The position numbers and the translations under genes were made by a program. Source: Loxodes magnus (lineage: Eukaryota; Ciliophora; Karyorelictea; Loxodida; Loxodidae). Taken from it: DNA of 64,000 nt. Location of the stretch: the NCBI GenBank assembly GCA_946699065.1, contig CAMPDV010000193.1:248001-312000 (forward strand), read 5' to 3'. Shown here in pieces: positions 1 through 64,000 of the stretch. Within the stretch, counting starts at the first letter, position 1; each line of letters starts with the position of its first letter. Below the pieces are notes generated by a model. That model saw nothing but the letters and a program-made list of their open reading frames with translations, was not told the DNA's origin and did not search any database.

Positions 1-846
1 TACTCTTAGCTTTCTCACTTCCCTTTATAGATAAATTACAACTGCTAGTATGCTAATTTTATTAAGTTAAGAGTATGGAAATATAGGTAAGGTAAGAGAA
101 TTAAATACTTGGCATATTGCTATAATTTAAGTTTATACCTCTCTTATCTATCATTCTATTTAAGTATTGAGTGTATTATAATACTCCAGCCTATATCAAT
201 GGAATCAAGTATCAGCATTTAAATAAATTCTTTCTTCCACATTCAAAGAACAAACTTCATATTTATTAAAACTTGAATATAGCTACTAAGCTTTAGAATT
301 AAAACACTTCAAAATATCAAAAGATAAGGATATAGGTAATATTACATTTGCTTAAGGCATCTTTTGTATAGTATAAATGAACAAAGAGCGAAAGCTAAAT
401 GTCTCTATATAGTAGGATAAGAAGAATAATAATCAGAGAGTAATAAAGGTTTAAGCTGGTATAAAGGAATAAAGCTTAAAAGGTAATGAAAAGTATTAAA
501 CTGTAGTTCTATTAAAGTGGTTAAATAGTCAATTTTGATAACTTTCTCTAGTTAGCTTTAATCTAACTATCAGAGTTGTTTCTGTAAGTATTTCCCTTCT
601 CATATTTCAAACTTCTTGGGTTTAAACTCTTCTCTAGTAATTAATTAGAAGAGTGTCTGTTATCTAAAGATTAAAGTAAGCATATCAATAGGAATAGAAG
701 AAATGACTGAGGTAAATGATGCATATAAGAATTAAACAGAAAGAATAAGATATAGACAGTAGAGTTAGTTAGTTGGTATGAAGTTAAGAAATAAATTAAA
801 TATTCGAATTTAAATTTGAATTATTACTAACTTTTATAAAAGATAG
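1..846. other. AT-rich sequence, no gene seen
   Basis: I see no frame with clear depletion of TGA and no recognisable motif here. An alternative upstream ATG for the zinc-finger gene exists at 778 in the same frame, so the end of this stretch may be its leader. Confidence 0.4.
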
Positions 847-2114
847 ATGCTTAACAATTAGATTGTATAACTCTTAAGGATTTTTCAGGATATTAAGAAT
901 ACGGATGCAATCTCCAAGACTGATGAAGAAGGGTTGAAGAAGGCAATACAGTGCGTCGTGTATTGTGAAGGAGTTCTGGATTAAGTTAGTAATGTAATTA
1001 AGTAGGTTATGAGCAAAACTTAGTTACGCTGTGAAAACTAGGATTAGTGACTGACTGTTGACAGGTAATTTTTATAGATATCTTAAGCACTTCTTGAATG
1101 GAAGTAGCATAAAAGGCAGTTTCTTGATAGCAAAATATAATTAAACTAAAACGTAATATTGAGACCAAAGAGTAGAAAGAAAAGCAAAAGCTCTTCTGAA
1201 AAGAACTAAGATTAGTAAGAGCAGGCTAAGGAACAGATAATACAAAATACTCCTGAACTTAAAAAACAAGGAGAGGAGAAATAAGTAGTGATTTCTGATA
1301 GCGAAAGCTGTATAATTCTCTAAAGTAAAAACTCTCATAAGCTAAAAAAATGTAATCAATGTGATTTCATAGCTAACAATGAAAATCTCATAATTCACAC
1401 TAAAATCAATCATAAAAAAACTAAGATTTTTGAATGCAGCTGCTGTAAAAAATAGTTTACGTCTGAACAAAAATTCAAGGTTCATAAAATAAAGCATCAG
1501 CTTGTACCCTTTAAGTGTGAGATTTGCAATCAGAAGTTTACTAATGAATACCATCTAAAATTCCATAACAAAAGGATACATTAAGACAACTAATTAGCAA
1601 AGTGCTAAATATGTGAATACCAAACTTACTCAAAGAAATCAATGCTTGTGCATTAAAAGCAGCATTAGAAGCAGTTATAATGTTAAGTTTGCTTTTAATC
1701 ATTTTCAGAAAAATACTTTCTAAAGAATCACTGCTAAGAGTAACATGGAGGAAAGTACCATTAATGCAAGAAATGCTTGAAATAGTTCGTTCATAACTTT
1801 GAACTTGAGATGCATTATTAAATTCATAACTTTAGAGAACCTGAAAATGTATATAAGCAAGATCTCGAAAGAGAAGGAGTATAGTAGATGGATCATTCTT
1901 AATAAGAGCCTAAGCTTGAACTAGAAAGCTCGGATCGTTTATGTACCAAAAAAACCTACAAATAGACGAAGTTATGCATGAAGTAAGTGAAAAAGATATC
2001 ATCAAAAACCTAAAATTCAGAAAACATGATTTAAAAGCTTAAATTAAGAAGCAGAAACAAGTGTTTAGAAACTTCTCTAATAAGCATGAAAAATTCAATA
2101 AAAGAGTTGAATGA
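847..2114 (+). CDS. C2H2 zinc-finger protein
   Basis: Probable nucleic-acid-binding protein of about 414 residues. The frame from 847 to 1883 holds only one TGA (1048, in a Q-W-L context) while a neighbouring frame holds more than twenty, so it is well supported. Between about 1348 and 1830 there are five to six C2H2 fingers, for example C-N-Q-C-D-F ending H-T-K-I-N-H, C-E-I-C-N-Q-K-F and C-Q-I-C-E-Y. A lysine/serine/glutamine-rich region precedes them. After 1883 the best frame changes; a 23-nt intron at 1884-1906 (GT...AAG) restores it and leads to a basic coiled tail that stops at TGA 2112-2114. A 24-nt stretch at 865-888 also has intron borders but is in phase, so it could be coding. TAA and TAG are read as Gln. 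Start and second intron are my inference; the finger identity is secure. It converges on the next gene with only 48 nt between the stops. Confidence 0.75.
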
Positions 2115-2162
2115 TTAATCAAATGATGATTTTAATTAATTTTTTAACGTTAATTTAGCGTC

Positions 2163-2672
2163 TCACACATCAATACTGCCTTTTATTAAATTATCTTTGA
2201 CGCTATTCAAACCAGGCATTAGAACCTTCAAGGCAGCTTTCTACCAAATGCCTGATTTCTATTGTTCTTCTTTCTTTGGCTTAAATGAAATTGTTATTTC
2301 CCTTTTTGTTACATATCTCCAGATAATATAACAAAGATAGTAGCAATAGATAGCATATATCAATGCTAAGAAGTGTACTGAATTTGAGATTTGAAAGAAT
2401 GAAATTTGTCTGATATAAAGTACCCAAAGAGTGGTATAAGTAGCATATCCTACTACAACCGCTCTACTCCATATATCCTTCTTATTAATCCTCATTACTG
2501 CTACTAATGAGAGAAAAGCTAAGAATACTGATACGGATCTCAAGGTTTCTTGTTTATAAAATTTCTCAGGCATAAAGTTCGTAAGAATTAAAAGATTGTG
2601 AACTCCTTCAAGTATAAACCATCCTAGGATAATTAGAACAGTTTCTTTGCTATTAAGACGCACTAAGCCCAT
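2163..2672 (-). CDS. small four-span membrane protein
   Basis: A 169-residue protein in a single TGA-free frame. It has four hydrophobic segments (about residues 11-32, 47-64, 75-90 and 98-120) and a basic, charged C-terminal tail of about 45 residues. Five tryptophans are all encoded by TGG. The start chosen is the first ATG, beginning M-G-L-V-R-L. The family is not recognised. It overlaps nothing and ends 48 nt from the stop of the zinc-finger gene on the other strand, which fits the very short 3' untranslated regions known from karyorelictean ciliates. Confidence 0.7.
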
Positions 2673-4466
2673 TTTTATGATTCTTCAATTAATAAACCTA
2701 AGCTATTAATTTAATTCCCTTGGGTTTAAAATAAAAACCTTTAAACCTTAAATTTTTTTGCTTATTTTAATTACTTTTTTAATTTATACTCTCTTCACTG
2801 CTACAAATTACTAGTACTCGGAATAAGAAAAGATAACTTTTCAGCTAAGTATGAAAATAGTATAAGTTAACTGAAGATTAAAGGAATGCATGCATTCAGA
2901 TATTAGATCTAGAGGTAACGAAATTTAATAATCCATGCATTCTAATGAAAAAATCCTGGAATTTTATAGGATACAAGAAGCTTTTGCCTATTTATTTTCT
3001 AAGCTCTTGGAAATAAAATAGAATGCAATATTTATAAAGGCATTACTAATTTAGCATAATTAGCTAGAAGCTTATATATTATCTAAAGTGCTTTGGCAGT
3101 TTAAATAAAAATAATAGTTACTTAAAAGCTTAAATTTTTTATTGTCTTTATTAATTATTTGCTTGCCTTATTTTCATGCATCTTTTTAAACTTATACATC
3201 AAACAACCCACTTGATATCATACTTCAACAGACTCGATTTATAATCAAAATTATAAATATTAAAATCTCTGAATATAGGCTAGTAAGGGCTATTCTCTAA
3301 ATCTCCAGAATAGCCTGATTAATATGATTATATTTACGAACCTAGAATTAAAGTTTATTCTAAGCTTGCTCCTTTATTTCATATATTGTAGATTAATAAG
3401 GATTATGATTTATAGAAGTAACCAATCCTTTAGCTTTCATCTAATATTAATGCTTGTTCCCTGAATATTTAGATAAATGTCGTATAATTTAATTAGCATT
3501 AATCACCTATTTCATAAATCTGTTTATCAATGAGAGATGTACCAAACATCATGTGATAGTTTAGCTTTCCTTTCTTGTCTTTAATTTCTAAGTTTTTATA
3601 TTGAAAATTTCATTTTAGCAATAGAAAGTTCCCAGAACTACAAAAATACTTTGGACTTAGTTGTCAAATATAGTAATGTGTATCATTCTACTAAAATATC
3701 CATAAGGTATTTATTAGAGTTTCCTTCAAGATCAAGAATATCAAAATTTTTATTTCTTTCCCACCACTAACAGAAACATGCTTATAGCTTATTTATTCAA
3801 GTTAAGTAGAAACCTATCAGTTTAGCTTCACTTCTTAACCCTTTTCATAGTTATTCTTAATCTAGCCAAATTAAAGATAATCTTCTACTAACTTTATTGA
3901 TAATAAAGTTAGGAAATACATCATTCTCAATTACCAGAATAGAAATAGGCCTATAAATCATTCCCATAGCATTAGTTTCCTTATTCTTTACTAGTTTCTT
4001 AAGAACATCAAGGATATTAAAAAGTAGCTTTTTACCTTTATCTGAATATTAATATTAGTAAGCTTTTTTCAATTAAATACTCCACAGAAATTTAGCCTGC
4101 TAATTTGATTAAAAGCTTTATGCATAAAAAATATAACTTTGTCCTATTTGAAAATAAAGCCTCAAGACATTACATAATTGAGACAAGGAATAAATCCACT
4201 AAGGTTAACAAGCTTAAAATAAGCTAGTTATTTATATATTTAAGAATGGTAAGCAGGATAAGTATAACTAAACCCTTAATGTAAGAACATCAATTAATAA
4301 AAGTATTTAAAGCTTGATAAGAAATAGACGTTTTAGTAAAGAAACAAAAGAATTTAAAATATAAGAGTTAGTATGTTAAATTAATAGTTTCATTAACTAA
4401 TATAAAGAAGTTATAGTAACGCTTATTTATGAAGCTTTTAATGTATGTTCTTTTATATAATCTCAA
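2673..4466. other. intergenic; possible minus-strand gene unresolved
   Basis: Pieces of plausible protein can be read on the minus strand between 4290 and 3199, but reaching one product needs two guessed introns and six in-frame TGA codons, and counts of TGA in the three minus frames are equal (about nine each). I therefore do not call a gene. The rest is AT-rich without motifs. Confidence 0.3.
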
Positions 4467-6026
4467 ATGAAAGCGCTTACTATCTTCATTTCATGCATGA
4501 TTTTCAGTCTCAGTGTATGTTAAAACTATCACGATATGTCTGCAAAATTAAGGATTGCGTTTGAATAAACTGCAAATGCTAACTTATAGAAAAACGCTAA
4601 ATTGGAAACTTTCCTTAATGCAATTGAGATAGAACTCTTTAATGATGAGTAGAAACTTGTAGCAGCTTATTCTGATGGGAAAGAACTGAATTTAGAAAAG
4701 TTTATTCAAGACTTGCAAAAGATTATTAACTTTAAGCTTGGATTATCAAACATTAATCCTTTTTCCCTTCTTTAAATGAAATCCAAATCTGATCCAAGTG
4801 GAGATCTTACCCTTTATGATGCTTTGAAAACTCTTCAGAACTATACTAATAGTACAGAAGACTTCAGTGCTAATGCTTATTATGTAATTAATCTAGCAGC
4901 TCAGAACGAAGCTTTTAACCTCCATGAATTCTTTGATCAGTATTTGAACCAAAGCTATATCGACTACTCAATAAGCGAGCAAATTCTATCCATGGAGAAG
5001 GATTGGGCTTAGGCTTACTTAGATTAAGCAGAAGCAGCTTCTGAAACAATTGCTATTGAGAATGAACTTATTAATGGACTGGGAACAGCAGAACTGATGT
5101 GGAACATCTTATAGAAAATAAATGATACTTGGCTAGATGAGCTAGATGAACTTGAGTTCCTAGCAGATGATTATTCTGAGAAAGCAAGAGACTCTTTTCT
5201 ACAATTTTCAGAGAATTGGGAGAATGCAGTGAATGATTTAAAAGTTCACGACGATAAAGATGATGAACCAGATTTAGAGGATCTTAAAGAAGAATTAGAT
5301 GAAGCTATCGAAAACTTCCATAGAGATCTAGATGATTATTATTGGTAATTTATTGATGAGGCTGAAGATACATGGGATGGTTTTATAGATGATATTGATG
5401 ATTATTTGTCTAACTATGATGATGATTTAGATGATGCTAAAGAATTTGCTAAGGAGTATGCTATGAGTGTGTTAGATCCTGAAACATATTATAGCTATAA
5501 ATTCAACGATACTAAGCATGAAAAAATCGAAACTTTCAATGCTACATATGGTCATGAATCTGAAGCTTAGTATTTAACAAAAGAACTTACTGAAGATGAA
5601 AGAAAACATAAGGAGGCTATTGAAGAAACAACAGGAAACGATTATGATGAGGGGTATGAGATACTTGATTATGACAGTACTGATTCAACAAATGAATATG
5701 AGCCCAATGGAGAAGGTTTCAATGAGCATCTTGTAAGCGATACATCTGATGATGAAGACTGGGATCCAACTGAAGTTGAGTATCAAATAACTGATATTAC
5801 TTAGTAAGGTTAAGAAGCTGATGAAAATTCAAGTGATGAAAATTCAAGTGATGAAAAAAACAGACAAACAGCTAAGTATAATGAAACCTATTCTGAATTC
5901 GTTGAAAAGGAAAGCATAGAAGAAGTTAAGAGTTTTCTACAAAGGAAAATGAAGCTTGAGAAAGCCAAAAGAAGTAAAGGTTTATCAGGCAAAAGAAAGG
6001 CGATGAAGGCTTTGTTGCTTGGATGA
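4467..6026 (+). CDS. secreted acidic protein, coiled coil
   Basis: A 519-residue protein in one uninterrupted frame with no internal TGA; all tryptophans are TGG and the stop is TGA followed directly by TAA. Residues 1-18 form a clear signal peptide (M-K-A-L-T-I-F-I-S-C-M-I-F-S-L). The middle (about 175-330) is extremely acidic, rich in D-D, D-E and E-E with regularly spaced tryptophans (D-T-W-L-D-E, E-N-W-E-N-A), and looks helical. Near residues 450-470 there is a short direct repeat of E-N-S-S-D. The last 30 residues turn strongly basic (K-R-K-A-M-K). The composition suggests a calcium-binding or granule matrix protein of the secretory pathway, comparable in style to ciliate trichocyst or mucocyst proteins, but I do not recognise a family and this role is inference. 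Confidence 0.85.
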
Positions 6027-6412
6027 TAAATCAGATTAAATTATTTTAAGCTTTTAATTTTGGATAAGTTTTACATTTATCACCTCATTTCTATATTATA
6101 TTTATATACCTTATAAAATGATTTAAGCATACTATAAGATTAATATAGAACTCTATTATATTCTCTCTTCAAGAGCTATCTTAATTTTTTCTGGTTAACT
6201 GCTTTCGTGAATCTCAAAAAGAACTTATTTTTATAGTTTCTTAAACATAGAAATGCTGCTATGATACTAATATGCCTTAATTTGATATTAGTCTCTCAAA
6301 TAATCTTGAAGACCAAATAACTTCATATAAATTTTGATCTCATACTTATAAAATGATTTTCTTCTATTTATTTAGCTGGAAAGCTATTCATGAAATTTAT
6401 GATGTAATCATT
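6027..6412. other. convergent intergenic region
   Basis: AT-rich space between the stop of the acidic protein gene and the last possible stop of the B-box/kelch gene. No motif seen; the poorly conserved tail of the kelch gene may in truth end before this region. Confidence 0.4.
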
Positions 6413-8684
6413 TCATACTAGACTTCGCAAACTCAGTTATATATATTTTATCAAACTTGAAAGGTAAAAATATATAGTTTAAATGAATTAAGGTAAATAA
6501 AAAGTTAGTTAATTTATTTCGCCTTTTTTGATTGTTTTTATTATATGTGCTTCAGATGTTTTTTTGTCGACTTTGATAATTTTGTTGTACTTCCAGCTTC
6601 GACTAGAACATATTCAAGCGTAAATGAAATTACCTCTTACTTAAGGTGCGGTAAGATTCCAGCATTTTATTGGAAGACTATTTTCCTACCACTGAGATTT
6701 CTTTTTGGCATATATTTTTTTAGATTATTTCTTATTTTCTTGAATGTACCCTCCAAATACTATAAGTGGGTATAGAGAAACTGCTGTTCTGCTTAAGGGT
6801 TAAGGAAGCTTAAAGCTTAGTAATTATCATTCATCTTTATCTATTTTATACTTATAAATATCATCTATCGACTGCTTCAAAGCATTAATTCCACCAAAAG
6901 AGAATATATTTTTCTACTGCTCGTCACTTATTAAAGTTTAGTCACTTATCTCGAAAGGTAAATCAGTTATGCTTTTTCATTCGGCGTTTTCACATAGAAA
7001 CAACATTTCTGAGCTCTTTATTCTAGACCCATTTTAAACTCCTCCAGCAACATACAAGTGCTAATTAGCAATAGTAATGCCACATCTATCTCTATTTATA
7101 TTGAGGCTAGGTAACTATTTACAAGTTCCATTCATGCTAATTTACCATACAGAGTTAATTGATTTTTTCTTTATTTCCCCTCCAACTAAAAATATATTAT
7201 CTTCATATTAAATACTTTTAGAATACTATGGTATTGTCTATTAAACTTGAACTTGTTTGCATTTCCCATTTAATATGTAATAAATATGGAGGGTATTTGT
7301 TTTATCATCAAGTGTATAGATAAATTTAGAAACCTTTTTACTACTTTGATTAGAGTAACTTTAGGACTTCTCTATTTCAAACTCATTTTATTCTGAATTT
7401 TCCATATTTTCTTCTGTCTGTTGCTACTAAATCTACTCTTAGCAATCCGAATTTGAATCATTAGTATTAAGAATTTCTTCTTACTAACTAGAGCAATTTG
7501 ACATGTTGCTATTTGATTTTTTTAGTATGTTTATAACCTAATTATCAAAATCATTTTCAGTCTCTTCTTCTGTATTTACTTTTCATTAAGTTTAATTTTA
7601 TTTTTATTTTTATAAAGACTAGTTAAATTCTTATTCGTTCTATATTTACTATCTCTAAACTAATTCTATTTGCTACTTTAAATCCAATTTCTCTTCTTCA
7701 TTTTACTATAGAGTTACGTAAGCTCTAAATTTGTAATACTTACCTTCTTAATTCTTCTTCTAACTCTCTTATCCTTGCTTATTATTATTCGATTTTATAA
7801 CTATTTGCAGAAAGATCCTACTATAGAGAATTTATTTCCTATTTGAGTAATGTGCATTCTTATCAATTGTTTTAATCTGTTTAGCTTTCTTTTTCCTTTA
7901 AGTTAGCAATTTATTTATTTTAGCTTTCCTTTTTTTACTTTATTTGTTAATCTTTCTTTCCGTTTTAAAAGCAAATCACCTTGCTTTCAAGTAATTATCC
8001 TATAACACTTTGCTTAATGCTCTACTTTAACTATTGCTTGTCTAAATTTTAAACTATCTCTAGTTGCTTATCATTTCTTTAATTTTTTAACTAATCGATG
8101 TTTTAAATTTAGTTCTATGCCTCACAAATTTCTTAAATATCTTCATTTTTTATATTTAGTAGCTGATTAAATCGCTGGTTTAGATCTTATATTACTATAT
8201 TATTTATTTATTGTGTTTGCTGTTTTCTTTACATCATTTTTTTCATTTCACTTTGTAGTTATTTTTCAATAGTTGTGAGAAATTCGTTTCTTATTTCATC
8301 AACACAGTTTCTAAAGACGGCTTCTTAGCTTTGCAAAACTCGTATAGCTTGAATATTTTCCTTCAATATGTTCTACTTTTGATGATTTAACTACTGCTCA
8401 TACTGTTAAATACTTTACTCACATATAGATTTTATATCTTCAAAGGCATAGCAAATTTCCTCTATTTCACATTTCCCATGCTTAGCTAAACATTTGAAAC
8501 AAAGCAGTTAATTTTCCTTTTTACAATAAAATTAGCATTCCTTATCATGCGTCTCGCACTTTTTCTTAATATCCTATATCTAGCTAGACTCATCCAAGTA
8601 TATGCTTTGAGAAGCAATGCTTTCTAAATGTCTAAGACATATTTTACCCTTAGAGCATGGACAATTTCTAATTTGATCTTCCAT
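6413..8684 (-). CDS. B-box, coiled-coil, kelch-repeat protein (TRIM-like)
   Basis: About 750 residues. It begins with a cysteine pair region (residues 8-16), then a B-box zinc finger at about 48-75 (C-E-T-H-D-K-E-C, F-Y-C, L-L-C-F-K-C, H). Residues 80-330 form a long Gln/Glu/Lys coiled coil. The last 300 residues carry kelch-type repeats with V-G-G, V-A-G-G, F-G-G-I and F-G-G-Y turns followed by conserved tryptophans. A 19-nt intron (7725-7743, GTAAGT...TTTAG) is needed to keep the frame and is also present in the duplicate at 32 kb. TGA occurs in frame at several sites, including 6977 (N-A-E-W-K) and 6827 (D-K-D-E-W), exactly where kelch repeats carry W; reading through 6827 adds another blade, so I read it as Trp. 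The stop at 6413 is uncertain: the true end could be slightly earlier. The likely role is a protein scaffold or substrate adaptor; no RING finger is visible. Confidence 0.8.
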
Positions 8685-8998
8685 TAAAGGTCTAATTTCT
8701 AATATAATAAAAGTGAAAAAACACTATTCTAAACTTTAGTTATATACTAATTTACTTTGAGACTATACATTTAAAAATAAAATAACAGTTAAATACTTAA
8801 ATTTCTTTGTATAGTTGCTAGTTTCCTTTTCTGTTTCGTTCTTTTAATGCTCTTCTGTCTTATTTAATCAACTCTTAATATCTTAGCCAAGTTAGTTTCA
8901 GCTTTTAGTTTATTCCCTTTAAGCTTCAGTTGCTTATAAATCTTCTGCCTTTGATTATTTGAATGTCTACTCCTCCAATTAACAAATTGATGACCTCT
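7395..8998 (-). repeat. inverted repeat arm A (with 32,080-33,690)
   Basis: This 1.6 kb stretch recurs in reverse orientation at about 32,080-33,690 with only scattered differences and small indels. It covers the 5' flank, the B-box, the coiled coil and the intron of the B-box/kelch gene, but not the kelch blades. Retention of the intron shows a DNA-level duplication rather than retroposition. Confidence 0.9.
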
Positions 8999-9182
8999 AA
9001 AGTTATTCAAATTGCTTATCTAATTAGCATTTTTAGAAGCCTCAAAGTTTAGTTTGGTAGTAAGTACTTTGCAGTGAAATAGAAAACAAAGAAAAATACT
9101 TTATTTACAGTACAGTTCCTTATCACATCTACTATCTCTTTTTACTTAAGTATAAGTAGTACTTGATCTTTAAAAAAGCTCT

Positions 9183-9678
9183 ATGAAAGAGGAAATTTAA
9201 AGACGATTTTGTTAATTAAACTTTATGAATGATAATCAAAAATTCCGTAATTAAATAAATGTTACAATAGAGAAGAAAAATCAAAGCTAAAACATAGAGT
9301 CATAAGTAGTTCAGGACTGCTTCAACAATTCAAACCACTTAATCAAATATCTCCCCTTTTGTTCAAGCTATAGTATGTAGAAAATCATTTAAAGAAGACT
9401 TTACTCCTTTCAGAAAAAATACTGAATGCACACTTTCTACAAATGATTATGATGCTTATGCTTCATCAGTAGAAAGTGGATGTTCTGCTCTATAAGAATC
9501 CTAACAATCAATAATTAATTCCCCTTATCTAGTGTAGCATACAATATGTTCGCCTATCTAATCCCACTCTAAATTTTTGCTCGAATAAAGTATAGCGAAA
9601 CGCTCTGAAAAAGTAGCTGTAAGCATCAAATTTAAAATGCAAGACTCGAAACTTTTTAGAAAGAGGTCTTCAAAATGA
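9183..9678 (+). CDS. small unknown protein, divergent to B-box gene
   Basis: About 160 residues. The main body (from about 9298) is TGA-free for 126 codons, rich in Ser, Thr, Gln and Lys, contains S-P-F-V, S-P-Y-L and S-P-I-Q motifs, and ends K-R-S-S-K before a TGA at 9676-9678. No ATG exists in that frame; an ATG at 9183 (M-K-E-E-I-Q-R-R-F) lies in another frame, so a short intron of length 1 mod 3 is required. A 16-nt candidate (9299-9314) fits but its donor is poor. Unknown family, probably disordered. It is transcribed away from the B-box/kelch gene. Confidence 0.45.
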
Positions 9679-11100
9679 AGCTTGAACAGTTAATTTAAGT
9701 TAATTTTATTAAGTGGGTAAATTTTCCCTAGCAATAATGACTTTGAGCTATCAAACTTATTAACTATCTAACCATTCCAAATTCTACTTTTACTGCTTTA
9801 AGAGTAGCAGTTGTTAAAGCAGTTTAAGTTAGAAGCCTTAGTAGCATTTTATTTTAAAGTTAGAATTATCTGACTCGTAAATAAAATGCTAACTTATAAT
9901 AAAAATCAGCTTTTATCTTTAGCAAGCATTCCAAAATCTAACTAACTATAGAAGTATTTTTACTATTAAGACGCTCCAATTAGTTGAGTATTCAAAATGA
10001 AATTCTAATTTATGATAATCATTTTCTTGCTTTGCTATGATAACTTTGCTTTTTAAACTATTATTGCTAAGTCTTATTCAAATATAAGTTGATGCTTTCC
10101 ATAACTTTATTATTATAAAGCTTCCAAATAATTATAGCTTAGTTCTGTATTTACTTTCTACTTTTTTGCTATGAAGGCTTTCTTACTTCCTTTTTGTTTT
10201 TTAATGAAGAGCATTTAAACTTTTATGCCGAAATTTGGTTTTAAGTCTAGTTGATTTCAAGCTAGCTATTATACCAATAGCTTCCATTTATCATCCAATA
10301 GGAATATTTTTTATATTCTCTTGTTTAAGTCGTTCTAATATAGACACTCGTGATATAAATTGACTGAAGCATATGGAAAATATTAACACTAATATAAAAT
10401 TAACTGATGCGCTTTATAGCTTTATTCTATACAATTTAATGTATAGGTAAGCATATATAACTTAGAGTTGCTCATATGAATTATACCTATATCTACACGA
10501 TGAAGGCTTGAATATTTAAATTTTATTATTTATCCATTTAGAGTAAATTTTAGCCTAACTTTGCTTTCTATATTTAAAAGTTACTATTACTTATTACTTA
10601 ATCCTTCTATTACTAAATAAATAAGTTCTGTTCATTTAGCATAAGATTAAATAGGTAGGATACCTTAAATAAAATTATAGGCATTTCTTGATTTTTATGC
10701 TAGCTTCGCTATACTGATTTAAAACTATACTTCCAGATTTATTTTAAAATAGTGCTTTCTAATTAAATTTAAAAAAGCATCTCAGTGAACTAAAATTACT
10801 CTTTAGTCATTCTATCTTCATTTTTACTATTTTTTAATTTTCTGTCTTGGCACTTTTGGTGTTTTTACCATAAGAGTCTTAAAATTATAGAACTAAAGCA
10901 AAATAAAGTTGTATTCTCAAACTCATTTTATCAGTTTTCTTTAGATCAGATTACAAAAATTTAGTTTTTCTTACTAAATAGAAGCAAAATTAATTTTAGC
11001 CTTAGTAGTATGTCTTTAAGTATTCATTTCTCTTTCTTAAGAGCTTTAGGATTTCACAATTACTTTAAATATTTGATATGCTGAAGTAAACTTCTATCAT
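9679..11100. other. AT-rich intergenic region
   Basis: On the minus strand all three frames carry several TGA codons and no motif is recognisable. A 125-codon frame at 10,818-11,195 looked attractive but has three TGA codons and overlaps the better supported gene next to it, so it is not called. Confidence 0.4.
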
Positions 11101-12423
11101 TCATTAAAATAATCTCTTTTCCCTTTCAATTAGAAAGTACTTATTATGCTTAAAGAATCTATAAACTAGCATTTAGTCCAATAATTAGCTTTCATTAATA
11201 TTTAAACTTGCCCCATTCATTTTTAAGTTGCTTATAGTTTAAAGCTTCAGCTATATCAATAAATTAGTATTTGTACTTTGAATATGGTTGCTATTACTCT
11301 ATTGCCTACTTATAATCTTCCTTGCATTTAGAGTATTAAATATCTATTTTTATATTAAAAGCTATAGTAATTTTATCTCCATCATCAGTTCTATTTTTAA
11401 GCTCTAAAGTACAAATAATTTCTATTTTAGTATCTATTCTTTATTTTCTCTGTTAGTGGAGATAATAATGTGTAATATCAAGGATGAATCTATCTTTTTA
11501 CGTTGATTAAGTGAAAGGAAAGCTTTAGTTTTTATCTTATTTAATTGCTTATTTAATTTAGTTGACGAATGAAAGGAGAGTGTCTTAGACTGCTCTAACT
11601 TAATTACTTTATTAAATGCAGCTTCTGTTGGAGATACTCTTAGAGTAATGCTTTATTGATAAATAAGTCCTTAGGCTATTTGATTACAAGCTAGGCTTAT
11701 TATCAGCTTAGGAATTTAAATTGTGAATCCTTAATAAAAGAAGCTTTAAACCAGTCTAGCTTCATTAATCTATTATCTTAAGCTAAGTAATTCTCCCTTA
11801 TTATTGAGGTTTCTCTACTTAGTAGCTTCTTTCTTATATTTAACTCTTGAAGTGTTTGGACGATAGGAAATAGCAACAACAAAAAAGTGAAAAAAGATAC
11901 TAAATTATTAAAATAAAAGCTGGCCAAGATACTCAATAAAGCAAATGAAATAGATACTTTAAAATACAACAATAAGCATACTTCTATCTACTATTAAATA
12001 GCCTAATGATGAATGAGTAATACTCTTCTTTAGTTTAATAACTAGATGCTTCAAATTAAGGTACCTTGCATATATAAGTTAATTACCTTAGTAGTTCTTT
12101 ACTTCTATAGGCTTATATGGATTTGATAGGATTAGCTTTTTGTTAAATATACAAAGCATGGACTTTTAATTTAAGCTTTTCATAAATAAAGCAATAAAGC
12201 TTAAATGATTTAATGTAATAAACTAGTTCATATAAGCCTTTAGTATTATGCTTGGTAGCTATTAGAGATTTAAATAGTTCATTGAAGTATTCCTTTCTGA
12301 TCATAATCTTGCATTAGCTTGGTAATACTTAGTCAAACTGAAACCTTTAAAGTTATCTTCTAACAAGCTTATGGTTTGTTTAAGATAATAAGCAAAAGCC
12401 TAAAACCTTTTAAACCTACTTCA
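11101..12423 (-). CDS. membrane-associated unknown protein
   Basis: A frame free of TGA for 400 codons (12,300 down to the stop at 11,101-11,103), while one competing minus frame has at least seven; with one TGA at 12,301 read as Trp (A-R-L-W-S-E-R-N) it extends to about 12,420. The start is unresolved: no good ATG lies at the extreme 5' end and the first internal one (S-M-N-Y-L-N-L) is near 12,282. The middle, about residues 145-195, is strongly hydrophobic (I-V-V-F-Q-S-I-Y-F-I and F-F-H-F-F-V-V-A) and probably spans a membrane; the rest is basic and Gln/Asn/Leu-rich, ending E-R-E-K-R-L-F-Q. Family not recognised. It is divergent from the giant gene at 12,677. Frame evidence is good; product identity is unknown. 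Confidence 0.55.
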
Positions 12424-12676
12424 TAAAATTAAGTAATTAAGCCATACCTCAATAGTATACTTTTGAGTCTTTATTGTATACCAGAGCTTAGCTACTCATT
12501 TAGGATAATTCAGCTTTAAAGTTAATTCGTTAGAGTGAGTAAGAAAAGATAAGAAAAGGGAAGAAAAACAAAGACTTTGAAATGTTGATTTAAAAATAAG
12601 TTAAGAAAGAGATTTGAAAATTCAAAATATTTTAACGGTTTTTTTGAAAAGATTGTAATTTTAGTTAAATATAAGG
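12424..12676. promoter_or_regulatory. shared divergent upstream region
   Basis: About 250 bases separate the 5' side of the minus-strand membrane protein gene from the start of the giant plus-strand gene. It must contain both promoters; I see no specific motif. Confidence 0.3.
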
Positions 12677-15600
12677 ATGTAAGAACAAACTTAAGACTAT
12701 TGAATTGCATCTTCTAGTTTAGCGGAGTACGGATAAAGAGATATTGATAAAATGTCTTCTAATCTCAAAGGATTTCTGTAAATTAGCACTGAGCTGTAAA
12801 CTTCTCAACCTCTTAGTGGAGTTAATATTGCTTGTGTCATCCATATAAACTCCTTATCAGCTGTCTTCATTGAAGCTCTTAAAAATCTAGGAGCGAATGT
12901 ACAGTGTGCTGGTTGTAAATTTTTAAATACTGATGATAAAGCTGCTGCTTGCTTGGCTGTAAAGAAGATAGCTAAAGTTTTCTCCTTCAAGGGATAAAGC
13001 TACTAAGAATACTTCTAAAGTCTGAAGAGAGTTCTAGTGTTTTCTGGAGACTAAGGACCTGACTTGCTAATAGATGATTTAGGTGTTTTAGCTTAGTTTA
13101 TTCATATTTGCACCAAAGCAGAAGACTATTTCCTCTCTAATAGGGCAATACCTACTATTGAAAGCTTAGGGTTCCCGGAATTTTAATTAGAAGCGACAAT
13201 TAAAGTTTAGAAAACTTGATTAGCAAGCCTTAACGAATTTATCTAAGACTCTCTGAAAAAAGACTCTCTATATTTTAAAAGACACATAAAGAGCGTGATA
13301 GGCTGCATTGATAATACTCTATAAGGTTCTCAAGTAATTGAAGAAATATTCTAGACTCAAGGTTTGAACTTTCCATGCATTCAAATATACGATTTTATAA
13401 GAACCAGACACAGCATTCACAGAGTTCTCTCTTTTTATGTCCCAAATATGCTAAGTTCTATATAAGATAATCTTAATTTATAGGGAAAAACAATAGTAAT
13501 ATCTGAGTTTAGTGAATATGGAGAATAAATAGCTAATGCATTCAAAAACATAAAGGGTGTTAATATTATAGTCCCTGACAATTAATAGTATGTTTCAAGC
13601 ATTGCTAGTATGTAAGGATATATTACTAAGAACTTTTATCAGGCAATATAAGAAGCTGATATTGTTCTAATTGTAGGCAATCAAGAGTTCAAGGTTGAAC
13701 ACTTTGAGAGAATGAAGAATAACGCATTATTTGTAAACATCTAGAATGAGACCTAGAAGGCAGTCATTCAAGTTAATTTGCTCAAGAAGCTATAAGGAGT
13801 GAGATTTGAAGCAGTTAAGCCTGAGCTTACAAAATATACACTAAACAGTGGAAAGTAAATATACATCTTAGCAGAAGGAAAGATAATAAACATACCATGC
13901 TGCATAGCGGAACTGCCAGATCCTTAAGCTTCAGCAATATTTAAATCAACTTTATTATCTCTGATAGATTTAAAAAATAACTGAAAGGTAACTTATACAG
14001 AGAAAAAAGTATATTAGCTTTAGGTTGATATATAGGAGAAGTACCTACCATTTAATTAAAATAAGACATATATACTTAAAAATAATAAAATGGAAGCTTC
14101 TCAAAAATTAAGTTCCTCTTAGTAAGCTATTTCTCCAAGAGAAAACTCACCTCAGAAGTTTCTAGACTATAACCAGGAGAAAGTAGAAATAGAAGCGTTG
14201 AGGATGAAAGTGAAGAATATGGAAAAGTATATTAAGAAGATGGAATAAGTAGTTCCTAAGGAAGTCACCTATACTGATATAGTGGAGACTGTTGATATAG
14301 GTAATGAGAAATTAAACTAGCTGGAAAACTAAATAGATACTTATAGAAAAGTAATCGAAAGTCTTAGATTGAAAACGGAAGAACCTATTGACGTTTGGTC
14401 TATTTACTAACCAATGAGTCAAATTATATGGCTCTTATTCTAAAATATTGTGACTTCAGGGGACAAACAAATGATAGGTGAAACTAAAGCTTATATAGGA
14501 AGTGTCGATAGCTCATTATAAAGCATTAGCAGAGATTCTAATGCTAAGCTAATGATTAAAGGAGCTCAATAGAAACTAGAAGTGATGAAAGAGCTTTCCA
14601 ATAAACAGAAGTATTGCTTAAGTTAGCTTCAGCTGATTTAGAATGAAATCATTAACAAACTTCCTCCTAAGTATCATATTGATCCTATTAAAGACTAATG
14701 GTAAATGATCTAATATGAAACTTATATAAAAGATGTACTAGAGAAGCTGATAAAGGATAGAAAAATGCAGGATTATATAATGATTTAGATCGAAAGCGGA
14801 AAAACTTATGCCTTGGAGAAAGATTTTGACAATTTAGTGATTTTAATAAGGAAAATCATTCCTGAAATACTTGAGCTGACTGATATTCAGCTTTTATACT
14901 AGAAGCAAGCATCACTAACTATCTCTGAAGGATTTGACATTCTTAATCAAATCATTCGCCACCCAAAGTTTAGTAACGAGTAGTTCAGACTTCTAAGCTA
15001 ATCTATAGAGTCATTTTAAAAGATTTTCGAAAGAACAAAAATATAGTGGGACTTGGTAGGAAAATTATAGAATGAGAACGAACTATTTTAGCGAAAATTG
15101 CAAGAATTAGAGATGGAAATACTCAGACTATAAAAAACCGAATGGCCGCTATAAAAGAGAGAATGTAAGCCTCCTGTAATATCCAATCAGCATCAATAAA
15201 AAATAAATATTGACTTACTTTATAACAGAAACATACCAGAAGAAGATTGGATTACCAAGGAAAAGTTAGAGGGATATTACTAGTTTTTAAATAAAATCAT
15301 AAGGAAAGAACAGAAAAACATTTAATTCTTGGGAGGAGATGCAAATCAGGATCTAAACCAAATTTTTCCTGAATCAGCTAATATAAACAAAAGACTTAGT
15401 TCTTAACTTCAAGCAATGCTTAATATGCAACGCCAACATAATAACTTGCAGATGAAGTTTTTGCAGGAAAGCTAGAAAACCTATTGTCTTCTCACTAAAT
15501 CCTCAAATTTACCAACAGATCTACTACTTCTAGAGTAAGAAAAGAGGAATATTGCAAGTAGATTGAATACAGAATTTTCATTAATGAAGGCAAAGTATGA

Positions 15601-18600
15601 TGAAATACTAACTAAGCAGGAAAAAGATTTAATTATCATCATTTCTGAAAGGGATCGATTGCTAAAGCAGCTATAAGATGATTCTTAAATAAGGTAAAAA
15701 GAAAATGAAGTAACGAGATTTGCTAAAATGATGAGCGAAAAAGATTTCGATCTTTTAAAGCTAAAAGAACAGTTTAGAAGTATTTCAGAGGAGAATGAAT
15801 TTCTTAAGTAGAAGGTAATATAGCACTTGAATATCCAGCTCAATGAAATAAAGAATACATCTTAACTTATTGAAAGAGAGCAGCAAATAAATGAAATCAT
15901 TTTGAAGAAAAAACTAAATGATTCCTAGAAGACTCCTATTATTTAAATTGAAGATGGCTTTTTAACATGTGTGGAATGCCTTGACTGCATTAAGAATGCA
16001 TTAAACTTGCTGAAGATTGAAAGTCAAGATACCCTTGATAGCCTAAGAGGAGCAAATATTCCTACTTATAGTCAACTTTTCGTTTTAGAGGTTAGGAAAA
16101 AAGAAGTAACGAAGGATTTCTAAGCAAGGATTAGAGAATTGAATGAAGAGATATAAAAGCTTAAATTACTTATTGCTGAAAAGGAAAATCAAATAAAAGA
16201 GCTGAACACTAGAATTTTGGTATTTGAGGAATAAAGGAAGTAGTTTGATGTCTAGAAGAGAGAATTGGAGTAGAAGATTAAGATACTACAGTAATAAATT
16301 GACCAACTTAAAACTGAAAGCATCAATCTATCAGTGACTAATAAATAAGTGGAATAAAGATTTTCTTAGCTTCAAAAGTAAATAAACGAGCTTAACTCAG
16401 AGCTAGAAAGATTGAAGATTGTCATTTAGTAAAAAGAGAATGAAATAAAAGAACAAATTAAGATCAAAATATAACTTGAAAATGAAATTAACCAGAAGAT
16501 AGTGGAAATTAAGGAGACTTAATAGAAATGTGATTAGATAAAAATCTAATTTAGATAGGCTCAGATCTAGGTTTAGGACCTGGAAATTAAAAATATTCAG
16601 TTACAAACTGACCTACAGAACAAAAATTGTGAGTTCTAAAGCTAGATAAAGCAGCTTGAAAATAAATTAGACACTTAAAGTCAAGAGATTAGTAGATATC
16701 AGTCAAGTGAAATTGAAAAGGTAAAAGAGAATGCTGATATAAAACTGAAAGTCGAGTTTCTTTAAAAAGAGATAAATAACTTATAGAGATAGCTTGAAGT
16801 ACTTCGAAAAGAGAAACAAAATACTGAATTTTTGGAGAAGGAATCTAAATATGTCTAACTATTGGCAGAAAAGGATGCTCATATCCAAGAATTAGCTACT
16901 AGATTATAAGGCTAATAACCTAACTAAGAAAACATAAAATAGCTATAGTAATTTATTATAGAACTAGAGTGCAAAAATGGAAATCTAATGTAAGAAGTGT
17001 AGAAATTGACTCTTAAAGCTAATAATTACGTATAAACACTGCATTAGCTAGAAGACTTGAAAAAATAGTTATAAAACTAAGATTTAACTCAGGATAAATC
17101 TCTTTTAGTTAATCAATATAGCGAGAAAAGCTAGGCATTGCAGCTAGAAAATTCCAAACTGTTGACTCAAACTTAGAATCTTGATAAGCATATATTGCAG
17201 CAGTAAAATAAGTTAGCCTAGTTTGAAAAAGAGATTTACTAATTGAGGGAGTAATTGAATGAGAAAAAAATTATGCAAAATAAGCTCGAAAGACAGATCT
17301 AAGAATATAAAATAGAATTAGAAGCTAGTGAATTATAAAACTCTAATCTCAAGTTAGATTTATAAAAGTGGACTACTAAGTCAAGTAATGCTCTAAAAAT
17401 GTAAGACACTCTCAATCAATCTCTTTATCAAAGTGCTAACTCTGTCAAATCTGAGAGAATCTGGTATGATTTAATGGATAAAATCAAACTAGAAAAAGCT
17501 CAAGCTATTTAAAGCAATGTTCTAATAGAGAAGACTAGGTTGTTATAAGAATCTCCAATGAGTCAATAAGCTGTTTTTCAGATTTTTGAAGAGTTCATGG
17601 ATGAAAAGTTTAGAGATGATTAGAAGTTAATAAGAACAAGGTCTATGCCTGATTTTATGCTGGAATTCTTATCTAGTAAAGGTTAAATTTCCCAACATTT
17701 ATCTATTCTAGCCTAACTATTAGCTAGTCTTAAACTAATGTGCTCTTCTAATCAAGAATATGGAATACTATTTGCTAAAATTTTGTAAGTTTACCATTAG
17801 AACCCCGTAGATCTAATCCTATGCGAATTTTTAGTGCTCATAAGAAAGCAATTCCAAGATAAACTGACATATTACTAAAGCTAAAGCTTAGTAAAGTAAA
17901 GCTTGTAGTAGTAAGAAAGAGGAGGCATGCTACCATTTAATGATGTCTTTGACTTAATACAGGATAACTTTATAAATGATAACATTGCTGCTTTACATAT
18001 TATGACTAAAGTAAAGCCTGACGCAATTCCTAAGGCTGAGTTTTTACTCTACATTATTATATGCAAGATGAATAAGCTAAATCTTAATCCTAAGAAACTT
18101 TACGCTTAACTGGACACTAATATGAGTGGATTCCTAAGTATAGAGGAATTCGTAGAAGGACTAAACAAACATTTGGATTTGTGGTTTGAAACTGAAGAGT
18201 TAGAGAATTTGATTGAATACGTTGATGACAATAGCTCAGGACTAATATCTTTTAATGAGTTTAGTAGTAAAATAGAGGAAGTAATAAGTCACAAAGGAAA
18301 CTAATAGTAAGCCTATTTAGTATCTAAATGTAAATTTTTAACTGCCATATGTGATGAGTATGAAGAGAAAAGAGAAAGGGACTATTAAATCTTGCAGAGC
18401 ATCTTCAATTAAGCTTCTCTTAATAGAGATAGAACAATGTCCTTTAAAGAGTTCGAGAAGCAATGCTAGCAAATACAACAAAACTTGCAAAGAGAAAAAA
18501 TCAAATAAATGTTTGATAATTATTAAGATCAAATGAATGGAGAACTCACAGGAAAAATAAATCAAGATTCCTTTATTCTAACTCTATATGTAAATGAAAT

Positions 18601-20267
18601 TGGAGGATTTGGCTTTGGAGATTTTAGTAACTTTTATTACTTTAGAATCGCCTAGAAAGAGAATTATTTCATAGGAATTTAGCGAGAAAGATAGCTGGTA
18701 TTGAGATTTACCAATTTTCTAAATTTAATTCATAAATCATTAAACTAATTTGCTTTGAACCTTCTTCCGTTATTATCTCAGAAAACGCCTTTTATTAGTA
18801 TATCCTTTTATGGTTAAGCTAATTTAAAAATAAAGCATCTTCTTGCTATTCTTACTTTAAGTAGTCTCAATTATACCTAAGGCCAAAATCTCAGCTTTAG
18901 GCTACTAATTATTCTTATTATGTGAGAGTAGTTGAGATAGAGGTTTGCTAATAAGATAAATATTCAAAGCTTTTAATTTTTTACTGAAGAAACTTGTAAA
19001 AAGCTTGGTATTTTTTAGTTTAAACCTGCTAATCTAAGATAAATGTCAAATCTCTTTTATGACAAACTAAACAACTAAGAAATCCAAATTCTGCAAAACT
19101 ACGCAGAAAGAGGTAAGTTTAAATAATAGGTTAGTCTAATAATGTGAGTCATAGCTAAAAAAGAGCATAGAAAGTGACTATAATGAATTTTAAGAGACTA
19201 CTAAGTTTCCTGAGTATAAAACCTATTAGACTTATTAAGATCCTCATTTTCAATCTATTCGAGAAAAGCCTCCTCTTTGGTCACCAAACTAATTTGATAC
19301 TGAAAATATGCTATCTCCCTCTAGTCTGCCTCCTAGATATACTCCTTGCTAGAAATAAAAAACAGAACTTACAAAATCAGATTTATTTACTCCCTAATCT
19401 TAGTTTGAATCTGAAGCTATGCAAAAGATAGACAACCTGCTGATGTAGTTGGAACTTGAATCAAAAAGTAGAAAAAAGGCCTACGAGGAACAAGTATAAT
19501 AATAGAAAATTTTAAGGAAAGAGTCAAAATCCTCTGTAAAAGAGAAGAAGTAAGAAAGAAAGTGAAGCTTTGAAAAGTAAAATGATGAATGGTCCTTTAA
19601 TAAAAGGAAATATCCTAAGACTGCTTTGTAAAGTGATTCTGAATTAAACATCAAATCTTCCAGTCTTAGACCTTTTAAGGAAAGAGTAAAGAAACAAAAG
19701 AATTAGTCCCTTAGAAAATCGAGAAAAAAATCTTCTGGAAGAGTTGGCTCTTCAAGTCCTGTTTTGAAGAGAGCTAGTGAAAGGAAGAAAAAACACACAC
19801 TATCTTCTCCTTTACTGAGAAATGAACTTATTAGAGAAAAATTTAAGTAGAACAAACCTTTATCCTCAAGTAGGTCATTAAGGAAAAACTCCTCATATGA
19901 ATAATCGACTTTCAGCGAAAAAATAAAAAAACAGTTTAAAGAAAGTTAACCTCGCAGAAAAAAGAGTAGAAGCAAAAAAAGCGAAACGCTAATGACACAG
20001 AAAGAGCAATTATAAGAATTAAAAAAGCTATGCAAAATAATTAAGGAGCACTGCAAAATTTGCCCTCGATTAAGAAATACAATAAAGTTGGCTGGAGGAT
20101 TTAGAGTGCTAGATCTATATTAAAATACTGATATTTAGCATAAAATTTAAAGTTATTTAGCTTTCTTAGGAAATTCTATCAAGCTTTGCTATTAAAGTAT
20201 TAAAAACTATTTAAGGAAAATAGGTTTATAAACTATTAAACGTTAAAGTAAACAAGAGCAAAACTGA
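12677..20267 (+). CDS. giant SAHH-like pseudoenzyme, coiled coil, EF hands
   Basis: About 2,520 residues, read as 12,677-19,112 joined to 19,135-20,267 across a 22-nt GTAAGT...TTAG intron. Residues 1-450 resemble S-adenosylhomocysteine hydrolase from end to end: start region L-A-E-Y-G-Q-R-D-I, then C-V-I-H-I-N (the histidine is kept), N-T-D-D-K-A-A-A, F-S-F-K-G, L-L-I-D-D-L-G, and H-F-E-R-M-K-N-N-A-L. However the GGD after DD, the EE-TTTG loop, the K...D pair, the GxGxxG NAD turn (here E-F-S-E-Y-G-E) and the GHFDxEI motif are replaced, so catalysis is unlikely. Residues 480-1,700 are coiled coil. EF hands follow at about 18,112 (D-T-N-M-S-G-F-L-S-I-E-E) and 18,223 (D-D-N-S-S-G-L-I-S-F-N-E). 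The tail is basic and Ser/Lys-rich. Only five in-frame TGA occur (12,701, 13,217, 13,982, 18,923, 19,563), all fitting Trp. Likely a calcium-regulated structural or cytoskeletal protein; the exact stop is uncertain. Confidence 0.8.
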
Positions 20268-23200
20268 TTAATTTTTTAAGGAGTTAAATATAAAATCTGC
20301 ATACAAAACCAAAGCAAAAGCTTTTAAATTTTTAAGGTTCTTTTTACTTTAAGAAATATAGGTATAAATAAATTTCCTAATTAAATATACTCACAATATA
20401 CTTTAAGTTCCCTTTTAAGTTCTTTCTAATCAATTTAACTTTAAAAGAGTGATAAATCCCTTTTTAATAAGTCATACTTACTAACTATTTTGTGGTATTA
20501 ATTGCTAAAGAGAATAATCCAATTAGCATTGATGCTAACTTAATAATCCATCCCACTTACTAGTATAAGGTTGATTATTTAAAATAGTGCCATTAGAAAT
20601 CTAATAAGCTCCCTTTTACTTTTCTACATATCCAACTAAGTATTATGATCACTTTAATTGGAACTTAGATATAAATAAAGGGAGATACCAGAGAATTGAT
20701 AATACTTTAAGTTTGAACTTAATTTTTCATCAACTAAAAATTAACAAATCTAAGAGTTTATTCTACTAAGTAAGTTATTCATCTTCTAAAGAAGATCATT
20801 CTTTGTCTGAAAATAAGGTAGAAATAGTAAAGGGTAAAAAGTATGTAAATTAAAGAAAACATCTCAAATAGGATTTACACTTACTCTATATTATTTTAGA
20901 CTCTGTTTTGTATAGTATCATTTTTTAGTTCTGGTATTACTCAGCTTGGATGCATACTTTGTATCTGTCTCGTCAATTTTGTAACTAGTTAACTAAAATC
21001 CATTTTCCTTCTACTTAAAAGAAATTAGTTCATACACCTTTTATTTTAAAGCTCTACTATAATTTATACTTATAAAGAGCTTATTTACTCAATTTATTTC
21101 TCTACTTGCTTTTCCCTTTTGCTATAAGATTATTTGGTAATCAATAGGCAGGAATAAGAGATAAAGCTAAATATGATATATCCAAGTTGACTATCTTATT
21201 ACTTTATTCTAGATATTCCAGTACCTTTTGATTAATACTAGCTGCAGCTATTAGAGATCTAGAACAAGGTATAAACCTCAAATACTTAGGAAGAATTTTC
21301 TATTTATGCTAGAATTTTCAAAAACCAAATCCGTAGTCTTTAGTCTATCTCTTTTAATTAACTAAACAAGCTTAAAGCCAAGAATTTCACATATATATAT
21401 AGTAAAATGCTAAGGAAAAGAGCATTATTTTTAATTAAGTTAAGCAAACAATTTATCTTATTCAGATTCCCTTAAAATTGCAAAGATTTTAAAGTTCTAA
21501 TTTATTAGAAAGATTTAAGAAAAAAGTAATTACGAAATAAGTAACGAAAATCATTAAATTTGCTTCATTTCTAAAAATAGAGTTGCTAATTAGCAAAAGA
21601 TATCATGCTTAAAAGCATTTAAATCTATAAATAGAATTGAAAATTAAATTTTATAAGGTTGATGGCTGGATGGATAGAGCAAATAGATTCTAAATGAATT
21701 TTATAATAAGTAAGAATCTATTTGTATATTACTTGTCATATCTATGATTGCTGATAAGTAAAAATACTATGCATTTTGTTACTGAAATATTTAAAATTTA
21801 CTTTGCTAAGATTGTGAAGATAGAAATAATACTAAGATGCTGCTTATTATTATGGAGACGTTAAGTATTTCTAAATACTTAAAATTTGCTATTCTATTTA
21901 TGTTTTATTGGTATTTCATACCATCTCCTCATGAAATTTGACCAAGCTGTTTTTTATTATTAAATCGTTATTTTGAGGAAGGTATTTTAAATTATATCGA
22001 ACTTTGATATCCAAAATTTTATCTGGATCTCTCTATCAATGGCAAAATAGACAAATCTAGGCATTTCTTTCATCTAAATAGTATTTTATTAATTAAAAGA
22101 AATTGAAGTGGCTTTAAGCAGATCAATTTTACTTTTTTCCAACAATCTAGAAGAAGATTCTTGAGATAATATACTTTAATTTAAACTTAACTTCGATAGT
22201 ATTATCATTTTATATAATTGAACTTTCCATGTATTCTTATGGCAATTTTAAATCAAAAATTCAAATTATTTTAGATTAGCTCTGTATAGCTATCTACCTT
22301 CAAAACGATTATCTTAAATTAATAGTTAAATTCTTAAACTAAACTCTTCATTAGAATTCTAAAAGATTATTCTCTTTGATATCGTGTTGATTTATTTTCC
22401 TTAGTCTTTATAAGATGTGATTAGACTTATTTCTTTCATCCTGGATCTTAGCTTTAATATAATCTATTGAAATACATATTCTTCATTTTATCCTTCACTT
22501 TTAATTCATTCTTAAGCTAATATCTCACTATTAGATTGTTTAAGTGCTTTCTTCTTTTAGACTTAATTAGGATTTAGCTTATATAAGATAAAAATAAATC
22601 TAGATTTTTAGATGGAAATTTTTAATCAATAAGTCTTTTGAAAGTCTTAATTGCTCAAAAAGGGAATTAGGTTAAACTTTTATCTTTTAAGAGTAAGGTA
22701 AAGATGAATGCTTAAGGAGTAATTTAAACATATAAAAAGAATCTCTAAGTTAATTTTGTCAATACTTATAGAAGATTCCATCAAATTATCGTTATACATT
22801 TGGCTACTTTGTTTTAGAACAAAGGTACCATTATTGTTTTCCTGCTATTTAGATTTCTATATGAATATACTTTTCCTTATACTGATATGAAGATAAATAA
22901 TCTGCTAAGACTATTTTATTTTAATTAATAAGCATTATTAAAGTAAGTTTAACTTCTTTAGCTTTAAATAAGAAAATCCTTACTATTTATCTCTTTTCAC
23001 TCTTCTTATATTGAAGTATGCAAGTTCCTTTTAGCTGAAATAATTTGGTATTTCCTTTTTTAAAGTTAAATTGATTATATATTATATAGAAGTTATTTGT
23101 GTGATGGATATATACTCATTTTAGAGCTTATAATAGAGAAGAGAGTTAAAATATAATTTCTTGATATTATGAATAAGCTGTCTTTTTATATAATAAGCAT

Positions 23201-23977
23201 AAAGCTCTTTCCTACTTATTTCATTCCTCATTAATAGAAATACCCAGCAATTTATAGCATTAATGAATTGCTATTTTCCCTTAATAATATAATACCCTCA
23301 ATTTTTATCCAATCTGCTGCATTTTTACCGAAAATTAATTATTTTAGCATCAATAATCCAATTCTTTGAAATCTATTTAATTAAATCTAAATAATATCAG
23401 TACTAATCCAATACTTATAAAGCTAGTTAAGGAAAGACAGAGAAATTAGCATACTAAATAATAGCTTAAGCAGCTAATCAAATATCTACTTATAGTACCA
23501 TATTTAATATTTAAGCACTCTGTTATTAGACTTATATCAACTTTTATTACCTCACTTTTACACTTCTAGTACTTGCTTCTAATAAGACTTTAGACTATAT
23601 GGCTTTAGTTTGGTATAGCACTGATTATACTAACGAAATGCTAATTATGGATTTAATAGATTAGTATAAATTTCACTGGCAGTATGAGTTTAATAGTTAG
23701 TAATCTTAAGCATAATTAGATGCCTTTTTGTATAGGATGAATATATAACTATATAGATTAAGTCAAACATTAGAGGTATCTTAATACTAATAAATTCAAC
23801 TATAAGTATACAGTAAAAGCATAAGGGATGTATTACTCTCTTTAAGGATAGAAAATTAGCTAGTTAATAGAAGTTATAGAATTTAGGTTTCATTTGAAAA
23901 TAAAGAGCATACAAAGTAAGTGAAAGGAGGAATATAAAGTATACAAAGTAGTAGTTGATAATTAAAAGGGAAGATGT
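20268..23977. other. AT-rich; possible minus-strand membrane protein unresolved
   Basis: Between about 21,560 and 20,180 two minus frames carry few TGA (three and four in 460 codons against twelve in the third), which hints at a membrane-protein gene, but I cannot decide the frame, start or stop. On the plus strand 23,173-23,955 is TGA-free in one frame (261 codons) and could be an upstream exon of the coiled-coil gene, yet no intron joins it in phase. The remainder shows nothing. Confidence 0.3.
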
Positions 23978-25933
23978 ATGATTAAAAGAGTTTAAAGTGA
24001 CTTTAATTGTTAATTCGAGTTGGTTAGGCTTATATAAATGGAGATTAGAAACTAAGTATAAGTATAGATTAAGAGTCAGACATTGACTGAAGTTCCCTTA
24101 ATGGACTTTAAATTGAATTTTGAATCTCTGAAAGTCTATTTGACTTAAATGAGTGAAGTGGTTACTTAACATGCTAAGGTTTTGAACAGTCTTCAAAACC
24201 AAATTTTGGATAAAATTCCAGCGAACGATGTAATAGAGATTGTGATGTAAGGTGGCAGATCGATAAATTAGCAACTAGGAATTCAATAGAATGAACCTAA
24301 GTAAAAAGGTTTGAATCAAGCTAGTGAATATCAGTGTAACGCTTTCAACACCATTTGTGCTTACATCTAACAATTTTTTGGCTTTAGATCAAAATGTGAA
24401 AATTAGTTAAAAGCCCATGACACTAAAATTAAAGAAAAGCTAAGCAAAAAGAAATTCAAAGAGAAGTATAAAAAACTAAAAACAAAGCTAAGGAAAGAGA
24501 TGAGTGAGTAAAGGGATGAACTACAAAGCTAAATTAATAAAATAGAGGAAGATATAAACTAAAAGTGAAAAGACCTTGAGGAAAAGATGAACTAACTTGA
24601 AGTTAAAACATATTGAAAGATAAAGGACTGTGAAGATCTACTCAAAGTAAGAGTTAACGAATAATTTGTACTAGACGCTTGCAAAAATACAGAAGATAGT
24701 ATTAAGAAAGAGTTGATTAATGTTAGATCTAGCTTCTAAATGACATTGGACTAGTAAATATCACTATTCAAAACTCAGCTAAGAAATATGGATAATTAAG
24801 TCTAAAGCAATTTAAATGAAAATAAAAGAGTTTTAAAAGAAATAGAGTCTAAAATACCTGATCTTGCATTGAAATCTGATGTCTAGAATCTAGAAGAATA
24901 AATAAAAGCACTCAAGCAAAAAGATGAACTATAGTTAGCTATATAGAGAATAGATAGGAACGAGATAGATATTAGAGGTATTCTAAAATAAGTTGAAATG
25001 TGCTTGAAAGATAGTCAAACTGTGCAATGGGTATTCGAAAAGATGGGAAAGCTTGAAGTTAATTTGCTTAAATTTAAAGATGTAAGTATTTTACCTTCAG
25101 TAATTCGAAATTTATGCTACTAGGTAATGAGTCACTGATGAAATTAATAAAGGTCTCTATGGATTTCAAAACGTTTAGCATCTTATGGATAAAGAAATTC
25201 AGGCAGGCTCTTAACTTGCAAGCTCTCACCCTTCTGCTCCTGATCTAAGACTAGATCTTAACAAATTGAAAGAAAAAATAACAGACGATATGGCTAACTT
25301 TGATAAAAAGATATAGAAACTGCTAAGAGAGCTAGATATTAAGAAGATAATGAGAGATATCAAGACTAAAGCAGATGATACTTAAACTAAGTAAGAATTC
25401 GATTAGCATGAGTTTAAGATTACAATGATAGAAAAGGCAACTTTGCAAAACAACAAGGATATTGAAAGTCTGCAAGCTCTACTTAAAAAGATTCTAAATG
25501 CTATGTCTTAACTGAGCACTTCTTAAAATGGACCAATTTGTGTAACGAAAAAAGGATTTATGCCTCATTTCTGTCTATCATGCGGAAAAAGTGAATAGTA
25601 ATTTGAAAGTCTCTTTAAAGTGAAAGGTACAGATGGACGATTTTATAAAGCTGACAGAAATCTGGTTCAATCTTCACAAGAAAGAAAGCATATGAGTATT
25701 GTAACTCAACCAGATAATAAGCAATTTGATAGCGATTACACCTAACTCTAAGCTTAGACTTAGAGAGAAAGTTAAATAATTCATAGTCAAGAATATCCAA
25801 ATTTTGAAGGAGGATATAAAAGGCCACAAAGCACGAAAAGAACATATCAGCAAGTAACTTCAGTATAGAAGACTAGCGAGATTATACATGTAATAATTTT
25901 ATTTAGATAAGACCTTCAAGCGCAAAAAAGTGA
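23978..25933 (+). CDS. coiled-coil protein with C-x2-C motif
   Basis: A 639-residue protein from three exons: 23,978-25,081, 25,101-25,889 and 25,907-25,933. Both introns (19 and 17 nt, GTAAG...TTCAG and GTAAT...TTTAG) are demanded by frame changes, and the second brings a TGA stop into register after R-P-S-A-K-K. Residues 30-110 include M-D-F-K-L-N-F-E-S-L; 140-520 are coiled coil rich in Lys/Glu/Gln; near residue 525 a segment with F-C-L-S-C-G-K could bind zinc or form a small finger, followed by a disordered Gln/Ser tail. In-frame TGA at 24,566, 24,614 and 25,128 are read as Trp (N-Q-K-W-K-D, K-T-Y-W-K-I, T-R-Q-W-V-T). It lies 235 nt upstream of another gene on the same strand. The layout suggests a cytoskeletal or basal-body component, but I do not recognise a family. 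The true start may lie upstream. Confidence 0.7.
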
Positions 25934-26167
25934 TTTTTTTATTAAACTTTATTCTCATAAAATATTCATACTAAAGACTCACTTTCTATGCTTCATTATA
26001 GTAATATACATCTCTTTAAAATCACAAAGACATACTAGTGATAAGGCATTCCTAAAATTATCCATTTATTGTCTATCTTTAATTCCACATGTATATGAAA
26101 AAAAGGGATTAATAAGGTTTAAGAGCGTGATTATTTAGTGACAGGAAGTAAAAATTCTTAACGATAA

Positions 26168-27250
26168 ATGGAATAAATATTAAATAATAAAGAAATTAGG
26201 GATTTTTTGCTGCCCTACCCAGTTAATGCATGATACCTGATCTGCGAAAAACTTATCATAGAAGGATTAAAAATAATAAAGTACAAATTTGGTGATAATC
26301 CAGAGCTTTCAGTTTTAGTAAGGATGCAGTAATAGTAGAACAATGAATTTGATTATCAGCTAAATGAAATGAAAAGCAAATTGGCGAATTTAGATTAGTA
26401 GCTTAAAATAAAGGAAATCTAGTTTTAAAATAAGTATTAAGATGAATTATCTTAAGCAATCCCTATTTCGTCAAGTACAACTAAAGCAGATAATTATATA
26501 GAATAAACCTTCTAGCGCTTAGAATCAAACGTTAATCTTAAGAATTTCTCAACATAGCCAGATAGAGTAAAAAATAATTCGGACTTAAAATTTTCTTTTG
26601 CAGGAAAAATAAAACAGAATACAGAGGTGTTGAACAGACTTAACATCCAAACTTAAAATATATCAGCTAATCCCTCAACAAGAAATTCGCCATAGACAAC
26701 ATAACCTAAAATAATAAACCAACTAGCTAAATAAGATAACAATTTATATTTCTAGCATAACACTTTAGATAGACATCCATTTCACCAGAAAGTAAATTAA
26801 TAGATGCTTTAAACATCTAAAATTTAATCAAACAGAGCTAACACTCCTGTTGTTCCTTTTTTTAGATCCACAGAAACTTCTATTATAAAAGAACCAGAAC
26901 TAAAAAATTAAAGCTTTAGTGATTAGTAAAATTTATTAATTAATCAGCATGCTCCATTAGAAAATTCAAGGTCATGATTCAAAGAGTCTAATGGTAACTA
27001 AATTCTTGATGTCATTTCTGAAATCAGACAAAATTAAAAAAGAGAGTCTTAGCGAGAAAATTACCAAAAGAATAGCAAGCAAAAGTAGAGTACATTTAAA
27101 AGCAAGAAAGGCCATGATATCTATTTACAAGATCTGAAAAATAATAGTTAACTTGGTAACTCTAAAAGATACGATAGAAAGGAAATGAAAGAAGAAAAAG
27201 AAGATTATAAGCCTTACAGTCTTGCTATGGCTTTAGCTAATTTTAAATGA
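26168..27250 (+). CDS. unknown protein, short conserved N-terminus and disordered body
   Basis: A 360-residue protein in a single frame from ATG to TGA. The first 45 residues look like a folded module (M-E-Q-I-L-N-N-K-E-I-R-D-F-L-L, then N-A-W-Y-L-I-C-E-K-L), followed by a short coiled coil (residues 60-95) and a long Asn/Gln/Ser/Lys-rich region of low complexity. It ends A-M-A-L-A-N-F-K. Two in-frame TGA (26,231 and 26,975) are read as Trp; the first sits within the best-looking part of the protein, N-A-W-Y. Function unknown; the architecture, short fold plus coiled coil plus disordered tail, is common in centrosomal or ciliary adaptor proteins, which is only a suggestion. Confidence 0.65.
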
Positions 27251-28568
27251 CACTCTATCTTTACTGTTATTTTTCTAATATTTTGATTATAATTTCAAAC
27301 TTTCTTTTTTATACACTGATTTGATTTATTATGCAATTCCTTTTCAAATAATCTTCTATCAATAGATCAACTTGTTCATCTTAAGAACTATCTTCACTTA
27401 GAATAAATTTATTTTAAATGCCTTTTCATTATTTTAAATTATTATACCTTCCTTTATAAAAAGATAAAATAAAAGTGCATTAGACATAAGCTAATAATTT
27501 AGTATAATAGACTTAATTAAAATAAGAGAGATACTTTTATAAAGTAGAACTATTTATTTCTATAAGCTAGATTATTTCATTGCAATACCTTTTTATATTT
27601 CATTATCTAACTCCAATATTTCAACTTATTTATATTTCATTAGGCTTTCTATTTTTATTAGCAGATATATGTAGTTAGATTTTATAAGCTTTGGTATTTA
27701 AGATATTTTTTACTTATAATTCTGAAATAAATTTAAATCTTATAAATGAAAATTGTAAAAAATATTGATGAGAAGTTTGCTAGAAAGAGAATGCTTTAAC
27801 TTAAGTTTATAGAGAGAAAATGAAAATAAATAATATTATGTTTAAAGCTAAGAGTTAATAACAATTATTAGCAATATTATGCTAATATCTTGCCAGTTTC
27901 ATCAAGCATAAAGCTTCTTCAAAAAAAGAGAAATAAGTTACTCGGTGGTGGCTTCTCTTTACTCAGGTTTGAATATTAGGCAAATTAGTAAGGTATAATA
28001 TTGATAATTTAAGATAATACGAAAGTAGATTCAATTTAAATACTTCCAGATAATTTACACTAAAGTCTATAGTAAGACTAATCATAAATCATAAGAAATA
28101 ATATAATTATCTTTAGCTAAAAGAAAATAAAATAGGGATAGAGAATCCTTAAAATTATAACTAGCAACTATATGAATATTATTCTTAAATAATTTCAAAA
28201 ATATAAGATCTAGAATAAATCTATTAGATAAATATTCATATTTACTTATAAAATTAACAAAGCTAAAATATCAAAAATGAATATCGATATTATAATTATA
28301 TTAAGGAATAAAACTCTTTAAATAAAACAATTATTATAGATTTAAGAATTTTCTGAGATTTAAAAGTGATACTAATTATTTAAATAAGTAAAGTTTAAAT
28401 AATATACTTAAATTACTTTAGAGCTACAAGAAAAGATGGGAGGTATATTTTGCATAGTTTTAGTGGCGTAAGCTTATAAAATTTGAAAGCAGGTAGTTAT
28501 TATTAATTAATTGTTATTAGATATGTTTTTACTATATCTTCATATAGATAAAATAAATAAATAAATTT
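27251..28568. other. AT-rich sequence, no gene seen
   Basis: No frame with TGA depletion and no motif noted. It marks the change from the gene-dense left part to the AT-rich, repeat-laden right part of the window. Confidence 0.4.
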
Positions 28569-28610
28569 GATTATAGAGCGCGTAGCACTCTTGTTGGTGC
28601 GCAGCTCTTT
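28569..28610 (+). repeat. left terminal inverted repeat / hairpin
   Basis: GATTATAGAGCGCGTAGCAC leads into a loop and back through GTGCGCAGCTCTTT. The reverse complement of the right end matches it with few differences. Confidence 0.8.
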
Positions 28611-28624
28611 AAAAAAAATGTTTC

Positions 28625-28745
28625 ATACTGACAAGAATGTTTGCTACTGATAAAATTATCAGATACTGATAAACCTTGTTCAATACTGGTATAATTATTC
28701 AGTATTGATAAAAATGTTCAATACTGATATAATTTTAGAATACTT
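28625..28745 (+). repeat. subterminal short repeats
   Basis: Variants of ATACTGATA (also ATACTGACA, GTATTGATA, CTACTGATA, ATACTGGTA) occur about seven times within 120 bases, with spacing of roughly 15-20 bases. Arrays like this next to a terminal repeat are typical transposase-binding sites; that role is inferred. Confidence 0.6.
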
Positions 28746-28929
28746 GTAATCTTTAATACTTGCTTGAGGTCCAAGGACATGGCAGAATTGTGTCTCATTG
28801 CATCACCAAAGCAGAGGACGACATGTGTCAATTATGGATACTTAAATTCCCCACCTCTGATGAAGACGACCTTGTTGTTCACCTTCGAACAACTATGGCG
28901 GTTTTAAAATATATATATATATAATAAAT

Positions 28930-29340
28930 ATGTTTTTTATAACTTCATCATCAATAATCTTGTTGTCTTCACTGTTCATAAGTCTAATTTTCTTCTTCTT
29001 CTTCATCTTCGTCAAAATCAGAGTCGTCCAAATAAGGTTGTAGTTCTTTCAAGAATAAATCATTTGATTCTAGAATATCGATTCTCCTTCGAAGTAATTT
29101 TGAATGGAAGCATTTAATTCTAGAATCAATCTATTATAATTGCTTTTGAGTTTTAAAATTCTGATTGATATAGTTTTAATTGTAAGCTAAGAGTTTAAGC
29201 AAATCATAATTTCTTAAATCATCAAATTCTTTAATTAGGTCTTGTAAGGCTTCACATTACTAAATATGACTAAAGGTGTCCTGTTTCCCGCAAATGCATA
29301 TTTCAGAGTGCTAAATTTAGTAATGTCTTTGTTTTAAATA
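28930..29340 (-). pseudogene. LINE ORF2 C-terminus-like zinc motif and acidic tail
   Basis: On the minus strand a frame reads C-I-C-G-K-Q-D-T-F-S-H-I-Q-Q-C (29,298 to 29,254), followed by E-A-L-Q-D-L-I-K-E-F-D-D and ending in a run of Asp/Glu. The pattern C-x-C-x2-K-x-[DE]-T-F-x-H-I-x2-C is the same as in the LINE at 51.3 kb, so the two are probably related. Upstream parts are too degraded to assign. Confidence 0.45.
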
Positions 29341-30226
29341 ATGTTAAAAATTATAGGAAAATGTACGAAATTTGTAAATGGAGGGTAGGTAGTTATTATT
29401 TAAATAATTTTATATGATAGGAATTTTTATTAATAAACATACAGCTAAATAAACTATTTTATTTATTTAAATTATTTAAAGTTTGAGATTTCTTTCAGAT
29501 TTGAAATTAAAATTAATATTTTGAAGAGCTAGAAATAAATAGTTACATTATATTTACTTCATTTTGATAATTGAAGAGTTTATCTAAGTTTTTGTTTAAA
29601 GACTCAACAAGCTGCCGACTGTATTAAGGAACAAGGATTTTGAAATATAAATGCAGACTTTTCCAATATCACTTTCCTTAAATTTTTAAACATAGTTAGT
29701 AGATACTCCTTTGCACTTTTAATAGCTTGTTTTTTTAGATTCTTGCTATTTAATTTGTTGCTACTTCCTTTCCTGTTAAATTTATTAGGCCTTATATTTA
29801 AAAAACGATAGGAGTAATTTTAGTTCAAAGAAAGAAATTTAGAATCTAAGTTTATGTCAATATCATTTATAATATCATTCATTTCTTTCTAAGTCAGAAC
29901 TTCTTCTCAAATACGATTACTATTTATTAATTTGCATCTTACATCTCATTTTTCTAATTATCTGACAAATCTTTATCTGTATTCTTAAAGATTGCTCTAC
30001 ATAACTAGTCACACTCTTTTAATTGGAAGATAGGTCATAATCCTGTACTTTCTAAAGCTTCTTATTCTAACCTAGTCAGACTTGAAACTATATTTTAATA
30101 GTTATGAAATTCGATGAAAAATATGGGGTTTATTTAATAAAATTTAGAAATAAAGCGTTTAAGAGTATTATTACATTAGAAATCCTTTATATAACAAAGA
30201 TGATGGCCGCGTCAGGAAAATTAGTA

Positions 30227-30295
30227 GGCAATCTAGTGCCGTTTATACTGCATTACTAGTAATCTCGCACTAGATGCCACCACGGGAAATGGTGG
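30227..30295. other. strong stem-loops inside the element
   Basis: GGCAATCTAGTGC (30,227-30,239) pairs with GCACTAGATGCC (30,267-30,278), with a single bulge, and its loop contains the palindrome ATTACTAGTAAT. Immediately after, CCACCA (30,277-30,282) pairs with TGGTGG (30,290-30,295). The block is far more GC-rich than its surroundings. Confidence 0.6.
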
Positions 30296-30555
30296 ACAAG
30301 CTCAGAAGAAGCAAGCCTAATTTACCGAGGGTTCTCTCTAGCAGTACGAAAGTTTGACTGACGAGCCTGCTAATGCCTAATGACTAATTCTTTTTTGGAT
30401 CTTATTCAAGAAGACTGAAGTGTTTGATTCAAGATTTAAAAATAGATTTTAATAAGAAGATTCCCCATTTGGAGAAGCTGAAGTGACTCGTTGGAGAAAT
30501 AGAATGAAATCAAGAAGCATGAGTACACTTTTTTTAATATAAAATAATAATACTG

Positions 30556-30596
30556 AAAGAGCTGCGCGTCAACAAGGTGCTACGCGCTCTATAATC
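30556..30596 (-). repeat. right terminal inverted repeat / hairpin
   Basis: Inverted counterpart of the left end, reading AAAGAGCTGCGCGTC then a short loop and GTGCTACGCGCTCT on the plus strand. Confidence 0.8.
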
Positions 30597-32079
30597 ATCT
30601 TTATTTATTTAAAGTGAAAATCTCTAAAAGTTAATCAACTTGGAAATTAAGGATGATGAATTCTAAAAAAGAGCAAAAAAAATATCCATCACATAGAACT
30701 AAATTCCACTTATTAGAGTGTAATTAAGTACCTTATTTGAGTATAAAAGTTATCTAAGAAACTTTACTCATAAGGAAAATTAAATTAAATACCTGAGTAA
30801 ATAATAAATTTTACAACTTATTAAGAGAAAAATAAAATAAATTAGATCTAATAAAGAAATTCTCTTATTATAACCTTTTAATTTACTCTGAGCTAATACT
30901 TTCCTGTAAGTAAATGAGTCTACAATATAATAACTTCAAACTGCTAGTAATATGTTAGTTTTCTTATAATCTTTGATAAAGATAACAAAGGTTAATAAAT
31001 CTTATTTAATATATTTATGCCATAATTTTAAAAGCTTCTAAATATATATGCTAAGTAATCATAAATTATTAGTTAATTTGGATTTAAATTACAGCAAAAT
31101 TCTTATCATCTATATCTTTGATTATCGCTCTTAATTATTTACTTTGCTAGCTTCATCAAGTTTACATATTCAACTCCAATAAAATGTTCTTGATATGATA
31201 AGAATCATTATTAAGACCTTCTCTTTATGAATTTCTCTTCTTAATGATTTAGAATAGAACATTATTAGATCTCATAGACTAACTTTAGACTTATTTCTGA
31301 AGATTAAAGATAAGTACTTTGAATACATTAAAGTGATAAAATATTAGATAAATTAAGTCTAACAAATGAATGAAAGTATTACATAATGCAAGTTGTAAGG
31401 ATATTGAAAAGTGTCTGATTTAGATATTTTAATGCTAGAATATAGAAATCTAGACTTCTTTGCTTATATTTAGTATTCTTTCAATCAAATATTCTTTAAG
31501 CAGCATTATAAACTAATGAACTTCAAAAGTTTGTTTAGAAGAAGTTAGCTAATAGATTAGTTGCTATGCACCATTCTTTAAAATTAATCTTTTAATCCTC
31601 ATCTAAAATAAATAAGCTATTCAGATTTTCAAAAGTTAAAGCTTTTCTATTTAGTTAAAGCGAAACATATAGCAGATAATACTTAAATAAATAAAATAGA
31701 CTTTAAATTACACTTAAGCAAATAAAATAGAATTAACTTCTTATTATACCTTAAAAATAGTTCTCATACTAGAAATAAAATTATACTGTTTCACTATAAT
31801 TAAAGTATATTAGCTTAAAGAAACATTATAACTAAGCAATTATTTATAGTATTTGCTTCCAGAGTTTTAAGTATCGTTCATATAATTTAATCATTTAAAA
31901 TCATCTTTTATTTTCCTCATTCGTAATGCTGTTTGAAAGATTAAATATATGAGATAATTGATATAGCTAGAAAGCTAGTGATCTAACAAAATTATTTCAT
32001 ACTTTTAATTTCTATTTTATAACAAGTACGCTTTTCCAAGCTACGTTTTAGAGACATATAAAAATATTAAATAGATTAG
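30597..32079. other. AT-rich sequence, no gene seen
   Basis: Nothing recognisable. It ends where the duplicated flank of the B-box gene begins. Confidence 0.4.
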
Positions 32080-33690
32080 CAATTTATTAATTGGAGGAGC
32101 AAATATTAATGAAATCAAAGGCAGAAGATTTATAAGCAACTGAAGCTTAAAGGGAATAAACTAAAAGCTGAAACTAACTTGGCTAAGATATTAAGAGGTG
32201 ATTAAATAAGACAGAAGAGCATTAAAAGAACGAAACAGAAAAGGAAACTAGCAACTATACAAAGAAATTTAAGTATTTAACTGTTATTTTATTTTTAAAT
32301 GTATAGTCTCAAAGTAAATTAGTATATAACTAAAGTTTAGAATAGTGTTTTTTCACTTTTATTATATTAGAAATTAGACCTTTAATGGAAGATCAAATTA
32401 GAAATTGTCCATGCTCTAAGGGTAAAATATGTCTTAGACATTTAGAAAGCATTGCTTCTCAAAGCATATACTTGGATGAGTCTAGCTAGATATAGGATAT
32501 TAAGAAAAAGTGCGAGACGCATGATAAGGAATGCTAATTTTATTGTAAAAAGGAAAATTAACTGCTTTGTTTCAAATGTTTAGCTAAGCATGGGAAATGT
32601 GAAATAGAGGAAATTTGCTATGCCTTTGAAGATATAAAATCTATATGTGAGTAAAGTATTTAACAGTATGAACAGTAGTTAAATCATCAAAAGTAGAACA
32701 TATTGAAGGAAAATATTCAAGTTATACGAGTTTTGCAAAGCTAAGAAGCCGTCTTTAGAAACTGTGTTGATGAAATAAGAAACGAATTTCTCACAACTAT
32801 TGAAAAATAACTACAAAGTGAAATGAAAAAAATGATGTAAAGAAAACAGCAAACACAATAAATAAATAATATAGTAATATAAGATCTAAACCAGCGATTT
32901 AATCAGCTACTAAATATAAAAAATGAAGATATTTAAGAAATTTGTGAGGCATAGAACTAAATTTAAAACATCGATTAGTTAAAAAATTAAAGAAATGATA
33001 AGCAACTAGAGATAGTTTAAAATTTAGACAAGCAATAGTTAAAGTAGAGCATTAAGCAAAGTGTTATAGGATAATTACTTGAAAGCAAGGTGATTTGTTT
33101 TTAAAACGGAAAGAAAGATTAACAAATAAAGTAAAAAAAGGAAAGCTAAAATAAATAAATTGCTAACTTAAAGGAAAAAGAAAGCTAAACAGATTAAAAC
33201 AATTGATAAGAATGCACATTACTCAAATAGGAAATAAATTCTCTATAGTAGGATCTTTCTGCAAATAGTTAGAAAATCGAATAATAATAAGCAAGGATAA
33301 GAGAGTTAGAAGAAGAATTAAGAAGGTAAGTATTACAAATTTAGAGCTTACGTAACTCTATAGTAAAATGAAGAAGAGAAATTGGATTTAAAGTAGCAAA
33401 TAGAATTAGTTTAGAGATAGTAAATATAGAACGAATAAGAATTTAACTAGTCTTTATAAAAATAAAATTATAATTAATGAAAAGTAAATACAGAAGAAAA
33501 GACTGAAATGGATTTTGATAATTAGGTTATAAACATACAAAAAAAACAAATAGCAACATGTCTAATAGCTCTAGTTAGTAAGAATAAATTCTTAATACTA
33601 ATGATTAACTCGGATTTTTAAGATGAGATTTAATAATAGTTGATAGAAACAAACATGGAAAGTCTCGAATATGAAAGAATTTGAAATCAG
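32080..33690 (+). repeat. inverted repeat arm B (with 7,395-8,998)
   Basis: Reverse-oriented copy of the 5' flank and first two thirds of the B-box/kelch gene. Similarity starts in the 5' flank near a shared GGAGGAG and fades after about 33,690, before the kelch blades. Confidence 0.9.
32385..33684 (+). pseudogene. truncated copy of the B-box/coiled-coil gene, no kelch
   Basis: Begins with the same M-E-D-Q-I-R-N-C-P-C start as the gene at 8,684, keeps the B-box ligands (C-E-T-H, C, C-F-K-C, H) and the coiled coil, and retains the 19-nt intron at 33,326-33,344. One base is missing in an A-run near 33,535 relative to the full gene, so the frame then departs from the parent and meets TGA at 33,682-33,684; a 426-residue B-box plus coiled-coil protein could still be made. 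The kelch blades are absent. Coding differences from the parent are few, so the duplication is fairly recent. It is either a pseudogene or a shortened dominant-type partner lacking the propeller. Confidence 0.75.
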
Positions 33691-36049
33691 AGAAAGTTAA
33701 TTCATTTTTTACGTTCTCAAAAGAGCTTACCCGAAGAATATAAGGAAAATTAAGAATTACTAAAAATTAACTATTTAACTTAATTAAATGAAATGAAAAC
33801 AATATTTACCATATAAAAATCTGCTTATAGATCAGACTCTAATTTTAAGTAAAAAAATACATTTATTCAATCTTTTAGTAATTCTCTCAGAATTGTTAAT
33901 TAATAATTCAAAATAATTTAGAAACTCAAGTAACATTAAATTAGTACAAATTGAATTAAATTTATTTCTTCTAAATTTACATATAAAGAAATGTAACTAT
34001 CTTGATTATAAATGCAGCTTTTATTAATTATGAGCAAAAATGTTAGAATTTGTTATTATACTTAAATATTTCACTAATGATTTCGAAGAAAAATAATATG
34101 ATTTTTATCTAAGTTTCTATTTATAATAATTAAAGAAATTCGAGTGATTATTGTAGAAAAATTTAAAATTACCAGATATTTTTAATTTTATTTTAGTGTA
34201 TTTAATAAATGATATGAATTTAAATAATGAAAATTAACTCTTAAGCATTGAATATAGTTAATATTTTTAATTTCTTTTAAGAGTAAAAATAAGATTGCAT
34301 AAAAAGATATTAATTTAAAATTAGATTTAGTTAAAGAAGTTATTTTAGTTATCTATTCTAATAAAATTTATATTTTTATAGCTTCTTTGATTATCCAAAA
34401 ATTAAACTTCTAAAATTCATTTTTAATAATATTTCTTAAAGCATTACAAGAAATCTTAATAATTAAAAGAATTTTAAATAAATTAAAGTTAATTTTTCAA
34501 ATATTTCAAAAACTATCACTAAAATGTTACTTCTAAAAATAGATAATGAAATAAACTTTTAACAGAAAAAAAAACTTCTAGTTTTTCATAATTACTGATC
34601 TTCAGACTCTTTTATTTTCTACCTCACTTTTCTTATAATTTTCCTCTCTTTTTAAACTTCTAGTTTTTCATAATTACTGATCTTCAGACTCTTTTACTAC
34701 TTATTTTTCATTTTTTATGTGTTTATCTTTTGCAAAATTATAATGTTTTTTTTTATGCTTGATTTTGATTCATACATAATTAAAATATTTTACATTTTTT
34801 ATTTATTTATGCTTTTTTTCTTTGTTTTTACTTCTTTTATTAATTAATTATATTTATTTATCGTATATTTTAAAAGATTAGTTTTTTCATTTAAAAGAAT
34901 TTTTCTATGCTTTTTCTTCTTTTATTAATTTTTTACGTGTATTTTTTCAATCTTCTTTTGTGATTTTTTTATTTTTTAAATTGGCGAAATTTTTTTGATC
35001 TTATTTTCAAGACGATTTCTGATTGCTTTTTTGCTTTTTATTTTAAAGCTTTTATATTGCAACGTCATAATTTTTTTACATTTACTTTTTTTTTATATTA
35101 ATTTTAATGCTTTATCTTTTTTTTTATTTAAAAAAAATTTTTTTTTGCGTTTTCCTTTTCCAATATTTTTTCTAGTATAAAATTTAGAAAAAAAAAGGCT
35201 TTTTTGATTATCCTTTTTTATTTCGAATTTTTTAAACTATTTTTTAGAACTTTTTTTTTAATTGTCACTGCTTTATAGCTTTTTATTTTTTTATTTATTT
35301 ATTCCTTCCTGAAAATCTTTTTTAGTGCAAAACTCTGATCAAAAAAAAGTTTTTACTTTTTTTTGCATACAAACAAGTTTTTTTTTCTTCTGATTTCCAA
35401 AATACATTTAAAAAAAATCTATGTTTAAAATTTTAAATTTATTCCGGCCGAAAAAATTCTTGCAGTGTAAAAAGTTGAGCAAAAAAACAAAATTAAATTT
35501 TTCACGGATTAATGCTTCAAATAATCTTTTTCGCCCTTATTTTTAGCTCTAAAATCAAAAAAAATTCCAAAACCCAATTCTTAAATTTTCGACGACCAAT
35601 ATTTTCAAATCCAACCTCAAAAAATTTCAAATTCAAAATCAAAATCAATAGCTGCCATATTTCAAAAACCCTTTTATACTTTAAAACTTTTTCTTAAAAA
35701 AATTATTCCTTTCTGACCCTCTACTTATCCCGAAATCCCCCGTCTTGTTCCGTACCAACTTACCCCTATAGTGTAAAACGCTGAGCAAAAAAAGGCTTTC
35801 ACTTTCTTTGCCATTTTCAAGGCTTCTAAACTCATAAAAATATTAAAAAAACAGTCAGAACCTTTTTTTATATCGAAAAATATTATTATTATAGAAATTA
35901 ATAAGAAATAATATAAAAATACTCACACTTGCTTAGAAAAAAACTTGGAAAAACTCCTAACACTTGAAATAATACAAATTAAAAAATAATAAACTCACTT
36001 AAAAAAAAAATCTGCTCACTACTTAAAAAAAAATCTTTATAAAATCTCA
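33691..36049. other. AT-rich sequence with strand-biased T tracts
   Basis: No gene seen. From about 34,600 to 35,600 the plus strand is dominated by long T and A runs. A 44-bp direct repeat is present at 34,571-34,614 and 34,654-34,697. Confidence 0.5.
34571..34697 (+). repeat. 44-bp direct repeat pair
   Basis: The word AAACTTCTAGTTTTTCATAA, continued by ATTACTGATCTTCAGACTC, occurs twice, identical over about 44 bases and 83 bases apart. Confidence 0.8.
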
Positions 36050-36440
36050 AATACTTCAAAAAAATTTCTAGACCCTTTTAAATAAAATATACTTCTTTAA
36101 AAAATCTTATATACTTCAAAAATTTTATCTAGACCCTTTTAAATTAAATACTTAGAAAATCTTTTATACTTCAAATTTTTTATCTAGACCCTTTTAAATA
36201 ATTAAATACTTATTTATTAAATCTTATAACCTCAAAATTTTTATCTAGACTCTTTTAAATAATTAAATACTTATAAAATCCTAAAGCTTCAAATATTTTA
36301 TCTAGACCCTTTTAAATAGATAAATACTTATAAAATCTTAAATACTTCAAATTTTTTATCTAGACCCTTTTAAATAATTAAATACTTAGAAAATCCAAAA
36401 GCTTCGAATATTTTACTAGACCCTTTAAATAAAATTATAA
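36050..36440 (+). repeat. minisatellite, about seven 57-bp units
   Basis: Seven copies of a unit of roughly 55-60 bases built around TCTAGACCCTTTTAAAT, each followed by an AAATACTT-like stretch and preceded by CTTCAAATTTTTTA-like sequence. It lies downstream of the kinase-WD40 gene. Confidence 0.85.
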
Positions 36441-36793
36441 AGAGTTAATATTATTTTAATAACTTGCTTTTACTCAGATTTGTTCTTAAATAATTAAAAG
36501 AATAATATAATTTACTTAAACATTTCTAATATACTTAACGAATTTGAAAAATCGAAATATACTTAATAAATAACTTTAAAAAACCTTAAACTCTTTAAAT
36601 ATACTTGACTTAGAAAATATTACTAAATAAAGACTTAAATAAAGAACTTAAAGAAATGACTTAAATAAATAACTTAAAGAAATAACTTAAAGATAGACTT
36701 AAAAAAAGAACTTGAAGATAGACTTAAAGATAGACTTAAAACAATTTTAAATATTAGAACTTAATCAAAAATATTAACTTAATACATACTTGC
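36441..36793. other. AT-rich with short CTTAAAGA-type repeats
   Basis: Around 36,640-36,740 words such as ACTTAAAGA and GACTTAAA recur irregularly. No gene seen. Confidence 0.5.
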
Positions 36794-38667
36794 TCATGTC
36801 GCTATCCTCCATTTCCTCAACACTCTGTCCTCACCACCAGATAATATCCACTTGTTGTCCACACTCAATGCCAATGCAAAAACAAATCCAGAATGCCCAG
36901 TCAATGTCTATATACACTCACCAGTATTAAAATTCCAAATTCTTAGAGTCGAATCATGTGAAGCCGATATTATAAAACCATTATCCGATGTTATTAAAGC
37001 TTTGTACACATAATTAGAATGTCCAACCAAAGTACGAATCAACTGTCCAGTCTGGAAATCCCAGACTTTTATTGTCTTATCTCTACTTGCAGAGACTATC
37101 CATTTCTGGTCCGGAGAGATCGCAATTGAGAAAACTCAGTCCGCATGTCCCGTAAAAGTCCTCAAACAGCTTCCAGTCTGGAAATCCCAGACTTTGATCG
37201 TCGTATCTCTACTTGCAGAGACAATCCATTTCTGATCCGGAGAGATCGCAATAGATACAACTGAGTTAGCATGTCCCGTACAAGTCCTCAAACAGCTTCC
37301 AGTCTGGAAATCCCAGACTTTGATCGTCGTATCTCTACTTGCAGAGATTATCCATTTCTGGTCCGGAGAGATCGCTATAGATATAACTGAGTCCGCATGT
37401 CCCGTACAAGTCCTCAAACAGCTTCCAGTCTGGAAATCCCAGACTTTGATCGTCGTATCTCTACTTGCAGAGACTATCCATTTCTGATCCGGAGAGATCG
37501 CTATAGAGTTAACTGAGTGCGTATGTCCCGTACAAGTCCTCAAACAGCTACCAGTCTGGAAATCCCAGACTTTGATCGTCTTATCAGAACTTGCAGAGAC
37601 TATCCATTTCTGGTCCGGAGAGATCGCTATAGAGTTAACTGAGTGCGTATGTCCCGTAAAAACTTAATCTAAATTAATGAATAATTACCTTGAGATTTGT
37701 CGTATCTTATTTCAAGTTGCTTTTTCTGCGAAGTTTAAGTTTATACAATTTCTTATTTTTAATTTTGCTGCTTAAGAAGAACTTTCGATTCTTCGACGTT
37801 TTCAAGTCTTAGATTTTATAACATTGGCTGAACATTTTCGATCGGTAATTCTTTTTTGGGAATTTGTTTTTTATTCAAGCTGGCTATTAACGAGTTTTGC
37901 AAGAATTCTAGCGTTGCTCTGTCGCTAGGATTTTATGCCCAACATTTTTCGATTAAAATTTTGTAATCTTAAGGACATTCCTCAGGCATGTCCTCTCTCT
38001 CACGAGCTTTGATACCTTCTCTTATCGACAAATCGTCAGCCTCTTTGTGAGGTATTTTTCTTGCTGCTATTTCCCAAAAAATGACTCCCAACGCGAATAT
38101 ATCAGATTGCTTACTATACTTTGGCTTCATACACATTAACTCTGGCGCCATCCAACGAATATTACCCACCTAACTAGTGAATTCTTAGGACCTTGATTCA
38201 ACCCTTATTGTCGATAAGCCAAAATCAGTTAACTTAGCTTTTAATTAAACGTCTAACAATACGTTGTTGCTCTTTAGATCTCTGTGGATAATATTTTTAC
38301 TGTGGATATGCTCTAAACCCATAACTATCTCTATACTTATCTTGTAACGTAGATTCCAATCTAATTGTTAATTGTTATGCAACAAATCAAACAGATTGTA
38401 CGGCAAGTATTCCATTACCAAACATAAAGGCTAAGGACAGTATCCATATAGTTAAACTATGTTTGGATGATGCAATTTCTAGGCTATTGATATCTCCTAA
38501 TCTAACTCTTCCCTTGCTACCTGAGAAATACTTTAATTGTATAACTCTTTTATCGCCACTTCAGCAAAACCCTACATTAGCCCTTTATAAACTATTCCAA
38601 AACCTCCCTTAGCTATCTCTTGAACTTTTTGAATTTTTGATGCTTGTATCAAGTATTCTTACTCCAT
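36794..38667 (-). CDS. TKL-type protein kinase fused to WD40 propeller
   Basis: A 617-residue protein. Residues 10-270 are a complete kinase: G-G-F-G-I-V-Y-K-G loop (21-29), V-A-I-K-E (lysine about 40), H-R-D-L-K-S-N-N, D-F-G-L-S and W-M-A-P-E, with the R-W-M-A-P-E and C-W features of TKL/RIPK-like kinases. A Gln/Lys linker (about 285-325) follows. Then come seven WD40 repeats to the TGA at 36,794. Repeats 1-5 differ at only a few positions of 42, mostly just after G-H (T-H-S-V-N, T-H-S-V-N, A-D-S-V-I, A-N-S-V-V, A-D-W-V-F) and in the A-S-x-D-x-T-I turn; repeats 6 and 7 are divergent. A 20-nt intron (37,669-37,688) joins linker and propeller and is required by the frame. A TGA at 37,136 is read as Trp in G-H-A-D-W-V. 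Likely an intracellular signalling receptor or sensor; the ligand is unknown. Confidence 0.9.
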
Positions 38668-41530
38668 TATCGAAACGATTTTTTATAATTTTTTTTGAAA
38701 TTTAATCTTAAAAATAGAAAAAATACCAGAATTTAATAATATTTATTTAAACCTAAAATAAACAAAAATTTTTGGAAATTAAAATTTTAGATTAACAAAA
38801 TGAAATTAATTTAAGAAAAAAACGATACAAACCAAAATAAATTGATAAATAGGTTATACTCTGTGATCAAACATAAAAATTAACTTAGCAAAACAAATTT
38901 TGTTCAAAACAAAAAAACGCAATGAAACAAAAAGAATCTAACAGATAATCATTAAATTAAATAAAATTAAAAATGGACAGTAAATAAATTAACTAACTTC
39001 ATTAGTAAAACAATTAATTAAATAAAAATAGAAAAAATATTTAATATGCCTTTAACTTTTTTATTTAAAAATTTAACAACAATTTTATATAATGAAATTA
39101 ACACCTATTTCGTGATATAGCAGAATCAATGAAAAAAATTAATAATGCAATGAATAGTAGAAATTTTAAGTTTTTAATTACTTCACTCTAATTATAAATT
39201 AAAGAACAAGACCTTTAAATTTTAATAACTAAGATTATAAAAAACGAAAACATAAACTAATATATTTATTTTACCAAAACTTTGAACTGCCTTAATTCTA
39301 AAAAAACACTTTCAAAAATCACTTTATAGATAAAACATTACAACTATTAGGTAAATAATTTTAAAGTAAATTAGCAAACTTAATAAAATTCTTTTGAAAC
39401 ATTATACATATATGAGCTTTATCAATTAGATAAGTCTTAAACTAAAATTAAGAAAGATAAATCAAATAAATAAAAACAATCATACAAAAAAAATTAATGA
39501 ACAACCTTATATATAAGAGTAAACTATTTCAAATAATATTAAACAGAAATGAATTCATTAAAACCATAAATAATTAACAATAAATTCAATAATAAAATGT
39601 TAAAACTTAAAATGGTTCGATGAAGAAGAAGATTAAATATAATTTAGTTTCCTTTAAAAAAAATAATAGACTAATCTTAAATTCAATTGTAGAATGATTA
39701 TGCTGCTATATTCTATAAATAATTAAAATTGTAATATATGAAACATACAAAATATTTAAAAATCATAAATATTATAAGCCTAAGTAGAATAAAATTAAAA
39801 AGCTTTTATCTTTAACAAATAAGTTAATGATTCAACAATTAATAAATAAATAAATAATTCACTTTTTTAAAAATGTTTATGATCTTTTAAATATAATAAG
39901 AATATTTAGGTAACTAAAAATACTAAATCTATAATAATTAATAGTTTAGAATTCTTAATAAACATTTAAACTTAAATATACCTACGATGAAAATCCTCAA
40001 GCAAATTAATTAAAAATCTAAAATATTTTCATTACGACTCTAAAGAAGTTCATTAAACGATAAAATTCAAGAGATATTAAAATCAAAAAAGAATTAATAT
40101 AGATTCTAAAATCATAAAATAGAGAAAACAGATTAATAGTAAAAATCACTTTTTTAAAAACTTTTAAATTATTAAGATAATAAAATGGAAATTAGATTAT
40201 TAAATTAAAACTAACTTATCTAAAAAAAAAGTTGACTACATTTAATAGCTTTTATCCATCATGCTTTCTTAAAACTCTCATCTAAAAGAATTAACCTTTT
40301 ATAATGATACACTTAAGAAAATTATAATAGTTATGGAAATAAAATCTTTATTAGTTAAAAAAAATTGAATATTTTTAACATTTGACTTTTATTTAGTTAA
40401 TTACATAATTCATAAGCAAAATATAAAGAAATAATTCTTTAAAAATAAATTGCTTTTATCTCTTTTTTGTTAAAAATTGAAGTTCAAAATTTTTGCTAAC
40501 TTCGATTCTTAAGGGCGTTAATTAAATAAACATTAAATATAATATAAAAAGAGAAGAAAAGAGAAAAAATAAAAGTTGCTATGAGAATGATATCATTTAT
40601 TAAGAAGTAAATTGTTCTAAAAAAACATAAATAAATTAAAAGAACATGATGCTGATGTTTTCAATATTGTAGCTCTAACTAAATTATTTTTAACCTTTAG
40701 ATCGTCATTTTTATACGTTATACCAAGACTATTTGCAATAAATTTAAAATAATTATTTTAAGTTATATTTGTAAAAGAAAGCTCCTTTTGAGTTCATTTC
40801 TTAAGGACCTGAAAATTTTGAATAACTAATAAATTTAAAAGAATTGCTAAATATATATAGGCTACTTGCTACCTTCTTGTCATTTAATATGAAACAATAT
40901 AAATCTTTTATAAATAAGCCTGCAATAAGGTTGTATAAACATAGCTCTTTAGACTAATTTTAAGATAAAATGAATAAATTAGTAATAATAAAGATAATCT
41001 TTAAAGCATATCTATGAGATCATTTTGCAAGCTTAATAATAATGTAAAGATATAAAAAACAAAAGAAAGAAGAGCTAAATAATTAATATTAGATACTAAC
41101 TTTAGAGTTTCAAGATGCAATAAGAACTATATAAGAATTAGACTAATGAAGCTGAACTACTAAGGGAAATCATTTAGAAATAATAACAAAAGAAACTACT
41201 TAAAATGAAACCTTGTTTAATTTTAACTGTACTATGATTATTAGTAGTCACATTAATAATTGAATGATTAACTTTAAAAGCTGAACTCAAAGGTTAAGCA
41301 AGTATTAATTTATCCTATTACTATTTATGTAAGTTATTAAAATCCATTATTTATGCATTAATTCAACTTTCACTTTATAAATAAAAATATCTTAAGTTTG
41401 AGGGAAATTATATAAAAAAAGGCATAGAGTTACTTTAATTATTAATCAGCTAAGCTAGTGCATAATAATACTTTACTAGACTTTTAAAAATTTCTATCCC
41501 ATAAAATCAAAATAAGATTAAGATAAAGAG
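38668..41530. other. very AT-rich sequence, no gene seen
   Basis: Nearly three kilobases with no convincing frame or motif. Confidence 0.4.
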
Positions 41531-42820
41531 ATGAAGATATTTAGTAAGACAGTGTATAGTAACCTCAGTAAGAGTGTTAAGAACCAATTTATAGCTTAAA
41601 GATTGACTTAACATTTTAAGACTTAAGTAGTCATCTCATTATTCTAAAGCTTCAGTTCCTCCTTGTATTTTTTTAACTTTTTTGAGATAGGTAGCTCAGA
41701 TTAAGTCTTATTGAGGAAATAAAGATTTTACCCAGTATAGCAGAAATTAATTACTTCAATCATTTTATTGAAGATAAATAGAAAAATAGTTAAAGCTAGA
41801 ATTAAAAAATACTTGGCAGGATGACAAGACTTGAGATTGAAAAAATTGATAAAATATTTACTTTGAAATGTCTAAGATAACTAAGCTAAAAAGAGCTAAA
41901 ATTAAACAAAAAGACTAAGCATCATAAAATTGATCTAAGAAAGAAAATTCTTATTAATTAGTACTAACTGGTAAGTATTTTACAAGGAAATTTGAGAACA
42001 TTGCAAATTAGAATTTTTGAAGCATAGATTTATAGAAATTTAAGAAATCTAACTAGTTGTCCATTTTCATAAGCTAAGTAAAGAAAAATTTTAGATTCTT
42101 GAAGATTAAAAGAAGAGAAAATTTCAATTAAAAGGCATTAATATGTTGGTAAGCGTGAGGAAATTAAAAATCTAATTAAGAGAAAATCTTACTTTTGGTA
42201 TTGTGTCTTTACTAACTATCCTTGATTTATAATTAATAATCTAACTTTTCAAGCAAAAAAAACAGCTATCCTCTGAAACGATCAAACACCAAGAGAAGAA
42301 AGTCATTAGAGGTATATATTTCCTGGATATAGGAGGACTACTTAAGAATTTTATTTTTAAAGAGAATAGCCTTTCTTTGCAGATTCTTTTAGCTAATTGT
42401 GTAGATGTCTGCCAAAAATTTGTAAAGCAAAATTTGATTAATCTCATCTTCTTAGAAGAATAGTTAAAGCAGAAAGCAGTTTAGCAGAGTATATAAATAC
42501 TTAGATAAATGTTTCTTTCCGATAAGCTGTGAGAATAAAGACTAAGCTTAATAAGAATGTAAGTGTGCTTACTTAAAATGAATAGCTCAGGGCTAATAAA
42601 TATAGAAACGAAAACTAAGATTGCTAAGCTATTCAAAGATAGCAAGATAAGAATACGTTAAACTTAATGGAAATTTCTAGAACTTCAGTCAATAACCTAG
42701 GAAGAATAAATAGTTGAGTCGAAGAATCTATAGCTCAATAAATTCTTTAATAGAAACAATTTTTATTAACTAAATAACAGAACTAAAAAAGCGAATTTCA
42801 ACTTAAATTTATCGCCTTGA
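41531..42820 (+). CDS. possible AT-rich gene, unknown protein
   Basis: A frame of 429 codons from ATG to TGA at 42,818 with four in-frame TGA (41,822, 41,864, 41,993, 42,530), against five and thirteen in the other plus frames, so the coding signal is weak. The translation is Lys/Leu/Gln-rich and includes N-R-K-I-V-K-A-R-I-K-K-Y, K-E-I-W-E-H-C-K-L-E-F and S-V-R-K-L-K; it could be helical with IQ-like basic segments, but no family is recognised. I list it because it is the best candidate in a 10 kb stretch, with low trust. Confidence 0.25.
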
Positions 42821-45800
42821 GCTTTGAGATTATTATAGAATCTTCTTCTCTTTTTCTTCTTTAGTCAGTTTTAGAATACCAAACATTAGAAGAAAATTAA
42901 AACCTTAATAGTTGCTTAACCATATTATAGTAGCATATGCTTTTCAAGGGTGAGTGAATCATAAAGAAGAGGTTTTGAGAGATAAATATTGCATCAAAAT
43001 ACCCTTGCTATGTAGTATAAGGCTAGCTTAAGATTCTACATCAATAAACAAAATAGCAAATTTAAGAAAATCTAGTTAATTCATTAACTAAAGTTTAAAA
43101 TATATTACGCTTGATAAAGTTCTTAATCTTTAGATACCCCAATCAAGGCATCTTTAGTCCATTTTTACTTCTCTTTCTTTAGCTTTAATTTTCTCTTTAG
43201 TTTTTAATTATAATTATTTGTTGTAGCTATTCATTAACGATTCAACCTCCCTTTATTCTTTAAATTTCACTCTTTAATTTTAAATTCAATTTTATTATCA
43301 AAATATAGAACCTTAAAGAACCATAAAACATGCTTAAATCTAGCTTTTAAGTAAATTATTAAAATCTATAAGATTATAGTAATAAAGGAATTTCTCTAGG
43401 GTATCAAGAAAAATATTAAGAGCTTTAATTTGCAATCATAAGACAATTTACTTAAGTCCTACTAGCATTGATGGTTAAATCTTAAGGGAATAAATATAAG
43501 ATAAATTACATAATCAGACAATCAACTCCTTGGAAAGAAAATCTTTAGGCTAAACTTGTAAAGGAGAAATCTTAAAACTTTCTAAGATATAGAGAAACTT
43601 TAGAATGCTTTAGTAAACCAATAGAACATAAGCCCTATTCTCCTAAATTTTATTTAAAAAAAGTAAAATCAACATAATCTTAGAACATTCTTAAAATCTA
43701 TTTAGTTCTACGAAAAGCAATTAATTGAATCTTAGCTTAGACTTAACTTGCATAGGGAATCTATAATCACAACTATAAAACATTTATTAATAAAATTAAA
43801 AAGTTTATCTGTTTAGTTAATGAGATATAATGCAACTCTTATAATCTAAGATATAATATTACAAGAATGTTAAATATTAATTGAATTAGAACTAATTCTC
43901 TCTTCTCTAAAGCAATAAGCAATTCAAATTTGAGACATTAAATTTTTAACTTACTGACATTAAAGATAGAACAGAAAAATAATTTTCTAAAATGATTCTT
44001 AAAAATACAGAAGAGTCTATATTTCTTAACGACTGTCGAACTTAAAATCAAAAGATGAAAAATCTAAACCAATAAAGAGAATTATTATCATTTTTAGACA
44101 GAAAAGGGAAACAATTATTATTTTACCAAAGTAGAAAAAATTAAACCTAATTAAAAGACTACTTGTTGATAGAATTATATATAAGAGCCTTCATTAATTA
44201 TGCTAATATAATTATTTGTTTAGATTTAAAGATAAAATAGTATAAAAATATCTTAATTAAACTGTAGAATTTTAAATTTAATATTAATCTATCTCTAATG
44301 GTTATTATCTATACTGCTAAATTTTTATTTCATATATTTTTGTCTTTTTTATAATGTTTTCCCAAAATTTATCTAAAACTCTTGAACTAAAATGTAGTTA
44401 ATATAAAACAAATAAGAGAGTAAATGTTTAAAGTGTATTTGCTTAAATAATTTATTGTAAAAGTGAAATGAAGAATCGTTACTATATAAATATAATATCT
44501 TATATTCGTTAGAATTTTCTCTATTATTACATAGATTCCTATTATTATTTTTTTTTGCTAAATATGCCTCTAATATAATAGCTTTTTGAAGGTCTCTATA
44601 AGTCATTATTTTTGAATCATTTACCAACTTCATAAATTATATAATACTTATTTTTTCTTCTACTAAAGACTTTTGTAGGATAGATTATTCACTTGCAATA
44701 ATGATTAATAAAAGAGCATACATTTATAGATAAAGAATTTTAAGTTTATTAGCTACCAATCTAAATAGCCATAATTATAGGAGACTTTATGCATTATTAT
44801 TTTTTTCTTTTTAGATATAGTAACTTCTTGGTTAAGGCTTCGTATCTCTAGCTTCTGTCGATTTCATTTGCATTTAAAGTTTTAAAGACAATTTTCTTTT
44901 ATTTTAAGATTAAAGCTTTCCTTTACAAATATTCTTGCTTAAATTAAGTAGTATTATTATCTCAACCAAGGGAATTATTATTAGGTATTAATGAGTATAA
45001 TAATAGCAATATGACTTACTAGAATCTAAATAATAATAAGTGAATATTTATTTGAAATGCTGTTAAAGATAACTAGACAATTAAGATTATTAAAGATTCT
45101 AATTAAAATAGTGGCTTTAATAATGAGATTACTAAAAGAATATTTTAGTTTTATAATCCTTCTTTAAGTTTAATTTAAATCTCTAATTTAGACTTTTAAT
45201 TACTAAATAAAACTGGCTACTATTTACTTATGAATCATCTATTTATATTTATTTACTTGAAAATTGTAAATTTGCCCACTATTATTAATTTCATTATGCC
45301 TTTTTAGTCTATTGGTAAATATTATTTAAGAATTTCACACTAAAACTAGTTTCTTTAAAATCTTCTTTTTTGGAAGGATAAAAGTTAATTTTTGGTGTTT
45401 TCATAGATTTATTACGAAATTTACTTTGATCCTATAATGTTTTTTTCTTATACGTTCTGCATTTTTTCCTTATGAATACAAAATACAAAATACAAAATTG
45501 TTTTTGAAATCATTAGATTAATTATCTAATTTAGTCTCATATGAATCTGCTCTTTATTTGAATTTTTGCCCATATTTTTCTTGCTTCTTTCATAAATCAC
45601 TTTTTTCTATACTTTTCCAGTTAAAGGAAAAACTATTTTAATGTTTTGCAACTAATCTTTTATTTTTCCTAAATTTTCTATCATTTTAAAATTTTATTGA
45701 GCGAATCCTAAAGAATTTTCTTTAGTTTTTCGCTTTCGCTCGAATAATAATACGTTCTGATAAAAGAACTATCTTTAATTTATCCCATAACTGCTTAGTC

Positions 45801-48800
45801 TGCTTTTTACTGAGTATTTTATGTATTTGATGTTCCGTCAAAGTTTATACATTATCCTCTCAATCAATTTTATTTCTCTTTTAGCTTCAATAATTTCCAG
45901 TATTTGTTAAAAAAGTCTGGAAGAATAAATTGTTTATTTAGGGTTGAGTAGTTTTTTATGTTTATTATTTATCCTTATCACTCTGATTTGTTAACTCTGA
46001 TTTTTTATCTCTTTAATATCTTAAACTTAATCATTAGTTCTAAGTTGAGAGAAATTAAGTCCATTTCTCAGTCAGCTTATGAAGAGCTAAGAGTAAATAA
46101 GAATCATAAGTTGATCTCTAAGTTTTCTATTTTTTCAACTGTATCTTTTATTTTTATTTAAAGTGAAATAAGTAAGCTTGGCTAATACAATTAGAGCATT
46201 ATTTGATTAGTAATAACTATAGCATTATTTAAGCATTACTTAATTTCTTTAATTAAATAGCCTTCTACTATTTATTATTAAGCTTTAGTTCAAATTTTTT
46301 ATTAGATCTCTTTTATTAATCTTTAGTCTCATTATTTATGTTTCTTAATTACGTTTAACTATTATATTATTAAAGTGAGAAATTAGTTCTTTGCTTCTTA
46401 ATTAATATAATGCTATTATTAGTTACTAAAAGAGAGATATAGAAGCATATGATAATCTATTGAGTTAATTAAAAGGTTATAAATAGAGCTTATTATAAGA
46501 GTTTAAAGGAATAGATTTATTAATTTAATTAAATAGATACCCAACACTGTTTCTTCTTTTATCTTTCCAAACTTTTTATTTAACTCCCTCTATTCATAAT
46601 TTCTTTTAGGTTCGATAGATCTGAGTTTTGACTTTTGAAGTTTCTGGTATTTAAATTCTTATTTCCAGTTATTGCCACAAACCATTTCAATGCTTTCAGA
46701 TATTTCCTATCAATTAGCTTGCAGCTTTATTATAGCTTTCCTCTAATTAATTTTTGGATGCTAAACAATTTACTATCAAAGGAATTAACTCGAGGCTTGC
46801 TATTAATAGTCTCCTGTTTCTTATAACTGCAAAGGTTAAAAATTTTCAAGCGATCCTTTAGTTTCTTTCCAGATAATCTTTTCTACTTTCACTCTAACCA
46901 TTTAGCTACTAAAGCCTTTTTCTAGCAGTGGGATACTTTATCTTCTATAAAGTTATTTAGAATTAAGGATTTAACTAGATAGTATAATTCTCTTAAGATA
47001 ACGACTTTAAGCTCTTTTATTCCTATTCATATTTAACTAAAATTAAATCAGATACTAAATAAAGTATATAATAGGACACCAACAAAATTAAACGAAGGAT
47101 GAGTATTTTAATTACAGTAATACTTTACTCAAGAAGAGTATTTTTAGAAGATAGAGAACACTAGAAAGAAATAAAGAAGCATTAATAGGATAAATTAGAT
47201 AATTAGTTTTATGCGAAGCAATAAATAGCTAAGCTTTTGGAAATTAGAACTTTTAATTAAGATATTTTATGGAATTTTTACTTTATGCTAGATACTAAAT
47301 TTCAGCGTCTTGTAATTGATGAAACTAACATAAAAAGATAAAAATTTCTATTAGATGAAGAAATTTTGGTTATAATGGATTGATAAAGGAGATAGAAAAA
47401 AGGTTATAAGAATAAGAAGATGAGAAGAGCAATACTCAAGAAACAGCCGAAGACTTTTATCAAAATAAAAAGCGCTTTTATGTGTTTTAGTTTAAAGAAC
47501 AATATGAAGGCTCTGTGTAACCATTGATCAGGTAGAGATATAATGGCTACTATTACATTAGAATTAAAAGGTTGTATTAATGAAGGTTTCTTAAACTGTT
47601 TATAATAAATAGTGATATTAGATACCTAGCATGTGTAACTATAGTATTATTAAATGAAAGTATGTTCTATGTAGATCTATAAACACATGCATAAATAATT
47701 AAATTTTTCTATATAGAGAAAATCAATTTTTTGAGTTGAAATAACAAAAAAACCATAAATAGTTTCTTAGTTAACTCCTAAAAAAATAGGAAAAAAGATT
47801 TAAAATTTGAAATCATAATTTTTAAGATAGTTAGGAAATTAATACTTTATAAATGAATAATCAAATTTAAATTAGTTAGAGAAATAACAAAAAGATGTAA
47901 AAGCTAAAAATTAAATCTTCTAAATAAAAAACTAGGCTTAGGAAGTAAAATCATAAGACTTTTTTATACATAAAACTTGAATAGTTATTATAAAATTGAA
48001 TAGAGTCTATAGATATAAAAAGAGAAATCACAATAAAAATATATTAGTAAAATGTAAGGTAAATATATAAATTTCTAGGTTTTCAATGCTAATAACTTAG
48101 TCACTCTTAATACAGAGAAGATTTCTAAACAATGGAAATTTAAATATCACAAAGATTATAATACTTCAAAAATTAGATAATCACTTGCTTAAATTACAAC
48201 CTTTTGCATTCATTTAGTTTCAATATCTAAAGGAATAGACAAATATTCCTTTGCTTTAAATGAAATATTTTCTTCGGATTTTAAATAAACTTGAGCGAAT
48301 TCATAAAGATAAAGTTAGATTGGCAATAATAAGAAATAATATTAAAAGGCAAAAAATAAAGAAAAAAGAAGATATTGATTTAAATATACCCTTTAAAAGT
48401 AAATTTGAAACAAATCTATTATTTAAATAATAGCTAATTCGCAAGGATAAAAGAACCTTTTAAGTCTCTAGCTATTAATTTAATATTAAACGATGAATAT
48501 TACAAATCTAAATTGGATAAAGATGATCATTTTAGATCGAAATAAAAAAACTTAGATGTATTTATCAAGATTTAAGAAAAATCATCTAGTTTAATATTTA
48601 AATATATCTTGTAAGACTTATCATTAACTTTGAATATGCTAAAGTTTAATAAATGAAGGAAAACTTAATCATTATGAATCAACTTATGAACAAGATATAA
48701 TAAGAAATGTTAAGGATCAAATTATTATTAATATAATCATTAATTTTCTATAAAAAGAAAAATTAAAATCTATAGATTCAAAGTGATTTACTAAAATAAG

Positions 48801-49260
48801 CTAAATTGAAAATAAAGAAAAACTTTCAATATTTATTTATAAGCAATCTAAATATCAATAAAATAGAAAAAGTAAATCAAAGTATTAAAAAAGTAATAAA
48901 GTATAACAAAAGTTTATGAAATTTAGAAAGTAGTTTATAAAGTTTTTAAAATAAAAAATTCGTAAAAAGCCATTTGCTTAAGATTTTGTTTTCTAAAAAA
49001 AAATAAATAAAGAGCTGAAAAAAAACAAAAAGCAACCAATAAAAGGGAAATAAGTCTTAAAATAAAAATAAAAATTTTTAATATTAAAAAAATATGATTG
49101 TGATAAAAGTTAAAAAATTATATCGTTAGATGTGTTAAAGGCTTTAAATGAAAAAAATTAAAATAAAAAAAAGTAAAAACTTTTTAGAAAAAAAATTGTT
49201 AAAAATGTAGAAAAATTAAAAAAAAAAAACCTTGAGATTAAAAAAAATACGTAAAGAAAT
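42821..49260. other. very AT-rich sequence, no supported gene
   Basis: Long open frames can be drawn here, notably 45,958-47,615, but TGA codons are evenly spread over the three frames (six to eight each over 540 codons), which argues against coding. Nothing else is seen. Confidence 0.4.
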
Positions 49261-49434
49261 CCCGAACTTTGGTCGTCTTATCTAAACTTGCAGAGACAAT
49301 CCATTTCTGATCCGGAGAGATCGCTATAGATCCAACTCAGTCCGCATGTCCAGTACAAGTCCTCAAACAGCTTCCAGTCTGGAAATCCCAGACTTTGATC
49401 GTCTTATCTAAACTTGCAGAGACAATCCATTTCT
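49261..49434 (-). pseudogene. orphan WD40 repeat cassette
   Basis: About 174 bases, 1.4 repeat units, nearly identical to repeats 1-5 of the kinase-WD40 gene and in the same orientation. The minus strand reads [11 protein letters not shown], then G-H-A-D-W-V-G-S-I-A, then [11 protein letters not shown] again, so it carries its own variants (S-L-D-K-T, W-V-G). The flanks are AT-rich and unrelated to a WD40 gene. It is either a dispersed fragment or a reservoir for gene conversion. Confidence 0.85.
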
Positions 49435-50149
49435 TCGGCTTTAAAAAAAAATATAAATTTCAGCAATTTTATTATTATAATATTACTTTGAGTAAAAAAT
49501 AAAAAAAAACTAATTTCATTTTATCAGACTTATTTTAATCAAAGCTAACTTCCTAAGATTGATAAAGTAGTCAAACTTTCTTTATGAATTTCTCAAGAAA
49601 AAATTTTAATTTCTCGGTTTAAAAATAAAAAGATTTGAATGAATTCTCAAATTGAAAAGAAGAAAATTTTCAAGTACTTTTACGTGAATTATTAGGGTAA
49701 AGAGCATAAATATGTTTTGTAATTAGAATTAAATTTTACATATAAATATTTTACATGATTAATCTAAATAATTATACAATTATGTTCCAATATTCAAATT
49801 ATTTAAATTTTAATCTATCATTATTATGTTTATGTTGAATTTTTTTGTTATCAAAACTAATATATGACTTTAGAAGGTTTTTATTTATAATAATATTTTG
49901 TAGAGATCTTACTGATAACTATAATATATATTTCTAAGCAATTTCTTTAATTATTATACATAAATAAAAAGTCACCTAAGAAATAATCTTCTCTGGGCTC
50001 ATCTATTAAATACAAAAGGAATAATCTAACCTATCAGATTAATTCCCTCAATAAGCTTAAGAAAAATAATCTAAGTAAGTTTACTCAGAATAAACGCAGC
50101 AACGAATAACTAATGTACAATTCGAATAAAAATAGAAAAGATAAAGGAT
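49435..50149. other. AT-rich sequence, no gene seen
   Basis: Nothing recognisable between the WD40 fragment and the first copy of the 50/55 kb repeat family. Confidence 0.4.
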
Positions 50150-50790
50150 AGAAACACTAGAAAATATGCTAAAAAAATTGATTTAATTGCTTAGACTATA
50201 ATTTCCATATATAGAATAAATAGTCAATAAAATTTAATCATAAATAGTAATTAAATTGGAATAAATTGATAACTAATTTAATGAAACTCCTCAAATGTTT
50301 TAATTAAAATTTTCTTAATTTTAGTCTCAAATAAAATAATTTTAAGAAAAGCAAGAATAATAAACAGCAGTAATTTAAAAATCATAAGATTAGTAATCAA
50401 GCATTCCAATGGAAATTGATGCTTTATAATAATAACAAGATGTAAATAAGATGAATTTTTATTGTAGAAAGATTCGGTGCTATATATGTTAGAAGATCCA
50501 TTACTGAAAGAAAATCGAAATTGAAAGAATGTTTAAGAAATAAATATTAGACGAACTTTTCTGATCTTGATCCGAAAGGACAGGACTAATATAAAAGAAG
50601 AAATTTTATGACCCAATAATATAAAAATACAATATAAATTGAAGTAGAATACAAAAGGATAAATGAATCTAGGGAGTATAAGGATGGCGGACTAACGAAG
50701 TCCTAATTCTTTAGTTTCGGAGAGAGCTGGATCAAATGGAAATAGTTGCTAAATTCTCTTCTAAGACTATAAACTTAATTTATCCTTTTT
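50150..50790 (+). repeat. repeat family copy 1 (with 55,600-56,240)
   Basis: Shares several blocks with the copy near 56 kb: GATTAGTAATCAAGC, then AGAAATAAATATTAGACGAA followed by CTTTTCTG, and a shared 3' end with CTCTTCTAAGAC and ATAAACTTAATTTA. A conserved C-x2-C peptide (R-K-I-R-C-Y-I-C-Q-K) and I-L-D-E-L-F can be read in both, but this copy is degraded. Confidence 0.75.
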
Positions 50791-50894
50791 ATTCCTTTAT
50801 AAATTTGACGAAATTTATTTATATAAATTTAATAATACGCTTTTTTTTAAGCTTTCATTACAGTAAATAAAAGCCAAGTCCAATATCGTTATTA

Positions 50895-53800
50895 TTTTAA
50901 ATTAAATTAAATTAAATTAAATTAAAAATAATATAGTTTGCTTAATAGCTTTGAAGTTTTAAGTCTAAACTCAATACACTTCTACTTTTAAGTACTCTTG
51001 AAAATGTTGTAGTATTTCTTCTTGTCTCATTAAGATTAGATTTACTTGTCTTATTTTCATTAAGTTTTAGAAAGAATATATTTGTTTTCATGTTTATTTT
51101 ATTCTGCTTCATGTAGATTTTATTATTCTATCAATTTGATTCATATAGTCTTTTTTGCAAAATATTTAATTTATTATGCTTTAATTATATTCTAAGAGCT
51201 CTTGTTCTATATTTTCATAAATATTTTCTTAGTTTATATTATTTTACGCTTTATTTTTGCTTTTAATAATTTTATCTATTTAGGTTTTAATATTATCTAT
51301 ACTTGTTTGGTAGTATTTACATTTGAATATGTGTTAGAATGTCTCTTTTTCTTGACATAAGCATTAATCATATTCTTAAGGAATATGTCTTTCTTGAAGA
51401 TCACTTCTAAAAAAAAGTAGTTAGGTTCTCAGTCTGAATATTAATTTTGATAGTTGCATTTTCTCTTTGTTCAATAAAAAGTAGGTTATAGTTGGGAATT
51501 TTTCTACATTTTTGAATTACTTTGTTATAATTTTTGCTGTGATCATTTCTTTTTTTCTTTTTTTTTTGTTGTTTTTGTTATTCTCTAAAATATTTAATTA
51601 AAAAATTATTCTTTAATTTTTACATCAATTTTTTTATCGAATTACATCATATTTAGATTTTATAAAGCTTTTAAATCTATTTTAAATTTCTTTTACATTT
51701 TTTTAATTTATTTCTGTTATTTAGTCTTATTTTTTTAACTTATTTAGAATAATTGGATAAACTTTTCATCTTTATTCTTAGATTATTACTATTGATTATA
51801 TAAGTCATTTAGTTTTCTATAAAATTTAAAATATCTTTTTGCAGTTATTTACTCAAATCCAAGTCAGTTAAAATCTATGTGTTGTAACTCATTTCAAGAT
51901 GCTTATGGCATTTTCATATATTATTTTATAATTTATCGTTAACTTACATGTATTTAGTTTTTCACCTTTGCTATTCCAGTTTGTATACTATATGGAATTA
52001 TTTCAGCACCATATTCTAATTTAGGTAGAATAAATAATCTGAATAAATTTTTGAAATTAATTGGGATCGTCTTATTAAATCTGCTGTAAAATTACTATTA
52101 AAATAAGTACTTGGCCTACTAATATTTATTTTGTACTTTTTGTATATGTGTAATTAATTAATTATTCTGATCAATTGTGAATCCTAAATATTCAACAGTT
52201 TTCTTTTATTAAATTAGCTTCCCTTATATTTTCAAATCTAATTTTTTTTAGTTCTCTTATTTCTCTTTACTAATATTAATGCATTCAGTTTTTATTAAGT
52301 TTATTTTTAATTTTATTATATTGAATATTCTTTAAGTTTGATCTATTAATTATTACATTCTTTAAGCGTTGTTGGAGATTAGTAATAAATCGTCAGCTCA
52401 TGCTAATTTTGAGTATTATGTATTTCCTATCTTGTATCCTAATTTATTATATTATTCTAAGTATTACATAACAATATCATAATAAATTATGGCTAGTATA
52501 GGTCCTATGAGCTTCCTTAAAGTATACCATTTTTGTAGTCTATTTTTCTAGTGATTTAGTCTTCTAGTTAAAAGTGTATTTGTACTTGAGAATATATGTT
52601 TTTCAATGTTTTTATTAAGTTATCGGCTATTTTAAATCTTTCTAGTTATTTAAAAAGTAAATAGTGATTTATAGAATCAAACATTTTCTCAATATCAATC
52701 AAGGTAAAAATCAACGATTCATTTTCTTCCTTTTTTTTCTTACTTTCTTAATAATGATTCATTATCTATTATATTTGTCATATGTTTATTGTAGTTTGCA
52801 TTTTCTTTATGAATCCTTTTTAGTCTTTATTAATTTAGTTTTACTCAATTACATCTTTATATATATGGTTTGATATTATCTTGTCGAATATTTTTTAGAT
52901 TGTATTTATAATTGCTATTGGTCTATAATTTTTTCAATCATATTTGGAATCTTTTTTATGGATCATTATTGTTTTAATATCGTTATTATTTAATAATAAT
53001 ATCAGCTATTATTTCAATTAAAGTTTACCATTTCTAAGTTTCAATAAGTTCAGGTGCCAATTTTATAATGTAGTTGGAATCCGCGACCGCTTTTTTTGAA
53101 TAACTGGTAATCACTTCTCTTCTTCTTTGAAAAGGTTCCTTCTATTCCCCAATTTCTTCTTGTAAATTTTATTATCTACAATATATAATTTTGTAAGGTC
53201 CATGCAAAATTTATATTTCTCAAGGCTTTAAATATTGCATATTTGAGTAAGTGCTTTAACAATTTTTAATGGTAAAATTTTTAACCAATTTATTTGTTTT
53301 TTGCTTTTCCACAAAATTTTTTCTAATTTTTCTATCCTCTTAAATATTTCTAGATTTTTAATTTCCCCATTCCCCTTTTCTGCTGCTTAGACTTTATCTT
53401 TCTAAGATTCATCATTTATCATTGATGCTTTCTAAATTAAGTTGGATTATGATTATTTTCATAGCTGCTCTATTACTACTACTTGACTTTTTTACAAGTT
53501 GTTTTCTCAAGTAAGCAGTTTCAAAATCTAGAACTTTGATATTTATTATTATTAATTCCCTTATACTCTCCAAAAGATTTAATATTATCTTATCCTACTA
53601 TTTTTAAGTTTATTTCATTTTTTCAAACTATTCCCATCAAACTTCACCTTTGATTTCTCTTAATAAAGTATTTTCTGAAGGTTCTTGTAATTGTTTCCTT
53701 AAAAAAAGAAGAAGATTCAGGTGACTTTTAATTTATTTCTTATTCTCTTCTTGCCTTTCTTCTAACCTTTCTTATTTATATTTTAGATACTTAATTACTT

Positions 53801-53900
53801 TCCAATTTGACACCAAATTCCTTTTTTTGTTTTTTCTGTACTATCTAAGATTTAATTTTTTTAATTTGATATATTTAAATTTTCAAATTGCTAATAGATT
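50895..53900 (-). mobile_element. non-LTR retrotransposon (LINE), decayed ORF2
   Basis: On the minus strand a reverse transcriptase core reads A-W-A-D-D-L-L-L-I-S-N-N-A (52,403 down to about 52,365), with TGA for the W. Near the C-terminus is the zinc motif C-L-C-Q-E-K-E-T-F-Q-H-I-F-K-C (51,363 to 51,319), typical of LINE ORF2 tails. A Lys/Asn-rich linker with several W precedes the polymerase (about 53,400-53,700). These three parts sit in different frames, so the copy is inactive. It ends shortly after a TGA at 50,971 with a short tandem tail of AAATT units, the usual LINE 3' signature. An endonuclease domain was not identified. I could not fix the 5' end. Confidence 0.75.
50897..50926 (-). 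repeat. LINE 3' tail, (AATTT)n
   Basis: Six near-perfect pentamers, TTAAATTAAATTAAATTAAA on the plus strand, directly downstream of the LINE coding end. Confidence 0.8.
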
Positions 53901-54809
53901 AAATAATAAAGACTTTTAAGATTTTACAGCAGAATTGTATTTAAAATTTAATTTTTATTTACCTAAAATTAATTAAAAAAAGTAAGCTTAACTATAATAT
54001 TTATCTATTTATTACCTCTTAAAGTTATTTTATTATTCAAATATTTATTCATATATATTATAGTGTTCTTAACTTTAATTAATTTGCAAGCATCGATGTA
54101 TTTTTTTATTTATAGCTTAATTTTTTCTAGTTTTAGTTGCTTAATTCCAAAGATATATGAAAAAGAGAACTAGAATAACTATCAATTTTTACATAAGCAT
54201 TTAGAAAGCTGAAGTTTTTTCTTTGAATAGATTTATTTTATTTTTTCTTAAAGGAAAATTAATCTAAGAAGAGTTATTTTCTTAACAAGCATATGAAGAC
54301 ATTGAAATAAATAGTTTAATTTATTTCTATCTTATGAATAATCTACATATCTAGCTTATGAACCATATTATCCATTTAGTATAATCTTTCTATCTTTCTG
54401 CTGATAAGTTTTAAATACTTTAATTAGTTTTAAATTTTCATAGTATTAAGCATGTATATATTAAAACATTTACTCTAGTAAGCCATAATATCAAGAGTAG
54501 TTCTATAATTAAAACTACGCTTAGTATAAATTTTAAGTTCTACTGCCTTTAATTGTTCATTCTTATTTGATAGTCTTAAATAAATACTTAATTTAGTCTA
54601 TGATTATTACTATTTTATATCAATTAAATCTGTAAAGTTAATATTCTAAAATTAAGATTATTAATATACATCATAAGGCTTTCTAATTTAAATTTGGCAG
54701 CATTTAAAAAAAGAAAGTTTTAAAAGTAAGTATTTTTTATTAAAAAGTTAATTAATATTTAAATAAGAAAAAATAAATTTGCTAAGTATTATAATTCAAT
54801 AATTAAAAA
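53901..54809. other. AT-rich sequence, no gene seen
   Basis: Nothing recognisable; it may include the 5' flank of the LINE. Confidence 0.4.
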
Positions 54810-55095
54810 GATGGTGGAATCTGAGATTGACCTTCTGAATCATACTTTCTGGTTTTATGGCTAGGAACATGTTCCTTTCCTGTCGCCGAGAAAGTCCCTG
54901 GTCGAAGTCAACCTTTGCAAGGGAACGCCTTCCTCTTGATTATCCACTCCTGGTAGGGGCTTGAAGCCTGGCTGCCCATAGCGATGGAGCTCCCTGGCAG
55001 CTGCTTTTCGAAAGCAACAGGATATCCCCGTTATCCCATGAAGGGAGTGTTGGGGTCGTTAAACTGCAAGAAGTTGCAGTCCAAAAACTCTTTTA
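54810..55095. ncRNA. candidate structured RNA, GC-rich block
   Basis: About 285 bases of roughly 50% GC in very AT-rich surroundings. Many local stems are visible: GGAACATGTTCC (54,864-54,875); CCCT...AGGG (54,896-54,923); GCTGCC with GGCAGC (54,971-55,001), containing CCAT-AGCG-ATGG; GCTTTTCGAAAGC (55,003-55,015); ACTGCAA-GAAG-TTGCAGT (55,063-55,080). T-runs follow on both strands (CTCTTTT downstream, CTTTTT on the reverse), so an RNA polymerase III transcript is possible in either direction. I could not match it to SRP RNA, RNase P, snRNA or a group I intron. No long frame with recognisable protein was seen. It may also be part of a mobile element. Confidence 0.4.
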
Positions 55096-55433
55096 GTTTA
55101 AAATAAAAATTAAAGTATTATAATTCAAAAAATCAATTCTTTACTTTTTAGGGTAAGAAGACAAAAGTATTAATTTAGAGTTAAATTTTGAAGTTAAGTA
55201 TTGCTTTCATTGTTAATAAATATTTCAATTTTTTTTAGGCCATTTGTTCAGTTTTTTGCATTGTAGGAGCTTTTTATGATGGCTGTAGTAAATCTGATTG
55301 AAAATAAAAATTATTTCAGGGTAAAAATTATAAAGGACTTAGTTAATTTCTTCTAATATATAAGGGTTTAGAATAATCAATTTTATTAATAGTTTTGTAA
55401 TTTTGTAGTAAATAAAATGGATCCTAAGAAATA

Positions 55434-56201
55434 ATGGACCTCTATTATCGAATATTTTTAAAAATAAGAATAAAAATATAATTTAATTGACTATTCGTCT
55501 TAATAGGACTAAGAACAATAATCTTATGTATCCTTTGCATAATCATCGTGACAAAGGATATCAAATATATAATATAAGCTAAAACAGTAAAGATTAAGAG
55601 TAGAAAAATTAGAAAAAATGTTTGATAAATTGATTTAATAACTAGATCTATAATTTCCAACCTTACTAGAAACACTTGATAAGCTTTAAGAGTCAATAGT
55701 AGCTAAATAGATATTGACAAATAATTCAATGAAGTTGCTCAATTATTTTAATTTCAATTCTCTAAATTAGAATATGAAATTAAAGAAATTTAAGTAAAGT
55801 AAAAATATTAACAGCTAGCATTTTAAAAATCTCAAGATTAGTAATCAAGCAATTCAATTGAAATTGAACCTGAATAATAAGAAGAGACAAATAAGATAAA
55901 TTACTATCGTAGAAAAATCAGGTGCATTATATGTCAAAAGACTGATGAAGATAGTGCTGAAAAAAATGAAATTAAAAGAATTAATAAGAAATAAATATTA
56001 GACGAACTTTTCTGCACTTGGCCAACAAGAGCAGGTTAAATATAAAGAAAAAAATTTTACCTCTCAAGACTTCAAGAATAAAATAACGGGTGAAAAGAAA
56101 CTAAAGAACAAATGATTTTTGGGTGGGAGATAAAATGGCAGAATAACGAATTACAACGCCATCCTTTAGTTTGAGAGAGAGTGGAATCAGGTTAGTTGTG
56201 A
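55434..56201 (+). CDS. possible ORF within repeat family copy 2
   Basis: A 255-codon frame starting M-D-L-Y-Y-R-I-F-L-K with a hydrophobic segment (L-R-T-I-I-L-C-I-L-C-I-I-I-V), a Gln-rich helical middle, then C-I-I-C-Q-K-T-D-E-D and L-D-E-L-F-C-T-W-P, ending at TGA 56,199. Five in-frame TGA would have to be Trp, close to random expectation, so coding is doubtful. The second half has a related copy at 50.15-50.79 kb in the same orientation, flanking the LINE between them. Confidence 0.35.
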
Positions 56202-56240
56202 AGTTCTCTTCTAAGACAATAAACTTAATTTAACTTTTTA
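55600..56240 (+). repeat. repeat family copy 2 (with 50,150-50,790)
   Basis: Homologous to copy 1 over about 640 bases with conserved blocks and a common 3' end (TTCTCTTCTAAGAC, then ATAAACTTAATTTA). The two copies are direct repeats about 5.4 kb apart. Confidence 0.75.
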
Positions 56241-57559
56241 ACCATTTTATAACTGGTCAAAAAAAGTAATGAGTTAACTTTAATTAAATAAAGTTTTATG
56301 AAAGAAAATGTTAAAAAGCTTAAGAATAAAAATGAAATTATTTAAATAGAAATTTTTCTTCTTAGAAAAAGCAGAGTTAAAAATTTGAAAAAGCCTTTTA
56401 TAATTTTTTAATTTTTTTCAAATAAAAGAAACGAAAATAAAATATAGATCGCTTATAGAAAATGTATATGAGTGTTTAAAATTTTGAAAAAAGGGAAGAG
56501 AAAAATTAAACGGTTTTAAATAAGTGAAAATAAAAAAATTTGTTTTTGTTTCAGTTTTATACTAGATAAGCTTTTGATACGGGATAAAAATTTTAATTTT
56601 GAGAATAAAAATTATAAGTTAAAAATAAAATTTTTTAAAACGTTAATAAGAATAATGTCAAAATTATTTTAATTCAAAAAAGATTTAAATAAAAATTTAC
56701 GGATGATTCAAAGAGAAAAATATAAAATTTTAGTAAATATAAACTAATTAGATTAAGTCTAAAAAGTTACCAAATATAATAGTGATAAATTTAAGAGTTA
56801 ATAAGTAGAAAAAAGGTTCTAGAAACGAAAAATTTCACTTTTAATTTCAGTGTATTATACTTCCAAAAGGTTTTTGGAAGAAATAAAACAAAATTTCTAT
56901 TCTAAATAATTATATCAATAACTAAAATTTATTTTTATACTTAAAAAGAAAAAAAACGCAAGCATGTGTAAAAAAAAATTTAATTCCCTTGCTTAGAATT
57001 CTTATCAACAAAAATTCTTATTGAAGAAATATTTAAAAAACTTTATGATCATGTACATAAATTGTACAAAAATTTATCAAATTTATGAAGAAAAAAAAAG
57101 AAATTTTATTAAATAAAAAAGATAAAAAATAATAAAATTAATTGAATTTTATATAGAAAAACAAAATTCTAGAAAAAATTTATATTTAAAAACAATTCTA
57201 GATAAAAATAACTTAGCTAAAATAAAGGAAGACAATTGAATTATTTATAAATAAAATATTTGAAAATCTCTTAAAATTGTAATATAAAGCATTTATTCAT
57301 AAAACAAAAAATATTAAATGAACCTTATGCTTTTATAATAGAAAGTAAATTAATTAAATTTCTAATAAGGGATTATAAAATTTTAAAAGAATAACCTCCA
57401 TGTATTTTAAAGCAAAAATAAATTAAATATTTTTAATAAATATACTAATTTTAAAATAATGCAAACATTTTTAAAGCTTAAGATATCATCGTAAAAATAT
57501 AAAATTTAGTTAAAAAAAATAAAAATAATTAATACCTCTTTTTTAGCAAAACAATTATA
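56241..57559. other. very AT-rich sequence, no gene seen
   Basis: Dominated by A-rich stretches on the plus strand; no motif. Confidence 0.4.
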
Positions 57560-58340
57560 AAAATTATTAATAATAATAATAATTGATTAACGTGGAATCA
57601 CCTTTATTTGGTTGTCCACGGATTAATAGTTTATTGCTAAGTAATAGAAACTTAAAATTTGTCTGGATCAAGTCTATCATAAATCCTCACGATTTTTAAT
57701 TTATTTTTACTAATAGTTTACTATAGGTCAATTCCCATTCATTTCTTATTGAACTCATTGACTGCTCGCTAATATGTGGAGTTTCTTTGTTTAGTTGAAG
57801 TATTTTTTCCTTTAAATTTTTTCTTCTTGAGTACAACAGATTCTAAAAACACTTTAACATTATTTTTATATTATTTTTTTTAATTTAAGTCTAAATTGGA
57901 AGCAATTCCGTACTTTATGTCCAAGTCTCTTGCAATGTCAGCATGTCATAATTTTCCGATAGGGAATATAAATTGTTAGAGTTTGCTGTTCGAAATCCAA
58001 TATTGGATCATTCATCAATATTTTTTAGCAGAAAATACTATCAGTTAACTCTGCAAATTGGTTAAATTTTGTTTCTGGTTCTTCAATTCTGATATTTCCT
58101 GACTATTTATTTTCAATTTTTTGTTTTTATTAATTAATCATGAGTTATTCGATTTTCCTTTCGAGTTCTTATACTGTTCTTAAGAGTTCAAAATTTTCTA
58201 ATTACATAGCTTGTAGTTCTTAAAATATTTTTTACTGCTCTTAACTTGATTGAGATGCAGTCTTTAAGAAAGGACTTTTTGCAAGAAATTTTCCATTTTT
58301 CGATATATCAATAATAAATATATTTGCTAAATAAAATAAA
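57560..58340 (-). mobile_element. old zinc-knuckle ORF1-like fossil
   Basis: Minus-strand remnant related in layout to the ORF at 59.2-59.9 kb: a Gln/Lys coiled-coil part followed by a CCHC knuckle, C-W-H-C-K-R-L-G-H-K-V-R-N-C (about 57,945 to 57,902), and a basic tail. It is AT-rich and clearly decayed, older than its neighbour. Likely the nucleic-acid-binding first ORF of a retroelement, possibly of the LINE family in this window. Confidence 0.5.
57591..57620. other. short perfect hairpin
   Basis: CGTGGA pairs with TCCACG, and ACC with GGT closer to the TTTATTT loop. It lies at the downstream edge of the zinc-knuckle fossil. Confidence 0.5.
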
Positions 58341-59215
58341 AACCTAATAATTTGCTTAATTTATGCTAAAAAAGTAACTTATTATAAAAAAGGTTCTAAA
58401 TGTAATTCTCTGTAGAGTAAATTTGAGATTGCTCTTAAATTAACGTAGAAATAATTTCTTTAATGAAATTATAAAGTCAGCGAGTCATAGATAAAAAAAC
58501 TTTATAGTATCTCAGACTCTTCTTTAGTAGAAGTTAAAAAACAAGGACTATGGGAACTCACTTATAAGCTTCATTGTTATAATGAAGTCTATTATCCTTT
58601 TCTATTCTTTCAATTTGTTTTATTTGAAATTTCTTATCAATAATTCTAGTTTTAATCTACTTATCTTTTTTTTTCTGAATATTAGATAAGTTAATGTTAT
58701 AATTTATTGAAGTTCAAATCGTATTCAGATTTTGATTTTACAACATGAGTCTTCAATATAATTTTTTGCGTTTATTAAAGATTTAAATATGAAAAATAAT
58801 TTATTAAAAAGTTGGAAAATATTATTATTTATTATTACAGCATATCAGGAAATTTGCTGGAATAAATATTAAGTTGATTATAGTATAATCTATTACTAGT
58901 TCAGCTAAGTTTTATTTAGTAAGTTACCTGTTTCAATTTAATTAAACTTGGAAATTATTTTCAAATTATCTCTTTAATAGATATTTACTCCTGTCATTTA
59001 GTTTAAATCAAGTTTTAATTACCACTGGATTTAACTTTGATCTTTCCATTAGATTTAAATTTATATAATTAGCTTAATTTTCATCAATGCATCATTATGA
59101 CTTAATTTCTCTATCTAGAAAAAAAATTTAATCAGTTTAAATTATATATATATATTACTAAATTAAAAAGTTTAAATTGGAGTTTAGTGAACTTGGAGAA
59201 TTTTCAACTTCATGT
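58341..59215. other. AT-rich sequence, no gene seen
   Basis: Nothing recognisable apart from a continuation of the GC-richer flank of the next ORF near its right edge. Confidence 0.4.
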
Positions 59216-59920
59216 TCACAGGACCAGTTTGATAACCTGGCTGGAACCAGCTCCCTTCAGAACTCTTTCTTCAGTCGCCTTGGATTGTGTACCACTTCGG
59301 TTTGTAGATTTGACCTCCTGACGGATAAATTAGTTACAGAATTCTCGTCTAATCTTATCCTAATATTAGTACTATTATTTTTCTAATTATTTTCTATTCC
59401 AGTACTATTATTTAATTAATTTCAATTTCTAACATTGTCTATATTTATGTCCAGTTTGTTTGCATACAAAACATCTTGGTTTATTCCTAATTCATTTCTT
59501 ATCTGGATTCCTCGGTAAATTAGTAGCTCCTTCTATGTCCATTGGATCTTGAATTGTCCTAACTTTGAATTCCTACTACTGTTGCTACTTGCTGTTCTCT
59601 TCAAGCACAGTTGTTCTCTGCTGCAGCAATCCCATTTCCCTGAAGAAAATGTTTTGTTCTCGATCGTAGACTTCCCAGAAGCTTTCTTTCCATTCCTTGA
59701 GCTCAGTAACTTGATTTTTTAGAGCTCTATTCTCTAATCGTAGCCTCTTTACTTCCTCCTTCAGGTCAGAGAATGCGACTAAAATTTATGCCTGTTCTTC
59801 CTGGAACTGTGGCATCGCAAACTCTCGCACGGCTGCTGCTTCTTGCGTCTCCAGCACCTTTCTAGGTCCTTCCTCTTCAGTTGGTGTCATCGGGGTAGCC
59901 TTTTAGCGCTTTTGTCCCAT
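59216..59920 (-). CDS. zinc-knuckle coiled-coil ORF of a retroelement
   Basis: A 234-residue frame, conspicuously GC-rich (about 45%) compared with its surroundings, which suggests a young insertion. It starts M-G-Q-K-R-Q-K-A-T-P; residues 40-130 form a leucine-rich coiled coil (L-K-E-E-V-K-R-L-R-L-E-N-R-A-L); residues 160-174 form a CCHC knuckle, C-F-V-C-K-Q-T-G-H-K-Y-R-Q-C; a basic Gln-rich tail follows. Only one TGA lies inside the frame (59,492, before the knuckle). This is the arrangement of a LINE ORF1 or gag-like RNA-binding protein that packages element RNA. No polymerase follows it directly, so the element is partial or its partner lies elsewhere. Confidence 0.7.
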
Positions 59921-61194
59921 CTTTTAGGTTGGTCTGGAAGTTCCTAGTTGAGTCTATTATTCTTGAAGGCTTTGAGAAGAAGATTATTTCTAGGAAGAAG
60001 ATGTGTGAGTTAAAGATGAGGGTTCTTACTTTCTCTCCCCTTTTTAGGAGGTGGTATAAAAGCCTTTCTTGAACCCTTCTACCATTTTTATATCAGTTTA
60101 GATTATTGATTTAATTTTAATGTAGCTTTTCTAATATTATGCATATCATGTTTTAGTAATTTCCTTTTATTTTAAATTATTTTGAATTTCTAATAAATTT
60201 TATTTACATAAGTTTTATAATATATTTAGGATGTTCTTAGTTACTTATCATGGATTATATATTTAAATAATATTTTGCTTTTGTACTGGTTAAATTTAAA
60301 TTGAATAGCTTATTCTTATTTATTACTCTTTATTTAGTATTTATAACTTCTTTTATTTCTTAAATAAACAAATTTCATTAGATTTATTTTTTTACTTGAT
60401 CAAATATTTTATTTATAAAGTAAGCATTTTAATTTTAAATTTGTGTGCTTTTTCTAGAGATCAGTTAAATAATGATTCTGTTAAATATCAGAACTAATAA
60501 TATTGCTTTACTTTTAATTAATTTGATTACATTAATTTTAATCGATTTACTGATTGGTATTATTCAAAGATAAACTTTAAGTTTATGTACTTTTTGAATA
60601 ATTTTTTCTAAGCAAATTTTACTGTTGATTTTATCTTTTTTAGCTTAATACCGCTTCTTTTTTTTTTGCTACTAACACAAAAAAACTAGGTAACCGAAAA
60701 CTGAGTAAAAAATGTATCTTATATTTTAATATTTTATACATTTAACTTTTTTATTTTTATATCACATATTTAATTATTAAAACCCCATTTTGTTTCTTCT
60801 CTTTATTTAACTTTTTTTATACTTTTAATTATCTTTTCCTTTAAAAGCAAACATTTAAATTCCAATGCCAATGTCAATATCAATGTCTTATAAAAATATA
60901 GTTAACTTTTTTTCAAACAAAAATGATATTAAAAATATTTTATTTTATTTCGCTTCTTTTTAAAAATTTTTTATCTTTTAAATTTTAAATTTTTTCCTAA
61001 ATTATTTCTCAACTTTATATTCTTTGTTTTTTGTGGAAATTTTTTTCATTTAAGTTTATTATTGAAATTAAATTATTTAGTCCGTCCCTAGGATTCTTTC
61101 TATTTTTAAATACTTTAAAAAAACTACATTTTTATTTTCATTTTTCCTTTTTAATTCAATTACATTTTTTTTAATTATATATAAATAAATAAGA
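59921..61194. other. AT-rich sequence after a GC-richer leader
   Basis: The first 140 bases share the higher GC of the adjacent ORF and are probably its 5' untranslated region. The rest is AT-rich without a gene. Confidence 0.4.
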
Positions 61195-61487
61195 GGAGTA
61201 ATCCTCCAACTGAAACTGACTTAAACTCTGGTACAGGAAGTACCCCATAGGTGAAGAATCAGCCAAGAGAAGAGAAGACTAGATCGAAGAGGCATCAAGT
61301 AGCATTAATGATGAAAGATACCAGATACTAAGGTCTCTTAGGGTAGCATTCCAATCGCGGCCCTATAGAAGACTAAATTCACCAGGGAATGCTAACACTG
61401 TAGAAGACTTCAACAAGAATTTTTGACTTTAAAAATATTTATTAAAGAGCTGCGCTCTATTGAGATGCTACGCTCTCTATAATCACA
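61195..61487. mobile_element. isolated end of the palindromic element family
   Basis: A GC-rich block (61,195-61,425) with a GAGGA-GTAA-TCCTC hairpin and a stem GCATTCC (61,346-61,352) with GGAATGC (61,386-61,392) is followed by the palindrome AAAGAGCTGCGCTC...GCTACGCTCTCTATAATC, clearly the same kind of end as at 30,556-30,596 and in the same orientation. The other end was not found in the window, so this is a solo or deleted copy. Confidence 0.6.
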
Positions 61488-64000
61488 TTTATTTATAGAA
61501 TAAAACATTTCTTTTCTATATTGATTTATTAAGTTTTTTAAATATATCTAGTTAAAAAAGTTAAAGTTAAAAAATTTTGTTAAAGCCTTAGTAGTCAGCC
61601 ATCTGACCTATTCTATCATCTTGTCTCCATTAGTTTGTCTTGAATTCCTACTAGATGCTTCTTATATAAAAGGCTAGATAAAGTGCTTTTAATTAAAGAT
61701 AATAATACTATAGGATGTAAGTTGAAAACTTGCAAACTATGAATATAAATAAAAAAGATAGAAGTTTAAAATAAAAATATGTTCTTTAATCGATTAGTTT
61801 GTATTATATTTTGTCTGTTCAATAAAATTAAATCCTTAGGAGTTATAAGTACTACGATTATCAGCTTTTATTAAACACTGACAACATTCTTATAAGTTAT
61901 TTCTATTATGATCGTTAGTTGAAATAATAGAGAAGAAGCTTAGAGCAAATGCTATTTTTATGTTTTAAAGGTTATATTTTACTTTTTAGAAACTTTTGCT
62001 TTTATTTAAACTTCTTATGATCCTTTGGAGAAAGAGTATGAATAAAATGTCTAAGTGAGTATGTGAGATAAAAGTATATTTGAGTTAAGAAAATTCAAAT
62101 ATATTGCATAATGCTTGTAATCTAAAAAAATGAAAATCTGCTTATTGAAAAAATGATATAGGAAAATTGCTTATTTATAATAAATAAAGCCTTCAAAGCT
62201 TCAATGTTAAATTAGCTTATCTCTAAATAAAAGCTAGAACAAAAGAAAATATATTAAAGATATTTACTATCGCTCTATGAGAAAGTAAAAAAAGAAAACA
62301 TCAAAATATGCTCCATTTAAGCAATAATCTTTTTGATTTAATGCTATATGTCCCTAGTAATAAGAATAATAAAAGGATCATGGTATAAATATAAAATAAA
62401 GGGTATTAATTAACTTAATAATATATTAATAACTAAAACTCTAATAACTATAAAGATATTTATAAATAGAAGAAATAATAATAAATATAAATATCTTGAT
62501 TATCATATTGCTATCCATGATAGAATTATCTATAGAATAAGTTTATTTCAATATTTCTATTCTTTTTATTTAAATAAATCAAAATTCTTTTATCTTTTCA
62601 TCTTTTGGTTCATTTCATTATGATGAAAATATAGCTGCATCTCAATAGCTTAATTCAGAAATAAATGCTTAATAAGAAAATTGGAGTAAAAATATTGGAA
62701 TGGAAAACTCTTAAACGTATTTTAGGAATATTATTTACTTAGTAATTTAAACTTTTCCATCTAAGAGTTTTATTTTGGCCTTTTTAACTTAAATTATAAA
62801 ATGGAATTAGTAAAAATCTTAAAGACGCAAAATCTACTTTTAATTACTTGATATCCTGATATTTGGGTTATTAGGATTATTTTCGCAAGTTGAAGAAATT
62901 TTTTCTTTGAATGGTTGTTATTTCAAACCTAAATGACTTTTTTAATTTTTATCAAACTTATATATATTTATTTGCATTTATATTTCAATAAGTATTAACT
63001 ATTTTAGATTTGTGTGGAATATACAGTTTGATTAGATGAATAACTGCTATTTAAATAAATAAATCAACATTAAGTATAATTTATAGGTATGGTTTAGATA
63101 GATGAATGTTGGATGAAATAAACTTAATAGTTTAGTGACAATCTAATCCCAAATAAGTTAGCATGATAACTAAAGAAATAGATAAGAATATATTCATTAA
63201 AATATAATATTTAATTAGATTATCAGTTTCAATAATTGAATACTATTTTATAAAAATAAGTAGATTCGAATAGAAGTAGCACCATTATAATTTAACATTA
63301 GAAACTTTATAAAATCTATTAATTAAATAAATTTAATTCATTTAAAAATCACCAAATTTCATTGTGAACTTGAGCTTGTATAGCTAATAGTTATCTCAAG
63401 GATTAAAAAACTTTTTTAAATGAAAACATTTTGTAAAGGTATATGCATTCTCAAAAATACGCTACTATTTATATTAATTTTATTGTTTATCCTTCTAGAA
63501 TATTTCAACGATTAAGCAGTAATTTTAGATAAAATACTTTGCTTATCTTTGGTGTAAGGGAAATATAGTTATTTTTAAGCTTGCTTTTCAATCTTTCTCT
63601 TGCATGTTTAGAAAAATTGCTCTATAGCAATTATATATACTATAAATTAACTGTTAGAAGGTATACAAAAGAAAAATTTCTAAGTTCCAAAGAAATTTGA
63701 GCAGAAAATATGCATATTAAGATGCTACTCCAATCTCTGATGAAAAATTTTGAAAATAAATTAAGTAATTTTTACTAAACAAGGCATCAACCTTTTTTCG
63801 TAATTGTCTACATAGTTTTTAGTTGCTTTTTAAATATATGAGCTTTTAAGAATAAGTAAAGATATTTAAGAAAAGATCGAAAAACTAATGGAAATCATTA
63901 ATAAGCATGAAGCAATAGATTTAAGAATCATGACATAAGAGAAAAATTAAATATCTTTGAATTATGCAAATTAGTTAAATCTAATCTATTAATTGAGCTC
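61488..64000. other. AT-rich sequence, no gene seen
   Basis: No convincing frame, repeat or RNA was noticed in the last 2.5 kb. Confidence 0.4.

Follow-up and report, generated by a model that had tools for sequence, protein, structure and literature searches.

Kinase–WD40 genes of Loxodes magnus combine homogenised propeller blades with diversified top-face residues

Described counterparts and the Loxodes locus

The closest described systems are the HNWD genes of Podospora anserina (HET-E, HET-D and HET-R), built of highly identical 42-residue (126-bp) WD40 units in which four codons, 7, 9, 25 and 27, are positively selected (PMC2873952, cited here, like the other papers, for particular passages); these variable codons form two pairs that are reshuffled (PMC2873952, PMC12222747). 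Functional alleles usually have 11 repeats according to passages of PMC12222747, and ten NWD genes are counted in Podospora (PMC4986451). Diversity at binding hot spots is known more widely among highly repetitive WD40 proteins (Hu et al. 2017; PMC5587647). Kinase–WD40 fusions are frequent in some bacteria and are described as rarer in eukaryotes (PMC5587647, PMC11032199): Thermomonospora, Planctomycetota and cyanobacteria carry a Ser/Thr kinase and WD40 repeats in one protein, with large expansions, and in Uabimicrobium these are mostly membrane proteins whose WD40 part is predicted to be periplasmic (PMC11032199). Among ciliates, the 90-bp-exon LRR genes of Tetrahymena form a family of thousands of young repeat-unit genes, with ectopic recombination between units and a pericentromeric and subtelomeric concentration (PMC6564038).

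The locus described here lies in a window of 64,000 nucleotides, positions 248001-312000 of contig C193 of the L. magnus MAC assembly (706 Mbp; PMC11441545), which we searched as 705,730,643 bases in 7,843 contigs. L. magnus uses genetic code table 27, in which UAA and UAG are read as Gln and UGA as Trp or stop (PMC11441545). The gene shares with HNWD genes the 42-residue unit, high unit identity and overlapping residue sets. In contrast to them it has a TKL-like kinase and neither a NACHT/NOD nor a HET domain, its last two blades are not homogenised, its family mostly has one seven-bladed propeller in place of 11 repeats and is accompanied by long blade arrays, and Trp is encoded by UGA. Like the bacterial fusions it joins kinase and WD40 in one protein and belongs to a large expansion; like the Tetrahymena LRR genes it belongs to a ciliate family of repeat-unit genes, whereas the LRR units are split by introns and the passages of PMC6564038 concerned contain neither a kinase–WD40 fusion nor a top-face codon pattern. 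In the open-licence literature searched, which comprises neither subscription papers nor preprints, we found no description of this family: a search on karyorelict WD40 proteins gave no paper, ciliate kinome papers with WD40 included none that was relevant by title and start of abstract, the one paper that turned up on protist allorecognition with WD40 and a kinase domain concerned plant NLRs, and the main text of the L. magnus genome paper (PMC11441545) mentions neither WD40 nor kinase. The gene family, the part played by UGA and the upstream blade arrays are new beyond the first-pass annotation of this DNA.

Gene structure, use of UGA and family size

The gene occupies window positions 38667 to 36794 on the minus strand (the strand of all of its features given below) and encodes a product of 617 amino acids. 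Translation with TAA and TAG read as Gln runs from an ATG at 38667 to a TGA (36794..36796) that follows ...KWRIAT and has a counterpart at this place in the other genes, and these are the very ends that the first-pass annotation had proposed. Exon 1 (37689..38667) carries the TKL-like protein kinase and a linker, and exon 2 (36797..37668) the seven-bladed WD40 propeller. Because the two parts occupy different reading frames an intron is needed between them, and we place it at 37669..37688 (20 nt, GT...TTTAG); L. magnus introns have a mean length of 19.3 bp (PMC11441545). As predicted from the genes alone, a short GT..AG intron sits at the identical position in all 24 genes read, the window gene counted. 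A Pfam scan of the 617-aa protein returned the kinase and WD40 domains alone and no NACHT/NOD domain; since the NOD domain is absent, the protein is not an NLR. The mean hydropathy over 19 residues peaks at only 1.34, so that no transmembrane stretch is predicted, which sets the protein apart from those of Uabimicrobium. The gene had no match in a plasmid collection.

Two further open frames in the window lie on the plus strand, one of 1611 codons (14090-18925, table 6) whose residues 1336-1392 match an EF-hand pair and one (1159-2394) with a match to a C2H2 zinc finger. Scans of the window for tRNA (bacterial settings) and Rfam families gave no match.

The kinase had been called complete and of TKL type. 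It is indeed complete, as PK_Tyr_Ser-Thr (PF07714, E 1.1e-56) covers 2-258 of 258, PF00069 scores E 1e-54, and the AIK lysine, HRDLKSNN, DFG and APE are present in 20 of 20 aligned kinases, the window gene among them. Membership in the TKL group is likely rather than proven, because the closest PDB kinase sequences (a top entry labelled EGFR, then CTR1, B-raf, ABL1, Roco4 and MLK) include ABL1 and the EGFR-labelled entry besides TKL kinases. Kinase dN/dS was 0.04-0.42 across the 24 listed pairs with dS <0.9, two of which duplicate others (L011 and L012 gave identical values), and by this measure the kinase is under purifying selection.

The WD40 part, in which Pfam PF00400 recognises seven stretches (E 1.3e-85), comprises six units of 126 bp and a last one of 35 codons. 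Units 1 (37532..37657), 2 (37406..37531), 3 (37280..37405) and 4 (37154..37279) are homogenised, as is unit 5 (37028..37153) save for its last six codons; units 6 (36902..37027) and 7 (36797..36901) are not. Units 1-5 are 81-95% identical to one another in DNA, as against 45-52% for units 6 and 7 compared with the others, and TRF reports 4.9 copies at 93% match; the first five repeats are thus nearly identical in DNA, as had been noted from the letters alone. High internal identity and hot-spot diversity are features of the Hu et al. proteins too (PMC5587647), for which the identity cut-off is 0.7; the protein described here differs from that set in being a eukaryotic kinase fusion and in having an identity of 0.86 over blades 1-5 and 0.62 over all seven. 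One of 24 genes (L028) reaches 0.71 over all blades; these values are our own pairwise means, and Hu et al. may have calculated theirs differently.

Unit 5 contains an in-frame TGA (37136..37138) at hot spot R1-2. This codon would be a stop under table 6, yet UGA also reads as Trp here, and the residues A-D-W read by the first-pass annotation hold. In the 24 genes read (one duplicate included, each gene tallied up to its penultimate blade), unit positions 18 and 31 carry TGG or TGA 199 times, in 49 cases TGA, and since these are conserved Trp sites the TGA of unit 5 is most likely Trp as well. At the other positions the usage is skewed: gene units have 13 TGA at position 6 and 10 at position 8, neither with any TGG, and 12 TGA to 3 TGG at position 24. 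In the blade arrays described below, Trp at codons 6, 8 and 42 is always TGA (703 TGA, 0 TGG) and Trp at codons 18 and 31 nearly always TGG. That the in-frame TGA codons mark pseudogenes, and the family decaying repeat DNA, is scarcely credible. TGA is admittedly the sole stop of this code, and it occurs 555 times at positions 6 and 8 among 1087 array units; against this stand its occurrence at conserved Trp sites, the Trp reading in table 27 (passages of PMC11441545) and the purifying selection on the kinase. We reject the pseudogene label for the genes on the grounds of these Trp sites and kinase constraint; it does fit the arrays.

A search of the genome with the kinase gave at least 117 matches, a lower bound (117 of 4,382 candidates were scored) that may include haplotype copies, compared with the ten NWD genes of Podospora. 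For 24 of these matches, among them the window gene (L009), the WD40 part was read, and every one of them has the order kinase, intron, WD40, with seven blades in 22 genes, five in one and nine in one. A degenerate blade signature, which may recur within one gene and also in other WD40 genes, had 992 matches in the genome, and its reversed control had 0. The central units of L011 and L012 are identical, and the blades of L020, L022, L023 and L024 are diverged, with a mean central DNA identity of 0.56-0.76. On contigs C1503, C462, C4046, C6979, C9, C620 and C119 the kinase genes lie about 0.4-8 kb from the contig start, which points to a subtelomeric location or to contigs that broke at repeats. 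Kinase matches on C1078, C2078 and C5589 have the same coordinates (7997-8767) and scores and may be haplotype copies or repeated contig ends.

Distribution of variation over the propeller

An AlphaFold2 model made with 20 paralogues (pLDDT 97.3, pTM 0.93) has seven sheets, with strands a, b, c and d at unit positions 7-12, 18-23, 27-32 and 38-43, and the residues H3, S21, D25 and W31 of the D-H-S-W tetrad are nearly invariant among units. The best Foldseek matches were designed and natural seven-bladed propellers; these included a WD40 domain of Thermomonospora (5yzv, rank 3) and 2YMU, a highly repetitive propeller that is also the best PDB sequence match to the WD40 domain. We take 5yzv to belong to the kinase PkwA.

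Within units 1-5 the residues that differ are 4, 5, 6, 8, 20 (V/I, one unit), 24, 26, 37-39 (unit 5 only) and 42. The first-pass annotation had held that the repeats vary only at the binding face. The concentration there stands; the word "only" does not, given position 20, the tail of unit 5 and silent differences. In the model the variable positions map to the d-a and b-c loops and to the point where strand a begins. Top-face hot spots published for WD40 proteins are R1-2, R1 and D-1, located by a (V,L,I)-R1-R2-(V,L,I) fingerprint and the tetrad Asp (passages of PMC3419727); V7-x-S9-I10 fits the fingerprint and D25 the tetrad Asp, so that positions 6, 8 and 24 are R1-2, R1 and D-1 by this rule. 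Strand positions in the model and the published rule, on which the face assignment is based, thus agree with the earlier suggestion that the variable residues lie on one face.

Codon differences between units were counted within 19 of the 24 genes (four diverged genes and one duplicate set aside) over 194 unit pairs and codons 1-36. Positions 5, 6, 8, 24 and 26 account for 580 of 920 non-synonymous differences and for 10 of 379 synonymous ones. Positions 8 and 24 vary in all 19 genes, position 6 in 18, 5 in 14, 26 in 13 and 4 in 7, the highest counts being those of 24 (149), 8 (146) and 6 (111), and the opposite-face loops (13-17 and 33-36) are far less variable. A check for positive selection, which had been asked of this locus, gave a within-gene pN/pS of 2.10 at positions 6, 8, 24 and 26 against 0.28 at the remaining positions, from pairs that share units. 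The Fisher p of 3e-79 overstates certainty, because the 194 unit pairs, like the 13 gene pairs below, share units and genes, and recombination inflates selection tests.

Close paralogues of this one genome, compared in place of strains, gave a similar picture. In 13 pairs (kinase dS 0.042-0.206), the five variable positions hold different residues in 200 of 325 comparisons (62%), individual pairs ranging from 40 to 84%, as against 57 of 2015 elsewhere in blades 1-5 (2.8%). Blades 6-7 of the same pairs differ at 64 of 130 variable residues, and shuffling of homogenised units is therefore not the sole source of the variation.

One way to read these patterns is that the variable positions are merely unconstrained surface, the rest being homogenised by unit exchange, with no selection for recognition. 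Loops can accept substitutions, tandem units are easily homogenised, and recombination biases tests for selection, all of which would fit. We nevertheless consider this reading distinctly unlikely: at the variable codons synonymous changes are rare while amino acid changes are common, the variable residues have diverged this far at a kinase dS of just 0.04-0.21, they have done so in the non-homogenised blades 6-7 too, and the loops on the opposite face are far less variable.

Also unlikely is a set of internal signalling or scaffolding proteins in which each propeller has a different endogenous partner and paralogues specialise outside any arms race. Top-face hot spots serve protein partners generally (PMC3419727), and passages of PMC11032199 describe large lineage-specific kinase–WD40 families with no immune role shown for them. 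The divergence of close paralogues at 40-84% of their variable residues is, however, difficult to reconcile with long-lived specialised partners, and the blades inside one gene differ as well.

We favour, with a probability of about 0.7, a family of soluble recognition kinases that resemble the HNWD proteins by convergence and are not NLRs. The parallel drawn earlier with the fungal HET/NWD proteins holds for the homogenised units and for the diversified codons with their equal 2/16/2 spacing, by which codons 6, 8, 24 and 26 would correspond to HNWD codons 7, 9, 25 and 27. By this analogy the sensor, a seven-bladed WD40 propeller, would work like that of the HNWD NLRs, with the N-terminal TKL-like kinase as its output. 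Unit exchange (concerted evolution) would keep blades 1-5 near-identical, blades 6-7 lying outside it, and selection would diversify a small number of top-face sites in each blade (R1-2, R1, D-1, D+1 and position 5). We propose that these diversified residues make the binding surface of the propeller combinatorial. The kinase might then be switched or localised when a variable molecule of non-self, prey, symbiont or mating-partner origin is bound, and it is in this sense that we infer a receptor.

Blade arrays upstream of the kinase genes

Blade units also occur outside the genes. A 29-base unit core has 3,633 exact copies in the genome (449 + 3,184), against 0 for the reversed control. One array extends on C9 from about 16.3 to 81.6 kb (stretches covered: 14.9-16.4, 22-52 and 70-90 kb). 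On C620 array was present in each of the stretches 15.9-16.2, 28-38, 70-98, 158-166 and 170-180 kb and would measure about 160 kb if continuous; further array lies in C1832 (44-70 kb), the last 7.5 kb of C119 and C6957 (1-7 kb).

The window has a remnant of about 1.5 blade units on the minus strand (49250..49435 by hmmsearch, 49256-49434 by BLAST), 10.6 kb upstream of the gene's ATG, at the site that long arrays occupy at other loci. Its 3' flank (47771..49108, minus strand) is 88% identical over 1352 bp to the flank of the C9 array. This flank has at least 45 genome matches listed (40 of 93 candidates scored), and of 43 flank pieces tested 30 could be paired with a listed kinase (28 kinases), lying upstream of it at no more than 20 kb, and 13 are unpaired. 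Among the paired pieces 29 are on the same strand as the kinase (27 kinases) and one is on the opposite strand; for the 27 same-strand kinases the nearer piece lies 8.7-10.2 kb away in 25 cases and 14 kb away in two. At the five loci compared (the window, C9, C620, one of three on C87, and C512) the blade DNA has one common 3' boundary, the fragment measuring about one unit at C87 and C512. The common boundary and the pairing of flank and kinase indicate that the duplicated locus includes a captured blade fragment, which was expanded in some copies and, on the mechanism we propose, would there have reached array lengths of tens of kb or more. The upstream DNA at 39712-41258 and 41470-41680 is 82-91% identical to that of the C512 paralogue (L034, 1-1779), so that the duplication of the locus reached beyond the gene. 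Just downstream of the gene (36037-36435) is a 57-bp AT-rich tandem array, and similar DNA lies downstream of the C87, C9 and C620 paralogues.

We compared 1,087 array units (1,054 once 33 far from the consensus were dropped). Codons 5, 6, 8, 24, 26 and 42 hold 65% of the nucleotide variation on 14% of the sites. At the variable sites the array alleles mostly recur in the genes; codons 1, 2, 9 and 22 vary as well, at their silent third bases (27-43%). Rare variants at the other codons, in 1,037 units, number 26 non-synonymous to 7 synonymous on 82.7 to 25.3 sites, as expected if selection were absent. Common variants (33 to 24) look as if inherited from selected genes, and the variable codons have 23 to 1. 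A higher-order repeat of period 7 was not borne out, lag 7 being the lowest of lags 1-30 in 0 of 8 stretches, with weak minima at other lags, and adenine mutagenesis of the DGR kind is unsupported, as all three bases vary at array codons 8 and 24.

Could the long arrays be giant coding genes with hundreds of blades? Runs of 223, 207, 61 and 56 units with no change of frame in the stretches covered would allow it. The C9 array, however, begins and ends mid-unit in A/T-rich DNA, and no kinase or final blades were seen at either of its ends; frame-shifted units have been multiplied, the same +1 shift recurring in 17 units on C9 and the same -1 shift in 19 on C620 (a possible assembly error); and the rare variants have the neutral-like ratio given above. 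For these reasons we reject giant genes as very improbable, and the arrays apparently behave as non-coding DNA.

Exchange between arrays and genes is a further matter. Central units 1-3 of the five in the C9 gene are identical (126/126) to units of the C9 array, and the longest exact stretch common to the two is 251 bp. Units of the C620 gene stand 5-15 bases from the nearest array unit and those of the window gene 6-17; for the C1832 gene the distance is 1-14, and the closest unit does not always come from its own array. In the C620 array neighbouring codons are linked and distant blocks (1-9, 22-26 and 42) nearly independent; this independence is not general, since linkage between blocks is stronger in the C9 array (0.14-0.50 for most pairs).

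Silent cassettes diversify antigens and immunoglobulins, and they would be the counterpart of conversion from a blade library, which here would act on an intracellular kinase. It is possible, though doubtful, that each locus couples a recognition-kinase gene to a silent upstream library of blades from which gene conversion renews the binding face, the library itself recombining inside units. Non-coding-like blade DNA lies upstream at the five loci compared, and units 1-3 of the C9 gene match its array, an identity that is neutral as to direction. With UAA and UAG read as Gln and UGA as Trp inside genes, such arrays could drift without acquiring nonsense codons, and the Trp reading of UGA places Trp one base from the binding-face codons TCA, TTA and AGA, and from TGT at 42.

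If the favoured reading of a soluble recognition-kinase family is correct, the principle of the fungal HNWD proteins, a fixed scaffold with a few diversified top-face codons, would exist with a kinase output in a karyorelict ciliate. The family makes it testable whether protists own diversified recognition receptors and suggests which residues per blade determine specificity. It would bring together in one system blade arrays, gene conversion and a code without a dedicated stop codon, and part of the L. magnus DNA that is filed as low-complexity tandem repeat may be sensor blades.
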